From positions 57,543 through 121,542 of the forward strand of contig JACAEM010000001.1 in assembly GCA_013388855.1 (NCBI GenBank): DNA of 64,000 bases, read 5' to 3'. Under the pieces are notes generated by a model, which saw nothing but the letters and a program-made list of their open reading frames with translations, did no database searches and had not been told where the DNA came from. The position numbers and the translations under genes are program-made. Position 1 is the stretch's first letter. Each line of letters opens with the position of its first letter. Origin of the DNA: Chloroflexota bacterium. GTDB taxonomy: Bacteria; Chloroflexota; Anaerolineae; Anaerolineales; Villigracilaceae. Shown piece by piece: positions 1-64,000 of this stretch.

Positions 1-2
1 CA

Positions 3-749
3 ATGACCAAACGACTGATTTCCATCCTCCTCTCTGTAGTTGCCTTTCTTATCGGCTGGCATATATTCACGCGTTATGGAGATATTCCTGAGTTTATTCT
101 GCCATCACCGTTTAGTGTCTGGAATCGTTTCCTGCAAGCCGTAGGGGACGGAAGCCTGCCCTATCACACCGGTATTACCCTGCTTGAAATTGTACTGGGA
201 CTCCTTGCCGGGGTCCTGTTCGCGACCGTGGTCGGATACATCCTTGCCAAATCACGCACACTGGAGCGGCTCCTTTCGCCGTACATTGTGGCGAGTCAGG
301 CCATTCCCGTCGTGGCAATTGCCCCATTACTGGTAATCTGGTTCAAGGACGGGATCCTCTCGAAGGTGACCATTTGTGCCCTAATTGTGTTCTTTCCGGT
401 GCTGGTGAACACGATTGTCGGTGTGCGCGCCGTGCCGATAGCCCTTTACGATTTGATGAATTCACTCCATGCCACGCGTGCGCAGATTCTCTGGAAGGTG
501 GAAGTCCCGGCATCCCTGCCAATTTTTCTCGGCGGGTTGCGGATTGGCGCCACGCTGTCGGTCATCGGCGCAATCGTTGGCGAACTCGTCAGCGCCGAGC
601 AGGGATTGGGATTCCTGTTGCAGTTGGGCGATTTCCAATATGACACGGCGATGGTCTTTGTAGCGGTCTTTACGTTGATCGCGCTGGCGTTGATGTTATA
701 CGGCATTGTCACGCTATTGGAAAAGCGGTTTTTGAAGTGGCAAAATTAA
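3..749 (+). CDS. ABC transporter permease (nitrate/sulfonate/pyrimidine-type)
   Basis: Inner-membrane permease of an ABC importer of the BPD_transp_1 superfamily. The 248-residue product has about six hydrophobic segments and, near residues 165-200, the cytoplasmic EAA-type loop that docks the ATPase (around EVPASLPIFLGGLRIGAT). Its length is normal for the SsuC/TauC/ThiX group. It is the first gene seen of an operon with a lipoprotein receptor and an ATPase downstream. The substrate cannot be read from the sequence; taurine, alkanesulfonate and thiamine-pyrimidine importers share this fold. The start lies 2 bases inside the window, so its own signals and any upstream operon partner are missing. 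Confidence 0.9.
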   Translation: MTKRLISILLSVVAFLIGWHIFTRYGDIPEFILPSPFSVWNRFLQAVGDGSLPYHTGITLLEIVLGLLAGVLFATVVGYILAKSRTLERLLSPYIVASQAIPVVAIAPLLVIWFKDGILSKVTICALIVFFPVLVNTIVGVRAVPIALYDLMNSLHATRAQILWKVEVPASLPIFLGGLRIGATLSVIGAIVGELVSAEQGLGFLLQLGDFQYDTAMVFVAVFTLIALALMLYGIVTLLEKRFLKWQN

Positions 750-750
750 C

Positions 751-833
751 GTCATTGCGGGAGGGTGTGACGACGAAACAACTCTCAACGTAATCGGGGG
801 ATGGGGGCGGAATTGCACCGCTCTCGCAGTGAC
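751..833. repeat. Degenerate copy of dispersed GTCATTGCGAG palindromic repeat
   Basis: It begins GTCATTGCGGGAGG and ends CTCTCGCAGTGAC, so its outer ends are near-complementary. It is a worn copy of the element seen better preserved at 10378-10461 and 56199-56280. It fills the gap between permease and receptor genes without interrupting either. Confidence 0.6.
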
Positions 834-854
834 GGATATTGAAAAGGAGATTTC

Positions 855-1835
855 ATGTTTCGCAAAGTAGTTTTGATCATGTTTGGGATGGCAATCGCTC
901 TGTCGGCGTGCGGCAGCCCTCAGTCCATGAATGAGGCGGGCGCGTTAACGAAGATCAGTCTGCCGCTGGGATACATCCCCAATATCCAGTTCGCGCCGTT
1001 ATATGTCGCCGTTGAAAGAGGGTATTTCAGAGATGCCGGTTTCGAGGTCGAGTTTGATTACAAGTTCGAGACCGATGGCGTGGCGCTAGTGGGCGCGGGT
1101 GAAATTCCGTTTGCGGTCGTTTCCGGGGAACAGGTATTGCTGGCGCGCGCCAAAGGACTGCCCGTGACATACGTGGCGGCGTGGTATCAGCAGTACCCTG
1201 TTTCGGTTGTGGCAAAAAGCGAAGCGAATGTTTTGGTCCCGCAAGACCTGAAAGGAAAGAAAATTGGTCTGCCTGGTCTGTTCGGCGCAAATTATATTGG
1301 TTTGCGTGCATTGTTGGCTGCGGGCAGACTTGGTGAAAGTGATGTGACGCTCGACGCGATCGGTTTCAATCAGGTGGAAGTGATGGCAGCCGGTCAGCAG
1401 GATGTGGTGGTGGGATATACGGCAAATGAACCGATCCAACTGCGCACACGCGGCATTGCCGTGACCGAACTGCGTGTGGCGGATTACGCCAATCTCGCCG
1501 CGAACGGGATCCTTACCAGCGAGAAGGTTATTGCAGAAAATCCTGACATGGTGCGCGCGTTTGTCGGCGCGTTCCTCAAAGGGTTGAAGTATACAATCGA
1601 GAACCCGGAGGAAGCCTTCCAGTTGAGTGAGCCGTACATCCCAAACTTCGCCGACCTGGACCCGGCTTTGCAGAAGCAGATCCTGGCAACATCCATTGAG
1701 CAATGGAAGGCGGACCGCCTTGGCTATTCCGACCCGCAAGCCTGGGAGAACATGCAGACCGTCCTGTTCGATATGGGACTGCTTTCCGAAAAACAGGATT
1801 TAAGCAAAGCCTTCACCAACGAATTCGTTCCGTAA
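855..1835 (+). CDS. ABC transporter substrate-binding lipoprotein (NMT1/THI5-like)
   Basis: Extracytoplasmic receptor of the importer. A short signal peptide ends in a lipobox (LSAC, Cys19), so the protein should be lipid-anchored outside the membrane. The body has the NMT1/SsuA type II fold signature: an early YIPNIQFAPLYVAVERGYF stretch followed by the F-A-V-V-S-G-E-Q segment that lines the cleft in this family. NMT1-like proteins bind thiamine pyrimidines, alkanesulfonates, taurine or nitrate; the sequence does not decide between them. The start is backed by AAAAGGAGATTTC just before the ATG. The 326-residue length is typical. Confidence 0.9.
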   Translation: MFRKVVLIMFGMAIALSACGSPQSMNEAGALTKISLPLGYIPNIQFAPLYVAVERGYFRDAGFEVEFDYKFETDGVALVGAGEIPFAVVSGEQVLLARAKGLPVTYVAAWYQQYPVSVVAKSEANVLVPQDLKGKKIGLPGLFGANYIGLRALLAAGRLGESDVTLDAIGFNQVEVMAAGQQDVVVGYTANEPIQLRTRGIAVTELRVADYANLAANGILTSEKVIAENPDMVRAFVGAFLKGLKYTIENPEEAFQLSEPYIPNFADLDPALQKQILATSIEQWKADRLGYSDPQAWENMQTVLFDMGLLSEKQDLSKAFTNEFVP

Positions 1836-1880
1836 CTCCAACGTGCCAGTTACAAGTTGTAATTGGCGCTTCCGTGTCGA

Positions 1881-2627
1881 ATGATCCGCACTCCCATCCT
1901 TACCATCCGCAACCTGACCGCCGTGTTCCCCAACGACAACGGAGGATTACACGCGCTCGATGCCATTACCTTCGACGTACGTCCGCGGGAATTTGTATGC
2001 GTATTGGGCCCATCAGGTTCGGGCAAAACCACACTGTTGCGCATCCTTGCCGGATTGATCAAACCTACCTCCGGTTCTTTCACATTTGGTCACGGCGAAC
2101 AACCCAGCATCGGCATGGTCTTTCAAGGATCGAACCTGATGCCGTGGCGCACAGTAATCGAGAACATCAAGCTTCCCTTGGAAATCAGGAGTGTGCCGGA
2201 GCAAACGGCTATTGCTCAGGCCCATGAGATGATCGAGCTGGTAGGATTGCAGGGATTCGAAGACGCGCTCCCCCATGACCTCTCCGGGGGGATGGCGCAG
2301 CGCGTGGCGATTGCGCGGGCGCTCATCCATGACCCCGACCTGCTCCTGCTCGATGAGCCGTTTGCCTCCCTCGATGCGATGACCCGCGAACGTATGTGGA
2401 CGGAGCTCTCGCGTATCTGGCAAATGCGGCAGAAGACGGTCATCATGGTGACGCACTCCATCAATGAGTCACTGTTCTTGGCAGATCGCGTTCTGGTGCT
2501 GACACAGCGCCCCGGCAGAATAAAAATGGATATGGAAGTTGATATTCCACGTCCAAGGAAGGATGATATTCGCTATACTCTGCATTTCGGTAAACTCGCC
2601 AGACAATTACGCGGGGCGATTATGTAA
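1881..2627 (+). CDS. ABC transporter ATP-binding protein (SsuB/TauB-like)
   Basis: Cytoplasmic ATPase that drives the importer encoded just upstream. All nucleotide-binding motifs are present: Walker A GPSGSGKTT near residue 43, ABC signature LSGGMAQRVAIARAL, Walker B LLLLDEPFASLD and the H-loop THSINES. I chose the ATG at 1881 (MIRTPILTIRNL), which aligns with family starts; an in-frame TTG at 1863 would add six residues but lacks a clear ribosome site. The permease-receptor-ATPase order and same-strand spacing support one operon. Confidence 0.9.
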   Translation: MIRTPILTIRNLTAVFPNDNGGLHALDAITFDVRPREFVCVLGPSGSGKTTLLRILAGLIKPTSGSFTFGHGEQPSIGMVFQGSNLMPWRTVIENIKLPLEIRSVPEQTAIAQAHEMIELVGLQGFEDALPHDLSGGMAQRVAIARALIHDPDLLLLDEPFASLDAMTRERMWTELSRIWQMRQKTVIMVTHSINESLFLADRVLVLTQRPGRIKMDMEVDIPRPRKDDIRYTLHFGKLARQLRGAIM

Positions 2628-2717
2628 CCACTGCTCCAGAGCATCGCATGTTTCATTTTGTGAGGGTACTTCGGTATAACTTGACATAGAACATTTGTTC
2701 CACTACAATCCTTCCTA

Positions 2718-3122
2718 ATGTCCATACTGGAATTTTTGTTGAAATGGATGGGCAAACGTGGAAAGCCCGGTCCCCGCGTGTACGAGATCGACGAAGGATT
2801 GCAAATGGCGCTTTCCACACTTGCCCGTCAGGAAGGTCGCCCCGAACGCGAACTGGTCCCCGAGCTTTTGTCCACCGGGTTGAGCAGATATCGCTCGTTG
2901 GAGGAACTTTGGGTCAAATGGGAATCCCTCACTCCGCGTGAGCGGGATATTGTCGCGCTCACCTGCCTCGGGCTGACCAACCGGCAAATCGCCGCGAAGT
3001 TGTCTCTTTCCCCGGATACGGTCAAAACACATATCCGAAACGTATTATTTAAATTTGGCGTGAACAGCAAACTGGAATTGCGCCAGATCTTGGATGGCTG
3101 GGATTTTGGCGGCTGGATATAG
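2718..3122 (+). CDS. Small LuxR-type HTH transcriptional regulator
   Basis: A 134-residue DNA-binding protein. The C-terminal half, residues about 70-130, is a complete LuxR/GerE helix-turn-helix (LTPRERDIVAL, then GLTNRQIAAKLSLS and TVKTHIRNVLFKFG). There is no receiver domain and no conserved Asp; the N-terminal 65 residues are basic and then helical and match nothing I recognise. It may act without phosphorylation or form part of an orphan regulator. It is followed by a clear intrinsic terminator, so it is probably monocistronic. Confidence 0.8.
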   Translation: MSILEFLLKWMGKRGKPGPRVYEIDEGLQMALSTLARQEGRPERELVPELLSTGLSRYRSLEELWVKWESLTPRERDIVALTCLGLTNRQIAAKLSLSPDTVKTHIRNVLFKFGVNSKLELRQILDGWDFGGWI

Positions 3123-3157
3123 TTCACCCCATGGGTTAATCCAAGTTTCACCCTTTA

Positions 3158-3184
3158 AATCCCCCGCCGGGGGATTGTTCTTTT
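3158..3184 (+). terminator. Intrinsic terminator after LuxR-type regulator
   Basis: AATCCCCC-GCC-GGGGGATT forms a perfect 8-bp stem followed by GTTCTTTT. Confidence 0.8.
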
Positions 3185-3248
3185 AACACGGATAGGCTAC
3201 TTTGAGAGCCGTAAACGGAAGGTTCGTTCGGTTTTCAAGGAAGCGATA

Positions 3249-3677
3249 ATGATGCTGTCAGCTCATCCTGTCCGTGCATTCTTTATTTACGCACACAGCG
3301 ACAAGAAAATCGTTCACAGACTCCATGCCCGCATGGTTCGGGATGGAGTCAATACCTGGCTGGATACGGAAAACCTCCAGCCCGGGCAGGACTGGGCATA
3401 CGAGATCCGCCGGGCAATCTTGAAATGCGATGTAATCATCGTCTGCTTATCGCGCGCATTTAACGAGCGGCGGGGATACCGCCATGAGGAGTTGAGACTT
3501 GCGCTCCGCAAAGCGAGCCTCCTTCCGCGCGACGAGGTCTTTATCGTACCTGTCCGGCTCGAAAAATGTGTCATGCCCGATTCTCTGCGCCGCCTGCATC
3601 GCGTGGATGTTTTCGAACGGGGCGGGTACAGGATATTGATTCGCACTCTGCGGGGGAAAGCCGAATCAAACCGTTGA
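3249..3677 (+). CDS. Stand-alone TIR domain protein
   Basis: A 142-residue protein that is nearly all TIR domain (TIR_2 type). It opens with the beta-A strand AFFIYAHSDKKIV, then the region GVNTWLDTENLQPGQDWAYEI (box 2-like) and the alpha-C region RRGYRHEELRLAL, whose Glu occupies the place of the catalytic Glu of NAD-cleaving TIRs. Bacterial TIR proteins either hydrolyse NAD/make cyclic ADP-ribose signals in immunity or act as scaffolds; nothing here decides which. There is no transmembrane segment, no fused sensor and no obvious partner: the neighbours are a LuxR regulator behind a terminator and pcm. ATG at 3249 or 3252 are both possible; AAGGAAG precedes them. Confidence 0.8.
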   Translation: MMLSAHPVRAFFIYAHSDKKIVHRLHARMVRDGVNTWLDTENLQPGQDWAYEIRRAILKCDVIIVCLSRAFNERRGYRHEELRLALRKASLLPRDEVFIVPVRLEKCVMPDSLRRLHRVDVFERGGYRILIRTLRGKAESNR

Positions 3678-3726
3678 CGTTCGGCGTATAATTTTTATGC
3701 AGCATCTTTCGCGGGAGGGTGTCGTG

Positions 3727-4365
3727 ATGTGGGATTTTCGTGAGGAACGAAAAGACATGGTGGAGCGCCAGCTTCAGGGGCGCGGGATCAGCAACCGGCT
3801 GGTGCTGGATGCGTTCGAGGCGGTACCGCGCCATCTCTTTGTGCCGGACGAGTTGCAGTTCCGGGCATATGAGGATTGCCCGTTGCCCATCGGGTTCAGA
3901 CAGACGATTTCACAGCCATTTATTGTCGCGTACATGCTCCAGATGCTGGATCTGACCGGTGTGGAACGCGTCCTCGAAGTGGGAACCGGCTCCGGCTACC
4001 AGGCGGCGATTCTTTCCAGACTGTCGCGGGAGGTGCATACCATCGAATTGATCCCCTCCCTGGCGGACCGCGCCGCGAAGGTCCTTGCCGACCTTGGCAT
4101 GGTGAACGTTCATGTTCACATTGGGGATGGGGCGATAGGTTGGGCTGAAGCCGCACCGTATGATGCGATCGTCGTCAGCGCTGCGGCGACGCATGTACCG
4201 GGGAGCCTGCTCGAGCAATTGAACGACCCTGGGCGCATGATTCTGCCTGTTGGAGAGAGCGGGCGTCAGGAGTTGGAATTATGGACGCGTGAGGGGGATA
4301 CCTTTCAGCATGAAGCATTACTGCCAGTCGCGTTTGTCCCATTACGCAGCAGGGATGGAATGTGA
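3727..4365 (+). CDS. pcm: Protein-L-isoaspartate O-methyltransferase
   Basis: SAM-dependent repair methyltransferase that methylates isoaspartyl residues in damaged proteins in the cytoplasm. The PCMT fold is clear: RHLFVP near the N-terminus, PLPIGFRQTISQPFIVAYML (the family substrate loop), the SAM motif VLEVGTGSGYQAAIL and PYDAIVVSAAA. About 212 residues, typical length. I chose ATG 3727 because GGGAGGG lies 8-9 bases upstream; an ATG at 3697 is in frame but sits 4 bases after a -10-like TATAAT (3687-3692), and would then be the first codon of a near-leaderless mRNA. Confidence 0.93.
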   Translation: MWDFREERKDMVERQLQGRGISNRLVLDAFEAVPRHLFVPDELQFRAYEDCPLPIGFRQTISQPFIVAYMLQMLDLTGVERVLEVGTGSGYQAAILSRLSREVHTIELIPSLADRAAKVLADLGMVNVHVHIGDGAIGWAEAAPYDAIVVSAAATHVPGSLLEQLNDPGRMILPVGESGRQELELWTREGDTFQHEALLPVAFVPLRSRDGM

Positions 4366-4371
4366 CCTTTG

Positions 4372-5364
4372 CTACCTGGCGTGATTCTCGTTGGATGAAT
4401 TGCCCTTCTTGAGCCGTTTTTGTTCATACATGATTGCATCCGCCTGGGAAAGGACCGTGTCGATGGTGAAGGTGGAATCCAGATCGATCTGAACGACCCC
4501 CAAACTGAAGGACAGGTTGTACCCGCGCACGGATTGAAGGTTGTAGGCGTCGACATTGCTTTGCAAACGCGCCTGGATGGTGGCGATATCCTTTTCCGTG
4601 GCGTCGATTGTCAGAACGACAAACTCATCTCCGCCCATGCGCCCAATCACATCCGAATCACGGAAGGTTTCGGTCAAAATGCGGACGAAATGCGTCAGGG
4701 CAAGGTCTCCTTCGGTATGCCCGAAGGTGTCGTTGATGTTCTTCAGGCAGTCCATATCGATGTACAAGAGACACAAAGGATGCCCGGCGCGCCGGGCGAA
4801 TTTCAGCAGCCCAGCCGCCAGGATCAGGAAGCCGCGCCGGTTATTCAGGCCGGTCAGTTCATCGGTCAGCGAGAGGTTCCGCAGGCGCTCGTTGGCGCTC
4901 TCCAGTTCCTGGTTCTTTTGGTAGAGTTTATCGGCGAGCAATTGCAAATGTTCACGCTGGAGTTGTCCGGTCTGGGGCAGGCGTGAGGGAGTGGTCGGCT
5001 TTTTGAGCGCCTCATGAACCGCCCGAAGGATTTCCTGCGGTTCAGCCGGTTTCCCGATGATCTGCCGGACACCGGTCGCTTCTGCCAGTTTTCGTACTTC
5101 CGCTTCCATGTAATTGGCGGTCTGGAAGATGACCGGGACCCCTTCCAGCAGGGGCTCGGCGCGCAGACGGCGTACCAGCGTGAAACCGTCCACGCTTGGC
5201 ATGAGCACCTCGGTAATGATCAGGTCGGGAAGTTCGGCGCGCGCCAGTTCCAGCGCTTCTGCTCCGTCATGAGCTTCCAGGAGGCGGTGGTCAAAGTCGC
5301 TTAGAAGGGTAACGAATGACCGTCGGTCTGTTGGGTTGGTATCGACGATGAGGATGGTTGACAT
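4372..5364 (-). CDS. Receiver-GGDEF protein (diguanylate cyclase) with Glu at phosphoacceptor
   Basis: Probable c-di-GMP synthase. Residues 1-120 are a CheY-like receiver, about 125-160 a helical linker (coiled coil, QLLADKLYQKNQELESANERL), and about 160-325 a GGDEF domain. The catalytic motif is intact (GRMGGDEFVVL) and a product-inhibition I-site RDSD lies five residues before it. The receiver is odd: the residue that should be the phosphoaccepting Asp is Glu52 (LIITEVLMP), and the acidic pair near the N-terminus is VDT rather than VDD; the conserved Lys (GKPAEP) remains. A Glu here often mimics phosphorylation, so activity may not need a kinase. Convergent with pcm, 6 bases apart. Confidence 0.88.
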   Translation of the reverse strand: MSTILIVDTNPTDRRSFVTLLSDFDHRLLEAHDGAEALELARAELPDLIITEVLMPSVDGFTLVRRLRAEPLLEGVPVIFQTANYMEAEVRKLAEATGVRQIIGKPAEPQEILRAVHEALKKPTTPSRLPQTGQLQREHLQLLADKLYQKNQELESANERLRNLSLTDELTGLNNRRGFLILAAGLLKFARRAGHPLCLLYIDMDCLKNINDTFGHTEGDLALTHFVRILTETFRDSDVIGRMGGDEFVVLTIDATEKDIATIQARLQSNVDAYNLQSVRGYNLSFSLGVVQIDLDSTFTIDTVLSQADAIMYEQKRLKKGNSSNENHAR

Positions 5365-5556
5365 GAACCTGTTTTCCCTTGGGTTTTTCCACAGTTAAGC
5401 GACACGATATGCAGTCGCTGTGGACTGTAATAAAATGTAACAAAAACTTGTGAAATTCAAGTATAAATCATAGCACAATTCACAAAATCCCACTTGTGCT
5501 TGTCCTTGCCTGGGCGTTTGAAAATACCCTTTGAAACTTGCAATTGGGCGGAAGGC

Positions 5557-7266
5557 TTACCCTGAAAATGGAAATTGGTCCAGTAAATCCCAGCGTTCTG
5601 GTTCCTTTTGCACAGTCCACTCAAAGCGGCTTACGGTAAATGTGATTCCACTGCTGGCGCCAAACTTTGGATCTTTAATCTGGGGAGAAGCATTTTCCGA
5701 TAATTCGACAATCTTCACATGCGGCAACCAGTCCTGAGCTTTGTAGGGATAGCTTTCGCATCCCAATTCCTGGGCGATCCGGCTAATGTCGATGTACATG
5801 GTTTCCAAAAAGGTGTTCTTTTCCGCCAGCAGCCACAGTCGTCCCTGTTGGTTATTGATGTTCATCCTGGCGATATGTTTGACTTTTATCTCGAATGGAT
5901 GTAACGTTCGGGAATATTCTTCAAGGCGTTTTTTCAAGGCGCCATAGTCCTTTACGTTGCGAATGGCTTGCACGGTCAGATGCAGGTCGAGGATGGGCGT
6001 GCCTTCCACAACGCGGGCAGTCTCCTCGGAAAGCTGATACAGCCGGGTATAGTCTTCGCTTTCGGGTCTGACGATAATGAAGGTGGACCTGCCATTTGAA
6101 CTGAACATTTCCGTGCTTTCTATGTCTTTCAACCTGTTCTTGTAAAGGTTGACATGGGCCTCCGCAGAATTCCTTCCGACACCGTAATTCCATGCCAGCA
6201 GACCGCGGTGCAGGTCGTTTTGCCAGGCGGTGCAGAGCCTGGCTTCCAGTTCTGCTACATCGTCTTTCTTCGATACGATTTTGAATTCGTCGCCTGCACG
6301 CTCGGACCGAAACAGTAAAAAGCCTTCATCTTTCGGAAAATGCTTAATAAGTACGTTCGAGAACCGCTTTAGGTCCTGGTCTATGGCGGCGCTCCCATAC
6401 CGGGAGTTCCCCTCGTGCATATTGAGCATATCCGTCAACGCCACGCTTTTTACGACCGCACCTTCCAGGTACCATTTCGCTCCGAGTCCGTTGAGCGCGC
6501 CTGTCAGGGGTTCTCTTGTGATGATGCTCTCCACGATGCTTTTGGTGATCTTCACCTGCTCGGTCGCCTGCTGCTCGATGGTGGCGGGCAATGCGAACGA
6601 GCAAATTGTATCAATAAGCCTATCGTAAGGCATATTAAACTCATTCCAACTTTGATAACTGCTGCTTTCCTCCATGTGTCGTGGAATTTCAGAATGACTC
6701 TCCAGAATGGTCTGCCGGATCACCACGGGACGGAAGGTCTTTCGCTGTTTTTGCAGTTCGTTTTCCGCCTCGGTTTCTGTAAGCCCCACGCCAAAATCCC
6801 ATGTCAACAGCGAATCCATTTCCTGGTTTGCGTATAGCTTTGACAGAAGCCGCTTCATTTCGTGCGGCGTTTTGGATGTGGAGAAAATTCTGAACTCGTC
6901 GCTGCCCGGCGAACGACGGACGAAATCCCCCTTGTCGATTGTGAAAATGGACATGAACTGATATGCCAGTTTATGCAACTCTGAATCCACCACGGACACG
7001 CCGTACACCTTATTCGCCTGCCGCAAATCGTAGATATCGATCTTTGCCATGCCCTTGATGATTTCGGCGGGAATCAGCCATTTTCCCGCCCGCGCGTTCA
7101 GGGCATGGGTGATCGAATCATACAATGCCAGATGTTTGGCGTTCTTCTCAATGCCAGACAGGATTCCTTTTAATTGCTGGAACTGGGTTTCCGAGATCGG
7201 CAATGCATGGAATAGATTCTCCAGTTCCTTGAAGGATTGCAGGAAAATCTTCAGTTCGTTATCCAT
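5557..7266 (-). CDS. Tandem GGDEF-like domains fused to a 2H phosphoesterase
   Basis: A 569-residue cytoplasmic protein of unusual build. Residues about 45-180 and 245-400 are two divergent GGDEF-type palm domains: each has the entry motif (LYDSITHALNARAG; EPLTGALNGLGA), the metal-binding Asp strand (MAKIDIYD; VALTDML), a degenerate signature (GSDEF at 121-125; AGDEF at 324-328) and the following WDFGVG / WNYGVG strand. Residues about 420-565 look like a 2H phosphoesterase with HLTV at 429 and HVKI at 516; the second motif has Lys where Ser/Thr is usual. The acidic residues needed for metal binding are kept in both palms, so nucleotide cyclisation is possible but unproven. It is the last gene of an operon with an NB-ARC ATPase (9 bases upstream). 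Confidence 0.75.
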   Translation of the reverse strand: MDNELKIFLQSFKELENLFHALPISETQFQQLKGILSGIEKNAKHLALYDSITHALNARAGKWLIPAEIIKGMAKIDIYDLRQANKVYGVSVVDSELHKLAYQFMSIFTIDKGDFVRRSPGSDEFRIFSTSKTPHEMKRLLSKLYANQEMDSLLTWDFGVGLTETEAENELQKQRKTFRPVVIRQTILESHSEIPRHMEESSSYQSWNEFNMPYDRLIDTICSFALPATIEQQATEQVKITKSIVESIITREPLTGALNGLGAKWYLEGAVVKSVALTDMLNMHEGNSRYGSAAIDQDLKRFSNVLIKHFPKDEGFLLFRSERAGDEFKIVSKKDDVAELEARLCTAWQNDLHRGLLAWNYGVGRNSAEAHVNLYKNRLKDIESTEMFSSNGRSTFIIVRPESEDYTRLYQLSEETARVVEGTPILDLHLTVQAIRNVKDYGALKKRLEEYSRTLHPFEIKVKHIARMNINNQQGRLWLLAEKNTFLETMYIDISRIAQELGCESYPYKAQDWLPHVKIVELSENASPQIKDPKFGASSGITFTVSRFEWTVQKEPERWDLLDQFPFSG

Positions 7267-7275
7267 TATTAGTGA

Positions 7276-9510
7276 TCAATCAGATGTCAATATCTGGGGG
7301 TTGGTGTTCAGGATTCTTTCTCGGAGCGCCTGACTCTTCTGGATTTCATATTGCATGCCCAGTTGTTGGAAGCTCTCGATTGCCTCGATGACGAGTATCA
7401 GGCTGGTTTTCAGGTCGGTATTTGTCTCAAGGTAAACGGACGCCAGCCCAACCTGCCCCTTTGCAATTTCATCAACCCTGCCGAATTCCTCCGCCGACTG
7501 AATGCCCTCCAGGAAATAGTTCCTGGCATCCTCATATCGCCTTTCCTTCAAGGCGACAAACCCCAATCCATTCAACGCCAGACTGATGTGCCGGATCGGG
7601 TCCTTACGGACGGGGTCCTGCCACGTCTCGAGGGCCTTTTGATACCATTCCCTGGCTTTCGCGGTGTTCCCGCGTTCGTATTCCAGGTCGCCCAGCCCAT
7701 ATTGCACAAACCCCTTGCTGTAGATACCGTAATCGTCCTCGGCGAGTTCCTCGCTTGTTTTCAACACATCCATCAACATCTTTTCGGACCGGTCGAAATT
7801 CCCCAGGCGCAGTTCCACGGTACCCAGGGAGCGTTTGGCGGCGGCGATCAACTGCGGATCCTCCGTCTTGGTTGTGGCGGCAAGCGCCTCCTCCGCCCAA
7901 TGCAGCGCCCTCAGGTAATCTCCTTGATAGAAATAGATCCAGGCAATATTCCGGGCAAAGGTGCTCACAGACTTCCAGTCCGGGATGAGTTTCGCCGCGT
8001 GCAGGGCGGCATGTGCCAGGGTCATGCGATCATACCAGTAGGCGCGTTGCCACAAGACGCTGCCGAAGTGCACGCCGATTTGCACCAGGATCTCGGCAAT
8101 CCCCCGCGTTTGTTTCGTAAGGGAGCCGGATTTTGCCTGTTTCTTCTGAATGGATTTGTAACACCACTGGGCGACACTGAGAATGTTGTTCCGGTCCTGC
8201 AACAGGTCGTCGTAACCGCGCCATTCCTTGAAACTACTCTTCTGGGAGAGCAGATCCACGTAATACTGGGCGGTCTTCAATTCAGCCTGCTTCATGAACT
8301 TGCGGTTGGTTGCAAACTGCGAGCGGATGTATCTGCGCGTCAGGGGCAGGATGCTGAAATAATCCTTGTCGTGCTCGTGCTCGACGAGCGACAATTGCAG
8401 GAGGTCGCTGATGGCGTTCTCGAAGCTGTCATTATCTTCGATGCCGCTGATCTCCTTTAGTGCGGTCCTCGAAACGGGGTCGGGCTGCAACGCCAGAATG
8501 AAGAGCAGTTTCTTCGCGTCCGCCTGCCCCAGCAGATTCCAACTGTGGTTGAAACAGTATTGCAGGATGGGGATGTCGGCGTCGAGGCTCAACTTATCCA
8601 GCACCTGGGTGACCGAATATCCCAGGACGGCGATCTGCCCCTGCACCCACAACAGTGCCAGCGGAAGCCCGCCAGTCAGGTCGATGAGATACTTGCTCTG
8701 GTCTTTCGTGAGGTGGATGTGCTTCTGCCGGGATTCCCAGTCGAGGAGGGCATTGCTTTCCTCGAACGACAAGCCCTGCAGGCGGATGATCTGCCCCTCC
8801 GAGACCCTCTCGCGCGAGGTGATGACCACCTTGAGCGTCATTGGCGAATTCCGCAGAAACTCCAGGATGTCGTGCTGTTCACTTTTCGAGAGGGATTCGA
8901 AGTTGTCGAGGACAAGAAGCGTGGTGCGCCTGGCGATGAGATTGTAAGCGCGGGTAATCTGGTCCTTGATCGACAGATTCCCAATGGTGGGATTCCCCAG
9001 GCTCGTGCCGATGGTGATGAGGATATCCGAAAGGGTCTTGGCTTCGGGGATGACCGGCTCGATACCATGCAGGGTGAGGATGGATTCCTTGGCGGAGATC
9101 CAGATTACGGATTCGAAGAGATCGTTCTCGATACAGCGGTAACTGATCTCGATGGCAAGGGCGGACTTCCCCACGCCGCCGATCCCTTCGATCCCGATAA
9201 TGAAGGTACGGCTGCTCGGCTGCAGGGACTGGAGGATGGTCTTCAACTCCTGCTCTCTGCCCACAAAATACGGACGCCGGGGAAGTTTTGCCATCAAGCT
9301 CGTTTTTTCGTTTTCTTTGGACTTGCCGGTGAGACTCTCGATTTGTTTGGTATACCTGGCAATCGCCTCCTTCTCCATGGTGATGCTGTTGACCAGGTGC
9401 AGGGGCTGGTCGGCTCCATAACGCGCCAGCATCTCTTCGAGAGAGTAGAGGTTCTTCTTGTGCAGCGAGATCATCGTCTCGAGATGGGTGATTTCTTCCT
9501 TGTTTTCCAT
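7276..9510 (-). CDS. NB-ARC STAND ATPase with TPR repeats
   Basis: A 744-residue signalling ATPase of the STAND class. Residues 1-70 form a charged helical region that could be an effector-associated/adaptor domain. The NB-ARC core follows: VGREQEL, P-loop GIEGIGGVGKSALA (residues 106-119), Walker B TLLVLDNFES (197-206), sensor TSRERV (231) and the GLPLALL motif (281-287), then a winged-helix part and, from about residue 500, TPR-like helices. No fused nuclease, protease or TIR effector is visible. STAND ATPases usually oligomerise when a ligand binds the repeats. It lies between a small helical protein (16 bases upstream) and the GGDEF/2H protein (9 bases downstream), all on the minus strand, so the three should work together. 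Confidence 0.88.
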   Translation of the reverse strand: MENKEEITHLETMISLHKKNLYSLEEMLARYGADQPLHLVNSITMEKEAIARYTKQIESLTGKSKENEKTSLMAKLPRRPYFVGREQELKTILQSLQPSSRTFIIGIEGIGGVGKSALAIEISYRCIENDLFESVIWISAKESILTLHGIEPVIPEAKTLSDILITIGTSLGNPTIGNLSIKDQITRAYNLIARRTTLLVLDNFESLSKSEQHDILEFLRNSPMTLKVVITSRERVSEGQIIRLQGLSFEESNALLDWESRQKHIHLTKDQSKYLIDLTGGLPLALLWVQGQIAVLGYSVTQVLDKLSLDADIPILQYCFNHSWNLLGQADAKKLLFILALQPDPVSRTALKEISGIEDNDSFENAISDLLQLSLVEHEHDKDYFSILPLTRRYIRSQFATNRKFMKQAELKTAQYYVDLLSQKSSFKEWRGYDDLLQDRNNILSVAQWCYKSIQKKQAKSGSLTKQTRGIAEILVQIGVHFGSVLWQRAYWYDRMTLAHAALHAAKLIPDWKSVSTFARNIAWIYFYQGDYLRALHWAEEALAATTKTEDPQLIAAAKRSLGTVELRLGNFDRSEKMLMDVLKTSEELAEDDYGIYSKGFVQYGLGDLEYERGNTAKAREWYQKALETWQDPVRKDPIRHISLALNGLGFVALKERRYEDARNYFLEGIQSAEEFGRVDEIAKGQVGLASVYLETNTDLKTSLILVIEAIESFQQLGMQYEIQKSQALRERILNTNPQILTSD

Positions 9511-9525
9511 TCCACACCGTCTATC

Positions 9526-9987
9526 CTAGCTGCCCGGGTTGATGTCCTTTTTGTAGACCCTGGAAAGGACACCTTCGAGTTTCTTGGTAGTCTCGATCAC
9601 GGAATTTTCCGCCTCGGTCATGTTGTGAACGATGATCGGCGGCACTAATGCATCGCCCCATTTCGCATATTGTTCCTTTGCCAGATGGTAATTGCGGGAA
9701 TAGGTCTCCAGCAGGCGGACGAGGTGCTGGACCTCCCCTTCGTGATTCCGCCACAGAAGTTCGTCTATTTTGGAAGCGAGCAATTCCTGTTTGACCGTTT
9801 CCGCCGCCGGTTCCTCCTTCGGCTCCTCGGCAAGGGAGACGTCCTTTACCGGTTCCTGACCCGCGCTCTGGAGGGACGCTTCATCCGCCTTTCTGCGTGC
9901 CCGGCGTTCTTCGAGGATCTTCCGCCCTTCGTCGAAGATGAAATCGATGGCTTTGAGCAGTATCGGGATTTGAATGGCGTCGATCAT
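9526..9987 (-). CDS. Small helical protein, first gene of the NB-ARC operon
   Basis: A 153-residue protein of unknown function. The first 32 residues make one amphipathic-to-hydrophobic helix ending in a basic cluster (IPILLKAIDFIFDEG then RKILEERRARR), which could bind membrane or pack against a partner. A Glu/Ala/Pro-rich linker follows (about 35-70), then a helical domain (ELLASKIDELLWRNHEGEVQHL onward). The start is fixed by GGGAAGGAGACAAAT directly before the ATG at 9987; a GTG-type extension upstream to 10017 has no such site. It resembles, in layout, the small adaptor proteins encoded beside STAND ATPases, but I recognise no named family. It could be effector, membrane anchor or adaptor of the operon. 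Confidence 0.75.
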   Translation of the reverse strand: MIDAIQIPILLKAIDFIFDEGRKILEERRARRKADEASLQSAGQEPVKDVSLAEEPKEEPAAETVKQELLASKIDELLWRNHEGEVQHLVRLLETYSRNYHLAKEQYAKWGDALVPPIIVHNMTEAENSVIETTKKLEGVLSRVYKKDINPGS

Positions 9988-10007
9988 ATTTGTCTCCTTC
10001 CCACGCA

Positions 10008-10037
10008 AGTATAGCATAAGCCGGTACTACGGTACTA
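10008..10037 (-). promoter_or_regulatory. Promoter of NB-ARC operon with tandem 8-bp repeat in the -35 position
   Basis: On the minus strand TATACT (10013-10008) lies 21 bases before the start of the 153-residue gene. There is no good -35 hexamer; instead two perfect copies of TAGTACCG (10037-10030 and 10029-10022) end exactly 8 bases before the -10. More GGTAC motifs follow upstream (10050-10085). This looks like an activator-dependent promoter, but the regulator is unknown. Confidence 0.5.
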
Positions 10038-10377
10038 TCGCCTATCAAATACGTCGGTTCGGTACCGGGTAATTTGTACCCAAGGAATGTACCAACCCCG
10101 CTCATTCCTCCCGCCGAGGGAACAAAACTCATAGCGTTTGTTTTGTGTCATTATTTCCTTTTTCCTGCTGTTGCACCATTTGGAAAGCAGGTCATAAGGG
10201 GAAAAGCCGGCAGAGATTTGGTCAGGGAGATGATGGTTGCTTCTTTGTTGCGTATAGATAATTACTGTAGATGAAATGCTGGTCCCCCTTCTCTACTTTG
10301 GGGATACGGTCATGTTGTCCCATAGGCATTTGTCAGAATATTGTAGGGAGTGTCTAACATCGAAATCAACAACTTCC

Positions 10378-10461
10378 GTCATTGCGAGGAGGGCGATAGC
10401 CCGACGAAGCAAACTCCTCGCAAATTCTGGGATTGCTTCGCCCTTTCGGGCTCGCAATGAC
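10378..10461. repeat. Dispersed palindromic repeat (GTCATTGCGAG...CTCGCAATGAC)
   Basis: Well preserved copy, about 84 bases, with complementary ends GTCATTGCGAG and CTCGCAATGAC and inner complementary blocks (GCGATAGCCCGACGAAGCAA against TTGCTTCGCCCTTTCGGGC). It can fold into a long imperfect hairpin. Other copies: 751-833, 22679-22716 (deleted), 54762-54835, 56199-56280. It has no coding capacity and resembles REP/MITE-type elements. Confidence 0.8.
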
Positions 10462-10496
10462 ATGGTTATGTGTTGGATGATGGACACTCCGGTAAA

Positions 10497-10533
10497 AAGA
10501 TGGATAATGGATGAGTTACCCATTATCCATCTT
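10497..10533. promoter_or_regulatory. Perfect 14-bp inverted repeat upstream of glyQS -10
   Basis: AAGATGGATAATGG and CCATTATCCATCTT are exact reverse complements with a 9-base spacer. The element ends 15 bases before the TATAAT at 10549, so it covers the -35 region of the glycyl-tRNA synthetase promoter. It could be an operator, or one more dispersed repeat: nearby text (CATTATCCATCTTCCATTAACC) is repetitive in style. Confidence 0.5.
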
Positions 10534-10598
10534 CCATTAACCATCAGTTATAATCTCCTCACAATTACCAATCCCAATTCTCTACTCTCTACTCTCCA

Positions 10599-13598
10599 AT
10601 GCCAAAATCCTCCTTCCAATCCATCATCCTCAAACTCCAGGACTTCTGGGCATCGCACGGATGCCTGATTACCCAGCCCTACTACACCCAGGTAGGCGCA
10701 GGGACGATGAACCCTGCCACCTTCCTGCGCGTGCTCGGACCCGAACCGTGGAACGTGGCGTACGTCGAGCCGTCTGTCCGCCCAGATGATGGGCGTTACG
10801 GCGAGAATCCCAACCGCTTTCAAAAGCACACCCAGTTTCAAGTCATCCTCAAGCCTGATCCGGGAAACCCGCAGGAACTGTATCTCGAGTCGCTCAAAGC
10901 GCTTGGCATTGACCCGCGCCGGCACGACATCCGCTTTGTGGAGGACAACTGGGAACAGCCTGCCATCTCCGCGTGGGGTTTGGGTTGGGAGGTCTGGCTC
11001 GACGGGCAGGAGATCACGCAGTTTACCTACTTTCAGCAAATGGGTGGCGTGTCTCTCAACCCCGTCTCGGTCGAGATCACCTACGGGCTCGAACGCATCC
11101 TCATCGCGCTCAACAACGCCAAAGCCATCTGGGACGAGGAGTGGGGCGCGGGCGTGAGCTACGGCGAGATCATCCGCCGCGAGGAGTTCGAGCACTCCAA
11201 ATATTATTATGAGGTCGCCGATGTCGAGCGCGCCCGTCAGATGTACGAACTCTTCTCCGCCGAAGCCGACGCCTGTCTCGCACAGGGTCTGCTTGTCCCC
11301 GCGCACGATTATGTCCTCAAATCCTCGCACACCTTCAACATCCTCGACGCCCGCGGCGCGATCTCTGTCGCTGAACGACAAGCGTTTTTCAGGAGAATGA
11401 GAGAATTGGCAAGGCGCGTGGCGGAGGGATATGAAGAGCAGAGGAAAGAACTTGAGTATCCGCTTCTTAAAGACACGGGTTTGCATGTTACAAGTTCGCA
11501 GGTTTCAACATTCAAACCTTCCAACCTGCAACCTTCAAACTTTGTACTTGAAATTGGTGTCGAAGAACTTCCTGCGAACGACGTCGACTCGGCTCACGCG
11601 TATCTTGTAACTCGTATCCCGCAACTGCTCGCCGAACTTCGCCTCACCCACGGGGATATCCGCGTCTTCACGACCCCGAGGCGGCTCGTCGTTTCGATCG
11701 ACTCTCTCTCCCCGAATCAACCTGACCGCGAAGACCTGGTAAAAGGTCCGCCCGCGGATAAGGCGTTCGATAAAGATGGGATCGCTCTTCCCGCCGCGAT
11801 GGGTTTTGCCAAAAAGAATAATGTCAACACCAAGGACTTGGAAGTCCGCGAAGAAGGCGGAGGCAAGTACGTCTTTGCCGTCGTCAAACAAAAGGGACGC
11901 CCAACGCCCGAAGTCTTAGCCGAAGCCTTGCCGAAACTCGTCGAGAGCATCAAGTTCGAAAAGTCCATGCGCTGGAATGACTCAGGCGCGGTATTCTCAC
12001 GTCCGATCCGCTGGTATGTGGCATTGCTTGGCGATAGGGTCATCCCGTTCGAATATGCGGGCGTGGTAAGCGGGGACACCTCCCGCGGACTTCGTCCCTA
12101 CGACTCTCCCGAAATCAAAATTCCCTCCGCCGATAAATATTTCGATATTATCCGTGCAGCAGGTATCGTGCTTGATAAAGAAGAACGCAAAGCTTCGATT
12201 GTTGAGCAGGTCAACGAAGCGGTGCGCCTTGTCGGCGGCGAAGCTCTCATCGAAGAGGGTTTGCTCAATGAAGTGGCGAACCTCGTCGAAATGCCCACCG
12301 CCGTCATGGGCGGCTTCGACCCTGAATTTTTGCAGTTACCGCGTGATGTACTCATCTCTGTAATGAAAAAGCATCAGAGATACTTTCCCGTTGCCAATGC
12401 CAATGCCAATGATCAATCGACCAATTACCAGTTACTTCCTCACTTCATCGCCATCCGCAACGGCGACGACATCGGCATAGACACCGTCCGCGAAGGGAAT
12501 GAACATGTGCTCGGGGCGCGTTTTGCGGATGCCAACTTCTTCGTGCGCGAAGATGTCAAACTCAAACTGGAAGAATACCGCCCGAAACTTGCTTCGCTGA
12601 CCTTCCATACCAAACTCGGTTCCATGCTCGATAAAGCCGACCGTATGTTGAAACTCGGCGCGGAAGTGGCAGACTTGCTCCACATCAAAGATGCGGCAAC
12701 GCTCAGGGCGCTGGCGCGTGCGATTTACCTCGCCAAAGCGGACTTGGTCACGCAGATGGTCACCGAAATGACCTCGCTGCAAGGCGTCATCGGCGGTGAA
12801 TATGCGTTGCGAAGCGGTGAAGCGACGGATGTTGCTGTCGCCATCAGCGAGCAATATCAGACCGTGCCGCAGTCCAAGCCGGGGTTGGTCGTCGCGCTCA
12901 CCGACAGGCTCGACTCACTGGTCGGTCTCTTCGCGGCGGGGCTGGCTCCCACCGGCGCGAAGGACCCGTTCGGACTGCGCCGCGCTGCCATCGGGATTGT
13001 CCAGCCGTTGATCGAACATGACGCCGATTTCGATCTGGTCGAAGCGGTGAAACGTTCCGCCAGGATACAGCCCATTAATGTCAGTGACGAGATCCAGAAG
13101 CAGATTCTCGACTTTCTTGCCGGTCGTCTGAAGGTTGTGTTGAATGAGTCCGGCTACAAATATGATGTCGTCGAGGCTGTCCTTGCGGAGCAATCCGCCA
13201 ACCCTGCGGCATCCGCCCGGGCGGTGAAACAGCTTCAGGCGTGGGTCGGACGCGCTGATTGGCCCAGTATCCTGCCGGGGTACGCGAGATGCGTTCGTAT
13301 CCTGCGGAGTCAATCCGAAGATGTCGGAAAATGGGAGGTGGATGAAGGCAGATTGATGGAAGCAGAGGAGAAGAATTTGTACCGGGCAATTCAATCCACG
13401 GTTACTGCCCCGCCATCCACGATCGATGAACTGCTGGAGATTGTCGTCAAACTCATCCCGGCTATCAATGCCTTTTTCGATAAAGTGTTGGTGATGGCGG
13501 AGGATGAAAAAGTGAGACATAATAGGCTTGCGCTGGTCGGTCAAATTGCCAGTTTGTCCAAAGGACTTGCCGACCTGAGCAAACTCGAAGGCTTCTAG
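10599..13598 (+). CDS. glyQS: Glycyl-tRNA synthetase, alpha and beta chains fused
   Basis: Charges tRNA-Gly. Residues 1-290 correspond to the bacterial alpha chain (class II catalytic core: [62 protein letters not shown]), and about 314-999 to the beta chain, starting [11 protein letters not shown]. In most bacteria these are two genes; fused forms are known in some lineages. The roughly 25-residue junction ([20 protein letters not shown]) and a second insert near residue 600 ([12 protein letters not shown], between RYFPV and LLPHF) are low-complexity and look repeat-derived. The leader lacks a Shine-Dalgarno sequence: it is pyrimidine-rich (TCTCTACTCTCTACTCTCC). A strong terminator follows. 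Confidence 0.95.
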
Positions 13599-13603
13599 GA
13601 AGG

Positions 13604-13629
13604 AGGCGGTTCGCAAGAACCGCCTTTTC
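13604..13629 (+). terminator. Intrinsic terminator after glyQS
   Basis: AGGCGGTTC-GCAA-GAACCGCCT, 9-bp perfect stem with a GNRA-like loop, followed by TTTTCATT. Confidence 0.85.
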
Positions 13630-13654
13630 ATTATTAATGAAACATGAGCGTTTG

Positions 13655-13683
13655 TTGCTAAATTGGATACGATTGGGTATAAT
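13655..13683 (+). promoter_or_regulatory. Sigma-70-type promoter of small secreted protein gene
   Basis: TTGCTA (13655-13660), 17-base spacer, TATAAT (13678-13683). It gives an untranslated leader of about 85 bases before the ATG at 13774. Confidence 0.6.
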
Positions 13684-13773
13684 TTTTGTAACCAAACAGG
13701 GTGGCTCCATTCCGGTCAACTCGTGCAACGCAACCATCAACAAGGCAGAACAGATTAACAAGGAGAAACTATC

Positions 13774-14046
13774 ATGTCCAAGTTATCCACTCGTGTCCTT
13801 CTTTCGGTTCTGATCAGTCTCGGGGTGATCGTGGGGATCTATACCACTGTTTTAGGCGCTTCGCCCTGGGGAAACAGGGCCGGCACCCATCTGGTCAGCG
13901 GCGCGAAGGTCAACCTCGATCACTTCCGTTCGACGGAGGTTCAGCGGGGAAGTTTCGATGCGCAGGAAAATCTCTTTCAGAATGGTCCAGCCGTGGGTGG
14001 TCACGGATGCGAATCTGAATCACGGCTCGATTCCAGCGACCTCTAG
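13774..14046 (+). CDS. Small secreted protein, unknown function
   Basis: A 90-residue protein that I do not recognise. Residues 1-28 form a signal peptide (basic start MSKLSTR, hydrophobic core, likely cleavage after VLGA). The mature part of about 60 residues is polar, with a single Cys and several Gly/Ser. It is a real gene on expression signals: a good promoter, ACAAGGAGAAACTATC before the ATG, and a strong terminator immediately after. It stands alone, next to a sigma factor gene, and could be a target of that regulon; this is conjecture. Confidence 0.65.
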   Translation: MSKLSTRVLLSVLISLGVIVGIYTTVLGASPWGNRAGTHLVSGAKVNLDHFRSTEVQRGSFDAQENLFQNGPAVGGHGCESESRLDSSDL

Positions 14047-14060
14047 TCCGTGAGTTGTGG

Positions 14061-14096
14061 CAGGGTAGTCCGACAGGACTACCCTGTTTTGTTTTT
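14061..14096 (+). terminator. Strong intrinsic terminator
   Basis: CAGGGTAGTCC-GACA-GGACTACCCTG, 11-bp perfect stem, then TTTTGTTTTT. Confidence 0.92.
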
Positions 14097-14149
14097 GGGG
14101 CGGTATTGCATAACAAATTTTCTCAAAATCCGTTATAACCATTGGAAAC

Positions 14150-14740
14150 GTGAAAACCACTTCCCTCCCCCACACCAGCGGCTCCTTGCCGGAGGAACGC
14201 CGCCTGGTGTGGCAAGCCAAATCCGGTGACGCTGAGGCATTTGCGCAACTGTACGATGCCTATGTCGAACGCGTCTACCGTTACATTTATTTTCGTGTCA
14301 CGGACGATACCCTCGCCGAAGACCTCACCTCACAGGTCTTCCTCAAAGCATGGGAAAGTCTGGATGGTTACCAGGCGGGCGGTTCACCTTACCTTGCCTG
14401 GCTCTACACAGTCGCAAAAAACCTTGTGATCGATTACTACCGTTCCCGCCGACAGACTGTGGACCTGGATGAAGCTGTTCACCTCGCGGCGGATACCCCA
14501 ACCCCTGATGAAGAAGCACAGGGCAGGTCCGAACAGCGGGACATGCGTGAAGCCTTGCAACGTCTCACCGACGAACAACAACAGGTGCTCATTCTCAGGT
14601 TCATATCCGGGTTATCCACCGAGGAGACTGCCGCAGCGATGGGCAAACGTTCTGGCGCCGTGCGCGCCTTGCAGATGAGAGCATTGCAGACCCTTTCAAA
14701 ACACATGCAGGAAAAGGAAATCCATCATGAGCGATCTTGA
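14150..14740 (+). CDS. Sigma-70 family (ECF-like) RNA polymerase sigma factor
   Basis: Alternative sigma factor of 196 residues. Region 2 is clear (FAQLYDAYVERVYRYIYFRV, DDTLAEDLTSQVFLKAWES, YLAWLYTVAKNLVIDYYRSRR) and region 4 at about 125-185 (LQRLTDEQQQVLILRFISGLSTEETAAAMG, then KRSGAVRALQMRAL). It starts with GTG 10 bases after a TATAAC box (14134-14139), so its mRNA is probably leaderless or nearly so. Its stop overlaps by 14 bases the start of a membrane protein gene with DUF5667 features, the common partner of such sigma factors in Chloroflexota; that partner probably holds it at the membrane. Confidence 0.92.
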   Translation: MKTTSLPHTSGSLPEERRLVWQAKSGDAEAFAQLYDAYVERVYRYIYFRVTDDTLAEDLTSQVFLKAWESLDGYQAGGSPYLAWLYTVAKNLVIDYYRSRRQTVDLDEAVHLAADTPTPDEEAQGRSEQRDMREALQRLTDEQQQVLILRFISGLSTEETAAAMGKRSGAVRALQMRALQTLSKHMQEKEIHHERS

Positions 14741-15455
14741 TCAGATCCTGGATCAATGTCTCACCGATATTGCCTCCGGCGCGTCCACGCTGGACGACTG
14801 CCTGACGCGTCATCCTGAACATGCCGCGCAACTCAGTCCGCTCCTCGCTGCCGCCACGCGCCTCCGCGCAGACGGAGAAGTGCATCCCTCTGCCGCCTTC
14901 AAAGCCCGGGCGCGCGCCAAATTGACACTGCACATGCAATCCCATCCGCGCAGGAAGCCCCGCACGAGCTTTGCCTTTCGCAGGCTGGCGGCGGGATTTG
15001 CCGCTATCCTGCTGGCACTGCTCGTCACTGGGACAGTCTACGCCCAGGGCGCCCTGCCCGGAGATTCCCTCTACAGCTGGAAACTTGTCAGCGAACGCGC
15101 CTGGCGCATCGTGTCTTCCGACGTTGTTGGCACGGACCTTTTGATTGCCAACCGCCGCATCAACGAAATGAATGTGACCGTAAACAACCCCGCCCATTGG
15201 TCCCGGGCATTGGAGGGATACAAGGAAGTACGCACCCGTCTGGAATCTGAACTGGACTCACAGACTCTTGAAAGCATTCTGCCCCCCATCGACTCGTTCT
15301 ACTACCCGGAGCAGGCAACTCCAATCCCCGTAGAAAGTGCGACTCCGTTCATCGAGGATCCGGAAATCGTTGCGACGAGCGTCCCACCCGATAAACAACC
15401 CACCAAAAAACCGAAGATCGTCCCGACCATCAATATTCCGCCGCCGTTCCGTTGA
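14727..15455 (+). CDS. DUF5667-type membrane protein, putative anti-sigma partner
   Basis: A 242-residue protein. Residues 1-75 are a small helical cytoplasmic part with LDDCLTRHPEHAAQLSPLL, an anti-sigma-like element also found in zinc-free anti-sigma proteins; one transmembrane helix lies at about 88-110 (LAAGFAAILLALLVTGTVYA); the outer part contains GALPGDSLYSWKLVSERAW, the core of DUF5667, and ends in a Pro/Thr/Lys-rich tail. Gene overlap with the sigma factor argues for coupled translation and a 1:1 complex. Anti-sigma function is inferred from position and topology. Confidence 0.8.
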   Translation: MSDLDQILDQCLTDIASGASTLDDCLTRHPEHAAQLSPLLAAATRLRADGEVHPSAAFKARARAKLTLHMQSHPRRKPRTSFAFRRLAAGFAAILLALLVTGTVYAQGALPGDSLYSWKLVSERAWRIVSSDVVGTDLLIANRRINEMNVTVNNPAHWSRALEGYKEVRTRLESELDSQTLESILPPIDSFYYPEQATPIPVESATPFIEDPEIVATSVPPDKQPTKKPKIVPTINIPPPFR

Positions 15456-15472
15456 TGAAACTTCCGCACACT

Positions 15473-15509
15473 GTCCCGAAGGCCCAGCGAGACTTTCGGG
15501 ACGTTTTTT
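15473..15509 (+). terminator. Intrinsic terminator after sigma/anti-sigma pair
   Basis: GTCCCGAA pairs with TTCGGGAC across a 14-base loop, followed by GTTTTTT. The T-run touches the stop codon of the convergent VOC gene. Confidence 0.75.
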
Positions 15510-16185
15510 ATGCCAAAAGCTTAATCTCGTAAGGCACGCCACGGACTTCCCATTTCCTGCCGTTCGCATTTCCTCCCACTCGAACAGGAAGTAGTTTCGC
15601 AGGCACACCGGATTGCGGCATCCAGATGCGGCCCTTGACCGGCAGAATGAACAATCCGTCGTCATTGCCGACGGGGGTAAAGCTTTCGTTGGCTTGTTGA
15701 TGAAAAACCGATATTCCCAGTTCTGTACAAAGCCGGTTTGCCAGCCCAATCACATCCTCCGAGGGCAGACCGATCTCGCTGACGTTCAGGATCTGCCCGC
15801 TGTCGAAATCCCCTTCGGCGGCATTATCCATCGTGTGCCGGGCGATGAACTCAAGCACATTTCCCGCCGGGTCCTTGAAATAGACAGAGTGCGAATTCCA
15901 GGACTTGGATTCGAAGATTCCCTTTCCGGTGTCGTCGCGGAGCAACGGAAAACGACCGGCGCTCCATTCGACTGCCGCATCGAATTGGTTCTCGGGGATG
16001 TTGAACGCAAAATGGTACGCGCCGTCGAAACCGGGCTGGGCTTGCGTAAAGACAAGGATGGTTGCTCCAGCCTGCACCTCCAGCGCCGCGTTGGATGATG
16101 TCACAGGCAATTCGAGCGTTTTCGAATAAAAATCTTTTTGAATTTGCAAATCTTTTGCCGTAAGCTCAAGGTATGTAATGTTCAT
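15508..16185 (-). CDS. VOC (glyoxalase/dioxygenase) superfamily protein
   Basis: A 225-residue protein with two VOC-type beta-alpha-beta-beta-beta modules. Module 1 has the standard opening ITYLELTAKDLQIQKDFYSKTLELPV and the strand HSVYFKDPAGNVLEFIAR that closes such modules; module 2 begins around residue 125 (ILNVSEIGLPSEDVIGLANRL). Enzymes of this fold bind a metal between modules, but no specific substrate can be read here. GAAAAGGACG precedes the ATG. It sits 12 bases after the LOG-family gene on the same strand and may share its mRNA. Confidence 0.82.
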   Translation of the reverse strand: MNITYLELTAKDLQIQKDFYSKTLELPVTSSNAALEVQAGATILVFTQAQPGFDGAYHFAFNIPENQFDAAVEWSAGRFPLLRDDTGKGIFESKSWNSHSVYFKDPAGNVLEFIARHTMDNAAEGDFDSGQILNVSEIGLPSEDVIGLANRLCTELGISVFHQQANESFTPVGNDDGLFILPVKGRIWMPQSGVPAKLLPVRVGGNANGRKWEVRGVPYEIKLLA

Positions 16186-16197
16186 TTTTCGTCCTTT

Positions 16198-16779
16198 TCA
16201 ATCTTCCCTTAACCATCTCTTCACTGCCTCATGCGGATGCTCGTACTCTGCCATCGCGTCCAATAACTTCTCCGGGTCGGATTCACAAAACAGGGTGTCG
16301 CGATGTTCCTTGAAGATGAAACCCTCCGCTACGGCATGGTCGATGGCGGCAAGCAGGGGCGCGTAGTAATTCTTCACATTCAGCAGACCAACCGGCTTCT
16401 CGTGGGCGCCGGTCTGCGCCCAGGTGATGGTTTCGAAGAGTTCATCGAAAGTGCCGAATCCGCCGGGCAGAGCGATGTAGCCGTCCGCTAGTTCGTGCAT
16501 CCGGGCTTTGCGGGCGTGCATATCGGGTGGAACCTCCATGCGGGTGAGTCCGTCATGTGCTAAAGATTTCGTGTTCATTGAAGGGATGATCACGCCGACC
16601 ACCTCTCCGCCTGCTTCAAGCACACCGTTCGCGACCGCCCCCATGAGGCCAGTCTTCCCGCCGCCGTAGATCAAGCGGAGTCCCCTTTGGGCGAGGGTCC
16701 GCCCGGTTTGACGGGCAGCAGTCAGATAGTCGGTGTGAACCGCATCCGCCGAGCCGCAAAAAATACAAATCGATTTCAT
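16198..16779 (-). CDS. LOG family protein (nucleoside 5'-monophosphate phosphoribohydrolase)
   Basis: A 193-residue Rossmann-like protein of the LOG/TIGR00730 group, cytoplasmic enzymes that release the base from AMP or cytokinin-type nucleotides. The diagnostic motif PGGFGTFDELFE is intact (family pattern PGGxGTxxE) and the N-terminal part has SICIFCGSA and YGGGKTGLMGAVANGV. These proteins were once annotated as lysine decarboxylases; the decarboxylase activity is not supported. Confidence 0.9.
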   Translation of the reverse strand: MKSICIFCGSADAVHTDYLTAARQTGRTLAQRGLRLIYGGGKTGLMGAVANGVLEAGGEVVGVIIPSMNTKSLAHDGLTRMEVPPDMHARKARMHELADGYIALPGGFGTFDELFETITWAQTGAHEKPVGLLNVKNYYAPLLAAIDHAVAEGFIFKEHRDTLFCESDPEKLLDAMAEYEHPHEAVKRWLRED

Positions 16780-16947
16780 ATGATCCGTCCGTAATATTCG
16801 TATGGATGACTTCTTCTACCCTCATGAGCGTTATCATGAGGAAGCCGTACAATTTTGACAGGACTATTGTATCCAAACTCTAATCATTTTCCTATACGGA
16901 GTCATCCGCCTTTTTGGTAGAATCATCGTACTTATCAGGAGAAAACT

Positions 16948-19431
16948 ATGGCAGGAATGGAGCGATTTACACAGCGAGCAAGGCGTGTTCTCAGCCTCGC
17001 GCATCAGGAGGCGGAACGCGCTCGCACAAATAATATTGGAACCGAGCATCTTCTACTGGGATTAATGGATGAAGAGGGTGGGGTGGCTGGACGCGTCCTG
17101 CGCGAGTTGGGTATGACGTCCGACCGCGTGCGCGAAGTGATTCGCCGCGTGACGAATACATCCGTCAGTTTCGACTCAACTCAAATCGAACTGGCATCGG
17201 ATACGCAACAAGTGCTCGAACATGCGGTGGAGGAAGCACGCCGCCTCGGGCATCATTACATTGGCACGGAACATATCCTGCTGGGGCTTGTGCGTGTGGA
17301 CAGCACCGCGATGGAAGTGCTGCGCCGTCTCGGCGTGACGGCAGACCAGATTCGCAGGCAGACCCGCCGCGTCTTGAACGAATCCGCTTCCTCCTCCCCG
17401 ACGCCTGCAGGCGCGGGACCGGCGCGTGGCGCCCAGCCGAATGCAAAAACCCCGCTGGTCGATCAATTGGCTTCCGACCTGACGACCAAAGCCGAAGAAA
17501 AGAAACTCGATCCCGTCATCGGCCGCCAGATGGAGATCGAGCGCGTCATCCAAATTCTGGCGCGCCGCACTAAGAACAACCCCGCTCTCATCGGTGAGCC
17601 GGGCGTCGGCAAGACCGCCATTGTGGAAGGTCTTGCCCAGCGCATTGTGGATGGCGACGTCCCTGCGCCGCTGATGAATAAACGACTGTTGCAGCTCGAT
17701 GTCGGTTCGCTCGTGGCGGGCACGATGTACCGCGGTCAGTTCGAGGAACGCCTCAAACGCGTCATCGATGAGTTGAAGCAATCGGGCGCGATCCTGTTCA
17801 TTGATGAGGTTCACATGCTCGTCGGTGCGGGAGCCGCCGGTTCCTCCGTGGACGCGGCAAATATTTTGAAACCCGCCCTCTCGCGCGGCGAATTGCAGGT
17901 CATCGGCGCGACCACCATGGACGAGTACCGCAAGCACATCGAATCGGATGCCGCTTTGGAGCGCCGCTTCCAGCCCATTACCGTAGAAGAACCCTCCGAG
18001 GAGGAAACCATTCAGATTCTCAAGGGCATTCGCTCGGCCTATGAAGAACACCATCATCTGGTCATTTCGGATGAGGCGCTCGAAGCCGCCGCGCATTTGT
18101 CCTCCCGCTATGTGACGGAGCGTTTCCTCCCCGATAAAGCCATCGACCTGATCGATGAGTCGTCCTCGCGCGTGCGCATGTACAAGAGCGCTGCTGCGAA
18201 GGAATCGAAGGACCTGTTCGGTCAGCTGCGCCAGGCGCGCCAGAACCGTTCGCTGGCGCAGGAAGAAGGCAACGCCGAAGATGTGAAGGAATGGGAAGAG
18301 CGCGAGATCGAATTAACCGAACAGATCGAACGCCTGCGCACAGGCTGGGACCGCGCCAACAGCCCCGTCGTTTCGGCGGAGGATATTGCCGAGGTCGTCT
18401 CCATGTGGACGGGGGTTCCGCTCATGCAACTGGCAGAAGAGGAATCCCAACGCCTGCTCAAGATGGAAGACGAATTACGCAAGAGCATCATCGGGCAGGA
18501 CGACGCCATCGTGGCGATCAGCCGTGCCGTGCGCCGCGCACGCGCCGGGTTGAAAGACCCGAAGCGTCCAATCGGCTCGTTCATGTTCCTCGGTCCGACC
18601 GGAGTCGGCAAGACCGAGTTGACCAAGGCGCTCGCCAAGTTCATGTTCGGCAGCGAAGAAGCCGCCATCCAATTGGACATGTCCGAATTCATGGAACGGC
18701 ACACCGCCTCCCGTCTGGTGGGCGCGCCTCCCGGATACATCGGCTACGAAGAAGCCGGTCAGTTGACCGAGGCGCTGCGCCGCCGCCCGTACTCCATCGT
18801 CGTGTTCGATGAAGTGGAAAAGGCGCACCCTGAAGTGCATAACATGCTGTTGCAGATCATGGAAGAGGGTCACCTTTCCGACGCTAAAGGGCGCAAGGTG
18901 GACTTCCGCAACGCCATCATCGTCATGACCTCCAACATCGGCGCGGACGTGATCAAGCGCCAGTCGTCACTCGGCTTTGCGCTCAAACGCGATGAAGCCA
19001 CCGAGGAACGTCTCTCCTACGAAGATATGCGCAAGAAACTGAACGACTCGCTCAAACGCGCCTTCCGACCGGAGTTCATCAACCGCCTCGATGCGACTGT
19101 TATCTTCCGCGCTCTCAACAAGGAGGATATCCAGAAGATCGTCAGGCTCGAACTGGACAAGGTGGCAGACCGCCTCAAGGAACATGACCTGGTGCTGACC
19201 GCCGCACCCGAAGCGCTCGCCGCCCTGGCAGACGCGGGCTACGACGCCGAGTTTGGTGCCCGTCCGCTGCGGCGTGTCATCCAGCAAAAGGTGGAGGATC
19301 CGCTTTCCGACAAATTACTGGGCGGCGAATTCCAAAACGGGAATACCATTCTGGTCACGCTTGACTCGGATGGGGAAGTGATTCTCGAACGCCAAAACGA
19401 ACCGGAAAAGGCAGAAATCCCGGCGGTATAG
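16948..19431 (+). CDS. clpC: ATP-dependent Clp protease ATP-binding subunit ClpC
   Basis: Hsp100 unfoldase that feeds proteins to ClpP. The 827 residues show two N-terminal Clp_N repeats (1-145), AAA-1 with [15 protein letters not shown], a short coiled middle domain near residues 420-480 ([19 protein letters not shown], as in ClpC rather than ClpB), AAA-2 with [15 protein letters not shown], and the C-terminal D2-small domain. TAGAAT (16917-16922) is the likely -10 and CAGGAGAAAACT the ribosome site. It is not accompanied by ctsR/mcsAB as in Bacillota. A terminator follows. Confidence 0.96.
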
Positions 19432-19456
19432 ATAAGGTCAAAATGGATCATTTTGC

Positions 19457-19486
19457 GGGGCAGGTCTCAGACCTGCCCCTATTTTT
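19457..19486 (+). terminator. Intrinsic terminator after clpC
   Basis: GGGGCAGGTC pairs with the following GACCTGCCCC in a tight hairpin, then TATTTTT. Confidence 0.8.
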
Positions 19487-19568
19487 CGTAATTGTTTGAT
19501 AATATATTTTTGCAAAGTCGTGTTGTTTATGAAGTGTAAGACTTTAGAAATAGAAAAGGAGTATTTAT

Positions 19569-20120
19569 ATGAACACCAGTCTTCAAACCGCAACGCTGGC
19601 TGGGGGATGCTTCTGGTGTCTGGAAGCCGTCTTTGACGAAATCAAGGGAGTCCATGCCGTGGAATCGGGCTACGCTGGCGGACATGTACCCAACCCATCC
19701 TACCGCGCTGTCTGCAACGGCGATACAGGACACGCTGAGGTGGTGCAAATCCATTTTGACCCCAACGTTGTCTCCTACCGCGACCTGTTGAACGTCTTCT
19801 TCGCCATCCACGATCCCACCACCCTCAACCGCCAGGGCGCCGACGTGGGCACGCAATACCGGTCCGCCATCTTCTACCACGATGACGCACAGAAGAAGAT
19901 CGCCGAGGAATTGATTAAGGACTTGAACGCTCAAAAGATCTGGGACAACCCCATTGTCACCCAGGTGGAGAAACTGGACAAATTTTACATGGCGGAGGAG
20001 TACCATCAGGAGTACTTCATCCGCAATCCGTACCAGCCGTATTGCATGGCAGTGGTCGCTCCGAAAGTATCCAAGTTCCGCAAGCATTTTTTGGAGATGC
20101 TGAAGAAGCAGCCGGTGTAG
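19569..20120 (+). CDS. msrA: Peptide-methionine (S)-S-oxide reductase
   Basis: Repairs methionine-S-sulfoxide in oxidised proteins. The catalytic motif [10 protein letters not shown] lies at residues 13-22, followed by the usual [32 protein letters not shown] region and [18 protein letters not shown]. The 183-residue length fits the short cytoplasmic form. AAAAGGAGTATTTAT precedes the ATG. Single gene with its own terminator. Confidence 0.96.
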
Positions 20121-20127
20121 TTTGCAA

Positions 20128-20168
20128 AGACCCTAATGGTCTCGAAAACCTTTAGGGTCTGATTTTTT
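20128..20168 (+). terminator. Intrinsic terminator after msrA
   Basis: AGACCCTAA pairs with TTAGGGTCT across a 15-base loop, followed by GATTTTTT. The dusB -10 (TATACT, 20171-20176) begins immediately downstream. Confidence 0.82.
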
Positions 20169-20188
20169 GTTATACTACATCTCGCTTT

Positions 20189-21157
20189 ATGAACGAAACC
20201 CGGACTCCCAATTTCTTTGTACGTGACGTCCCTATTTACGGGGATGCGCTTCTTGCGCCCATGGACGGTTATTCCGACTGGCCCTTCCGTTCTCTCTGCC
20301 GGAAGCTTGGTTCCGCCATGAGCTACACGGAGTTCGTCAAAGTCGAGAAGATTTTGAGCCGCTCGAAGGAACCTGCCAAGCGGCTGTATTTCGAAGAAGC
20401 CGAGCGACCCATTACCTTTCAACTTTACGGCGATGACCCGGACCTGATTCTGAGAGCCGCGCTGAAAGTGCAGGAGTGGAAACCGGACATCATCGATATC
20501 AACATGGGCTGCCCCGCCAAATCCATTGCAGATCGGGGCGCGGGGGTAGGCATGATGCCGACGCCACTCAAGGTTGCGCGCACCTTCCGTAAGCTGGTCA
20601 GAGCGCTGGAGGTTCCTGTCACTGGGAAAATGCGCCTGGGTTGGGAGCGCAATAAGAATTACAAACTGATCGCCCGCATCGTGGAGGAGGAAGGCGGCTC
20701 GCTGATTGCCATCCACGGGAGGACGAAGGAACAGCGTTACGCCGGAAATGCGAATTGGGACGCGATTGCCGAGGTGAAGTCAATGGTCAAGATACCGATC
20801 ATCGGCTCGGGCGACGTCCGAACCGTGGCGGACATCCAGAGAATGAGGCGGTATACGAACTGCGACGCGGTCATGATCGGTCGCGCCGCCATTGCCAATC
20901 CATGGATCTTTGCACGTCTCGACCGGGAGCAGGTTTCAGCGGAATTGCTGCATCAAACTGTGCATGAGCATTTGGCGAAGAGCATTCAATTCTATGGTGA
21001 AGAGGATGGACAGCGACTCTTCCGTAAATATGCCGTGCAGTATCTGCTGTTGAAAACGCTCGACCGCGACTCGCGCAAAGAAATTTTGAAAGAGCGACCC
21101 TCGGGGGAATTCCTGGAGATGTTGAACCAGGTTTATGCAGTGACGGCTACAGCCTGA
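20189..21157 (+). CDS. dusB: tRNA-dihydrouridine synthase (DusB-like)
   Basis: FMN enzyme that reduces uridines in tRNA D-loops. A TIM-barrel start with LLAPMDGYSDWPFR, the active-site segment INMGCPAKSIADRGAGVGMM (Cys in MGCP), KMRLGW, and IAIHGRTKEQRYAGNANWD identify it as Dus; GSGDVRTVADI and MIGRAAIANPWIF complete the FMN phosphate site. 322 residues, normal. TATACT lies 12 bases before the ATG, so the leader is only a few bases and lacks a Shine-Dalgarno. Confidence 0.94.
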   Translation: MNETRTPNFFVRDVPIYGDALLAPMDGYSDWPFRSLCRKLGSAMSYTEFVKVEKILSRSKEPAKRLYFEEAERPITFQLYGDDPDLILRAALKVQEWKPDIIDINMGCPAKSIADRGAGVGMMPTPLKVARTFRKLVRALEVPVTGKMRLGWERNKNYKLIARIVEEEGGSLIAIHGRTKEQRYAGNANWDAIAEVKSMVKIPIIGSGDVRTVADIQRMRRYTNCDAVMIGRAAIANPWIFARLDREQVSAELLHQTVHEHLAKSIQFYGEEDGQRLFRKYAVQYLLLKTLDRDSRKEILKERPSGEFLEMLNQVYAVTATA

Positions 21158-21218
21158 CTTCCTTGTTAGCGGGGATCGAGAGCATAGAACATAAATTCTG
21201 TTATACTGGATATCACTA

Positions 21219-21254
21219 CCCTCACTCTAGCCCTCTCCCATGGGGAGAGGGGAT
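21219..21254 (+). repeat. CCCTCTCCC-type repeat hairpin in the radA leader
   Basis: CCCTCACTCTAGCCCTCTCCC-ATG-GGGAGAGGGG contains a perfect 9-bp stem (CCCTCTCCC/GGGAGAGGG). It lies between the TATACT box at 21202-21207 and the radA ATG (21264), and its 3' arm includes the purine-rich tract that would serve as ribosome site. The same family occurs inside the coding region at 55302-55334. Confidence 0.6.
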
Positions 21255-21263
21255 GGAATTGAT

Positions 21264-22673
21264 ATGGCAAAATCACACACACGATATGTCTGTCAGGAAT
21301 GTGGGCGCGTGGCTGCGTCTTATATGGGCAAGTGTCCGCAGTGTGGATCGTTTAACAGTATGGTGGAGGAAGTTGTTCACGATGAGCCGGTGACGAAATC
21401 CACTGCGGTTCGCGGGCTGACGGGACGGTCTACACCGCGCTCGATCGGCGATGTCTCCTCGGATGCCGAAGACCGCATTCGCGTGCCAATGGAGGAATTC
21501 GCGCGCGTGCTCGGCGGCGGGATCGTGCCGGGCTCCATCGTGCTGGTGGGCGGCGACCCGGGCATCGGTAAATCCACGCTAATGCTTCAAATGGCAATGG
21601 AAATGGCGGCGCAGAAACGCGTGTTGTATGTTTCAGGGGAAGAGTCCGAGCGGCAGATCAAGATGCGGGCGCTCCGTTTGAATGGCAAACAGGAACTCCC
21701 GAAAAATTTGTTATTGGTTACCGAGACCAATCTCGAAATCATCCTGAACCACGTCAACGAAGTCAAACCGGATTTGCTGATCGTTGACTCAATCCAGACC
21801 ACGTATTTTTCCAACATGGATTCGTCTGCGGGGTCTGTGAGCCAGGTGCGCGAGTGTTCGTCGCAGTTGCGCGAACTGGCAAAAAGCAGCGGCATTTCGG
21901 TCTTCATTATCGGGCATGTCACCAAAGAGGGGACGATTGCCGGTCCGCGCGTGCTGGAACATGTGGTGGATACGGTGCTCTATCTCGAAGGCGACCGCTT
22001 CCAGGCGTATCGCTTGCTGCGCTCGGTGAAGAATCGTTTCGGTGCGACCTCCGAAGTGGGCGTCTTTGAAATGCGCGAAGGTGGACTTGTTGAAGTGGCA
22101 AACCCATCTGAAGCATTTCTTGCAGAGAGAATGATCAATGCCGCGGGGTCTGCGATTGCGGTGACGATGGAAGGAACGCGTCCCATCCTGGTCGAAATTC
22201 AGGGACTCACCTCTCCGACACAATTTGGTAACGCGCGCCGTACTGCCAACGGCGTGGACTTCAACCGTCTGCTGTTGATCGCGGCGGTGTTGACGCGTCG
22301 CGCCGGGTTGAAGCTGGCGGAGCAGGATATTTTCGCCAATGTGGTCGGTGGTTTGCAGATCGATGAACCTGCCGCTGATATGGCTGTCGCGGTGGCGATC
22401 GCTTCCTCATGGAGAGACATCCCGGTCAAGGCGGATGCAGTGCTGATCGGGGAGATTGGTCTGGCGGGCGAGTTGCGCATGCCCGGTCAGATGCCGGCGC
22501 GTCTGCGGGAAGCGCAGAAGTTGGGATTCAAAATTGCCATTGTCCCAAAGGCATTACGAAAAGCCGAGCCTTATCCTAACGGTATTGAAATCATCGAAGT
22601 GCGTTCCATCCATGATGCATTAAATGCGGCGTTGAAAATGCCGGATGCGCCAAAGGGGCGCAAGGCAGAATAG
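21264..22673 (+). CDS. radA: DNA repair protein RadA
   Basis: RecA-like helicase/ATPase for branched recombination intermediates. It has the N-terminal zinc finger (CQECG...CPQCG), Walker A GDPGIGKSTLM, the RadA-specific KNRFG motif (VKNRFGATSEVGVF), and a C-terminal Lon-type domain without the catalytic Ser (LPGQ... region VLIGEIGLAGELR). I start at ATG 21264 (MAKSHTRYVC), which matches the family; eight extra in-frame codons upstream come from the leader hairpin. Product about 469 residues. Confidence 0.94.
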   Translation: MAKSHTRYVCQECGRVAASYMGKCPQCGSFNSMVEEVVHDEPVTKSTAVRGLTGRSTPRSIGDVSSDAEDRIRVPMEEFARVLGGGIVPGSIVLVGGDPGIGKSTLMLQMAMEMAAQKRVLYVSGEESERQIKMRALRLNGKQELPKNLLLVTETNLEIILNHVNEVKPDLLIVDSIQTTYFSNMDSSAGSVSQVRECSSQLRELAKSSGISVFIIGHVTKEGTIAGPRVLEHVVDTVLYLEGDRFQAYRLLRSVKNRFGATSEVGVFEMREGGLVEVANPSEAFLAERMINAAGSAIAVTMEGTRPILVEIQGLTSPTQFGNARRTANGVDFNRLLLIAAVLTRRAGLKLAEQDIFANVVGGLQIDEPAADMAVAVAIASSWRDIPVKADAVLIGEIGLAGELRMPGQMPARLREAQKLGFKIAIVPKALRKAEPYPNGIEIIEVRSIHDALNAALKMPDAPKGRKAE

Positions 22674-22678
22674 CTTTG

Positions 22679-22716
22679 TCGTTACGAGTGGGACCAAGGC
22701 GCTCCTCGCAATAACA
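22679..22716. repeat. Internally deleted copy of GTCATTGCGAG repeat
   Basis: GTCGTTACGAG at the left and CTCCTCGCAATAAC at the right correspond to the two ends of the element at 10378-10461 with most of the middle lost. Confidence 0.5.
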
Positions 22717-22775
22717 TGATCAATTTTGCAACCATATCCAGTCTCCTTCGTATAAGGCACAGAAGGAGATTCCCA

Positions 22776-23621
22776 ATGAACGTCAAAGTACTTTCAGCAA
22801 TTCTTGTGCTTGCGTTGGCAGGCATGGCATGTAGTTTTTCCGTTGACCTGCCGGAGCGGTCCGAGCCGGGACCGGAAGTCAAGGAATCCATAACAGTGGC
22901 AGGCAAAGGGTCGGAGGAGATGCGCCTCACCCTTTCGTTTGGAGCGGGCACGTTGAAGGTGTCCCCTGGCGGGGGCGATAAACTCGTCGATGGTACGGCT
23001 GTCTATAACTTCAAAGAACTCAAACCCGAAATCGTCATTGATGGCAATAGCGTCGAAATCAAGAATGAAAATTTCAAGAGCTTGGTCGACCCCAGGGATA
23101 TCGTGAACGAATGGGACCTGAAACTGGGCAAGTCGCCCATCGACCTGACCATTAATGCGGGCGCCTATAATGGGACCTTTGAACTGGGTGGACTTGCGCT
23201 CACGAACCTGACGGTGACGGACGGCGCGGCGAATGTGGATCTGTCTTTCTCCAAGCCGAATCGTACCGAGATGTCGGTCCTGCGTTATGAGACGGGCGCT
23301 TCGGACGTGAGTTTGACCGGACTCGCGAATGCGAATTTTTCCACGCTGATGTTTTCCGGCGGCGCGGGTAATTACACCCTGGATTTCACTGGCGTCCTGG
23401 AGCGTGATGCCGTCATCACCATAGAGGCGGGCGCGGGTGACGTGCAATTGATCATCCCGAAGGGTGTCAATGCCAAGGTGACCATGGACGGCGCTCTGGT
23501 GAGCGTCAATCATAGTTCGGGGTGGGCGCAAAATGGAAATGAGTACACCCAGGATGGAAGTGGGCATGACCTCACGATTGTCGTGAAGATGGCAGCTGGG
23601 AATTTGACGATCACCGATTAG
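22776..23621 (+). CDS. Toast_rack-type beta-repeat lipoprotein
   Basis: A 281-residue exported lipoprotein of unknown function. The signal peptide (MNVKVLSAILVLALAGMAC) ends in a lipobox with Cys19. The first domain has the toast_rack_N pattern (MRLTLSFGAGTLKVSPGGGDKLVDG), and the rest alternates short beta strands with Gly-rich turns (LTVTDGAANVDLSFS, FSGGAGNYTLDFTG, IEAGAGDVQLIIPKG), as in LiaF-type beta-helix domains. AGAAGGAGATTCCCA fixes this start against an ATG at 22716 further upstream. Monocistronic, with terminator. Confidence 0.8.
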   Translation: MNVKVLSAILVLALAGMACSFSVDLPERSEPGPEVKESITVAGKGSEEMRLTLSFGAGTLKVSPGGGDKLVDGTAVYNFKELKPEIVIDGNSVEIKNENFKSLVDPRDIVNEWDLKLGKSPIDLTINAGAYNGTFELGGLALTNLTVTDGAANVDLSFSKPNRTEMSVLRYETGASDVSLTGLANANFSTLMFSGGAGNYTLDFTGVLERDAVITIEAGAGDVQLIIPKGVNAKVTMDGALVSVNHSSGWAQNGNEYTQDGSGHDLTIVVKMAAGNLTITD

Positions 23622-23639
23622 CGGATCTGAGAATTTTCA

Positions 23640-23674
23640 AGGGACTGACAAAAGCGTCAGTCCCTTTTTGTTTG
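23640..23674 (+). terminator. Intrinsic terminator after lipoprotein gene
   Basis: AGGGACTGAC-AAAAGC-GTCAGTCCCT, 10-bp stem, then TTTTGTTT. Confidence 0.88.
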
Positions 23675-23795
23675 TAAACCGGTTGCCCGGCGACACAAAG
23701 TGTTTCGTTTTTCCATGGCTGGGGATTTGAATCATGTGTAATTTCTATGTGATGTTAACAGTTTTCTTGCATTGGGCGGGTAAGATGTAGCCATC

Positions 23796-23828
23796 AAGTG
23801 ACAGTCACCAGCGAGGTGACTGTCACTT
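23796..23828 (+). promoter_or_regulatory. Perfect 14-bp hairpin in the dnaK leader
   Basis: AAGTGACAGTCACC-AGCGA-GGTGACTGTCACTT: a perfect inverted repeat with a 5-base loop, ending 21 bases before the dnaK ATG. It is not CIRCE (TTAGCACTC-N9-GAGTGCTAA). It could be an operator for another heat-shock repressor, an RNA hairpin, or a dispersed repeat; GAAGTGACGGTCACTT at 50305-50322 is a related fragment. Confidence 0.6.
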
Positions 23829-23849
23829 AGACCAAGCAAGGAGATTTCT

Positions 23850-25742
23850 ATGGGCAAAATCATTGGCATTGATTTGGGCACGACCAACTCTGTTGTCTCG
23901 GTGATGGAAGGTGGAACGCCGACCGTCATCTCGACCGCGGAGGGGGGCAGACTTTGCCCCTCGGTGGTGGCGTTCAATAAAAACGGCGAACGACTCGTCG
24001 GTCAAACTGCGAAGCGGCAGGCAGTCGTCAATTCTGAGAATACGGTTTATTCCATCAAACGTTTCATCGGTCGTCACTTTGATGAGACCGAAGTCGAACG
24101 CAAAATGGTTTCCTATAATGTGGTCAAGGGACCGTCCGATGATGTGCGCGTGAAAATCCCCGTGATGAACCGGGAATACTCTCCGCAGGAGATCAGCGCC
24201 ATGGTGCTGGCAAAGTTGAAGGCGGATGCCGAGGCGTACCTCGGTCAGCCCGTCACGCAGGCGGTCATCACCGTCCCGGCGTATTTCAACGACAGCCAGC
24301 GTCAGGCGACGAAGGATGCGGGCAAGATCGCCGGTCTCGAAGTGATGCGCATCATCAACGAACCGACGGCTTCCGCGCTCGCCTACGGTCTCGATAAAAA
24401 GAAGGACGAGACCATTCTGGTCTTCGACCTGGGCGGCGGTACGTTCGACGTATCCATCCTGGAAGTCGGCGAAGGCGTCATCGAAGTCAAAGCCACCAAC
24501 GGCGACACGCATCTCGGCGGCGATGACTGGGATCAGCGCATCGTCAACTGGGCGGCGGATGAGTTCAAGAAGGAACAGGGCATTGACCTGCGCCAGGATC
24601 GCCAGGCGTTACAGCGTCTGCGCGAGGCGGCAGAGAAAGCCAAGATCGAACTCTCCTCGGTGATGGAAACCGAAATCAACCTGCCCTACATTACCGCTGA
24701 CGCCAACGGACCGAAACACCTGCAATTGAAACTGACCCGCGCCAAATTCGAGCAGATGACCGAAGACCTGCTGGAGCGCTGCCGCAAACCGTTCGAAAAC
24801 GCACTGAGAGATGCAGGCTTGACGGCGGATCAACTCGACGAAGTGGTGCTGGTCGGCGGCTCGACCCGCATGCCGATGGTGCAGGAACTTGTCCGCAAAC
24901 TCACGGGCGGCAAGGAACCGAATAAAGGCGTCAATCCCGATGAGGTCGTGGCGGTCGGCGCGGCGATTCAGGGTGGCGTGCTGGGCGGCGAGGTCAAAGA
25001 TATCCTCCTGCTCGATGTGACCCCGCTCTCGCTGGGCGTCGAAACCCTCGGTGGCGTGATGACCAAGATGATCGAGCGCAACACCACCATTCCGGTCCGC
25101 AAGACCGAAATCTACTCCACCGCCGCCGATAACCAGACCGCCGTGGACATCCACGTCCTGCAGGGCGAACGCCCGATGGCGGCGGACAACATGTCGCTGG
25201 GCCGCTTCCGGCTTGACGGTATCCCGCCGGCGCCGCGCGGCATTCCGCAGGTGGAGGTGACGTTCGATATCGACGCGAATGGCATTCTGCATGTGACGGC
25301 GAAAGATAAAGCCACAGGTAAAGAGCAAAAGGTTACCATTACTGCTTCGACCAACCTGAGCAAGAGTGATATCGACCGCATGGTCAATGAAGCGCGTTCT
25401 CATGAAGCGGAGGATAAGAAACGCCGCGAATTGATCGAAGCCCGCAACACCGCCGACAGCTTGATTTACCAGACCGAAAAGGCCTTGCGCGACTTGGGTG
25501 ATAAGGTTCCCTCTGCGGAGCGCGGTGCGATTGAAAGCAAGATCAATGACCTCAAGTCCGCGGTGCAAAGCGATGACATCAACCGCATCCAAAAGGCGAC
25601 TGAACAGGTGCAACAAGCCTTTCATGCCCTGAGCCAGCAACTTTATGCCCAGGGACAACCTCAACCCGAAGCGCCGGGTGGGCCCTCCACACCGCCGCGC
25701 TCGACCGACGGCGATGTGATCGACGGTGAAGTGAAAGAATAA
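23850..25742 (+). CDS. dnaK: Chaperone protein DnaK (Hsp70)
   Basis: Hsp70 chaperone of 630 residues. The nucleotide-binding domain starts with [17 protein letters not shown] and contains [35 protein letters not shown] and [16 protein letters not shown]; the substrate-binding domain begins near [14 protein letters not shown]. The tail ends VIDGEVKE, close to the usual EEVD-less bacterial ending. AAGGAGATTTCT precedes the ATG. grpE and dnaJ are not next to it, so this is a solo locus. Confidence 0.97.
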
Positions 25743-25782
25743 TTGATTCATGCCCCCTGCTTTAGCAGGGATGAAAACCATC

Positions 25783-25808
25783 GAACAGGGCACGCAAGTG
25801 CCCTGTTC
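25783..25808 (+). terminator. Probable terminator hairpin after dnaK
   Basis: GAACAGGGCAC-GCAA-GTGCCCTGTTC is an 11-bp perfect stem, but only ATGTTT follows. A smaller hairpin (CCCTGC-TTTA-GCAGGG, 25755-25770) precedes it. Confidence 0.6.
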
Positions 25809-25971
25809 ATGTTTATGGGCGAGAGGCACCCTGCCTTTATTGCCACCGCTTCCTGACAACGACCATGGAGCAATACCATCGGATTGGATGATTCGAGTTT
25901 AACGGTGACATTTTCATGTCAAAGGTAGATGCGGACTTGTTACCCACCCGGAACGCGGCTAAAATGAACAT

Positions 25972-26595
25972 ATGACCACTTTATATGGACCGATCCTTAT
26001 TGTCGAAGATGTCCCGAATGTCCTTGAACTGTTGGAGGTCACACTGCGGTTCAAAGGCTATGCGGTGCTTACGGCGCGCAACGGCGAGGAGGCGCTCGAA
26101 GTCGTTGCCAGACAAAAACCTGTGCTGATCATTACAGATATCCTGATGCCCAAACTGGATGGTTATGCCTTCGTTCAAAAGCTGAGGCTTAATCCCGAAA
26201 CGCGCGCCATCCCTGTGGTATTTCTTTCCGCCACGTATGTCACCCCTGAAGACAAGGATTTTGCATTGAGTTTGGGTGCGGCGCGTTTCATGGAAAAGCC
26301 GATCGATACCGAGGATTTCCTGCTCACCGTGGCAGAATTGGTGACTCAGCAGCCTTTCACCCAACCCCATCCCCTGGATATGGAAAAATTCTATGACGGC
26401 TATCGCACGCGCCTCGAGAATAAATTGCGTCATAAAAATACGCAGATCGCGCGTGCCGAGCGGTTGTTGCCCACGCTCCCACCCGACCAGAAACCTGCGT
26501 TCGAGGCCCTGCTCCAGCAATCTGTGCGCGACCGCGACGAGATCCAGACCGAGTTGTACGACATTTATAAGACCCTCGACGAACTGAAAAAATAA
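25972..26595 (+). CDS. Response regulator receiver protein
   Basis: A 207-residue CheY-like protein. Residues 6-125 are an intact receiver (acidic pair in LIVEDVPN, phosphoacceptor in LIITDILMPKLDG, Ser in VVFLSATYV, Lys in FMEKPID). The C-terminal 80 residues are helical and charged (YRTRLENKLRHKNTQIARAERL) with no DNA-binding or enzyme motif, so it may act through protein contacts. A promoter TTGTTA (25937-25942), 17-base spacer and TAAAAT (25960-25965) ends 6 bases before the ATG: leaderless. Confidence 0.88.
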   Translation: MTTLYGPILIVEDVPNVLELLEVTLRFKGYAVLTARNGEEALEVVARQKPVLIITDILMPKLDGYAFVQKLRLNPETRAIPVVFLSATYVTPEDKDFALSLGAARFMEKPIDTEDFLLTVAELVTQQPFTQPHPLDMEKFYDGYRTRLENKLRHKNTQIARAERLLPTLPPDQKPAFEALLQQSVRDRDEIQTELYDIYKTLDELKK

Positions 26596-26650
26596 ACATT
26601 TTGTTCAGCGATAGGTCAATTTCCCATCGTTGATTCTTAAGGGATTAAGC

Positions 26651-27427
26651 ATGCAACCTACCTTGGCTTATATTGAGAACTTGGCGCGCCAAGCAGGCGC
26701 GATTCTCCGGGATGGGTATAACAAGGAGCATCAGGTGAACTACAAGGGCGTGATCGACCTCGTCACAGAAACGGATCACCAATCTGAAGCATACCTGCTG
26801 GGCGAGGTGCGGAGGGATTTTCCCGGGCACCATATCTTTTCCGAAGAGAGTGGGGTTATTCAGGGTAGCAACGAATATATCTGGTATATTGACCCGCTGG
26901 ATGGGACGGTGAATTATGCTCACCATATCCCCATCTTTTGCGTTTCGATTGCCTACGCCTCGGGCGGGAGGACCAGCCTGGGTGCCGTTTACGATCCGCT
27001 TCGTGACGAGATGTTCATTGCCGAGCGCGGCAGGGGCGCGTATCTCAATGGACGCCGGCTGCAGGTATCATCCGCCACGGAGTTGCAGAAAAGTCTGCTT
27101 GTAACAGGATTCCCATACGATGCATGGAACACGCCCCAGGACAATTTTGCCAACTTCGTTAAATTCGGAAAGCTGACGCAGGGAGTGCGGCGACTGGGTT
27201 CCGCCGCGCTTGACCTGTGTTACGTGGGCGCCGGTCGTTTCGATGGTTTCTGGGAACTGGCGCTCAAGCCTTGGGATGTCGCGGCAGGTGGTCTGGTCTG
27301 TGAGGAGGCGGGAGCGCTTGTCACAAGCGTGGATGGCGGTCCCGATTACATATCCCCGCCGCAATCAGTACTCGCCGCGACGCCCGGCATCCATGCCCAC
27401 ATGTTGGAACAATTGAGAAATCCGTAA
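26651..27427 (+). CDS. Inositol-1-monophosphatase family protein
   Basis: Mg-dependent sugar/inositol phosphatase of 258 residues. The metal-binding motifs are complete: DLVTETDHQSE, FSEESG (the conserved Glu), WYIDPLDGTVNYAHHIPIF and the second motif WDVAAGGLVCEEAGA. Members act on inositol-1-phosphate, fructose-1,6-bisphosphate or related compounds; the substrate is not decided here. I start at ATG 26651 after TTAAGGGATTAAGC; a TTG at 26630 in frame is less likely. Confidence 0.9.
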   Translation: MQPTLAYIENLARQAGAILRDGYNKEHQVNYKGVIDLVTETDHQSEAYLLGEVRRDFPGHHIFSEESGVIQGSNEYIWYIDPLDGTVNYAHHIPIFCVSIAYASGGRTSLGAVYDPLRDEMFIAERGRGAYLNGRRLQVSSATELQKSLLVTGFPYDAWNTPQDNFANFVKFGKLTQGVRRLGSAALDLCYVGAGRFDGFWELALKPWDVAAGGLVCEEAGALVTSVDGGPDYISPPQSVLAATPGIHAHMLEQLRNP

Positions 27428-27514
27428 CGGAGTGCAGGCGCCTCCGACGGATCCGGAAACGCAAAACGACGAAACCCTATGGAATACGTACAATAGGAAA
27501 GAGTTCGTCTGAAG

Positions 27515-30500
27515 ATGCCTCTATCCATCCCGATCAGCAAAACCAAGATTATCGTCCCCAATCGTCGCGACGAATTGCTCTCCCGCCCTCGGCTGTTGGA
27601 GAGCTTAAAAGGTTTGCTCGACAACAAACTCATCCTGCTCTCCGCCCCGGCGGGATACGGCAAGACTTCCCTGCTGATCGACCTGGCACATCATGTCAAG
27701 TTGCCGGTCTGCTGGCTTTCACTCGACCTGCTTGACCGCGACCCTCAAAGATTCATTGCGTATTTGATCGCATCGCTGGCAGAACGTTTCCCGGGGGTTG
27801 GCGAAATGTCGCGTCTCCAATTGAACCAACTTAGGTCGATGGAGCAGGATGCGGAAGCGCTTTTGGTCACGTTGACCAACGAGTTGTACGAAAAAACAGA
27901 AAATGATTTCCTCCTGATCATCGATGATTACCATCTCGTGGATGATGTGCCAGTCATTTCCGCCCTGCTCAACCGGTTCCTCGAATTGGTGCTCGAAAAC
28001 TGTCATGTCGTTCTCTCCTCGCGCACCCTCCCCGCGCTGGATGATGTGACCCTTATGGTTGCACGCGAACAGGTTGCCGGTCTCAGCCAGGATGAACTGG
28101 CTTTCGTGCCGCGCGAAGTCCAGGCATTATATGCCCAGAACTTTCACCAGCATCTCTCGGAGGATACCGCCAGCCAGATCGTGGAACAGACGCGCGGCTG
28201 GATTACCGGCATGTTGCTTTCCAACCTGTCGGGGGGGACGCGGATCTCGGGCGTAAATACGTTTGCCTATCTTGGCAACCAGGTGCTGGACCAGCAGCCG
28301 GAGTACGTGCGCGAATTCCTCCTGCGGACCTCCCTACCGGAGGAGTTCAATGCGGAATTCTGCGAAATCGTCCTGTCACCGCTTCACTCTGGACCTCAAA
28401 ATTGGTCCGAACTCATGGGCTTGATCCTCGAGAAAAATCTTTTCGTCCTCCCGCTCGAGGATGGTCGCTGGCTTCGGTATCATCCATTATTTCGTGAATT
28501 TCTCCAGACGCGCCTCAAGAGAGAACGCCCTCAGGAGGTGCAACCCATCCTGGAACGAATGGTCAAAGCCTATGAAAAAGCCGGTGAGTGGGAGAAAGCC
28601 TATTTCACCTGCAGACAATTGAATGACATCGATGCGCTGGCGGGCGTGATCGAACGAGCAGGCACCCCCATGCTGTTGAGTGCGCTTGTCACACTGGAGG
28701 GATGGATCAACAGCCTGCCGCCGGCAATCGTCCGCTCCCGGCCGGGATTGATTTCTTTGCGAGGACCCATCCTGGCAATGAAGGGTAATCTGTCGGAATC
28801 CAAGGAATTGCTCGACAAAGCCGTTGATATTTATCGAAAGGAGGATAATATCCCCGGTTTAATTGTCGCATTGATTCGTCGTGCCAATACTCTCCGTTTA
28901 TCCGGGAATTACTCAGCCTCTCTTGATGATGTAAATGAAGCCTTGAGGTTATCGGAAATGGAATCCGCATTTCAAATATTTTACGCGGAGAGCCTGCGGC
29001 TCAAGGGGTTGAATCACTACAGGCTAGGAGAGTCGAAACAAGCGGTTGAATCCTTGGAGCATTCGTTATCGTTGTTTATTGCTTTAAAGGAGACAGCAAG
29101 GATTCCAACGTTATTAATGGAAACCGGAATGGTACATGCAGCGATTGGGGATATTGAAACCGCCAAGCGCTCATATCATGAGGCGCTGAGCATAAAAAAG
29201 ACGGAAGGCGATCTATATGCGCAGTCTGAAATTATGAATAACCTCGGAGTCCTCTATCACCAATTGGGAGAATATGAACTTGCCTCTGAAATGTTCGAAA
29301 ACGGACTTGCCTGCGCCCGCAAAAGCCGAAATCAACGAGCCGAATCCTTGATCTTGACCGGTTTGGGGGATTTATATGGTGAGGTGGAGGAGTTCGAGGT
29401 AGCGCTGGAAGCATATCAACAGGCGGAAGTAGTAGCCAGTGGACTTCAGGGGTTCTTTATATCGAATTATCTGATTGTTGCCCGTGCCGGACTGGCTCTT
29501 TCGCAAGGGGATATTGAAAAAGCCGGTCAAATCATTAAGACTTTCAGAAAAAAGATGAAGGCAAGCCAATCGGCTTACGAACGGGGTCTTTGGAACCTGA
29601 TTGAGGGAAGGTTCCATATACTCAAGGTTGAACCTAGAAAAGCAATACCGCTTTTGAAGGAATGCAAGGCCTTTTTCACCCAGGATGGACGGGATACCGA
29701 AACATTATGGAGTGTGATCTGGCTCGCGGCGGCTTATGAACAGATGGGACAAAGGAACGAAGCGCGTGCCGAGATCCAGAGCCTGTTATCGGCAAGTGCA
29801 GCTCCCAACCATGCCCTGCTTGTGACTATTCGTCAGGCAAGTCCCTGTTTGAAAGATATGCAGACTGACGTGCAGATCGGGCGTCTGTTGGGTGGATTTC
29901 TGGAAAAGTCCCAGCGTTTGAGCATGAAATTGCCATCGATTCGCAGAACATTGCGCCGTTATGCTCATTCCATCCAGATGCCTCCGGCAAGTCTGACGAT
30001 ACGTGCCTTTGGTCGTCCCGAAGTCAGTGTCAACGGCAGGGTAATTACAATGTCCGATTGGCGGACCCAGTCTGTGCGCGACTTGTTCTTCTTTTTTTTG
30101 CTCAGGCAAGATATGGTCACAAAGGAACAGGTGGGGGCAAATCTTTGGCCAGAAACCGATGACCCTCAAATGCTAAAAGCACGTTTTAAGAACGAGATCT
30201 ACCGTCTGCGGCGCGCGGCCGGTAAGAATGTGATCGTTTTTGAAGAGGAATATTACTGTTTCAATCGGGCGCTAGACTATGAGTATGATGTCGAAGCGTT
30301 TGATTCCCACGTGTTACGCGCCCACAAATCGGAAGATAAGAACGATCGGATTGCCCATCTGCAAAAAGCTGTGGATCTGGTTCACGGTCCCTTTCTTATG
30401 GAGGTGGATGGTCTTTGGGCAGCCCCTGAACGAGAAAGGCTGGATCAATCTCATAATTTGGTACTCGAAGAGCTGGCCCAGCTATACCTGGATACCAACC

Positions 30501-30712
30501 AGTTGGACCGTTGCCTCCTGATCTGTCAGACGGCTCTCGAGAAAGACCGATTTCGTGAGGTAATCTACCAACTGGAAATGCGGGCATATGCAGCACTTGG
30601 GGACCGCGCCTCCATTGCACGCCGATATCAAGCCTGCAAAGCGGCTTTGGACGAGCTTGGATTGACCCCTTCCGATGAAACAGAGCTAACCTATCGGGAA
30701 CTCACCCGATAG
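27515..30712 (+). CDS. MalT-like ATPase/TPR transcriptional activator with C-terminal BTAD
   Basis: A 1065-residue regulator. Residues 8-350 are a MalT/STAND-like ATPase (P-loop LLSAPAGYGKTSLL at 42-55, Walker B FLLIIDDYHLVDD). About 350-800 are TPR-type helical repeats (pairs such as SEIMNNLGVLYHQLGEYELASEMF). From about 827 comes an OmpR-like winged helix (LTIRAFGRPEVSVNG, WRTQSVRDLFFFFLL, LWPETDDPQMLKARFKNEIYRLRR) followed by a bacterial transcriptional activation domain (DVEAFDSHVLRA through GLTPSDETELTYREL). This is the SARP-type DNA-binding module at the end of a signal-sensing ATPase. Its likely target is the tandem repeat 20 bases downstream of its own stop. Confidence 0.9.
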   Translation: MPLSIPISKTKIIVPNRRDELLSRPRLLESLKGLLDNKLILLSAPAGYGKTSLLIDLAHHVKLPVCWLSLDLLDRDPQRFIAYLIASLAERFPGVGEMSRLQLNQLRSMEQDAEALLVTLTNELYEKTENDFLLIIDDYHLVDDVPVISALLNRFLELVLENCHVVLSSRTLPALDDVTLMVAREQVAGLSQDELAFVPREVQALYAQNFHQHLSEDTASQIVEQTRGWITGMLLSNLSGGTRISGVNTFAYLGNQVLDQQPEYVREFLLRTSLPEEFNAEFCEIVLSPLHSGPQNWSELMGLILEKNLFVLPLEDGRWLRYHPLFREFLQTRLKRERPQEVQPILERMVKAYEKAGEWEKAYFTCRQLNDIDALAGVIERAGTPMLLSALVTLEGWINSLPPAIVRSRPGLISLRGPILAMKGNLSESKELLDKAVDIYRKEDNIPGLIVALIRRANTLRLSGNYSASLDDVNEALRLSEMESAFQIFYAESLRLKGLNHYRLGESKQAVESLEHSLSLFIALKETARIPTLLMETGMVHAAIGDIETAKRSYHEALSIKKTEGDLYAQSEIMNNLGVLYHQLGEYELASEMFENGLACARKSRNQRAESLILTGLGDLYGEVEEFEVALEAYQQAEVVASGLQGFFISNYLIVARAGLALSQGDIEKAGQIIKTFRKKMKASQSAYERGLWNLIEGRFHILKVEPRKAIPLLKECKAFFTQDGRDTETLWSVIWLAAAYEQMGQRNEARAEIQSLLSASAAPNHALLVTIRQASPCLKDMQTDVQIGRLLGGFLEKSQRLSMKLPSIRRTLRRYAHSIQMPPASLTIRAFGRPEVSVNGRVITMSDWRTQSVRDLFFFFLLRQDMVTKEQVGANLWPETDDPQMLKARFKNEIYRLRRAAGKNVIVFEEEYYCFNRALDYEYDVEAFDSHVLRAHKSEDKNDRIAHLQKAVDLVHGPFLMEVDGLWAAPERERLDQSHNLVLEELAQLYLDTNQLDRCLLICQTALEKDRFREVIYQLEMRAYAALGDRASIARRYQACKAALDELGLTPSDETELTYRELTR

Positions 30713-30731
30713 GGCGGGAAAAAAGAGAAAA

Positions 30732-30769
30732 TTTTGCATCCTGTTTTGCATCCTGGGGGGATGTATTAT
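30732..30769 (+). promoter_or_regulatory. Tandem 12-bp repeat and -10 box: putative BTAD-regulator operator/promoter
   Basis: Two perfect adjoining copies of TTTTGCATCCTG (30732-30743, 30744-30755) replace a -35 element, and end exactly 8 bases before TATTAT (30764-30769). SARP-family activators bind direct repeats of about one helical turn placed 8 bp before the -10, so this fits the regulator encoded immediately upstream. It should drive the 46- and 92-residue genes. Confidence 0.65.
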
Positions 30770-30803
30770 TGGGCATATCAAACCAAGAAAGAGGTATTGC
30801 CCA

Positions 30804-30944
30804 ATGAAAAACACATTTGCCCATCTTCAGCTTCTGGTCGCCAAGATTGACCGCCGTTACATTCAATTCGCCTATTTTGCCTTTATCTTGGCAGGGCTTG
30901 TTCTTACCAAGGCACCCTCAGATGGTGGTGGTGGCCCATTCTAG
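30804..30944 (+). CDS. 46-residue membrane peptide ending in a Gly-rich tail
   Basis: A short gene supported by a strong promoter context, AAAGAGGT 7 bases before the ATG, and its place in a small operon. The product has a basic helix (MKNTFAHLQLLVAKIDRRY), one transmembrane or signal helix (IQFAYFAFILAGLVLT) and the tail KAPSDGGGGPF. It could be a secreted peptide (signal-like core then short tail), a membrane micropeptide, or a peptide precursor. I recognise no family. The dinucleotide use is like its neighbours. Confidence 0.6.
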   Translation: MKNTFAHLQLLVAKIDRRYIQFAYFAFILAGLVLTKAPSDGGGGPF

Positions 30945-30966
30945 TTGCTCGGAACAGGAGAGAATC

Positions 30967-31245
30967 ATGACGATGCTCACATTGGAAGCCTACCCTGCCC
31001 CTTCCTTTAGTTATCGGAGCGTACCTGCGGAGAAAAGTGGTCTGCACCGTTTGTTTGCCGCTGCAATCGTCAGCGACCAATTCCGCAAGACCCTGCTTCG
31101 TGAACCTGAGAGGGCACTGGCAACCGGATATTTGGGACAGACCTTTGCTTTAACCGATCACGAAAGGTCGATCATCCAAAGCGTTCGTGCCGAAAACCTG
31201 ACCGATTTTGCCCAGAAAGTGAATCGCGCATTGAAGAAGGCTTGA
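30967..31245 (+). CDS. Small protein, possibly related to NHLP-type leader proteins
   Basis: A 92-residue protein beginning at ATG 30967 behind AACAGGAGAGAATC. The centre (LFAAAIVSDQFRKTLLREPERALATGY, then LTDHERSIIQSV) has the layout of the nitrile-hydratase-like leader clan used as RiPP precursors or of small proteins derived from it: a 'not-yet-processed' helix, D/E-P-x-x-A-L, then L-T-x-x-E-R. There is no core region after the helices, and no RiPP modification enzyme in the window, so it is probably a stand-alone member. It follows the 46-residue gene by 22 bases and likely shares its promoter. Confidence 0.6.
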   Translation: MTMLTLEAYPAPSFSYRSVPAEKSGLHRLFAAAIVSDQFRKTLLREPERALATGYLGQTFALTDHERSIIQSVRAENLTDFAQKVNRALKKA

Positions 31246-31276
31246 TATTTACGTCACAGGTGCATAAATTTGAATA

Positions 31277-31353
31277 GACCTCTCCTGCAAAAGCAACTGC
31301 GCTGTTAGAAACTTGCGCCTGCAATGCACAAAATAATTCGTGCATGAGAGGTC
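31277..31353 (+). other. Structured-looking leader ahead of the HD-GYP gene
   Basis: GACCTCTC (31277-31284) and GAGAGGTC (31346-31353) are exact complements 61 bases apart and enclose smaller pairings, including TGCAC...GTGCA near 31325-31344. A further hairpin (GGGGACGCAGTG with CACTGCGCCCC, about 31392-31422) follows. It may be a structured 5' untranslated region or end of the previous mRNA. It does not match the c-di-GMP-I riboswitch consensus by eye. Confidence 0.35.
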
Positions 31354-31446
31354 ATACACAAGATGTCATATCGGATGACGCGGCGGAGTTGGGGACGCAG
31401 TGAGTAGGGGATCACTGCGCCCCGCGTCTGTTCTTATTTGTTGAAG

Positions 31447-32922
31447 ATGAAAAAAACATTGTTGAATCTGTCGGAGTCTGATATTGAGCTTGATGTCACA
31501 TTTCAAGCTTTTACTGATTTAAATTTCATCCTCAACACCGACGGGAAAATCATCGACTACGCCTCAAGACCATTCCTGTCCCATATACTTCCTGAAAAAG
31601 TGGTCGACCAAAAGATTCAGGATTTACTGCCTCCTCACCTGACGGAAAAAATCAATAATGCCTTGCTCTCGGCGCAACAGACCGGATATGTGAACACCCT
31701 AGAATATAACCTGTCCATATCCGGGCAGGAATTTTGGTTCGACGCGCGCCTGGTCCCCATTTCAGACACAAAGATGATATTCACTGCGCGCGATGTCACC
31801 AAATGCAAAGAAACCGAGAACAGGTTGAAGCGGCAGATGCGCCAACTTTCCGCGCTTCGCTCGATTGACCTGGCCATCGCCTCCGGGCTGGATTTGACCC
31901 TGCTCCTTTCCCTGATGCTTGATCAAGTGTCCGGGTTGTTGCAGATCGACGCGGCTTCCGTCCTCCTTTGGAATCCAAAAACAAACCTGCTCGAATTCAC
32001 GGCTGATAGAGGGTTTCGGTCGAAAAGCCTTCAATACACCCGCCTGAAACTGGGAGAGGGATACGCGGGTCGCGTGGCTTTGCATCGAAAGATGCTCAGC
32101 ATCCCCGATCTTAGAGACAACCATGGAGAATTCGATCGTTCTCCTTTGTTCCATAACGAGGGATTTGTCACCTACTATGGCGTACCGTTGATGGCAAAAG
32201 GACGCGTACTCGGCGTCCTCGAATTGTTTCATCGTTCACTCCTGCACCCGGATGCAGACTGGCTGGATTTCCTTGGCATGATCGCGGGGCAGGCGGCGAT
32301 TGCCATCGACAATGCCATGTTGTTCAAGGAAGTGCAAAGGTCAAACTTCGAATTGAGCCTGGCATATGATGCTACGATCGAGGGGTTATCGCGTGCGTTG
32401 GATCTGCGGGATCGGGAGACGGAGGAACATACCAAGCGCGTCACCGATACGACCGTAAAACTGGCAACCCGGCTTGGTGTGGACGCTTCAGAGATCGTTC
32501 ATATTCGTCGTGGGGCGATCCTGCATGATATTGGGAAGGTTGCCATTCCAGACCGGATCCTATTCAAACCCGGTCCGCTGGCAGACGATGAATGGAAGAT
32601 TATGCGTCGTCACCCCAGCATTGCTGTTGAATTGCTCTCTCCTGTAAGCTACCTGATCCCTGCCCTGGACATTCCTCACTGGCATCATGAAAAATGGGAC
32701 GGCACAGGGTATCCTGACCGCCTCGCGGGCGAGGAGATACCCTTCCCGGCACGGATGTTTGCCCTGGTCGATGTATATGATGCCTTGACCTCTGACCGCC
32801 CCTATCGCAGTGCCTGGTCGAAGAATGATACAATCCATTACATAAAAAGTCAGTCCGGCAAACATTTCGACCCCAGGCTCGTACCTGAATTCTTGGATTT
32901 GGTGAACGGAAATCATCATTGA
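31447..32922 (+). CDS. PAS-GAF-HD-GYP protein (putative c-di-GMP phosphodiesterase)
   Basis: A 491-residue signalling protein. Residues about 15-120 are a PAS-like sensor (FILNTDGKIIDYASRPF, ending RDVTKCKETE), about 140-290 a GAF domain (LDLTLLLSLMLDQVSGLLQID through AIAIDNAMLF), and about 310-480 an HD-GYP domain with RRGAILHDIGKVAIPD and HHEKWDGTGYPDRL. All HD-GYP metal and signature residues are present, so c-di-GMP hydrolysis to pGpG/GMP is likely. There is no transmembrane helix: it is a soluble sensor. I start at ATG 31447; TTG codons at 31438 and 31441 are weaker alternatives. Confidence 0.9.
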   Translation: MKKTLLNLSESDIELDVTFQAFTDLNFILNTDGKIIDYASRPFLSHILPEKVVDQKIQDLLPPHLTEKINNALLSAQQTGYVNTLEYNLSISGQEFWFDARLVPISDTKMIFTARDVTKCKETENRLKRQMRQLSALRSIDLAIASGLDLTLLLSLMLDQVSGLLQIDAASVLLWNPKTNLLEFTADRGFRSKSLQYTRLKLGEGYAGRVALHRKMLSIPDLRDNHGEFDRSPLFHNEGFVTYYGVPLMAKGRVLGVLELFHRSLLHPDADWLDFLGMIAGQAAIAIDNAMLFKEVQRSNFELSLAYDATIEGLSRALDLRDRETEEHTKRVTDTTVKLATRLGVDASEIVHIRRGAILHDIGKVAIPDRILFKPGPLADDEWKIMRRHPSIAVELLSPVSYLIPALDIPHWHHEKWDGTGYPDRLAGEEIPFPARMFALVDVYDALTSDRPYRSAWSKNDTIHYIKSQSGKHFDPRLVPEFLDLVNGNHH

Positions 32923-32931
32923 ATTCCGTTC

Positions 32932-32960
32932 TTGACCGGCTCCTGATTATGAATTAGAAT
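32932..32960 (+). promoter_or_regulatory. Promoter of tRNA-Arg
   Basis: TTGACC (32932-32937), 17-base spacer, TAGAAT (32955-32960). Same hexamers and spacing as the tRNA-Lys promoter at 34445. Confidence 0.75.
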
Positions 32961-33001
32961 CCCTGCCTGCCAATACTGGCACCGCACATCAGTGCGAGTA
33001 T

Positions 33002-33078
33002 GCCCTCGTAGCTCAGTGGATTAGAGCGCTTGCTTGCGGAGCAATAGGTCGCGTGTTCGAGTCGCGCCGAGGGCGCCA
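33002..33078 (+). tRNA. tRNA-Arg (anticodon GCG)
   Basis: Acceptor GCCCTCG/CGAGGGC, D stem GCTC/GAGC, anticodon loop TTGCGGA with GCG at 34-36, T arm GCGTG-TTCGAGT-CGCGC. The anticodon stem (CTTGC/GCAAT) has a C-T mismatch at its outer pair. The 3' CCA is encoded (33076-33078), unlike the nearby tRNA-Lys. Confidence 0.93.
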
Positions 33079-33084
33079 ATTGGA

Positions 33085-33108
33085 GGAGCGGTTTACCGCT
33101 CCTTTTTT
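33085..33108 (+). terminator. Intrinsic terminator after tRNA-Arg
   Basis: GGAGCGGT-TT-ACCGCTCC, then TTTTTT. Confidence 0.88.
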
Positions 33109-33166
33109 GTTCGCATTTCATGGCAAACGAGTTCCATAAAACATTCTCACAGTATGATTGGATAAC

Positions 33167-33970
33167 ATGACAAGACCACAGATTCTCCTGACAAATGACG
33201 ACGGGATTCGCTCCCCGGGACTCTGGTCCGCCGCCGCTTCTCTTTCAAACCTTGGGTTTGTCACCGTTACCGCGCCGCGTGATCAATCCTCGGGCGCGGG
33301 GCGTAGTTTGCCCAACACGTCAGATGGGATTATCCGTGAGGAACGGGTACAGGTCAACGGTCAGGAATGGAGCGTATTCGCCGTTGGTGGAAGTCCGGCT
33401 CAATCGGTCCTCCATGGCGTGTTGGAAGTCCTGAAGTTTAAACCTGATCTAGTTGTGTCGGGGATTAATTATGGAGAAAATGTCGCGTCCGGCGTGACGA
33501 TTTCGGGGACCGTGGGCGCGGCGATGGAAGCTGCCTCGCTGGGAATCCCTGCCATGGCGATTTCCCTGGAAACGGATTCGAAGTATCACCTCTCTTATTC
33601 CGGCGAGGTGAATTTTTCGACGGCAGCAGAGTTTGCCGCGCGGTTTGCGCGCATGTTGTTGGAGAAAAAATTCCCGCCAGATGTCCATCTCCTGAAAGTG
33701 GATGTGCCTTGGGACGCGACCGTGGATACCCCCTGGCAGATAACGCGTGTGTCCGCCCAGCGTTATTACGAGCCTTTGGCTCCCAACCGCAAATCGTGGA
33801 GCGAACCAGGCACAATTGGTTACCGCGAAGCGGGCAAGCTGGAAAATGAACCCGAAGACTCGGATGTGTACGTCCTGCGGAAGAAGCGTTGGGTATCCGT
33901 ATCCCCGCTCAGCCTCGACCTGACCTCCCGTGTGAGTTTTGAAGAACTCGAGCGGTTGATGAGGAATTAA
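33167..33970 (+). CDS. surE: 5'/3'-nucleotidase SurE
   Basis: Metal-dependent phosphatase of nucleoside monophosphates, linked to stationary-phase survival. The N-terminal ILLTNDDGIRSPG carries the paired Asp that bind the metal, followed by APRDQSSGAGRS and the GINYGENVASGVTISGTVGAAMEAASLG core. 267 residues from ATG 33167. A TATGAT box at 33153-33158 lies 8 bases before it, so the mRNA is probably leaderless; a TTG at 33158 overlaps that box and is unlikely to be the start. Confidence 0.93.
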   Translation: MTRPQILLTNDDGIRSPGLWSAAASLSNLGFVTVTAPRDQSSGAGRSLPNTSDGIIREERVQVNGQEWSVFAVGGSPAQSVLHGVLEVLKFKPDLVVSGINYGENVASGVTISGTVGAAMEAASLGIPAMAISLETDSKYHLSYSGEVNFSTAAEFAARFARMLLEKKFPPDVHLLKVDVPWDATVDTPWQITRVSAQRYYEPLAPNRKSWSEPGTIGYREAGKLENEPEDSDVYVLRKKRWVSVSPLSLDLTSRVSFEELERLMRN

Positions 33971-33973
33971 GCA

Positions 33974-34007
33974 AAAAAGGCGCGATACCTTTTTATCGCG
34001 CCTTTTT
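33974..34007. terminator. Bidirectional terminator between surE and trxA
   Basis: AAAAAGGCGCGATA-CCTTTT-TATCGCGCCTTTTT. A-tract and T-tract flank the GC stem, so it can serve both convergent genes. Confidence 0.9.
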
Positions 34008-34019
34008 GAGCAGAAACTT

Positions 34020-34346
34020 TCAGTTAAAGTGGGGGGACAGCCTTGCCGCCAGTTTTTCCTTGGGCAGGAAACCGGTCACACGTTCTTTAACCTCGCCGCC
34101 TTTTATGAAAAGCAGGGTAGGGATGCCCATCACGCCGTATTGCATCACGAGATTGGGATTTTCATCCGCGTCAATCTTCACGACCTTTACTCTGCCGTCC
34201 CACTCTCCAGCCAGTTGCTTGACAATCGGGTCGAGCATTTTACACGGCTGGCACCAAACCGCGCTGAAATCAACCAGCACCGGCTCGTTGGAATTCAACA
34301 CTTCGCTTTGAAAATTTCCTTCGTCAACATGTAATACATCAGCCAT
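34020..34346 (-). CDS. trxA: Thioredoxin
   Basis: A 108-residue thioredoxin with the redox motif WCQPCK near residue 28-33 (Gln replaces the usual Gly of WCGPCK), DFSAVWCQPC, cis-Pro in GIPTLLFIKGGE. It keeps cytoplasmic disulfides reduced. ATG 34346 is chosen because CTAGTGGAGGCTGCA precedes it; a GTG four codons upstream would swallow this ribosome site. The WCQPC variant may shift redox potential. Confidence 0.93.
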   Translation of the reverse strand: MADVLHVDEGNFQSEVLNSNEPVLVDFSAVWCQPCKMLDPIVKQLAGEWDGRVKVVKIDADENPNLVMQYGVMGIPTLLFIKGGEVKERVTGFLPKEKLAARLSPHFN

Positions 34347-34444
34347 TGCAGCCTCCACTAGAATGGATGTATTGTATCGCGGATGTCTTACGTTGGAGGA
34401 TTGTTAACCTTGTAGTCCTGTTGACAGGCAATCGGGGACTCACG

Positions 34445-34473
34445 TTGACGGTGCCTATTTCCCATGTTAGAAT
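34445..34473 (+). promoter_or_regulatory. Promoter of tRNA-Lys
   Basis: TTGACG (34445-34450), 17-base spacer, TAGAAT (34468-34473). Confidence 0.78.
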
Positions 34474-34491
34474 GCAGTCCGCTTTTGTGAT

Positions 34492-34563
34492 GGGCGCGTA
34501 GCTCAACGGCAGAGCAGCGGCCTTTTAAGCCGTTGGTTGAGAGTTCGAATCTCTCCGCGCTCA
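34492..34563 (+). tRNA. tRNA-Lys (anticodon TTT)
   Basis: Acceptor GGGCGCG/CGCGCTC with one G-T pair, D stem GCTC/GAGC, anticodon arm GCGGC-CTTTTAA-GCCGT with TTT at 34-36, T arm GAGAG-TTCGAAT-CTCTC. The 3' CCA is not encoded. Confidence 0.95.
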
Positions 34564-34578
34564 CAAAACGTTCGACTT

Positions 34579-34604
34579 AAAAGCCCTCCACGTGGAGGGC
34601 TTTT
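34579..34604 (+). terminator. Terminator after tRNA-Lys
   Basis: AAAAGCCCTCCAC joined to GTGGAGGGCTTTT, self-complementary, followed by ATTTT. Confidence 0.82.
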
Positions 34605-34647
34605 ATTTTCCCTGTCCTTCTTATCTTCAAGCACATTCCCGATAAAA

Positions 34648-34683
34648 ATGGAGTGAGTGTCAATACATTGACATTCACTCCAT
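34648..34683. promoter_or_regulatory. 36-bp near-perfect palindrome upstream of ComA-like regulator gene
   Basis: ATGGAGTGAGTGTCAAT-AC-ATTGACATTCACTCCAT: 17-bp arms with one mismatch and a 2-base centre. Size and symmetry fit a dimer operator. It lies 190 bases before the response regulator start and after the tRNA-Lys terminator; it could be a binding site for that regulator or a repeat. Confidence 0.5.
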
Positions 34684-34872
34684 GCATGATAACTTCCCCC
34701 TTAAGTCCCCTTCCGAAATTACGAACAGATTTAATATGATTGTATGTTCTCTAGTGCTGGTCATCAATAGACGGGAATGGTTACAGCGTAGACATTTGTA
34801 CTGATTTTTGAAAAGGTCTTGTAATTGATTGTAATTTTTGCTACTCTTGAGTTGTCCAGAGATGGGAGTCAG

Positions 34873-35571
34873 ATGTCAAAAAAAATTCGTGTGACGATTT
34901 TGGATGATCATCAAACTATTATCGATGGGTACCGGTTCCGACTGGGAAACAGTCCACGCGTAGAGGTAGTTGCTGCTGTGAATTATGGGGGGGATCTTCA
35001 GAAGACGCTGGAGGAATATCCCACGGATGTGCTTTTGCTGGATATAAACGTCCCCACATCCCCAGAGAATCCCAATCCATATCCGATCCTGCATACTATT
35101 CCCACCTTATTACAAAATTATCCCGATTTGACGATCCTGGTAATCAGTATGCATGCCGAACGGAGTTTGATCCGTGCGGTGATGGAGGCAGGCGCCAGCG
35201 GATACATCCTAAAAGACGACCAATCCACCCTCCGTGACTTGGAGAATGTGGTGATTTCAGTTTTCAGTGGAGGAATCCATTTGAGTCGCCAGGCAAATGA
35301 TGCTATTTTACGAAGCGAGGCGATTGGAAATCAGCCGCTGTTATCGAAGCGACAATTGGAAGCGCTTTCCCTGTGCCTTTCCTTCCCTGACAGTACTACA
35401 ATGGAACTGGCTGAGAAAATGTCCATCTCCAATTCGACAATCCGCAACCTGTTATCGGGTGCCTATATCAAATTAAACGTCCGCACCCGTATTGCCGCGG
35501 TTACCAAGGCGCGGCAATTAGGGCTGATTTCTCCCGAGCCTCCCACCATACAGGTCTCGAGAGAATTGTAA
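34873..35571 (+). CDS. NarL/LuxR-family response regulator (ComA-like)
   Basis: A 232-residue two-component regulator. The receiver (1-125) is complete: DDH acidic pair, phosphoacceptor in VLLLDINVP, Ser in VISMHAE, Lys in YILKDDQ. The output domain (165-225) is a LuxR-type helix-turn-helix (LSKRQLEALSLCL, TMELAEKMSISNSTIRNLLSGAYIKLNV). I start at ATG 34873, 48 bases inside the longest frame. It ends 3 bases from the convergent ComQ-like gene and is the natural partner of the HisKA_3 kinase at 36838. This pairing matches ComA with ComP of Bacillus; the target genes are not known. Confidence 0.88.
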   Translation: MSKKIRVTILDDHQTIIDGYRFRLGNSPRVEVVAAVNYGGDLQKTLEEYPTDVLLLDINVPTSPENPNPYPILHTIPTLLQNYPDLTILVISMHAERSLIRAVMEAGASGYILKDDQSTLRDLENVVISVFSGGIHLSRQANDAILRSEAIGNQPLLSKRQLEALSLCLSFPDSTTMELAEKMSISNSTIRNLLSGAYIKLNVRTRIAAVTKARQLGLISPEPPTIQVSREL

Positions 35572-35574
35572 AAA

Positions 35575-36501
35575 TCATATATCATGGTTTTCCAGCAATT
35601 TATGAACCGGGGTGATGACTTCGTCTATCAGGGCTGATATGGGTTTGGGGTCTGCAAGGGGGATGCTGTCCAAAATTTTTCTTGCCTCATCATGTTTTTC
35701 GATAAGCTGGTCGGCGCAGTAACTAATTGCTCCGCAGTGGATCAGTATTTCCTGCGCTTCCTCCAATACCCTTGGTTCATTAATGCGTTCTTTTAATTCG
35801 ATGAAATGTGCCTGTTCCGGGTGATTCACAAGGGATGCAAACAGAATAGGTAATGAGGAACGACCCTGGAGCCAATCCGGATTTGCCGGTATTTCCATCG
35901 AATCGTGCATGTCATCGTGGATTTGAATCATTTCGCCGTATAGGTACCCTAATTGTTTCAACTGGGTGGCGATTTCCAGCGTCCCGCCACCGGCTAGTGC
36001 ACCCACTTGTAAAGCCGCACCAAAGAAGGGAGAACTTTTTGCCTTTACCACCTGCCAATACACCGACTCATTCCATAAGGGTTGCACATCAAGGAATTGT
36101 CCAAACGCTGTAAAAAGGAACATCTCATTGAAACTATTTAAGGCTGCCAATCTGGATAATGCATCCTTCGTGCACTGGGCTATGGAATGCAGTGCGGCGG
36201 CTTGAAATGCACAAGCCATATTGGATGCCGCAGGCATGCCACTGTGGTGATACTCCCCGCGTGGGTCGTCGTCCAGCATATCGTCCACTAGCAGGATCCC
36301 CACATGGGCACAACCTACTGCCAGCATGGCAGGGACAGCCTGTTCTGGGAATCCTCCAATTGCCTCACAAGCCCGGACGGGGATGAACCAATGGCCAGGT
36401 TTCTTGGATGCGGCCTGTTGAAACATGGCTTGTGCTTTGTCCCATGATTCCATGCAGGGCAGAGCTGAAAAATCACGGACTACTTGAGAGAAAAAATCCA
36501 T
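35575..36501 (-). CDS. ComQ-like isoprenyl diphosphate synthase family protein
   Basis: A 308-residue trans-isoprenyl synthase fold. Both Asp-rich motifs are intact: DDMLDDD at 73-79 and DDMHD at 196-200; the mid-protein GQFLDVQ and KAKSSPFF segments match the conserved positions of the family, as does GRSSLPILF after the second motif. Housekeeping prenyl synthases are basic after the first motif with RRG; here the sequence is LDDDPRGEYHH, divergent as in ComQ, which prenylates a Trp of the ComX peptide. It starts at 36501 behind CGGAGGCACA. It follows a 52-codon peptide gene and sits beside a HisKA_3 kinase and a NarL regulator. Ordinary terpenoid synthesis remains possible. Confidence 0.8.
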   Translation of the reverse strand: MDFFSQVVRDFSALPCMESWDKAQAMFQQAASKKPGHWFIPVRACEAIGGFPEQAVPAMLAVGCAHVGILLVDDMLDDDPRGEYHHSGMPAASNMACAFQAAALHSIAQCTKDALSRLAALNSFNEMFLFTAFGQFLDVQPLWNESVYWQVVKAKSSPFFGAALQVGALAGGGTLEIATQLKQLGYLYGEMIQIHDDMHDSMEIPANPDWLQGRSSLPILFASLVNHPEQAHFIELKERINEPRVLEEAQEILIHCGAISYCADQLIEKHDEARKILDSIPLADPKPISALIDEVITPVHKLLENHDI

Positions 36502-36526
36502 TGTGCCTCCGTAAAAATGGAAATGT

Positions 36527-36558
36527 CATCCCGCAGGAAATGACTTCCCTGCGGGATG
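36527..36558 (-). terminator. Hairpin between peptide gene and ComQ-like gene
   Basis: On the minus strand CATCCCGCAGG pairs with CCTGCGGGATG over a 10-base loop (11-bp stem). It lies between the stop of the 52-codon gene (36571) and the start of the ComQ-like gene (36501), followed by ACATTTCCATTTTTAC. It may be a leaky terminator or processing/stability element that makes much more peptide than enzyme. Confidence 0.6.
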
Positions 36559-36570
36559 GTTTGACATCTG

Positions 36571-36729
36571 TTAAGTACCAGGTGTTTCAGCCTTCCAGAT
36601 GAGCCAGGTGATATCGCTGGTGGCATTCAATATCTGAATACGGGAGACCCGAGTCAACCCAGCGAGACGACGTTGATGTGCCTGAGATGGCCTGACGGAC
36701 AGCCGCTGGTAAAAAGTTTGCATGTTCAT
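36571..36729 (-). CDS. ComX-like peptide pheromone precursor (52 residues)
   Basis: A short gene with an ideal ribosome site: CAGGAGGTTCTTCC directly before ATG 36729. The 52-residue product is a basic, helical N-terminal part (MNMQTFYQRLSVRPS, then QRRLAGLTRVSRIQIL) and a C-terminal segment NATSDITWLIWKAETPGT with two Trp. ComX precursors are 50-70 residues and are prenylated by ComQ on a Trp close to the C-terminus, then cut to a peptide of 5-15 residues; length, Trp position and the neighbouring ComQ-like gene all match. The primary sequence is not otherwise alike, as is usual for these fast-evolving peptides. No signal peptide is present, as for ComX. Prenylation is inferred. Confidence 0.7.
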   Translation of the reverse strand: MNMQTFYQRLSVRPSQAHQRRLAGLTRVSRIQILNATSDITWLIWKAETPGT

Positions 36730-36837
36730 GGAAGAACCTCCTGTGAAAATGTTGGATTTGACGATATTTGTGGACGAATCTTGGGTTTTGTTTTCTTCTT
36801 ACGCTATAATCGCATCACCTCCTTTTTCAACTGCGGC

Positions 36838-39126
36838 ATGAAAGATACCGTTATGAAAACCACACCCTCCCGCACCCTGTTCTTGACCGGTATCCTGCTT
36901 TCTTGCTTCGTTTTTGCTTTTTTACTGATGTTTACATACGGGCTTCTGTTCATGGCGCCTTATCCGGGTTTTTACTTTAACCCCACGGATGGGACCATCC
37001 TGTCCATCTACGAAGACCTGACTCCTGTTTCTGCACCCCATCTTGTGGTTGGAGATGTCCTGAAGCGCGTAGGCTCGGCCACGTTTGAAGACTATCAGAA
37101 CAGTGCCACATTAAACCTGTTTAGTAATATTCAACAGGGTGAAGAGATTGAGATCACCGTCCTGCGTGATGGAAGGGAAATGACAGTTTCCTGGGTATAT
37201 CCCGGACTCAACGACTCGGAATTCATATCCCGGTTTTTCAACGTTTGGTGGGTGGCGTATATCTTCTGGTTCTTCGGCATGTCCACCCAATTGTTCATGC
37301 GTCCCAAGGACAAGCGCTGGGGATTGTTCATCGCTTCCAATTACCTGACCGGGATGTTCATCATGTTGGGGAGTGTGTCCTCGTACCAGATCTTGTGGAG
37401 TCCGATTCTCTTGCGGGTCGTTGCCTGGTTGATTTTGCCCGTCTATCTTCATTTTCATTGGATATTTCCTCGTTCCCTGCATCGTATCCCGCGCTGGCTG
37501 CAATTTGTCTTCTATACCGCTTGTGGTCTGACTGCCGTCAGAGAATTGCTCGCGGCGTCTCCAGGATCATCGTACTTTTTGGCTGTGGCGCTGGCCTTTT
37601 TAGGAAGTGTCCTGTTGCTGGTCGCACACTTTGTCCTTCAGCCGGACCATCGCCGCGATGTGAGCATTCTGGCAATCGCCGCCTTACTGTCCATGAGCTT
37701 TGCAATATTTGTCAGTGTGATAGGCAGCAGTGGACGTACACCGCATATGGGACCGCTTTCGATCCTGTCCCTGCCGATCCTGCCTGGCGCTTACTTTTAT
37801 ATTTTGTACCGGCGTAACCTGGGCGGGCTGGAGCTCCGCACCAATCGCGCCATCTCCATCTACCTCTTTCTGATCCTGCTGGGGGTGATACTCCTGCTTT
37901 TCGTAGGATTTTTACGATATGTCAACGTCTCTCGCGAAGCGGCTGTATTTATCAATATCACAATCACCCTTCTTGCTGTCTTTGTAAGTATTCTGGTCTT
38001 TCCATCCTTCCAATCCTTTGTCGAACGGCGCATCTTGGGCATCAAGTTGCCCAGCCAAAGTCTGGCCGAGAGTTATTCCGCCCGTATCATTACCAGTGAC
38101 ACACTGTCGGGCTTGTTGAAATTGCTCAGGGACGAGGTGTTTCCCAGCCTGTTGATACGGCAGTATGCCTTTGTGCGAAATCCGGACGCGTCGGTGCAGG
38201 TGATGCTTTTAGAAAACGTGACTCAACATCAGGTTCGGGAGGATGCGTTGAGAGAATTGTTCGCTTCCCTCTCGACAGGACAACTGTCTCCGTCATTCAA
38301 GATAAATTCGCCCCTCGACTGGGTCCACCTGACCCTGCCTTTGCAATTTGGCCCTGATTTGATCGGCGTTTGGCTACTGGGTCGGCGCGATCCCGATGAT
38401 CTATATCCACAAGCGGAACTTCCGATTCTTCAATCGCTTGCCAATCAAACCGCTGTTGCATTGAGCAATATCATCCAGACAGAACGCCTCAAGGCGATGT
38501 ACGAAGCGAATATCAATCGTTATGAACAGGAACGCCTTCGGCTGGCTCACGACCTGCACGATAGCGTTCTTAATGAAATGGCTGCCATCCTTATTAAGAA
38601 CGATTCGCTCTCTCTCTCGCCGGAGTTCCAAAAATCGTATGGCGGCGTGATCAGCCGGGTGCGGGAGATCGTCAGTGATTTCAGACCACCCATTCTCAAC
38701 TATGGTTTGAAGTTTGCGCTGGATGGCTTGGTCGATAACCTGTCCGAGAGAAATCAGGATAAGGTGTTGATTGTTTCAGATATTCGGACGGATGGGGAGT
38801 GGAAGTATCCTGAGGTCGTGGAGCACAATCTATGTCGTATCGTGCAGGAAGCCTGTGAGAATGCCTTGAAATATTCTCGTGCCAGGTCAATCACCATTAC
38901 AGGAGAACTTTCTGCAGGAACGATAGACATAATGGTGACCGATGATGGGGTCGGTTTTAATATTGAGAACGACCTCAAATTGGATGATATGCTTGCCAAC
39001 AAACACTATGGGTTGGCTGGTATGCATGAGCGGGCAAGCCTGATCGGCGCGGCGATACGGTTTGATTCCAAACCCGAACAGGGAACACGGATAAACGTTC
39101 TGTGGACAGTAAAGCAGATGGTTTAG
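36838..39126 (+). CDS. Membrane sensor histidine kinase with PDZ-like domain (ComP-like)
   Basis: About 762 residues from ATG 36838 (36853 is an equal alternative). Order: one N-terminal transmembrane helix, an exported PDZ-like domain (PHLVVGDVLKRVGSATFEDY and EIEITVLRDGREMTVSW), a bundle of about eight further membrane helices, a GAF-like region, then a HisKA_3 domain with LAHDLHDSVLNEM (His about 574) and an HATPase_c domain (QEACENALKYS, TDDGVGFN, YGLAGMHERA). ComP of Bacillus has the same order and the motif LARDLHDSVLQDL. TATAAT at 36804-36809 is the probable -10. It is divergent from the peptide gene and separated from its likely regulator only by the ComQ/ComX genes. Confidence 0.85.
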   Translation: MKDTVMKTTPSRTLFLTGILLSCFVFAFLLMFTYGLLFMAPYPGFYFNPTDGTILSIYEDLTPVSAPHLVVGDVLKRVGSATFEDYQNSATLNLFSNIQQGEEIEITVLRDGREMTVSWVYPGLNDSEFISRFFNVWWVAYIFWFFGMSTQLFMRPKDKRWGLFIASNYLTGMFIMLGSVSSYQILWSPILLRVVAWLILPVYLHFHWIFPRSLHRIPRWLQFVFYTACGLTAVRELLAASPGSSYFLAVALAFLGSVLLLVAHFVLQPDHRRDVSILAIAALLSMSFAIFVSVIGSSGRTPHMGPLSILSLPILPGAYFYILYRRNLGGLELRTNRAISIYLFLILLGVILLLFVGFLRYVNVSREAAVFINITITLLAVFVSILVFPSFQSFVERRILGIKLPSQSLAESYSARIITSDTLSGLLKLLRDEVFPSLLIRQYAFVRNPDASVQVMLLENVTQHQVREDALRELFASLSTGQLSPSFKINSPLDWVHLTLPLQFGPDLIGVWLLGRRDPDDLYPQAELPILQSLANQTAVALSNIIQTERLKAMYEANINRYEQERLRLAHDLHDSVLNEMAAILIKNDSLSLSPEFQKSYGGVISRVREIVSDFRPPILNYGLKFALDGLVDNLSERNQDKVLIVSDIRTDGEWKYPEVVEHNLCRIVQEACENALKYSRARSITITGELSAGTIDIMVTDDGVGFNIENDLKLDDMLANKHYGLAGMHERASLIGAAIRFDSKPEQGTRINVLWTVKQMV

Positions 39127-39248
39127 TTGTTAAGGTTCGGGATATCGGTTTCAACTTGTTGATGGATATGTTATACAGTCAGGCAGAATAAAAATCCACA
39201 AGCGTTGCTTGAATCTTCTTAAGTGATCGTGAATGTAAGGTATGGCCG

Positions 39249-40379
39249 GTGAATACATTTGGAGAAACCCTGCGTGCATTTCGGCAAACCAGCAACGACC
39301 CAGACCGTTCGCAGAAACGACTTTCGCAGGAACGTCTGGGCGAGTTGATGGGGCGTGCAATGGGGGATTTTGGTTTTAGCGGCGCGGCGGTCAGTGATTG
39401 GGAACGCGGAAAAAGCAGGATCAGTGTGCAGGATCGCAACGTGTTGACCGCACTGATACAGGTTTTGCATCAATGTGGGGGTATAAGGACGCCTGCCGAA
39501 GCCAATCGGCTTCTGGAAGCTGGGAATTACAAGGCGCTTGATACTGCTGAGATGCAGAAAATATTTGGCGGGATGACAGAAGAAAAAAAGGATCTGCGCC
39601 CATCGGCTGGTGAGTATGGGAATACTCAATCTTCCGCTCTGTTGCTTCTAACGGATTTCTTTTCCATCCCCCGGAAGGAATTACAAAGGTTGATTGTACA
39701 GGTAGAGGATGGTCCATCCCCGGTCTGGCCGCGAGTGCTTGCCGCGCTGATGCGGTGGGTAATGGACCATGCTTCGATTTCGACCGGGGCCATTTTCTGG
39801 ATTTGGATTTGGCTGGGTACCTGGTGGTTGATGGGGCCTTCGTTGCGTTGGCCCTTTATCGACCATGAATCTGCCGTGCGAGCCGTGATTATGTTCATCG
39901 GCGGAACATTGACCGCCCCTCTGTGTATTGGCTTGCTGGTTAAAACCAGGGAAAATGAATACTGGAAGCAACAAAACGGAGTTAATCTGTGTTTGCTTCG
40001 TCTGTATACATATCAAGGGGCCGGCATCGGATTCAACCTGGGCTACTTTTTTATTTTCCCGCTTGTCCTTATTCGTTACCATCTGCAGCTCGAATCTACG
40101 ATCTGGATCGAGTTCATAGCTGCAACATTGAGCTTGTTCCTTGGGAACATGGCAGCGCGGGTTGTCCCGTATAATTTATGGCGCGCATATGGGCGATTAT
40201 CATTGAAAGATGGCGGGATATTCTTTGTTGTCGCCCTGTTGGGTCCATTATGGGGATTCTTTTTCCTGGAGTTTTATGCCATCCTTGTCACACCGGTTTT
40301 GGGTTGGCTGGTGATTCTGCTGGCTGTCATGCTTCTTGTCGCAGCGGGAACGGGACGCAAAAAGGAAAGCACTCATTGA
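39249..40379 (+). CDS. Membrane-bound XRE-type HTH protein
   Basis: A 376-residue protein starting with GTG. Residues 1-80 are a lambda-repressor-like helix-turn-helix (LRAFRQTS, RLSQERLGELMGRAMGDFGFSGAAVSDWERGKSRIS), then a linker of about 80 residues, then about six transmembrane helices from residue 180 on (ISTGAIFWIWIWLGTWWLMG, GIGFNLGYFFIFPLVLI and a double helix at the end). DNA-binding proteins anchored by several membrane helices may sense membrane state. It lies 122 bases after the kinase gene on the same strand and may belong to its regulon. No homologous named family comes to mind. Confidence 0.75.
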   Translation: MNTFGETLRAFRQTSNDPDRSQKRLSQERLGELMGRAMGDFGFSGAAVSDWERGKSRISVQDRNVLTALIQVLHQCGGIRTPAEANRLLEAGNYKALDTAEMQKIFGGMTEEKKDLRPSAGEYGNTQSSALLLLTDFFSIPRKELQRLIVQVEDGPSPVWPRVLAALMRWVMDHASISTGAIFWIWIWLGTWWLMGPSLRWPFIDHESAVRAVIMFIGGTLTAPLCIGLLVKTRENEYWKQQNGVNLCLLRLYTYQGAGIGFNLGYFFIFPLVLIRYHLQLESTIWIEFIAATLSLFLGNMAARVVPYNLWRAYGRLSLKDGGIFFVVALLGPLWGFFFLEFYAILVTPVLGWLVILLAVMLLVAAGTGRKKESTH

Positions 40380-40464
40380 AGGCTGATTGGATAACGGACG
40401 CAAAATATTTTAAGCCTCCCGCCCAATTCATAATCGAACACACGTGCTATAATCATTTTCGCCC

Positions 40465-43400
40465 ATGTCGTTCGCTCATCTTCACGTTCACACTGAATAT
40501 TCCATGCTCGACGGCTTCTCGAATATCAAGAAGCTGGTCAAACGCGTCAAGGAACTCGACATGCCCGCTGTGGCAATCACCGACCACGGCACGATGTTCG
40601 GCGTCATCGATTTCTACAAGGCGGCGACCAGTGAAGGGGTCAAACCGATCATTGGTGTGGAGGCCTACATGGCGGCACGCGGGATGGGCGACCGCGACTC
40701 CAAACTGGACCGTTCCTCCTACCACCTGCTCCTGCTGGCGGAAAACGAGACGGGCTACCGCAACCTGCTCAAGATTTCGTCCGCCGCGCAACTGGACGGT
40801 TTCTACTACTATCCCCGCATCGACCATGACTTTCTAGCGGCTCACTCCGAGGGGATCATCTGCACCTCCGGCTGTATGTCCGCCGAGATTCCCCGAGCGT
40901 TGTTGAATGATGACCCTGAAGAAGCCGTCAAACGGATGAATTGGTACTACGATGTCTTCGGACCGGACCGGTTCTTTGTCGAACTCCAACAGCACAATAT
41001 CAAAGAGATCACCGACTTGAACCGGCGGTTGGTTGAACTGGGTGCGCGTTATTCGGCAAAATATGTCGCTACGAACGATGTCCATTACATCAATCAAGGT
41101 GACTCACGTCTACAGGATATCCTGCTTGCGATTCAGACGAATGCCCTATTGAGCGATCCCAATCGCATGCGCATGACGGATGACTCGTATTATCTGCGCA
41201 CGCCTGCGGAGATGAGTGCCTTGTTCGCGGAAGTGCCTGAAGCGTTGAGTAATACGCTTCTTATCGCTGAGCGCTGCAACGTGGACCTGGGATTCAAAGG
41301 CTATCATCTGCCTGATTTCCCCGTCCCGGAAGGGTTCACGGCGGGGACCTACCTGCGCCATCTGTGTGCGGAAGGGGCAAAGAAACGCTACGGGGAACGC
41401 GCCGCCAGCACCGAGGTCCAAGAGAGACTCGATTACGAGTTGGGCGTCATCCACAAAATGGGATTCGACGCCTACTTTCTGATCGTGTGGGATCTGTGCC
41501 GTCATGCCAAGGAGAATGGCATCTGGTACAACGCGCGCGGTTCTGCGGCGGGCTCGATTGTTGCCTATGTATTGGAAATTGCGATGGTCGACCCACTGCA
41601 TCACAATCTGCTGTTCGAGCGCTTCCTGAACCCGGGACGCATCTCGATGCCCGACATCGACCTTGATTTCCGCGATGATCGTCGTGCCGAGATGCTTGAG
41701 TACTGCGTGCATAAATATGGCAACGACAAGGTCGCGCAGATCATCACTTTCGGCACAATGGGGACGAAAGCCGCGCTGCGTGATGTGGCGCGCGTGATGG
41801 ATATCCCGTTGCCCGAGGTGGATCGCGTGGCAAAGTTGGTGCCATTCGTTTCCGGGCGTAATACCACGATGGAAGACGCGCTGGCAATCCCCGAATTCAA
41901 AGAGATTTATGATACACAACCGCATCTGCGCGAGTTGATCGATACCGCCGCCAAAATGGAAGGCACCGTCCGCAACGCCGGGACACATGCCGCCGGTGTA
42001 GTGATTTCCGACAAACCGATTGTCGAATATTTGCCGCTTCACCGCCCGACCTCCGGCTCGGAAGAGACCCCCATCAAGACGGTGACGCAGTTCGAAATGG
42101 GTATTCTCGATTCACTCGGCATGTTGAAGGTGGACTTCCTCGGGCTGATCACCCTGTCTGTGATGGCGAAAGCCTGCGACATGATCGAGAAGCGGCACGG
42201 TGTCAAATACGATTTGAACAATATCCCACTCGATGATCCAAAAGCGTTCGAATTGATGGGCACCGGTCAAACGGCAGGCGTCTTCCAGGTGGAAGGCGGC
42301 GGCATGACGCGTTGGCTGGTCGAAATGAAGCCCAAGACGCTCGACAACATCATTGCCATGGTGGCGCTCTATCGCCCAGGACCGATGGCATTCATCCCCG
42401 ATTACATCGCGCGCATGCACGGCGAGGCGGAGGTGGAATACCGCCATCCCAAACTGGAACCGATCTTCAAGGATACCTACGGTATCCCAGTGTACCAGGA
42501 ACAGTTGATGCGCGCCGCAGTCGAAATCGCGGGTTATACCCCCTCCGAGTCGGACGAGTTGCGCAAGGCGATCTCCAAGAAGAAGAAGGAAGAGATCGAG
42601 AAACACCGCAACAAGTTTGTCACCGGCGCGGTCAAGCAAGGCATGGACAAGGAAACCGCCGAAGCCATCTATAGCGACTGGGAGGAATTCGCACGGTATG
42701 GTTTCAATAAATCTCACGCCGCCGACTACGGCGTAATCGCGGTGCAGACCGCCTTCCTCAAGGCACACTATCCCGCCGAATTCATGGCAGCCACTCTCTC
42801 CGCCTCCGCCGGGCAGACCGAAAAGGTGGCGCTCTATGTGGCTGACGCGCGCAGCATGGGCGTGCCCGTGCTTGCGCCGGAGATCAACGCCTCCCATTGG
42901 GATTTTGCCATCGAGGATGTCGATGGCAAACCCAACATCCGCTTTGGTTTTGGCGCGGTGAAAAATGTCGGCGAAGCCGCGGTCAGGCTCATCATCGATG
43001 AACGCGAAGCGAACGGCAAGTTCAAAGACCTCAATGATTTTGCCCGCCGCGTTGATTTGCGTGCGGTCGGCAAACGCGCTCTGGAATGCCTTATCAAAGT
43101 CGGCGCGCTGGATGTCTTTGGCAACCGCGCCGCGTTGCTTGCCTCGCTCGACCGCATCGTGTCCATCAGCAACAATCATTTCCGCGCGGCTGAGTCGGGG
43201 CAGATGTCCCTCTTCGGCGAAGCGACCGGCGTGGTCGAGGAGATCACGCTTCCTGAAGTCAACAACGTCGATAAACGCGAAATGCTCAACTGGGAGCGTG
43301 AACTCATCGGGCTGTACATCTCCGACCACCCGCTCACGCCGTATCAAGAGACCTTCCGCCAGATTGTCAGTTATTTCTCGGGGCAACTCAGCGAAGCGCA

Positions 43401-44514
43401 ACACGAGGAAAAAGTCCGTGTGGCAGGTCTCGTCACGAGCGTTCGCCCATATACCACCAAAACCAACAAGCCGATGGGTTTTGTCACGCTCGAAGACATT
43501 CAGGGCAACTTCGATCTTGTGCTCTTCCCGCGCACCTGGATGCAATACCGCGAGCAGATGACCGTCGGTCAAATCGTGATCGTCGAAGGCAAGGTGGATA
43601 CGAACAGCACCCCGCCCAAGATTTTGGTGGACACCGTGCGGACGGAGATCAGGATTCTTGAACCGCTGAAGGACACTTCGACTTCGCTCAGCGCAGACTC
43701 TGCGTCTCAGTCGAAGCCGATGCCTGATCCCGTTGTGGAAACACTCTCCCAGCCCAAACCGGACAGCCACGTGCGGGACCTCAAGATCCAATCAACTCAA
43801 CCCAAGTCGAGTTCAGTCCCGCCCAAGCCTGACCCGGTGAGGCAGGGCATTCAACAACAACCCAAACCGAAGGGGCCGCTGACAAAGAATATTCCCGCCA
43901 AGCCGGTCATCCCGCCGCCGGTAAAACAGGTTGCGGAGAAACCTGCTGAAATTACTCCCCCACTTGCAGGGGAAACCGGGGAGATCGAGGGAGAGTGGGA
44001 TGATATGCCGCCGCCGCCAGACAACTTCCCCGATGACTGGGAGACGCAGTGGCAGCCATCGTTCGAAGATGCCGTACTCGCCTCCAAACCGGAGCCGAAG
44101 TTCAAGAAAAACGAAGAGATTACGCCGCCGCGTGTCCAATTGGAAACTGCCCCGGTTGTGATTAATGACCTTGAGGAGAATCAAACCGAGGCGGAGCGCG
44201 TAGCGATGGTCTCCTCCATCTATATTCCACTGGCAAAGGAAGAGGATCAAACCCACCCGCCGCAACAAATCACGGTCATCCTGCGTTCAACCGGCGACAG
44301 GAATCGTGACAAGCGCCGCATTAAGACGATTTATGGCACGCTCATCTCGTTTCATGGGCGGGATCGGTTCAGTTTTCACGTGTTCGAGAATGGCTCAGCC
44401 TATCTGATCGATTTTCCCAGCGACACCACACGCGTCTGCCCCGAATTGCTCGAACGTTTGAAGAAACTGATGGGCGAAGAAAGCTGGCGTGTGGAGGAGA
44501 TTACGTTCCAGTGA
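40465..44514 (+). CDS. dnaE: DNA polymerase III subunit alpha (DnaE)
   Basis: Replicative polymerase catalytic subunit, 1349 residues. PHP domain at the start (HLHVHTEYSMLDGFSN, ITDHGTMFGVIDFYK), polymerase palm with PDIDLDF near residue 395 and the later catalytic Asp, a tandem helix-hairpin-helix region, and an OB fold near 985-1040 (VRVAGLVTSVRPYTTKTNKPMGFVTLEDIQG). Between about 1070 and 1250 lies a Pro/Lys-rich, low-complexity linker before a C-terminal domain (ITVILRSTGDRNRDKRRIKTIYGTL onward). TATAAT (40448-40453) is 11 bases before the ATG: nearly leaderless. A terminator follows. Confidence 0.96.
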   Translation: MSFAHLHVHTEYSMLDGFSNIKKLVKRVKELDMPAVAITDHGTMFGVIDFYKAATSEGVKPIIGVEAYMAARGMGDRDSKLDRSSYHLLLLAENETGYRNLLKISSAAQLDGFYYYPRIDHDFLAAHSEGIICTSGCMSAEIPRALLNDDPEEAVKRMNWYYDVFGPDRFFVELQQHNIKEITDLNRRLVELGARYSAKYVATNDVHYINQGDSRLQDILLAIQTNALLSDPNRMRMTDDSYYLRTPAEMSALFAEVPEALSNTLLIAERCNVDLGFKGYHLPDFPVPEGFTAGTYLRHLCAEGAKKRYGERAASTEVQERLDYELGVIHKMGFDAYFLIVWDLCRHAKENGIWYNARGSAAGSIVAYVLEIAMVDPLHHNLLFERFLNPGRISMPDIDLDFRDDRRAEMLEYCVHKYGNDKVAQIITFGTMGTKAALRDVARVMDIPLPEVDRVAKLVPFVSGRNTTMEDALAIPEFKEIYDTQPHLRELIDTAAKMEGTVRNAGTHAAGVVISDKPIVEYLPLHRPTSGSEETPIKTVTQFEMGILDSLGMLKVDFLGLITLSVMAKACDMIEKRHGVKYDLNNIPLDDPKAFELMGTGQTAGVFQVEGGGMTRWLVEMKPKTLDNIIAMVALYRPGPMAFIPDYIARMHGEAEVEYRHPKLEPIFKDTYGIPVYQEQLMRAAVEIAGYTPSESDELRKAISKKKKEEIEKHRNKFVTGAVKQGMDKETAEAIYSDWEEFARYGFNKSHAADYGVIAVQTAFLKAHYPAEFMAATLSASAGQTEKVALYVADARSMGVPVLAPEINASHWDFAIEDVDGKPNIRFGFGAVKNVGEAAVRLIIDEREANGKFKDLNDFARRVDLRAVGKRALECLIKVGALDVFGNRAALLASLDRIVSISNNHFRAAESGQMSLFGEATGVVEEITLPEVNNVDKREMLNWERELIGLYISDHPLTPYQETFRQIVSYFSGQLSEAQHEEKVRVAGLVTSVRPYTTKTNKPMGFVTLEDIQGNFDLVLFPRTWMQYREQMTVGQIVIVEGKVDTNSTPPKILVDTVRTEIRILEPLKDTSTSLSADSASQSKPMPDPVVETLSQPKPDSHVRDLKIQSTQPKSSSVPPKPDPVRQGIQQQPKPKGPLTKNIPAKPVIPPPVKQVAEKPAEITPPLAGETGEIEGEWDDMPPPPDNFPDDWETQWQPSFEDAVLASKPEPKFKKNEEITPPRVQLETAPVVINDLEENQTEAERVAMVSSIYIPLAKEEDQTHPPQQITVILRSTGDRNRDKRRIKTIYGTLISFHGRDRFSFHVFENGSAYLIDFPSDTTRVCPELLERLKKLMGEESWRVEEITFQ

Positions 44515-44518
44515 TTTT

Positions 44519-44552
44519 GTAGGGGCACGACGCGTGATGCCCCTACCTTTTT
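44519..44552 (+). terminator. Terminator-like GTAGGGGCA repeat after dnaE
   Basis: GTAGGGGCA-CGACGCGTGA-TGCCCCTAC, then CTTTTT. It overlaps the stop codon of the convergent gene. The same palindrome type recurs at 62364-62391 and, altered, at 59047-59093, so this terminator seems made from a dispersed repeat. Confidence 0.75.
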
Positions 44553-45325
44553 ATTGCATTACACCGTTCGCAGTCCATCCGCTGGCAAAGTAGCGCCAGC
44601 GGATCTTTTTTGATCATTTCCCCCACTGCTCCCAGTAGTCGTTTCAAAGGGACGGCTTGAATGAAGGCATCTCCGTCCATGTCCACGCGAAGGGTATCGG
44701 GCTTGATGTAGTCGTCGATAGCGGTGAAACCGGTCGAATCGCCGGGGAAGCCGGGACATTCCACGACGCGGTCGCCGACCAACGCCCAGCGGATGAACTG
44801 CCTACGCCCGGCAAGTCTCTCTCCATAGTGGATGCTGGTATTCGCGTCATGCCCGACGTTAACAAGCACGACCCAGCCGTCTGCCTCTGCCAGCGCGCCG
44901 ATAGGGGCCAGCGGTTCATAGAGGGTCTGCGCGGCGAGGTACTCGTCCGACTTGATCCCTGCAAACGACAGGATGGGGTGGGATGTCCGTTTGGAGGCGG
45001 CGTGGTTGCGCAAGGTTTCGGCTAAGGCGCCCATCATTGGGTCAGCAGGCATATCGGGGGTGAAGGGCTGCGCCATCCTGTTCAGGTCTTTTTCCGCGCC
45101 GTATTTGATGCCATTGTTGGGAGGTCCAACCTCCGGTGTGACCATGGTCTTATAGGTGAAGGTGGGCATCATGATACTTTTGAACGATGTCAGCATGGCG
45201 CGCAGGACAATATCCGCACCACCTTGCACATAGCCGAACGGCTTCAACGACGCGTGCGCGATGATGGGTTTATCGACCAGTCCCAGCGCTTCAAACGCAG
45301 ATTTTAGTTCGGCATACCCCGGCAT
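44543..45325 (-). CDS. AAC(3)-fold acetyltransferase family protein
   Basis: A 260-residue protein of the Antibiotic_NAT superfamily, which uses acetyl-CoA to acetylate aminoglycosides or other amines. Family features are present: IIAHASLKPFGYVQGGADIVLRAML near the N-terminus, MMPTFTYK, the motif RTSHPILSFAG and SIHYGERLAG. Many chromosomal members of this family are not resistance genes, and nothing here supports antibiotic resistance. The ATG (45325) is one base before the stop of the enoyl-CoA hydratase gene on the same strand, so translation is probably coupled. Confidence 0.82.
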   Translation of the reverse strand: MPGYAELKSAFEALGLVDKPIIAHASLKPFGYVQGGADIVLRAMLTSFKSIMMPTFTYKTMVTPEVGPPNNGIKYGAEKDLNRMAQPFTPDMPADPMMGALAETLRNHAASKRTSHPILSFAGIKSDEYLAAQTLYEPLAPIGALAEADGWVVLVNVGHDANTSIHYGERLAGRRQFIRWALVGDRVVECPGFPGDSTGFTAIDDYIKPDTLRVDMDGDAFIQAVPLKRLLGAVGEMIKKDPLALLCQRMDCERCNAIKR

Positions 45326-45326
45326 G

Positions 45327-46100
45327 TTATTTTCCCGTCCAATTCGGTTTTCGTTTTTCGACAAATGCCTGCATGCCTTCTTTTTGGTCGGCGGTATTGA
45401 ATAAACTGTAGAAGACCTGCTTCTCCTCCGCCAGCCCATCGTTGAGGAAGGATTCGTACGAGTGGTTGATCATTCTCTTGGCGGCGCGTACAGCCAGGGG
45501 GGCGCGGGAGGCGATCTCATCCGCCAGGAGGATGGCTACATTCAGGTAGTCGCTGACCGGGACGACGCGGTTTACCAATCCGTAGTGGAGCGCTTCCTGG
45601 GCGGTAAGTTTGCGGTCGTTGAGGATCATTTCCATGGCAAGGGCTTTGCCCACCGCGCGGACGAGCCGCTGGGTGCCGCCCGCGCCGGGGATCACGCCGA
45701 TGGTCACTTCCGGCAGTCCAAATTTGGCGGTGTCGGAGGCGATGATCATGTCACAGGCGAGAGGCAGTTCAAACCCCGCGCCCAGCGACCAGCCGGAGAC
45801 CGCCGCGATGATCGGCTTTCGGATCGTGCGGATCCTGCCATAGATCGCCACCAGATCGGTGGTCGTCATATCCAGCGCGGACTTGTCCGCCATTTCTTTG
45901 ATGTCGGCTCCGGCAGCGAAGGCTTTGTCGCTGCCGGTGATGACCATCGCGCCGATGTTCTCGTCTTTGTCGAACGTCTCGAGCGCGCCCATCACTTCCT
46001 GCATGAGCGCGGTGTTAAGGGCATTCAAGGCGTGCGGGCGGTTCAAGGTGATGAGTCCCACCTGCCCGCGCGTTTCCACAAGAATGGATGTGTAGGTCAT
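45327..46100 (-). CDS. Enoyl-CoA hydratase/isomerase family protein
   Basis: A 257-residue crotonase-fold enzyme that hydrates trans-2-enoyl-CoA or a related reaction. It has [13 protein letters not shown], the oxyanion-hole segments [11 protein letters not shown] and [16 protein letters not shown], and [19 protein letters not shown] with the second catalytic Glu region. ATG 46100 follows CACCGGAGGTACC. Substrate chain length cannot be judged. Its partner downstream is an acetyltransferase-fold protein, not a beta-oxidation gene. Confidence 0.92.
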
Positions 46101-46176
46101 GGTACCTCCGGTGCTGCTGTTTGAATTATACGTGAGAACAGCCCTGTCGTATAATCGGGCGAATGGAGAATTGACA

Positions 46177-46575
46177 ATGGACATACTTTTTATGGCTCAC
46201 TCTGGTTTGCGCTGGCTGATTCTGCTCGTGGCGGCGGTTGCGATAGTCAAGTTCGTTCTTGGCTGGCTGCGCGGCGGCGAATTCAAAGGTATGGACCGCG
46301 GTCTCGCTTCCGGTTTCAGCGGTCTGATGGATCTGCAAGCTTTGCTTGGGATCGTCTTCCTGGTGTGGAACGGTTTCTCCGGCGCGGGTTTCCCGTTATA
46401 CCGCATCGAGCATGGGGTTGCGATGATCCTCGCTGCAGTGGCGGCCCATCTGCCGGCACGCTGGAAGAACGCCGACTCGAAGACGCGTTTCCGCAATTCA
46501 CTGCTCGCGGTGACCGGCTCGGTCCTGCTGGTGATCGCTGGTCTGCTGGTTTTGCCCGGCGGCTTGAGTCGATAA
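46177..46575 (+). CDS. Small membrane protein, paralogue 1
   Basis: A 132-residue protein with four predicted transmembrane helices, unknown function. The centre FSGLMDLQALLGIVFLVWNGFSGAGFPLYRIEHGVAM is clearly related to the next gene (FTGLMDLQGVFGLVFFFGTGFAGIGFPTYRILHAIVM), so the pair arose by duplication. Conserved His and Arg within the helices (GLRW, YRIEHG) recall cytochrome-type heme ligands, but this is only a thought. GGAGAATTGACA precedes the ATG. Confidence 0.7.
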   Translation: MDILFMAHSGLRWLILLVAAVAIVKFVLGWLRGGEFKGMDRGLASGFSGLMDLQALLGIVFLVWNGFSGAGFPLYRIEHGVAMILAAVAAHLPARWKNADSKTRFRNSLLAVTGSVLLVIAGLLVLPGGLSR

Positions 46576-46611
46576 CGCAGAATATTCATTTACATTCAAA
46601 GGGAAAGAAAC

Positions 46612-46998
46612 TTGTTTCGGCTTTTTGGCGCGCTCCATTGGGTGGTCCCCTGGTTGATCCTGGTGGTCGGTATGTACTGTATCATTCGGTTTGTGCGAGG
46701 CCACATCAATGAAAATATCTTCACCAAAACCGACCGCCGCCTTGTGGCCGTCTTCACCGGCTTGATGGATTTGCAGGGTGTGTTTGGGCTGGTCTTCTTT
46801 TTTGGAACAGGCTTTGCCGGGATTGGATTTCCCACATACCGGATTCTGCACGCGATCGTCATGTTCATCGCTGCCATGATCCCGCATCTTTCCATCTTGT
46901 GGCAGGCTTCCGACGATAAAACGCTCTTCCTCAACAATTTTTACATTTTGCTGGCATCCTTCCTTTTGATGCTGGTCGGCCTTTCCCTCATTCCCTGA
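46612..46998 (+). CDS. Small membrane protein, paralogue 2
   Basis: A 128-residue, four-helix membrane protein, start TTG at 46612 after AAAGGGAAAGAAAC. It is a paralogue of the gene 36 bases upstream; the shared core includes GLMDLQ, GFP-YRI-H and a following A-M-I-P-H-L segment. The two probably form a heterodimer. Function unknown. An alternative ATG at 46671 would remove the first helix. Confidence 0.68.
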   Translation: MFRLFGALHWVVPWLILVVGMYCIIRFVRGHINENIFTKTDRRLVAVFTGLMDLQGVFGLVFFFGTGFAGIGFPTYRILHAIVMFIAAMIPHLSILWQASDDKTLFLNNFYILLASFLLMLVGLSLIP

Positions 46999-47020
46999 CC
47001 GTACGGAACTTCACCCATTC

Positions 47021-48340
47021 ATGGATACTGTACAGCCAACGTCTGAAAAACTCGATTTCAAACGCATCCTGCCCATCATCGTCATCGTATTTGTCGATCT
47101 GCTTGGGCTGTCCATCATCATCCCTCTCCTGCCGTTGTATGCTGCGCGCTTCAGCGCCACGCCGCTGGTCATCGGCATTTTGCAAGCCACCTACCCGCTC
47201 ATGCAATTCATCGGCGCGCCATTGCTGGGTCGCCTCTCGGATCGGTTTGGTCGCAAGCCGGTCCTGGTCGCCAGTCAGATTGGCACGTTTGCCGGATTCA
47301 TCCTGCTTGGCTTTGCAAACACCCTCGGGCTTCTCTTCCTTTCCCGCATCATAGACGGTCTCTCCGGCGCGAACATCTCCACCGCGCAAGCTGCCATTGC
47401 TGACAGCACCAACGAACGGACGCGCACACAGGGGCTTGGGCTTGTAGGTGCAGCGTTCGGGCTGGGATTTGTGTTTGGCCCCGTGATTGCGTTTGTCGTG
47501 CTCGCCGCCACAGGACAGAACTACCAAGCCGTGGCGTGGACAGCCGCGTTCTTCTCCTTCGTATCCATTCTTTTGACCTCATTCTGGTTCCGCGAGACCC
47601 TGACCTCCGACTCCGCCTCGGCACTCAAGAGAAAGTTCACCCTCGGCGCGATGCTCGAAGCCTTGCGCCGTCCGCAAATCGGATTTTTGCTCCTCCTGAT
47701 GTTTTTCTACCAGATCGCCTTCGGCGGATACGAACAACTCTTTTCATTGTTCACGCTCACCCGCCTCGGCATGGATGCGCGCGACACCTCCGGGCTATTC
47801 GTGCTGGCGGGCATTTTCATTATCATCGTGCAGGGCGGATTTGTCGGTCGTTGGTCCAAACAGAAAGGCGACCGCTGGCTGGTGATCCTTGGCGTTTCCA
47901 CGCTCGCCATCGGTCTGATCGGCACTGCGTTGACGCCTGCGATCCCTGTCCCCTGGTACGAGAAGGGGAAAGTTATGGAAAGCCTCGCGGGCGAGGGTGC
48001 TGTCCGCGTGTCCGTTCAAAACATCCAGATCCAATTGCCGGAACAGGCTGCGCGCGGCTGGCTGGGGATTCTCTGGCTGGTGACCGTCAGCTTCCCTGCC
48101 GCGCTGGGCGGTGGAGTTCTGCAACCGGCGGTCAACAGCCTCATCACCAAATCATCCGACAAAAGCGAAGTGGGCGGCATGCTCGGCATTTCCTCCGGCA
48201 TGTACAGCGCCGCAAACGCCATTGCCCCGCTGTTTTATGGGTCGCTCTTTCAATGGCTGGGCGCGCCGGTTCCGTTCATGGTTGGCGGATTGATCTTATT
48301 GGCGCTATGGGTCATCGCTCCAAGAGCGATACCGAAATAA
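47021..48340 (+). CDS. MFS transporter (DHA1/TetA-like exporter)
   Basis: A 439-residue 12-helix transporter. The opening IIVIVFVDLLGLSIIIPLLPLYAARF and the loop 2-3 motif GRLSDRFGRKPVL (motif A, G-x-L-x-D-R-x-G-R) and FVFGPVIAF mark the drug:H+ antiporter group that includes TetA. Loop insertion between helices 8 and 9 (GEGAVRVSVQNIQIQLPEQ) is longer than usual. Cargo is unknown; being a member of this group does not show tetracycline export. Confidence 0.88.
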   Translation: MDTVQPTSEKLDFKRILPIIVIVFVDLLGLSIIIPLLPLYAARFSATPLVIGILQATYPLMQFIGAPLLGRLSDRFGRKPVLVASQIGTFAGFILLGFANTLGLLFLSRIIDGLSGANISTAQAAIADSTNERTRTQGLGLVGAAFGLGFVFGPVIAFVVLAATGQNYQAVAWTAAFFSFVSILLTSFWFRETLTSDSASALKRKFTLGAMLEALRRPQIGFLLLLMFFYQIAFGGYEQLFSLFTLTRLGMDARDTSGLFVLAGIFIIIVQGGFVGRWSKQKGDRWLVILGVSTLAIGLIGTALTPAIPVPWYEKGKVMESLAGEGAVRVSVQNIQIQLPEQAARGWLGILWLVTVSFPAALGGGVLQPAVNSLITKSSDKSEVGGMLGISSGMYSAANAIAPLFYGSLFQWLGAPVPFMVGGLILLALWVIAPRAIPK

Positions 48341-48353
48341 AAAGGATAACAAC

Positions 48354-48707
48354 ATGAATTTTGTCGCGAACAGTGCAGTCGTTTTGGTCGCTGTTTTGCA
48401 TTTGGGGTTTCTCGCTATCGAAATGTTCTTCTGGGATCATCCCTTTGGGCGAAAGACATTCGGGATGACCCCGGAGTATTCTAAAGCTTCCGCCACACTT
48501 GCCGCCAATCAGGGACTGTACAACGGTTTCCTCGCGGCGGGTCTGATGCGAGGACTCCTTGCCGGTGATGCTTCCATCAAGATTTTCTTTCTGGTCTGCG
48601 TCGTCATTGCCGGGGTTTACGGCGGCTTCACAGCCAAGCGTTCCATCTTGTACATGCAGGCATTGCCGGGACTGCTGGCGCTCCTCTTGGTCTACCTGAC
48701 AAGATGA
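48354..48707 (+). CDS. DUF1304 family membrane protein
   Basis: A 117-residue, four-helix membrane protein. The family pattern is plain: an N-terminal helix with HLGFLAIEMFFW, FGMTPEYSKASATLAANQGLYNGFLAAGLM, and GVYGGFTAKRSIL before the last helix. The role is unknown in the family. Its stop overlaps the start of the next gene (ATGA), so both are translated together. Confidence 0.85.
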   Translation: MNFVANSAVVLVAVLHLGFLAIEMFFWDHPFGRKTFGMTPEYSKASATLAANQGLYNGFLAAGLMRGLLAGDASIKIFFLVCVVIAGVYGGFTAKRSILYMQALPGLLALLLVYLTR

Positions 48708-49306
48708 TCCGCCTCGCCGCGCGTGCCGGGATGGTCGGACCCTTTCTGTTTGGCTGGGTTCTCTCGACCCTCACATTTCTCAAATACGACTTTCTGCTTT
48801 CACTCGGATGGCATCCGCTTCACGCGCCAACCTTCGACTGGCCCAGCGGATTGGCGCTCGGTGACCATGGCTGGATCATGACCATGACCTTCCTCCTGAG
48901 CGGATTCATGATGACGCTCTTCGCCTCCGGTCTGCGCCTCAGCCTGCCTCCGTCACGAGTGACCTTTCTCTCGACCTTTGCATTGTCCCTCGCCGGGGTC
49001 GCGCTCGCGGGTCTGGCATTCACTACCGACCCGACCATCCGTGCCACACCCGCCACCTGGCATGGACGCCTGCATGACCTGTCCTTTGTCCTGCTTGGGC
49101 TCACGCTCATGCCTGCCATGCTCCTGCTTGGATTCGCCTTCCGGGCAGACGCGCGCTGGCGCGACCTCTCCGCCTGTACGTGGCTGACAGTCGTTTTGGC
49201 GGGACCAACCTTCGCCTTGAAAGGAGCCGCCTTCTACGTTTTCCTGCTGGCAATCCTGATATGGAGTGAGGTCGCCGCGGCCCGTTTGTCGAAGTGTGTG
49301 AATTGA
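48704..49306 (+). CDS. DUF998-like membrane protein
   Basis: A 200-residue protein with about six transmembrane helices, in the style of DUF998 (alternating helices with HAPTFDWPSG, HGWIMTMTFLLSG and ATWHGRLHDLSF). His residues in HDLSF and HGRLH are conserved in that group. It overlaps the DUF1304 gene by 4 bases. Function unknown; a membrane redox or lipid-sensing role would be guesswork. Confidence 0.72.
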   Translation: MIRLAARAGMVGPFLFGWVLSTLTFLKYDFLLSLGWHPLHAPTFDWPSGLALGDHGWIMTMTFLLSGFMMTLFASGLRLSLPPSRVTFLSTFALSLAGVALAGLAFTTDPTIRATPATWHGRLHDLSFVLLGLTLMPAMLLLGFAFRADARWRDLSACTWLTVVLAGPTFALKGAAFYVFLLAILIWSEVAAARLSKCVN

Positions 49307-49361
49307 CTTTTACCCTGGTTTTTTGTATAGTGTTGTTACCCAAGTCGAAGAGGAGAGTGAT

Positions 49362-50300
49362 ATGGCTGGCAAAACCACCCCCAGACGAAAGCGATTGCTT
49401 ACCACTGAAAAGGAACGCGTCGAGGCAAGGAATTATTTTCATGCCAATAATTTGCTGGTGAACCCGCCGGTGAAACGCGCCGCTTACTCGGATCGCATGG
49501 CGTGGGTGCTGGCGTCCATGTCGCAATTGGTGTATGAACATTTTGAGGAGGGAGGCAGGACGAAGGAACTTCTCTTGGAAAAAATGAAGGGCGGCGGTTT
49601 CAAATGGGTCGATGAATTCGTCTCAAAGGAGACGGATACGCAGGCCTTCCTGGTGGTGAAGGATGACCGGTCGTATGCCGTGCTTGCCTTCCGCGGCACC
49701 GAGCCCACGAAAGCGACGGATATCCTGACGGACGTAAAAGCCGGGATGGTTTCTGCCATCGAGGGCAGGGTGCACAAAGGATTCATTCATGCCTATCGAA
49801 GCGTCGAAAAGGAAATCGAAGCAAGCGTTGCCAAGCTGGGGGACATCCCGTTGTACATCACAGGTCATTCCCTCGGCGCGGCGCTTGCCACCCTTGCCAC
49901 ACAATGCCTGGAGCAAAACCCTGTCTTTCGCGACCAGATCGCGGCCTGTTACACGTTTGGAAGTCCGCGCGTTGGAAATGTCGAGTTCGACAAGGAGCTC
50001 AAATCTCCGGTGTATCGCGTGGTGAACACAACCGACATCGTCACCGTCATCCCGTTGATTGCGATGGGATACATCCATGTGGGCGACGTGCGCTTTCTGG
50101 AGCGGGCGCCGGGGGAATTCCGGCGGGGATATATCCCGCTTCTTCAAAGGCTGTTTTTCTTTGCAATGGGAATTTTCCGGCTGTTCGGACCGCTGGTGGG
50201 AGATCACGCCATTGCGGAATATCGCAGAAAGCTGGAAGCCATCGCCCAGGATCGCAATCTCGACTTGTATTTCGGCGGCATGTCTGAGTTGAGGAAATGA
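49362..50300 (+). CDS. Class 3 lipase (alpha/beta hydrolase)
   Basis: A 312-residue lipase-3 domain protein. Catalytic triad candidates are all visible: nucleophile Ser in YITGHSLGAALATLA, Asp in VVNTTDIVTVIP, and His in LVGDHAIAEYRRKLE; FRGTEPTKATDILTD is the typical lid-side motif. There is no signal peptide, so it may act on intracellular lipids or be surface-bound after unusual export. ATG 49362 is preceded by GAAGAGGAGAGTGAT; 13 more in-frame codons to 49323 lack a ribosome site. Confidence 0.88.
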   Translation: MAGKTTPRRKRLLTTEKERVEARNYFHANNLLVNPPVKRAAYSDRMAWVLASMSQLVYEHFEEGGRTKELLLEKMKGGGFKWVDEFVSKETDTQAFLVVKDDRSYAVLAFRGTEPTKATDILTDVKAGMVSAIEGRVHKGFIHAYRSVEKEIEASVAKLGDIPLYITGHSLGAALATLATQCLEQNPVFRDQIAACYTFGSPRVGNVEFDKELKSPVYRVVNTTDIVTVIPLIAMGYIHVGDVRFLERAPGEFRRGYIPLLQRLFFFAMGIFRLFGPLVGDHAIAEYRRKLEAIAQDRNLDLYFGGMSELRK

Positions 50301-50315
50301 TCTGTGAAGTGACGG

Positions 50316-50987
50316 TCACTTTTTCCCAGACAGTATGCTTGCCAGCTCGCTTGTGTTTTTCAAAATCAAATTTGCCCCAAACCTGAGCAATTCCGCTTCC
50401 TCGCCGAAACCGCAAAGGACACCCACCGTCTGCGCGCCCGCGGAGATACCCGCGCGCATATCCACGGTGGTATCGCCGATCATGAGGCATTCCGCGGGCT
50501 TGACGCCCATCTTTTGCGCCGCAAAACGAATCGGGTCGGGGTAGGGTTTGGTGTGCTCCACCGATTGTCCGGTTACGACCGCGTCGAAATATTTAACAAG
50601 GTTAAATTGCTCCAGAAAACGCATCGTCCCCTTTTCGTCGCGCGCACTGACCACCGCCATCGGATACCTCCCTTTGAGCCGCACCAGCATTTCCTCCACG
50701 CCGGGGATGAGCAGGAATTTTTTATGGGACGTCTTTCGGTGACGGGACAGCCAGTCGATGAATACGACCATTTCGTCGTCCAGCCCGATCGTGTCCGCGA
50801 ATCCCAGAAGGGCGTTGCCGGGCGACTCGACCCACATGACGAACCGGCGGGCGGCGTGGTCGGGGTCACGGAAGAGGAAACGCGGAAAGAAGCGTTTCGC
50901 TTTCTGGACGTACAGGTCGTCGGTGTCGCTCAATGTGCCATCCACGTCGAAACACAAGGCTTTAATACGGGGAAGATCGAGGGTCAT
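50316..50987 (-). CDS. HAD-superfamily phosphatase (phosphoglycolate-phosphatase-like)
   Basis: A 223-residue HAD hydrolase. The nucleophile motif is CFDVDGTLSDTDDLY; motif II VVSAR (Ser), motif III Lys in KPYPDPIRFAAQKMG and motif IV MIGDTTVDMRAG complete the active site. The cap is helical with a FLFRDPDHA start, as in Gph-type enzymes. The start at 50987 has TTACAAT about 11 bases upstream on the minus strand, i.e. a very short leader. Confidence 0.88.
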   Translation of the reverse strand: MTLDLPRIKALCFDVDGTLSDTDDLYVQKAKRFFPRFLFRDPDHAARRFVMWVESPGNALLGFADTIGLDDEMVVFIDWLSRHRKTSHKKFLLIPGVEEMLVRLKGRYPMAVVSARDEKGTMRFLEQFNLVKYFDAVVTGQSVEHTKPYPDPIRFAAQKMGVKPAECLMIGDTTVDMRAGISAGAQTVGVLCGFGEEAELLRFGANLILKNTSELASILSGKK

Positions 50988-51093
50988 GGCACAATTGTAA
51001 CCGTATTTGATTGTGCTATACTTTACTTGTCTGCTCATTTTCCATTGCTGGCACCGCCCCGAGGGATGAGGCGGTGGAGATACTTTCAGACGC

Positions 51094-53208
51094 ATGACAA
51101 CTCAACCTATGACACTGTCACAAGATCAGGACCGCACGAAAGCATTACTCGAACTCCTCTATCATGTCAGCCGTGAAGTTGCCACCGCACTCGACCTGCG
51201 GACAGTGCTTCAGCGCGTCCTGTACGAGGCGATCCAGAATGTGGGGGGCGAGCGTTGCAGCATCGTCGTGCTGGACGATGCCGGCAAAGCCATGGACGCG
51301 ACCATCGTCTACGGCAAACAGATCCACGAGCACACCACACAACAGATGCGCGACACCATGGAACGTGGTCTCGCAGGCTGGGTCATCCGCAATCGCAGGG
51401 GTGTGTATGTCCCGGATACGAGCAAGGACGACCGCTGGTTAATGCGCCCAGACGACGCGTTCGACAAGACCGGCGCCAAGTCTGCCATTTGTGTGCCATT
51501 ATTGGTGCGCGAAAAACTGGTGGGTGTGCTGACGCTTGTCCATTCGCGACCGAACTCGTTCATGGGGGAGCAACTCGATCTGATGCAAGCCATCGCCGAC
51601 CAGGCGGCTGTGGCGGTGTTGAATGCTCGTCTTTACACCGAAAGCCAGCGGCAGGCGCGCGTGATGACCGCGCTGGCGGAGGGTGCGGCGGCGATGAATA
51701 CCTCCCTGCGCGAGGAGGATGTGTACCAGCGTATTCTGATCCAGACTATGCAGGCGTTGCAGGTGGAAACGGTGGCGTTGGGCATGATCGACGGCGAGCA
51801 TATCGTCTTCCGCGCCGCAGCGGGAAACAATGCCGGCAACATCCTCGGGCGAAAGATTGCGCTGGGCGATGGCATCGTGGGTAACGCGGCGCGCGATGGA
51901 CGCGGCGTGGTGGTACCGGATGTCAGGCAGGATAAAAATTACGGCGACGCGGATAAGTTCGGGGGAATCGAGATGCGTTCAATCCTCGTCGCTCCGATTC
52001 AGGCTCAGGGACGCGTGATCGGTGTCCTCGAAGCGATCAATCCCATCTCCAAATCCTTCGACCCGGATGCCCTGTTGGTGATGACCGGCATCGGCGGTTT
52101 GGCGGGGACGACCATCCAGAACGCGCAGTTGTTCGAGCGCCTGCAAGCCGCGCATCAGCGGTATCGTGAATTGTTCGAAGACAGCATCGACCCGATGATC
52201 ATCACAGATTGGGACGGGCACATTGTCGAAGCCAACCGGCAGGCGGTGCTGTTGAGCGGATATTCCAACGATGAACTGCACACCCTGACCATCGACCAGT
52301 TGCACGAGGTGAACTGGAATAAGACGGGCATGGAATTTGAGACCCTGCGCGCCGACCAGGTAGTTTCGTATGAATCGTCGATGCACAAACGCGACGAGAC
52401 ACATATGCACGTCGAGGTGCACGCCCGCCGCGTGGAGTTCGATGAAGCGGATTCGATCCAGTGGATCCTGCGCGACATCACTGAACGCCGCAAACTCGAA
52501 GAATTACGTGAGGATCTGACGGCGATGATTTATCACGACCTGCGCTCGCCGTTGGGGAATATCGTATCGAGTCTCGATGTGCTTTCGACGCTGGTGCCCG
52601 AACAGGATCAGGAGATGGTGCTTTCGATCCTCAAGATCGCGGAAAATTCGACCGACCGCATCCAACGGCTGGTGAGTTCCCTGCTGGACGTGAGCCGCCT
52701 CGAGTCGGGCCAGCCTATTGCGGATAAGAAGGCGGTTGATCCGTTGCCACTGGTCACAAAGGCGGTGGGGGATGTGGAGCCTGTCGCCAAGGGACGCCGC
52801 CAGACTCTGGCCGTGAACCTGCCGGAGAAACTTCCGTTCATCTGGGTGGATGAGGACATGGCGCGGCGCGTGCTTATCAATCTGATGGAGAATTCGAGCA
52901 AATTCACGCCTGTGGAAGGCAAACTTGAGATGGGGGCGGAACAGGACGGCGAATGGGTCCATATGTGGGTGAGAGATAATGGCCCCGGTATCCCTGCCGC
53001 GGATCATGAGCGCGTCTTCGACAAATTTACGCGCCTGCGCGGCTCGAACAAGACCGGCGGGCTGGGGATCGGTCTCGCCTTCTGCCGCCTCGCTGTGCAG
53101 GGGCACGGCGGGCGCATCTGGGTGGAAAGTGAGTCAGGCAAGGGCGCCACATTCCACTTCACCCTCCCGGTCGCGACAGAGGAACAACTCGCAAAGGCGG
53201 ACGATTGA
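51094..53208 (+). CDS. GAF-GAF-PAS sensor histidine kinase
   Basis: A soluble 704-residue kinase. Two GAF domains (about 20-165 and 190-345), a PAS domain (about 350-465, RELFEDSIDPMIITDWDGHIVEANRQAV to RDITERRKLEE), HisKA with MIYHDLRSPLGNIVSSL (phospho-His in YHD) and HATPase_c (NLMENSSKF, RDNGPGIPAADHERVFDKF, GLGIGLAFCRLAV). No transmembrane helix, so it reads cytoplasmic ligands or redox state through the GAF domains. No response regulator is adjacent. TATACT (51017-51022) is the likely -10; the ATG is embedded in a repeat-like leader. Confidence 0.92.
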   Translation: MTTQPMTLSQDQDRTKALLELLYHVSREVATALDLRTVLQRVLYEAIQNVGGERCSIVVLDDAGKAMDATIVYGKQIHEHTTQQMRDTMERGLAGWVIRNRRGVYVPDTSKDDRWLMRPDDAFDKTGAKSAICVPLLVREKLVGVLTLVHSRPNSFMGEQLDLMQAIADQAAVAVLNARLYTESQRQARVMTALAEGAAAMNTSLREEDVYQRILIQTMQALQVETVALGMIDGEHIVFRAAAGNNAGNILGRKIALGDGIVGNAARDGRGVVVPDVRQDKNYGDADKFGGIEMRSILVAPIQAQGRVIGVLEAINPISKSFDPDALLVMTGIGGLAGTTIQNAQLFERLQAAHQRYRELFEDSIDPMIITDWDGHIVEANRQAVLLSGYSNDELHTLTIDQLHEVNWNKTGMEFETLRADQVVSYESSMHKRDETHMHVEVHARRVEFDEADSIQWILRDITERRKLEELREDLTAMIYHDLRSPLGNIVSSLDVLSTLVPEQDQEMVLSILKIAENSTDRIQRLVSSLLDVSRLESGQPIADKKAVDPLPLVTKAVGDVEPVAKGRRQTLAVNLPEKLPFIWVDEDMARRVLINLMENSSKFTPVEGKLEMGAEQDGEWVHMWVRDNGPGIPAADHERVFDKFTRLRGSNKTGGLGIGLAFCRLAVQGHGGRIWVESESGKGATFHFTLPVATEEQLAKADD

Positions 53209-53230
53209 GGTCTTCGACTATAATCGTTCC

Positions 53231-53656
53231 ATGAGTGATTTTCGTTTTTATCATCCAGTAGAAGTGCGATACGGGGATCTGGACCCGCAGGGACATGTCA
53301 ACAACGCCAGACATCTGACTTATTTCGAGCAGGGACGCGTCGCTTACATGATCGAGCTGGGATTATTCACCAAAGATCAGTCCTTTATGGAGATCGGTAT
53401 CATTCTGGCGGATGTGCATCTCACGTATCTGGAGCCGATCTATTTTGGGCGGAATATCAAAGTGGGAGTGCGCGTGGCGCGGCTGGGGAACAAGTCCATG
53501 ACGTGGAAGCAGAATATTGTGGACGCTGATACCGGCAGGGAATTATCAAAGGGGGAAGTAGTCATTGTGACGTACGACTATAAGACCGGAAAGACAATTT
53601 CCATTCCGCAGGAGTGGCGGAAGAAGTTCAGTCAGTTTGAGGGTCTACCGTTTTGA
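53231..53656 (+). CDS. Acyl-CoA thioesterase (hotdog fold, YbgC-like)
   Basis: A 141-residue thioesterase. The hotdog signature RYGDLDPQGHVNNARHLTYFEQGRVAYM carries the catalytic Asp in the first turn and the HVNNA motif of 4-hydroxybenzoyl-CoA/YbgC-type enzymes; V-T-Y-D-Y in the last strand is typical. TATAAT (53219-53224) ends 6 bases before ATG 53231, so the mRNA is leaderless. Confidence 0.92.
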   Translation: MSDFRFYHPVEVRYGDLDPQGHVNNARHLTYFEQGRVAYMIELGLFTKDQSFMEIGIILADVHLTYLEPIYFGRNIKVGVRVARLGNKSMTWKQNIVDADTGRELSKGEVVIVTYDYKTGKTISIPQEWRKKFSQFEGLPF

Positions 53657-53712
53657 ATGTTGGGAAGTAACTTGACAACCCGTTAATTTTCAAACAAATC
53701 AGAGGCGAAATC

Positions 53713-54759
53713 ATGTCGTTACCAGCCATCAATCAGGAATATTTTGTCGACTTTCTCGTCAAGTTGTTGAACATCGCGTCTCCTACCGGCTTTGCCGAAC
53801 CTGCCATTGAGTTTGTCGAGAGGGAATTTTCGCAATTCAAACAGTTGGAATTATCACGAACACGGAAAGGCGCGCTTATTGCAAAGTGGAAAGTGGACAA
53901 TGATCTCCCGCCCGTTGCCCTGACTGCCCATGTCGATACGCTCGGCGCTGTCGTCAAGGAGATCAAGCCGAATGGACGATTGAAACTAAGCCGTATTGGG
54001 GGTATCCAATGGTCAAGCGTCGAGACGGAAGGTGTGTGGGTGTTCACGTCCAGGGGAGAGAAAATCCGCGGTTCGGTGTTGATCGACACCGCGTCGGGGC
54101 ATGTTCATGGCGCGGAGGGAAGCAAGACTCCGCGCGACGATGATCACATGGAAGTCCGTTTGGATGTGCGCACCAACTCCGAGAGTGAAACGCGTCAATT
54201 GGGGATCAACATCGGCGACTGCGTGGCGTTCGATCCGCGCGTAGAAGTGACGAATGGCTTTATCCGCTCGCGGTTTCTCGATGACAAAGCGTGCGTGGCG
54301 AATCTTGTGGCGGCGGTCAAATCTTTAACGGAGGCAGGTCTCAGTCCCGCGCGAACCGTTTATTTTCATGTCAGTAATTATGAGGAGGTGGGGCACGGCG
54401 CGGCGACGGGAATCCCATCCGATGTCGTGGAATTGGTCACGGTCGATATGGCGGTGGTGGGACGTGGACAGGAGTCCGATGAATTCCACGCTACCTTGTG
54501 CACCAAGGATGGCGGCGGGCCGTATCACTTTGGCTTGAACAACAAACTGCGCGCACTGGCGGAGAAATACAATATCCCATACAAGACGGATGTATACACG
54601 TTCTATGGCTCGGACGGCGAAGCGTTCTGGCGCGCAGGCGGCGATGTGGCGCTGGCGTTGATTGGTCCCGGCATCGACGCATCGCATAACTATGAACGCG
54701 CCCACATGGATGGTCTCAACGCCACGACGAATTGGGTCATGGCTTATCTGCTGGATTGA
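53713..54759 (+). CDS. M42 family metallopeptidase (aminopeptidase/endoglucanase-like)
   Basis: A 348-residue zinc aminopeptidase of the M42 family. Metal ligands sit in VALTAHVDTLGAVVKEI (His and Asp), DDKACVANLVAAV (Asp) and NYEEVGHG (Glu), as in PepA-type glutamyl/deblocking aminopeptidases; the insert domain is between about 75 and 150. Cytoplasmic. No peptide transporter is adjacent. Confidence 0.92.
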   Translation: MSLPAINQEYFVDFLVKLLNIASPTGFAEPAIEFVEREFSQFKQLELSRTRKGALIAKWKVDNDLPPVALTAHVDTLGAVVKEIKPNGRLKLSRIGGIQWSSVETEGVWVFTSRGEKIRGSVLIDTASGHVHGAEGSKTPRDDDHMEVRLDVRTNSESETRQLGINIGDCVAFDPRVEVTNGFIRSRFLDDKACVANLVAAVKSLTEAGLSPARTVYFHVSNYEEVGHGAATGIPSDVVELVTVDMAVVGRGQESDEFHATLCTKDGGGPYHFGLNNKLRALAEKYNIPYKTDVYTFYGSDGEAFWRAGGDVALALIGPGIDASHNYERAHMDGLNATTNWVMAYLLD

Positions 54760-54761
54760 CA

Positions 54762-54835
54762 TCATTGTGAAGAACGATAGCGACGAAAAAATCTTGGTCT
54801 TAATGAGAAGTTTGCTTCGCTCCGTTCGCAATGAC
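54762..54835. repeat. Degenerate GTCATTGCGAG repeat copy
   Basis: TCATTGTGAAGAACGATAGCGACGAA at the left and TTTGCTTCGCTCCGTTCGCAATGAC at the right match the ends and the inner complementary blocks of the element at 56199-56280. It fills the gap between two genes. Confidence 0.65.
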
Positions 54836-54846
54836 TGAGAGAAAAT

Positions 54847-55866
54847 ATGAAGTTCGATGCTGCACTTCCTCCTATTGGATTGAAAGATGTCCCCGCCATT
54901 GCGAAGGCTGCGGAGGACATTGGATTCGACACCCTGTGGACTCAGGAGACTCAGCATGACCCTTTCCTGCCTTGTGCGTTGATCGCCGAACATACGACGC
55001 GTCTTCGCGCAGGGACGGGGATTGCTGTTTCCTTTGCGCGTTCTCCAGCGAATCTTGCCTACACAGCCTGGGACCTGGCGGCGCAATCAGGCGGTCGCTT
55101 CCTGCTGGGACTCGGCACACAGGTCAAAGCGCACATCGAGCGGCGGTTCGGTATGCCCTGGCCCGAGTCGCCGGTGAAGAAATTACGCGAACAGATAGAA
55201 GTGATCCACGCGCTGTGGGATTGCTGGCAAAATGGCACGAAGTTGAACTACCGCGGGGAGTATTACAAGATTACGTTGATGTCGCCGTTCTTCCAGCCTC
55301 CCCCTCTCCCGCTGGGAGAGGGTCGGGGTGAGGGAGAAATTCCAATCTATATTGCAGGCGTGAACACGGGTCTGGCAAGATTGGCAGGCGAGCTTTGTGA
55401 AGGGTTCCAGGCGCATCCGTTCCATAGTGTTCGCTACATGAAAGAAGTGATATTACCGGCCATCGAAGAAGGCGCGAAAAAAGCAAACCGCAAGCGGGAG
55501 GATGTTTCCGTTTGCGTGAACGCCTTCGTCGCCACCACGCCTGAAGAAATAAATTTTGCTCGCGCGCAGATATCGTTCTATGCATCCACACCATCCTACC
55601 GTCCGGTTATGGATCTGCATGGATGGGCTGGTGTGGCGGAGAAGTTATCCGTCCATGCGTCGAAGGGCGAATGGGCGGAAATGCCCATGCTTATCACCGA
55701 TGAGATGTTGAACGAATTCTGTCTGGTAACCGGGGAAGATAAACTGGCTGATGCATTGAAAAAACGCTATGATGGGATTGCCGACAGGCTGGCGCTTTAT
55801 GTTCCCTTCGTGCCGGGCGAAAAGGATGAGTGGTGGAGAGGGTTGGCAGGAGAGATTAATTTATGA
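54847..55866 (+). CDS. LLM class F420-dependent oxidoreductase
   Basis: A 339-residue luciferase-like TIM-barrel protein similar to the TIGR03617 group, which is usually F420-linked. LPPIGLKDVPAIAKAAEDIGFDTLWTQETQHDPFLP marks the first barrel strands, and TGIAVSFARSPANLAYTAWDLAAQSGGRFLLGLGTQVKAHIERRFG the cofactor pocket. At residues about 151-164 the sequence PPPLPLGEGRGEGE is encoded by an in-frame repeat (55302-55334), which probably forms an extra surface loop. The stop overlaps the mazG start by 4 bases. The substrate is unknown. Confidence 0.85.
   Translation: MKFDAALPPIGLKDVPAIAKAAEDIGFDTLWTQETQHDPFLPCALIAEHTTRLRAGTGIAVSFARSPANLAYTAWDLAAQSGGRFLLGLGTQVKAHIERRFGMPWPESPVKKLREQIEVIHALWDCWQNGTKLNYRGEYYKITLMSPFFQPPPLPLGEGRGEGEIPIYIAGVNTGLARLAGELCEGFQAHPFHSVRYMKEVILPAIEEGAKKANRKREDVSVCVNAFVATTPEEINFARAQISFYASTPSYRPVMDLHGWAGVAEKLSVHASKGEWAEMPMLITDEMLNEFCLVTGEDKLADALKKRYDGIADRLALYVPFVPGEKDEWWRGLAGEINL
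55302..55334 (+). repeat. CCCTCTCCC...GGGTGAGGG repeat inside a coding region
   Basis: CCCTCTCCCGCTGGGAGAGGG followed by TCGGGGTGAGGG, a well-known widespread intergenic repeat type, lies in frame within the LLM oxidoreductase gene. A partial relative is in the radA leader (21219-21254). Confidence 0.75.
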
Positions 55867-56192
55867 ACTTCAACGAATATCAAGCCAAATCACGCAAGAC
55901 CGCAGGCTACCCGGCAATCGGGCATCCTGTCATCTATCCGACCCTTGGATTGGTCAACGAAGCGGGCGAAGTGGCAGGCAAGATCAAAAAAGTGTTCCGC
56001 GATAAGGAAGGAAAGATCAGCGAGGAAACGCGCGAGGCGCTCAAAGCCGAACTCGGTGACGTATTGTGGTATATCGCGCAGGTTGCAACCGAGTTGGATT
56101 TAACACTCGATGAAATCGCCGAATACAACATCACCAAGTTGTATGATCGTTTGGAGCGGGGAAAGATTCGAGGGGATGGGGATAATAGATAA
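55863..56192 (+). CDS. MazG-family nucleotide pyrophosphohydrolase
   Basis: A 109-residue all-alpha NTP pyrophosphohydrolase. The metal motifs are present: NEAGEVAGKIKK (E-x-x-E part) and ELGDVLWYIAQVATELDLTLDEIAEYN (E-x-x-D part). Single-domain MazG-like proteins clean up odd or excess NTPs. It overlaps the oxidoreductase gene (ATGA), so the two are co-translated, with no obvious functional link. Confidence 0.9.
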   Translation: MNFNEYQAKSRKTAGYPAIGHPVIYPTLGLVNEAGEVAGKIKKVFRDKEGKISEETREALKAELGDVLWYIAQVATELDLTLDEIAEYNITKLYDRLERGKIRGDGDNR

Positions 56193-56198
56193 TCATAT

Positions 56199-56280
56199 GT
56201 CATTGCGAGCCCGATAGGGCGAAGCAATCTCCTTATTAATTGGGGATTGCTTCGTCGCAACAAACGCTCCTCGCAATGAC
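56199..56280. repeat. Dispersed palindromic repeat (GTCATTGCGAG...CTCGCAATGAC)
   Basis: Best-preserved ends: ATATGTCATTGCGAG at the left and CTCGCAATGACATAT at the right are exact complements (15 bp), enclosing GCCCGATAGGGCGAAGCAATC and GGGGATTGCTTCG. It occupies the whole gap between mazG and the convergent nth gene. Confidence 0.85.
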
Positions 56281-56283
56281 ATA

Positions 56284-56946
56284 TTATTGTGTTTTTCCAT
56301 AATCACACAATTTACGGATCGGACAAATCCCACAATTCGCCTTACGCGCGGTGCAGATCTCGCGTCCTAATCGGATGATGTTCAAGTGCGCGGCGTAATA
56401 GGTCTCGGGCGGGAAGAGACCTTCCAGATGAGGATGTGCCTGTTCAACGGTCATCTTCTCCGGGTGGAGTCCGATACGCCCCGTCACGCGGTAGACGTGC
56501 GTATCGACGGGAAAGGCAGGCATTCCCAGCGAAAAGCACAAAACGATGGCGGCAGTCTTTGGACCTACACCGTTGAATTTCGTCAGCCAATTGCGCGCGT
56601 CGTCAACACTCATCTTCGCAAGAAAAGATAGATCGAGATTCCCACGTTCTTCGGTAATGGATCTCAACACCTGTTGAATGCGCGGACCTTTTTGATTGGC
56701 AAGCCCTGCCGGGCGGATGGCTTCGATGACATCCCTGGTCTTCGCATCGCGCACCGCTTCCCAGGCGGGGAACTTTGCGCGCAGGGCATGGAAGGCGCGG
56801 TCGCGGTTCACATCGTTCGTGTTCTGCGAAAGGATGGTCGAGACGAGTTCATCGATGGCAGGCAGTGGGTTGCGCCAGAGCGGTTCACCGTAAAATTCAA
56901 GCAATCGTTCATGGATTTTTATTGCGCGTTTGACGAGTGGTCTCAT
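56284..56946 (-). CDS. nth: Endonuclease III (DNA glycosylase/AP lyase)
   Basis: Base-excision repair enzyme for oxidised pyrimidines. The helix-hairpin-helix FNGVGPKTAAIVLC includes the catalytic Lys, and VDTHVYRVTGRIGL the catalytic Asp. The C-terminal 4Fe-4S motif is complete (CTARKANCGICPIRKLC, spacing 6-2-5). 220 residues. Its start overlaps the stop of the nucleotidyltransferase gene by 4 bases on the minus strand. Confidence 0.94.
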   Translation of the reverse strand: MRPLVKRAIKIHERLLEFYGEPLWRNPLPAIDELVSTILSQNTNDVNRDRAFHALRAKFPAWEAVRDAKTRDVIEAIRPAGLANQKGPRIQQVLRSITEERGNLDLSFLAKMSVDDARNWLTKFNGVGPKTAAIVLCFSLGMPAFPVDTHVYRVTGRIGLHPEKMTVEQAHPHLEGLFPPETYYAAHLNIIRLGREICTARKANCGICPIRKLCDYGKTQ

Positions 56947-57722
56947 TCGTAACCTGCTTCTTTGATACGTTTCAACGTCTGTTTTACGACCTCCCGATGC
57001 TTCTCAGGGATCAAGCCATCGAACATCGCGGCGGTCAGACGATACAGCTTGAGCGCCGCAGGTCCGCGCGACTGGTATTGGGAGGAGGCATAGTCCAATC
57101 CCCAGGCGGTGCGGAAGGCACCGACCCACTTCGTATCACGTCCCACCGAATCCTGGATCAGGTCGAAGTAGCGATTCTCGCTGACGATCATGATGCCGCG
57201 CTGGACCGCCACCGCTTCGAACATGTTCTTCACCAATCCCCACGTGGCATACAACACCGTGGATTCATGCCCGCGGGCAAGCCCATTCAATATCTTGTGC
57301 GCTTCCTCCGCGTTGCCCATGAGCTCTTCTGTGGCGAATTCGTCCGCCGCGGGTTGCAGGAGCGAAAAATCAAATTTCTGTGCCATCTTTTGCAATTCAG
57401 CGAGCGAACCGTCTTTGTCGAGCACGATCTTCATTCCCTGCAACCCCGGCACCGCCCAGATCGCCCGGCGCGGATTGGTCAGCGCTTCAAGTTCGGAATC
57501 AAACAGGGTGTATTTCAAACTGACCAGCCTGCCATCCCAATAGCGCAGGGTATAACGATCATATTCGCTTTCCGGAAGTTTGCCGACGAAGATATCGACA
57601 TCCACATCGCTGAACTTTGACTCTTGTCCGCGCGCGTAACTGCCCACGATGCCAACACCGATGACCTCGGGTGAGTCGATTTTCTCAAGGATGGATTGAA
57701 TGAATGGATCGGATAGAGTCAT
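56943..57722 (-). CDS. Nucleotidyltransferase-domain protein
   Basis: A 259-residue protein with an N-terminal polymerase-beta-like nucleotidyltransferase domain: IVGSYARGQESKFSDVDVDIFV holds the G-S-x-A-x-G and the D-x-D metal pair. The C-terminal 130 residues are helical (ELMGNAEEAHKILNGLARGHE onward). It resembles stand-alone AadA/MNT-like enzymes that transfer nucleotides to small molecules or proteins, but no HEPN partner gene is adjacent. I start at 57722 (MTLSDPF); longer forms run into the recF gene end. Confidence 0.78.
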   Translation of the reverse strand: MTLSDPFIQSILEKIDSPEVIGVGIVGSYARGQESKFSDVDVDIFVGKLPESEYDRYTLRYWDGRLVSLKYTLFDSELEALTNPRRAIWAVPGLQGMKIVLDKDGSLAELQKMAQKFDFSLLQPAADEFATEELMGNAEEAHKILNGLARGHESTVLYATWGLVKNMFEAVAVQRGIMIVSENRYFDLIQDSVGRDTKWVGAFRTAWGLDYASSQYQSRGPAALKLYRLTAAMFDGLIPEKHREVVKQTLKRIKEAGYE

Positions 57723-57804
57723 AATTTTCCATGTCGCTCCGGGAGGAGCGCCTTGCTCGACACGGTGGAGATGCTTTGACGCAGAATGGTTCAGCATTCA
57801 TAAA

Positions 57805-59040
57805 TCACTTTTCCACTCTGCCGCCTTCCGCTTTCCACACTTCGGATTTCCTCACAAAGTCCGGCTCAAACAGATTCAAGTCGGTCGTGGTGAATAGCAC
57901 CTGCTCGGTCTCACCGATGTATTTCAACAGATCGGAGCGGCGCTGAACATCCAATTCCGCCATGACTTCATCGAGCAGGATGACGGGCCATTCGCCGGTG
58001 CGCTCCTTCATCCAGTTCACTTCGGCCAGTTTCAATGCCAGCAAGGCTGTACGGACCTGTCCACGCGAGCCGTAATTGCCGAGGTCGATATCATTGGCAA
58101 GAAAACGCAGCTCATCGCGGTGTGGCCCGATTGTCGTCACACCGCGCGCGATCTCTTCGTTACGCAGGTCACGCAGCCGCTCGCGAAAACCGGTTTGGAT
58201 ATCCTTCAGGTCGAGTCCCGAACGGTCCACGACCGTGTCGATCTTCAAGCCCAGTTGTCCATTGGGTTTCGGCAGCGGGTCGTAAGCGGGTTCGTACGAG
58301 AGGCGCAGGATCTCGGATCCGTGGGTCAGTTCGTGATGGACGCGCGAAGCGAGTCGCTCGATCTGCTGGACGGCTTCGATGCGCCATAAGATGATCTGCG
58401 CGCCGAGACGCGTCAACGCTTCGTCCCACACTGCAAGCTGGTCGCCGTTCCCCTTCGGCTGAGCAGCACTCAGGGCGGCGCTGCCGCGTTCGTGCAACGC
58501 CTTGAGCAGGGCATTCCGCTGGGTGAGCGCCTGGTTGTATTCGCTGAGCACACGCGCATATGCCGGCGTGGACTGTGCCAGCGCCAGGTTCATATAACGG
58601 CGGCGGTCTTCCGGCGCGCCCTCGATGATCTGCGACATCTGCGGCACGAAGACGACCGCGTTGAAATGACCGATGACCTCATTGATGGATTTCTTTACAC
58701 CATCGAGCAATACTTCCTTGCGCAAGCGCTGACCGTTGACCACACCCGTCGGTTCCAGGATCAGCCGCGTCTCGATGCGATGCTTGCTTCTGCCGCGTTG
58801 GTAATCCGCCACAAGGCGCGTAACAGTGAGCGATCCCTTCTTCGCTTCGTCGAGGTTGATAATCTGGCGGTCGGCGTGGGTCTGAAAGGAGGTGAACGCT
58901 GCCAGGAAATAAATGGCTTCGAGGACGGTCGTCTTGCCCTGCGCATTGGCGCCGGTCAACAAAACGACCCGCTTGGGCAGGTCCATATCCAGACGTGTGA
59001 AACTGCGGAAGTTTGTGAGGGAAAGATGTTTAAGAAACAT
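57805..59040 (-). CDS. recF: DNA replication and repair protein RecF
   Basis: SMC-like ATPase that loads RecA at gaps. N-terminal LTNFRSFTRLDMDLPKRVVLLTGANAQGKTTVLEAI holds Walker A; the signature region RTALLALKLAEVNWM and Walker B VILLDEVMAELDVQRR are at the C-terminal end. 411 residues, slightly long because of inserts near 165-180. It is away from dnaA/dnaN/gyrB, its usual neighbours. Confidence 0.93.
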   Translation of the reverse strand: MFLKHLSLTNFRSFTRLDMDLPKRVVLLTGANAQGKTTVLEAIYFLAAFTSFQTHADRQIINLDEAKKGSLTVTRLVADYQRGRSKHRIETRLILEPTGVVNGQRLRKEVLLDGVKKSINEVIGHFNAVVFVPQMSQIIEGAPEDRRRYMNLALAQSTPAYARVLSEYNQALTQRNALLKALHERGSAALSAAQPKGNGDQLAVWDEALTRLGAQIILWRIEAVQQIERLASRVHHELTHGSEILRLSYEPAYDPLPKPNGQLGLKIDTVVDRSGLDLKDIQTGFRERLRDLRNEEIARGVTTIGPHRDELRFLANDIDLGNYGSRGQVRTALLALKLAEVNWMKERTGEWPVILLDEVMAELDVQRRSDLLKYIGETEQVLFTTTDLNLFEPDFVRKSEVWKAEGGRVEK

Positions 59041-59046
59041 TGTATT

Positions 59047-59093
59047 GTAGAGGCGGGATATTCTCGCCCCGGGCGGGATGATCCCGCTCCTAC
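59047..59093. repeat. GTAGNGGCG-type palindromic repeat
   Basis: GTAGAGGCGGGATATTCTCGCC...GGCGGGATGATCCCGCTCCTAC: complementary ends GTAG/CTAC and inner GCGGGAT/ATCCCGC. Same family as 44519-44552 and 62364-62391. It lies upstream of recF and runs into the end of the GNAT gene. Confidence 0.6.
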
Positions 59094-59569
59094 AAAACCA
59101 TTTCGAGTTCTATTTCGTCCCGCAGAGGGATGTTGTTGCTGCCCATCATCGGGATGGTCGGCTTGATTTTTCTCGATTCGTTCACCGCACCGCGATGGAC
59201 GGCGACCAATTCGAAACCGCGCCGCTGGTAAAAACCGAGCGCATACAGATTATCATTCGTGGTAATCAGAAAGACGCGCCTACATTTCTTTTTACGTGCT
59301 TCTTCGATCACTTTGTTGCTCAGGGTCGAACCGATGCTTTTTCCCTCCCGAAGACTATCCAGCGAGGTGATCTCACATTCATCTCCTGTAATGATAAACG
59401 TGACCAATCCGATCCATTCGCCGTCTTCCTCCACAACGAACCCATCCAGTTGTTCGGGACGGTAGATATTACCGCGCGTGATCATGATTTCGCCGCCCCA
59501 GTGTTCGACCCAAAACTGTCGAAGACGAGGAAGATCATCCGGGGTTAATTGCCGGGGCTTGAACGTCAT
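59090..59569 (-). CDS. GNAT family N-acetyltransferase
   Basis: A 159-residue acetyltransferase. The acetyl-CoA-binding region is SLREGKSIGSTLSNKVIEEARKKKCRRVFLITTNDN (motif A with R/Q-x-x-G-x-G/S), preceded by the strands EWIGLVTFIITGDECEITSL. Substrate unknown. Its start overlaps the stop of def by one base (TAATG), so the genes are coupled; Def-GNAT pairs hint at N-terminal protein processing but could be chance. Confidence 0.85.
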   Translation of the reverse strand: MTFKPRQLTPDDLPRLRQFWVEHWGGEIMITRGNIYRPEQLDGFVVEEDGEWIGLVTFIITGDECEITSLDSLREGKSIGSTLSNKVIEEARKKKCRRVFLITTNDNLYALGFYQRRGFELVAVHRGAVNESRKIKPTIPMMGSNNIPLRDEIELEMVL

Positions 59570-60090
59570 TAGAACTCTTTTTCTTCTTCCACTTCCTGAG
59601 GCGGCTGCCAGACCCGCGTCGCGCGGTCCGGGAAGAGGATGCCGTTCAAATGGTCGATTTCGTGCTGGAAGATGCGTGCCAGCCAGCCTCTGGCTTTGAT
59701 CTTCATCGGCTTGCCGTGACGGTTAAGCCCTTTGATCTGCACTTCGACATGACGTTCCACTTCGCCGACGAGATTGGGGATGGAGAGACAACCCTCCACG
59801 CCCAGAATCTTCTCTTCGGAGGCTTTGACAATCTCGGGGTTCAGAACCGCCCAGACTTTTTTGGGCGCTTCTTCATTCTCCTCATCTTCCTCTTTTTCGT
59901 AATATTCGACGACAATCAACCGTTCGGAGAGTCCGATCTGAGGCGCGGCAAGGCCGACCCCCGGCGCTTCGCGCATGGTTTCGACCATGTCATCTATCAG
60001 GGTCTGGAGGTCCTTGTCGAATTTTGTGACCGGTTTCGCCTTGCGGCGTAACACGGGTTCGGGGAGCGTAACAATCTTGCGGAGGGTCAT
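59569..60090 (-). CDS. def: Peptide deformylase
   Basis: Removes the formyl group from nascent proteins. All three motifs are intact: GVGLAAPQIGLS, EGCLSIPN (Cys metal ligand) and HEIDHLNG (two His and the catalytic Glu). An acidic insert, YYEKEEDEENEEAPKKV, lengthens the loop between motif 1 and motif 2. 173 residues. Confidence 0.95.
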   Translation of the reverse strand: MTLRKIVTLPEPVLRRKAKPVTKFDKDLQTLIDDMVETMREAPGVGLAAPQIGLSERLIVVEYYEKEEDEENEEAPKKVWAVLNPEIVKASEEKILGVEGCLSIPNLVGEVERHVEVQIKGLNRHGKPMKIKARGWLARIFQHEIDHLNGILFPDRATRVWQPPQEVEEEKEF

Positions 60091-60127
60091 TCTCTATTCA
60101 TTCCTTGCGATACAAAGTTTTCCGATT

Positions 60128-61834
60128 TTACTCCGGTTTCTGGCTTTTCTTCCTTTCTTCATTCGCGAATTCCTGGGCGCTTTTATGATAAGTGACCAGC
60201 CATTCTGCCATGCGCTCGCGTTCTGCTGCAACTGCTGCCTCACTCTTCTTTTGGGAGCGGGCCATGCGGCGGCGGTCGATATCCGACTGCACACCGGCCG
60301 GGTCGAGAACATCCTCGAAGGCAAGTTTGGAGCCGCCCACGGTGATGTAGACCGTACCGTAATTGAACAGGTTGCCCCAGATGCCGAGACGTTCATAGTT
60401 GGTGCTCAGGATGTTCTCGAGTTGTGCGGCGTTGCGTGTTTCGGTGCCGAACGGTTTGCGGTCGACGTCGATGATCTGTTCCGCTGTCACTTCGAATTTA
60501 TCGTTGCTCCAGTCCATGATCTCATAGCCCAGCCAGAATGCAAACGGGAAAAGCGCGATGAACAGGGCGCCTGCCCACGCATCCACGGTCAGACCGCCCT
60601 GCAGGGAAATGAAAGCTTCATCCGGCGAAATTGCCAGTTGGAACAGGCGATAGAGAAAAATGAGCAGGACGGCAAGCGTGGCGAGCAACGGCATCCATGC
60701 CTGTTGCACAAGCACCACCCAATGCTTTCGGTAGACCACCGTTTCGCCCTGTTCGTAGCGGAGTTTGAGCGTATTTGCGCCGAGGAAACGCAGAATGGCA
60801 ATCGTCCCGCGTTTGGGCGGAGGGGGAGGGGGTGGTGTGTCGGAATCAGGCTTCGGCGGGGGAGGAATCGGGATTCCCAATTTTTTGCGGATGGCGTTCT
60901 TCATCGCCTCTTTTTCCATCCCGACTGCCGCCTCTTTGGTTCGGTTCCAATATTCCTCGATCATTTTGGCGGCTTGGGCGGGGTGATCCACGTTGCTGAA
61001 CGGTATCCTGCCGACATAGGTGCGGACGATCACATTGCCGTAATCGAGGATGCGCCCAATCTGATTCACCTCGACGCCCACAGAAACGACCATGCTCAAC
61101 GGGGTCTCCTGGCGGCTGTCGTAAATGCCCACGACCTTTTCGAGCCAGACCACACGTTGATTGGTGACAATGTAATAATCGTTGCCCCAGTCGATGACCA
61201 GCCAGGCGATCCACAGCCCGATTGCGATCAACGAACCCAACGCGGCAAACAGGGCCAGCAATGCCGGGAGGATGACCAGCCACGCGTAGAAAAAGAACAA
61301 TGGAACAGCCAATGCCGCCACAGGCAGGAAGAGTTTCTGGTACAAGACCAGCGGATGTTTCCGCGCAAGGAAATAGATGACCTCATCAGGTCTCAACCAT
61401 TTAAAGCGCAGACTGCGCGCCAGTTTGCGGCTCCGCACGGCGAGGTCGAGGTTCGTCCGCAGTTCAGGGGCAGTTTTGAAAAGTTTTTCGAAATTTTGGC
61501 GGGATAAAATCAGCAGGGTGGTGTCCGTAAGGGTTGTAACCGTGGCGGAGCGGCGGCGGTTCGACACCAGAGCCATTTCACCGAAATAATCATTCTTCAC
61601 GAGGAGCGCCAGTTGCATTTCCCTGCCATCCTGTTTGCGCACCACGCGCACGCTCCCGGCGTAGATCATGTAAAAACTGTCGGCTTTACCGTCCTGTTGA
61701 AAAACCACCTCACCTTTGGCATACCCCTTTTCATCCAATTGGTCGGCAACCGCCGCAAGCTCGGCATCATCCAATCCGTGGAAGAGGTGGATCTTTTTCA
61801 AAAAGGCGACGCGAGCGGACGTATCGATGGTCAC
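60128..61834 (-). CDS. Cyclic-nucleotide-binding protein with two membrane-linked PH-like domains
   Basis: A 568-residue protein. Residues 1-130 are a cNMP-binding domain (ADSFYMIYAGSVRVVRKQDG, YFGEMALVSNRRRSATVTTL, containing the phosphate-binding cassette). Then come two units each made of two transmembrane helices followed by a PH-like beta domain (bPH2/DUF304 type: NDYYIVTNQRVVWLEKVVGIYDSR at about 240 and DKFEVTAEQIIDVDRKPFG at about 460). A Pro-rich linker IPIPPPPKP separates them and a basic helical tail ends the protein. Both PH-like units share STNYERLG/EVNQIGR-type LDYG/NYGTV strands. It may link a cyclic nucleotide signal to the membrane. I know no characterised homologue. Confidence 0.8.
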   Translation of the reverse strand: MTIDTSARVAFLKKIHLFHGLDDAELAAVADQLDEKGYAKGEVVFQQDGKADSFYMIYAGSVRVVRKQDGREMQLALLVKNDYFGEMALVSNRRRSATVTTLTDTTLLILSRQNFEKLFKTAPELRTNLDLAVRSRKLARSLRFKWLRPDEVIYFLARKHPLVLYQKLFLPVAALAVPLFFFYAWLVILPALLALFAALGSLIAIGLWIAWLVIDWGNDYYIVTNQRVVWLEKVVGIYDSRQETPLSMVVSVGVEVNQIGRILDYGNVIVRTYVGRIPFSNVDHPAQAAKMIEEYWNRTKEAAVGMEKEAMKNAIRKKLGIPIPPPPKPDSDTPPPPPPPKRGTIAILRFLGANTLKLRYEQGETVVYRKHWVVLVQQAWMPLLATLAVLLIFLYRLFQLAISPDEAFISLQGGLTVDAWAGALFIALFPFAFWLGYEIMDWSNDKFEVTAEQIIDVDRKPFGTETRNAAQLENILSTNYERLGIWGNLFNYGTVYITVGGSKLAFEDVLDPAGVQSDIDRRRMARSQKKSEAAVAAERERMAEWLVTYHKSAQEFANEERKKSQKPE

Positions 61835-61846
61835 GTTTGGATTCTA

Positions 61847-62350
61847 TCAAATTTCCCGCACGATGGCGCACCCATATGCCGGGGTCTCGATCAATTTGGG
61901 CAGGCGCCCGGCGAGCAGCGCCTCCACCGCCTCTTCGAGAAAGAAGCGCGTGGCTTTGCGCTGACGGAACGTGACATCGTCCACCGCGCCGCGATACCGC
62001 AGGATTCCCTGCCGGTCGATGACGAACGCGTGCGGAGTAGTCTGCGCTTCATAGAGATCTGCGACAACGTGTTCCGCATCGATCAGGACCGTGGGCAGGC
62101 GCCGAGTTACAGCGGCCTCCTCCACCTCCCGGACGGATTCGCTCCGATTCGACGCGATGGAAAGCAGTACCACCTCCCCGCCCCATTGTACGAGGCAAGT
62201 CATCGTGGAACGATCCGTGCGTTCCGAGTGAGGACACTCCGCCGACCAGAAATTGACAATGACGATCCTCCCGCGAAAATCGCTCAAGCGATGCAGTTTT
62301 CCCTGCAAATCGGGTAATTCAAAATCGGGCGCGGGATGGTTGATCTGCAT
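61847..62350 (-). CDS. Thioredoxin-like (AhpC/TSA-TlpA type) protein
   Basis: A 167-residue redoxin. The start HPAPDFELPDLQGKLHRLSDFRGRIVIVNFWSAECPHSE has the TlpA/AhpC arrangement, with CPHS in place of CxxC: a single-Cys redox centre. The strand TTPHAFVIDRQGILRYRGAVDD and the ending ETPAYGCAIV are typical of the subgroup; the Cys there could pair with the first. It has no signal peptide. ATG 62350 is used. Function as peroxidase or reductase is not decided. Confidence 0.85.
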   Translation of the reverse strand: MQINHPAPDFELPDLQGKLHRLSDFRGRIVIVNFWSAECPHSERTDRSTMTCLVQWGGEVVLLSIASNRSESVREVEEAAVTRRLPTVLIDAEHVVADLYEAQTTPHAFVIDRQGILRYRGAVDDVTFRQRKATRFFLEEAVEALLAGRLPKLIETPAYGCAIVREI

Positions 62351-62363
62351 GAAATCATTATAT

Positions 62364-62391
62364 CGTAGGGGCACGGTGACCCGCCCCTACG
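62364..62391. repeat. GTAGGGGC palindromic repeat
   Basis: CGTAGGGGCACGGTGACCCGCCCCTACG: complementary ends CGTAGGGG/CCCCTACG. It sits between two divergent genes and abuts the TACAAT (62395-62400) of the next gene. Confidence 0.65.
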
Positions 62392-62407
62392 TGTTACAAT
62401 CCCTCTC

Positions 62408-63415
62408 ATGAAAAAATGGCAATTCTGGCTCGGGGTGCTGATCAGCGTCCTGTTCATCTGGCTGGCATTACGCGGCCTGCGCCTCGAAGAATTCTGGGGC
62501 GCGGTCAAGAAAGCGAATTACTGGTGGCTGCTGCCGGGGATCCTGGTCTATTTTGTAGGAGTTTGGGCAAGGGCATGGAGGTGGCATTACCTGCTCGGTC
62601 CCATCAAGAAGATACCCACCGCGACCATGTTTCCCATCACCACCATCGGTTACATGGGCAATAATATCTATCCCGCTCGTGCCGGGGAGGTGCTACGGGC
62701 GGTGATCCTGAAGCGCAAAGAAGGCGTGTCCGTTTCTGCTTCGCTCGCCACCATCATCGTGGAACGCATCTTTGATGGTGTGGTCATGCTGGCGTTTGTC
62801 TTCGTCAACCTCCCGGAACTTGCCAAACTGACCGGGAGTTCCGGCTTCGTGGGGAACATCCAGCAGGTGGCGGTCATTGGCACGGGGATCTTTCTCGGCG
62901 CGCTGGCGGTTTTCCTGTTGGCGGCGATGTTTCCTCACGTCACAGCAAAAGTCGGTTTGTGGATGATCGAACGGTTCACGCCGAAGAGAATTCACCAGAG
63001 GATCATTAGTATTATGAACAAGTTCCTCGACGGGCTGGAATCGCTCCGCTCGCCGTTCAACGTATTGATGGTCTTTTTTACATCGATCATCATCTGGTTG
63101 TTGGAGACGGGTAAATACTGGTTTGTGATGCACGCCTTTGATTTCAGTGTTTCGTTCTTCGCCCTGATGTTGATGAACGGCATCGTCAACCTGGCAACGA
63201 CAATCCCCTCCGCGCCGGGATATATCGGCACATTCGACGCTCCGGGGATTGCCGTGCTCACTGCCTACGGCGTGGACCAGGCGACCGCAGCCGGATACAC
63301 GCTCACGCTCCATGTAGCGTTGTGGCTTCCCATCACGTTGCTGGGCGCGTACTATCTGGCGCGCGAAGGCATCACGTGGAGTGACTCGCTACGTGCGGAG
63401 ACGAAAGACGTATAA
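62408..63415 (+). CDS. Lysylphosphatidylglycerol-synthase TM-region family protein (UPF0104)
   Basis: A 335-residue integral membrane protein with about eight helices. It shows the LPG_synthase_TM/AglD-type pattern: an opening helix with VLISVLFIWLALRGL, VYFVGVWARAWRWHYLL, YMGNNIYPARAGEVLRAVILKRKEGVSVSASLATIIVERIFDGVVML, and late MNGIVNLATTIPSAPGYIGTFDAPGIAVL. Members act as lipid or polyprenyl-linked flippases; no synthase domain is fused here. The gene is leaderless-looking: TACAAT ends 7 bases before the ATG. Confidence 0.9.
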   Translation: MKKWQFWLGVLISVLFIWLALRGLRLEEFWGAVKKANYWWLLPGILVYFVGVWARAWRWHYLLGPIKKIPTATMFPITTIGYMGNNIYPARAGEVLRAVILKRKEGVSVSASLATIIVERIFDGVVMLAFVFVNLPELAKLTGSSGFVGNIQQVAVIGTGIFLGALAVFLLAAMFPHVTAKVGLWMIERFTPKRIHQRIISIMNKFLDGLESLRSPFNVLMVFFTSIIIWLLETGKYWFVMHAFDFSVSFFALMLMNGIVNLATTIPSAPGYIGTFDAPGIAVLTAYGVDQATAAGYTLTLHVALWLPITLLGAYYLAREGITWSDSLRAETKDV

Positions 63416-63448
63416 GGAATTGAAAATCCATATCCTCGGGAGGGAACC

Positions 63449-63820
63449 ATGGAATCAAAGAGTGCCCACTTTCTACGGCTGGCAGGGATCGTGCTGGGGC
63501 TGACCCTGATCGTATTCATCCTTGTCCTGTCCATCGGGTTCATCAACAACTGGCATGACCCGGTGGCATTCAGCAACGGCTTCTTCATAGCGGGCGGAAT
63601 CCTCATCACGCTGGGCGCGTTGTCCGTTGCGGGCGGGTTCCTCCAGCGCGCGGACTTCAAAATGACCTACAGCGAATCCGCCGGGCAGGCAAACCTGGCG
63701 GAGCGGAGTCAGCGCATCGTGACTGACGTTCTCCAACGCTATGGCACCATGACCCTGCTCCTGGGCGCCGGCACCCTGCTCATCGTCATTGCAGTGCTCA
63801 TCGGCAAACTTCTTCTCTGA
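63449..63820 (+). CDS. Small membrane protein of unknown function
   Basis: A 123-residue protein with three predicted transmembrane helices (near residues 8-33, 42-65 and 98-122). There is a polar loop between helices 2 and 3 (LQRADFKMTYSESAGQANLAERSQRI). GGGAGGGAACC precedes ATG 63449, and a terminator follows. It lies 34 bases after the UPF0104 gene and may be co-transcribed with it. Not recognised. Confidence 0.65.
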   Translation: MESKSAHFLRLAGIVLGLTLIVFILVLSIGFINNWHDPVAFSNGFFIAGGILITLGALSVAGGFLQRADFKMTYSESAGQANLAERSQRIVTDVLQRYGTMTLLLGAGTLLIVIAVLIGKLLL

Positions 63821-63846
63821 AACAGAAGCAAAGATTCAATCCTTGA

Positions 63847-63867
63847 AGGCGGCAGAACCTGCCGCCT
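63847..63867 (+). terminator. Intrinsic terminator
   Basis: AGGCGGCAG-AAC-CTGCCGCCT, 9-bp perfect stem, then GTTTCAATTT. Confidence 0.75.
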
Positions 63868-63882
63868 GTTTCAATTTAATGA

Positions 63883-64000
63883 GGGAGTGTCTAAAATAGT
63901 GGGCTAACAAAGTCCATGACATGAGAGGCATAATTTGGAAAGTGTTGCTTATGAAGTTGCCTGCTGTTGAAGCAGAAAACAAACAAACGCAAGGCACACT
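63883..64000 (+). mobile_element. Possible left end of an insertion sequence, cut by window edge
   Basis: GGGAGTGTCTAA begins here and occurs exactly once more in what I checked, at 10346-10357, next to other repeats. An open frame starts at ATG 63921 (MRGIIWKVLL; also ATG 63951) and stays open to the last base. This is the expected layout for an IS terminus followed by its transposase gene, but only 26 codons are visible and the family cannot be named. It may equally be plain leader sequence. Confidence 0.25.

Follow-up and report, generated by a model that had tools for sequence, protein, structure and literature searches.

A locus of four adjacent genes in a Chloroflexota genome, encoding a response regulator, an isoprenoid-synthase-like enzyme, a small peptide with two C-terminal Trp residues and a membrane-bound histidine kinase, probably underlies cell-to-cell signalling by a prenylated peptide, in the manner of ComQXPA. 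The proposal of the first-pass annotation, that a prenyl-peptide signalling locus exists outside the Bacillota, is well supported by conservation, by residue loss in the enzyme and by the resemblance between the sensor family and ComP. In the window, that is, the whole stretch of 64,000 nucleotides that was analysed, all four open reading frames were found within 34873..39126, where they had been claimed, and the Pfam domains of the three larger ones agree with the assignments. The HTH/membrane gene, the intergenic element and the hairpin are counted as locus parts beside the four core genes:

34873..35571, + strand: NarL/LuxR-type response regulator (ComA-like), receiver Asp57 and HTH (Pfam Response_reg and GerE)
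35575..36501, - strand: ComQ-like enzyme, a predicted Trp prenyltransferase with the fold of class I isoprenoid synthases (Pfam polyprenyl_synt)
36505..36570, - strand: stretch between the peptide and enzyme genes, predicted to form a strong hairpin that may be a partial terminator (folding)
36571..36729, - strand: gene for a 52-aa precursor peptide, ComX-like, Trp42 and Trp45 (ORF, recurrence in relatives)
36805..36825, + strand: conserved intergenic element before the kinase gene, TATAAT, then ATCACCTCCTTT
36838..39126, + strand (alternative start possible at 36673): putative ComP-like receptor kinase with PDZ-like loop, polytopic membrane part, GAF-like domain, HisKA_3 (His574) and HATPase_c
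39249..40379, + strand: HTH and membrane protein, accessory fifth gene (HTH_31 25.3 bits, below the cut-off of 27)

In ComQXPA, as a census describes it, comQ-comX-comP-comA are four adjacent genes on one strand, ComQ is a PF00348 protein of 286-309 aa, ComX has 52-73 residues with a Trp 5-10 residues from the C terminus, ComP has several TM helices in series and the kinase domains PF07730 and PF02518, and ComA combines PF00072 with PF00196 (PMC4008528). The window locus also places these four kinds of gene next to one another: the enzyme, at 308 aa, falls within the range of ComQ, the peptide within that of ComX both in length and in the positions of its Trp residues (7 residues follow Trp45 and 10 follow Trp42), the kinase is polytopic and of the HisKA_3 type (PF07730 and PF02518), and the NarL-type regulator carries Response_reg (PF00072, 45.1 bits) and GerE (PF00196, 26.7 bits). 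Order and strands differ, since the enzyme and peptide genes run on the - strand between the regulator and kinase genes on the + strand, just as first noticed.

The same neighbourhood was sought in related genomes, a check that had been proposed with the original claim, and the set recurs in 43 loci, all from MAGs and 40 of them labelled Chloroflexota; the named relatives are Chloroflexota/Anaerolineales MAGs. The divergent-type layout, with a regulator and a HisKA_3-type kinase, accounts for 22 loci, and a co-directional layout, with peptide, enzyme and sensor in one row, for 18. The receptor gene adjoins the enzyme in 40 of the 43, the remaining three being cut by contig ends. A homologue of the window regulator (172-322 bits) stands at the same place in 22/22 divergent-type loci, and the receiver Asp57 is found in 22/22 aligned rows (21 loci and the window). 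The co-directional relatives also differ from ComQXPA: 17 of the 18 have no such homologue nearby, and the outputs of their sensors are mostly HisKA and in some cases HD-GYP (L093, a fragment, is left out of the output-domain set, where L077, whose downstream sensor is truncated by a contig end, is represented by the one upstream of its peptide). Diversity was 0.51 for the regulator, 0.53 for the enzyme, 0.60 for the kinase and 0.70 for the peptide; L059, which matches L058 in coordinates, proteins and peptide and comes from a second MAG, is left out of this count and of the kinase alignment. In the 2014 census, ComX was the most variable part and ComA the least, ComP being there less variable than ComQ (PMC4008528). 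A plasmid search with the window enzyme gave 9 records, all from enteric bacteria and ispB where annotated.

The small gene claimed to encode two C-terminal Trp is confirmed at 52 aa and has AGGAGG ahead of its ATG. A W-x(1,2)-W peptide ORF lies just upstream of the enzyme gene in 40/43 related loci (37/42 by an automatic rule, with L077, L092 and L097 added from separate inspection), and the peptide gene is therefore not a chance ORF. The upstream peptide of L086 has a single Trp, and L087 and L094 show no such peptide within upstream sequences of only 475 and 31 nt. Among housekeeping prenyl-synthase loci taken as a control, 3/47 had such an ORF (some are the same gene fetched twice; L014 and L026 are left out). 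Peptide dN was lower than dS in all six pairs compared, which were taken within two sets of close relatives. All 22 aligned divergent-type peptides carry W-x-x-W, with [M/I]-x-x-F near the start, and are otherwise variable. Most family peptides have 1-13 residues after the last Trp, while those of L041, L064, L065, L078 and L095 end exactly in Trp. No Pfam or NCBIfam family matches the window peptide at E<=1; this includes PF05952 (ComX), which gave nothing over its cut-off in 100 class genomes and left the B. subtilis control under the cut-off as well. Relatives that keep the other genes without the peptide had been named as evidence against the proposal. In the 43 loci and a set of 11 relatives, every locus with enough upstream sequence has a Trp-ended peptide, and the kinase-regulator pairs that are without it (L175-L177, n=3) are without the enzyme too; yet no convincing Trp-ended peptide was seen at two distant enzyme-sensor pairs, L147 and L148. 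Neither sensor nor Trp-ended peptide was seen at two weaker enzyme matches (L104 and L106), and L178 and L182 are sensors without an enzyme.

A different use for such a peptide has a precedent in PalX and PalQ of Paenibacillus alvei, where a Trp-prenylated RiPP is encoded beside a kinase gene (PMC10853753). The window peptide could likewise be a Trp-prenylated RiPP that acts as an antimicrobial or in some other way; autoinduction or self-protection, not population sensing, would then be the task of the kinase-regulator pair. PalQ-PalX-PalP resembles the window locus in its small precursor with a C-terminal Trp, its isoprene-synthase-related Trp prenyltransferase and its adjoining kinase gene; it differs in that PalX has an NHLP leader, none being recognised in the window peptide (Pfam/NCBIfam, E<=1), and in that PalQ requires Trp as the last residue, as found in some relatives but not in the window (PMC10853753). 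The RiPP reading also gains from the HTH/membrane gene, which adjoins the kinase gene in 12/22 divergent-type loci and occurs in 6/61 genomes, all six of which also carry the ComQ-like gene. Against it, the peptides vary everywhere except in the Trp motif and the short start motif, the receptor is kept beside the enzyme, and among the 8 window proteins scanned with Pfam no transporter or immunity gene was recognised. On balance the RiPP alternative is unlikely, and signalling by a prenylated peptide is the preferred reading. It counts against the signalling reading, in turn, that none of these 8 proteins is an exporter or protease.

The enzyme matches polyprenyl_synt (PF00348) with 66.1 bits (cut-off 27) and is the third, diverged paralogue in its own genome, the two housekeeping paralogues scoring 217 and 223 bits. 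With housekeeping trans-prenyl diphosphate synthases it shares the fold, both DDxxD motifs, as originally reported, and the positions of Lys155 and Gln193, which are invariant across 38 aligned enzyme rows. It differs from them in its score (66 versus >200 bits), in its separate clade and in lacking the motifs of IPP and diphosphate binding: GKRxR, RRG and the GK loop that follows the second Asp motif. Each of the three was found in 0/41 family members and 0/12 Bacillota ComQ, so that the window enzyme is ComQ-like in this respect, whereas two overlapping housekeeping sets of 17 and 30 rows have GKRxR in 17/17 and 22/30, RRG in 17/17 and 30/30 and the GK loop in 17/17 and 29/30 (L014 and L026 left out). 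The first DDxxD motif (D73-D77 in the window enzyme) is kept in 40/41 family members. The second, Q-x-x-DD-x-x-[DG], is present in 41/41 and in 0/12 ComQ, whose loss of it is described in PMC10853753. Housekeeping synthases are the closer match to the family profile (E 4e-30; Bacillota ComQ, E 2e-16), and only synthases are among the 50 matches listed in a structure search, where the absence of a Trp prenyltransferase excludes nothing. In an unrooted tree with long branches, the family (20/41 members used) forms its own clade (92/93), Bacillota ComQ a separate branch (100/100) and 17/19 paralogues a third. The tree does not place the enzyme among housekeeping synthases, which had been named as the refuting outcome. 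It does not join the family to ComQ either, and a common origin of the two is neither favoured nor disfavoured by it. Two paralogues that lie beside sensor-like genes, L014 and L026, fall near the ComQ-like family, not with the other 17.

A housekeeping GGPP/FPP-type synthase is rejected on the loss of the three motifs, the separate clade and the two separate paralogues. That the enzyme is instead a prenyl diphosphate or terpenoid synthase making a small isoprenoid signal, with the peptide as a binding partner or regulator and not the substrate, is quite improbable: the motifs missing from the whole family are missing from ComQ as well and are present in most or all housekeeping rows, and the C-terminal Trp motif of the peptide recalls ComX and PalX. 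That a spurious ORF and an ordinary two-component system lie beside a housekeeping synthase by chance, as the generic Pfam names alone would allow, can practically be dismissed on the recurrence of the whole unit, the distinct enzyme clade, the two housekeeping paralogues and the dN/dS values of the peptide. 

Peptide prenylation is thus the function preferred for the enzyme, and the sensor family provides a further link to ComQXPA. As annotated at first, the window kinase has HisKA_3 (24.1 bits, cut-off 24.0); it also has HATPase_c (42.3 bits). Its PDZ assignment fared less well, PDZ_2 matching weakly in the window (E 0.079) and with E 1.3e-4 in the relative L038. HisKA_3 is recognised in 13/22 divergent-type kinases at E<=0.01. 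When 39 family sensors were compared by hhalign with 9 N-terminal parts of Bacillus ComP, the two aligned over 506 columns (Prob 98.9, pairwise E 1.3e-17), with membrane and GAF parts matching end to end; taken by itself, the window sensor gives a weak match to the ComP profile (Prob 19.4, E 0.0012). Of 44 family sensor ORFs, which include some genes counted under two loci, 34 reach 10-60.7 bits with the ComP profile and 10 stay below 10 bits; 14 other polytopic ORFs get 1.3 bits at most. An AlphaFold2 model of the window kinase (pLDDT 79.7) contains TM helices, and in a structure search its kinase end matches VraS and DesK, the PDB matches covering residues 558-760 only.

The hairpin at 36505..36570 has an MFE of -30.2 kcal/mol (z -6.07 against dinucleotide shuffles), and the first 70 nt after the peptide stop reach z <= -2.5 in 17/22 divergent-type versus 1/12 co-directional loci folded (mononucleotide shuffles). 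As a possible partial terminator it would let the precursor exceed the enzyme. CACCTC[CT] occurs on the kinase strand, within the stretch from 330 nt upstream to 150 nt downstream of the kinase ORF start, in 20/22 divergent-type loci and the window, and TATAAT combined with ATCACCTCCTTT has one perfect match in the genome; the peptide-kinase intergenic stretch has no repeats of >=8 nt. Scans yielded 7 promoters versus 6.4 expected and 10 terminator-like sites versus 5.0 expected.

Strict membership of ComQXPA is not supported: the genes are ordered and oriented differently, the enzyme retains the second Asp motif, the peptide has a W-x-x-W motif and no PF05952 match (nor does B. subtilis reach the cut-off), and ComQ branches separately. 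The locus is best called a variant, because the gene order differs and the tree does not join both enzymes. ComQXPA-like loci of B. cereus and L. fusiformis, where a hypothetical comX lies on the opposite strand, likewise have a changed orientation and a peptide that only its C-terminal Trp makes recognisable; those are Bacillota (PMC4008528). The same census reports none outside Firmicutes among genomes to 2013 (PMC4008528). The claim of a first such system in Chloroflexota stands for the literature searched, in which such systems appear from Bacillota only, and extends no further.

In the mechanism that the gene content suggests, the ComQ-like enzyme would attach an isoprenoid chain to a C-terminal Trp of the 52-residue peptide, Trp42 or Trp45 being the presumed acceptor, and the product, presumably after cleavage and export, would be bound by the ComP-like membrane kinase, which would then phosphorylate the neighbouring NarL-type regulator at Asp57. 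The phosphorylated regulator would change the expression of target genes, plausibly those of its own locus and the HTH/membrane gene next to it, in a manner that may be linked to cell density.

With about even confidence, I propose that prenyl-peptide signalling is modular across Chloroflexota, a portable cassette of peptide and prenyltransferase being combined with a ComP-type sensor that is plugged into a NarL-type phosphorelay, into classical or hybrid histidine kinases or into an HD-GYP domain of the same chain. Since HD-GYP fused to the sensor in some relatives is predicted to degrade cyclic-di-GMP, an extracellular prenyl-peptide would in some species control this messenger directly within one polypeptide. 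Genomes with only the receiver could eavesdrop; with such receiver-only pairs, eavesdropping or cheating can be put to the test. No report of a peptide pheromone in Anaerolineae was found in the literature searched. If the signalling reading is true, the enzymes form a family of predicted peptide prenyltransferases that is new and keeps the second Asp motif intact, and prenyl-tryptophan signalling would be older or more mobile than thought and would occur in a group represented here by MAGs alone.

The first-pass annotation had read 34873-39126 as a four-part locus, and regulator, synthase-like enzyme, small peptide and kinase were all recovered there from ORFs and Pfam matches. The fifth gene follows the kinase.

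34873-35571, +, first gene: response regulator (ORF and Pfam)
35575-36501, -, second gene: polyprenyl-synthetase-family protein, 308 aa (ORF and Pfam)
36571-36729, -, third gene: 52-aa ORF (ORF)
36838-39126, +, fourth gene: sensor kinase, 762 aa (ORF and Pfam)
39249-40379, fifth gene: HTH/membrane gene

The enzyme and peptide genes share a strand, with regulator and kinase on either side, are separated by 69 nt and each have GGAGG ahead of the ATG; they are probably a single transcription unit. A tRNA gene (tRNA-Lys) ends ~310 bp upstream of the regulator gene, and a direct repeat upstream of the same gene, TTGTAATT (34819-34836, 10-nt spacing), is a possible binding site. G+C is 0.47-0.50 across 34-40 kb, in a whole-window range of 0.47 to 0.57; a second low-G+C stretch lies at 28-32 kb (0.49-0.51). 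A small ORF at 30817-31245 resembles, by eye, NHLP/Os1348-type leader proteins.

Recurrence of the locus was assayed at several scales. Among 61 genomes, strong enzyme relatives (E below 1e-30) were found in the window's own genome and 11 others, all 11 with a short W-x(1,2)-W-ended ORF upstream of the enzyme; within the own genus, only 3 of 18 genomes, the window's included, had such a relative. Of 400 genomes taken from the phylum, nine match the enzyme at E<=1e-25; in five of them, one being the own genome, the match is below 1e-100. When 5.8 billion proteins were searched, 7998 candidates were scored and 866 of these reached E<=1e-10; the best 120 are listed, and some of the 866 may fall outside the family. 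An alignment-based scan of genome contigs yielded 43 loci, all with MAG titles, a sample biased toward the window's enzyme family because the scan patterns derive from it. Forty bear Chloroflexota names, one is named 'bacterium', and two, L086 and L087, are short contigs labelled Acidobacteria; these two nest within the Chloroflexota clade of the enzyme tree, which may be due to misbinning or transfer.

With a profile built on the first 12 peptides, together with a simple rule, peptides ending in W-x(1,2)-W were detected ahead of the enzyme at 40 of the 43 loci, versus 3 of 47 housekeeping prenyl-synthase loci taken as control. Of the remaining three, L086 has a peptide with one Trp, and the sequence ahead of the enzyme is too short in L087 and L094. 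In a farther group, where a distant enzyme is paired with a sensor (L147-L149), L149 has a 53-aa ORF ending ANWS directly upstream of the enzyme. Absence of the peptide from relatives, raised in the first-pass annotation as an objection, is not seen at any main-family locus with sufficient upstream sequence; no convincing Trp-ended peptide was found at L147 and L148.

The layout falls into two types. In 22 of the 43 loci the kinase is directed away from the peptide gene, as in the window, and all 22 carry a regulator homologue (172-322 bits to the window's) at the enzyme 3' end. In 18 co-directional loci enzyme and sensor share a strand, the peptide lying upstream where sequence extends far enough; one has a regulator homologue nearby (49 bits). 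Contig ends cut the other three. In the 22 aligned divergent-type peptides a variable middle separates two conserved motifs, [Met/Ile]-x-x-Phe close to the start and Trp-x-x-Trp towards the end. In peptide comparisons dN was below dS in all six pairs tested. A hairpin 3' of the peptide gene was found in the window and in 17 of 22 divergent-type loci, versus 1 of 12 co-directional loci folded; its stem sequence varies between loci, and it would fit a precursor level above that of the enzyme. Ahead of the kinase (36805-36825), a TATAAT-like box precedes CACCTCC(TTT), the anti-Shine-Dalgarno sequence of 16S rRNA. The element recurs at the equivalent position in 20 of the 22 divergent-type loci, the box being clear in about half, and the combined pattern has one perfect match in the own genome. 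Of the 22 divergent-type loci, 12 have the fifth gene after the kinase; this gene occurs in 6 of the 61 genomes, all with a ComQ-like gene, and had no match at E<=1e-10 in the other six ComQ-like genomes.

For the enzyme, 41 family members were aligned with 12 Bacillota ComQ and with 47 housekeeping rows (overlapping sets, 17 and 30). Three motifs, which bind IPP and diphosphate in trans-prenyl synthases, are missing alike in the ComQ-like family and Bacillota ComQ, whereas the second Asp motif is present in the former and lost in the latter. Gln193 is invariant in the family but also present in housekeeping rows. A review describes how, in Trp prenyltransferases with this fold, recognition of Trp draws on the repurposed second-motif region and on a Gln immediately preceding it (PMC13290415). 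Each of 21 genomes has one or two paralogues scoring >190 bits to PF00348; ComQ-like proteins score 64-73. An unrooted tree with 20 family members gave the ComQ-like family (92/93), Bacillota ComQ (100/100) and 17 of 19 paralogues separate branches; being unrooted, it does not decide whether ComQ and the family share an origin.

The family's sensors align with Bacillus ComP, including sequences from plasmid loci, over 506 columns (membrane and GAF-like part), and 34 of 44 sensor ORFs score >=10 bits on the ComP profile, versus <=1.3 bits for 14 other polytopic ORFs. The window's sensor taken singly is a weak match to ComP, and the PDZ-like loop is assigned from weak Pfam matches. Among 19 co-directional sensors (17 of the 18, L037 and L041), Pfam outputs were 13 HisKA, 1 HisKA_3, 3 HD-GYP (HD_5) and 2 with receiver; the L086 sensor and the first ORF of L087 stop short of an output domain. 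The HD-GYP sensors L075 and L076 (by pattern) and L041 (by eye) have HDxGK and HHExxDGxGYP, from which cyclic-di-GMP hydrolysis is predicted. Three kinase-regulator pairs of this sensor family, L175, L176 and L177, stand side by side without peptide and enzyme; they lie in genomes G021, G049 and G039, in the last on another contig. From these three clean pairs both genes that sit between regulator and kinase in the window are absent together. L178 and L182 have a sensor without enzyme; L179, L180 and L181 run into contig ends.

ComQ-type loci were also seen elsewhere. L144, in genome G406 of the same phylum, comprises:

5266-5481: 71-aa peptide ending LDWWWS
5450-6478: ComQ-type enzyme
6505-8751: ComP-like sensor

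Its enzyme (DDLEDRD..ALW, second motif degenerate) groups with Bacillota ComQ (99/95), and its sensor scores 89.7 bits on the ComP profile, with HD-GYP motifs, by eye, at the sequence end. L110 (CP031730.1) and L111 (NZ_CP130332.1) concern a plasmid labelled Stenotrophomonas rhizophila whose comQXPA-bearing DNA is, across 5.6 kb, 96.5% identical to a Lysinibacillus plasmid; the record is possibly mislabelled or mixed. An Acaryochloris marina plasmid typed conjugative (L113, NZ_AP026078.1) carries a ComQ-like gene.

In a 2022 KEGG-based survey (PMC8895600) the kinase-regulator pair is all that Chloroflexi are listed as having; on that survey, the 2014 census and the openly licensed literature searched, the Chloroflexota system is unreported. 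As to the ComQXPA-like locus first proposed, the window differs from ComQXPA in gene order, strand arrangement and the second-motif feature, and is therefore a variant apart from it, one that most likely works like ComQXPA.
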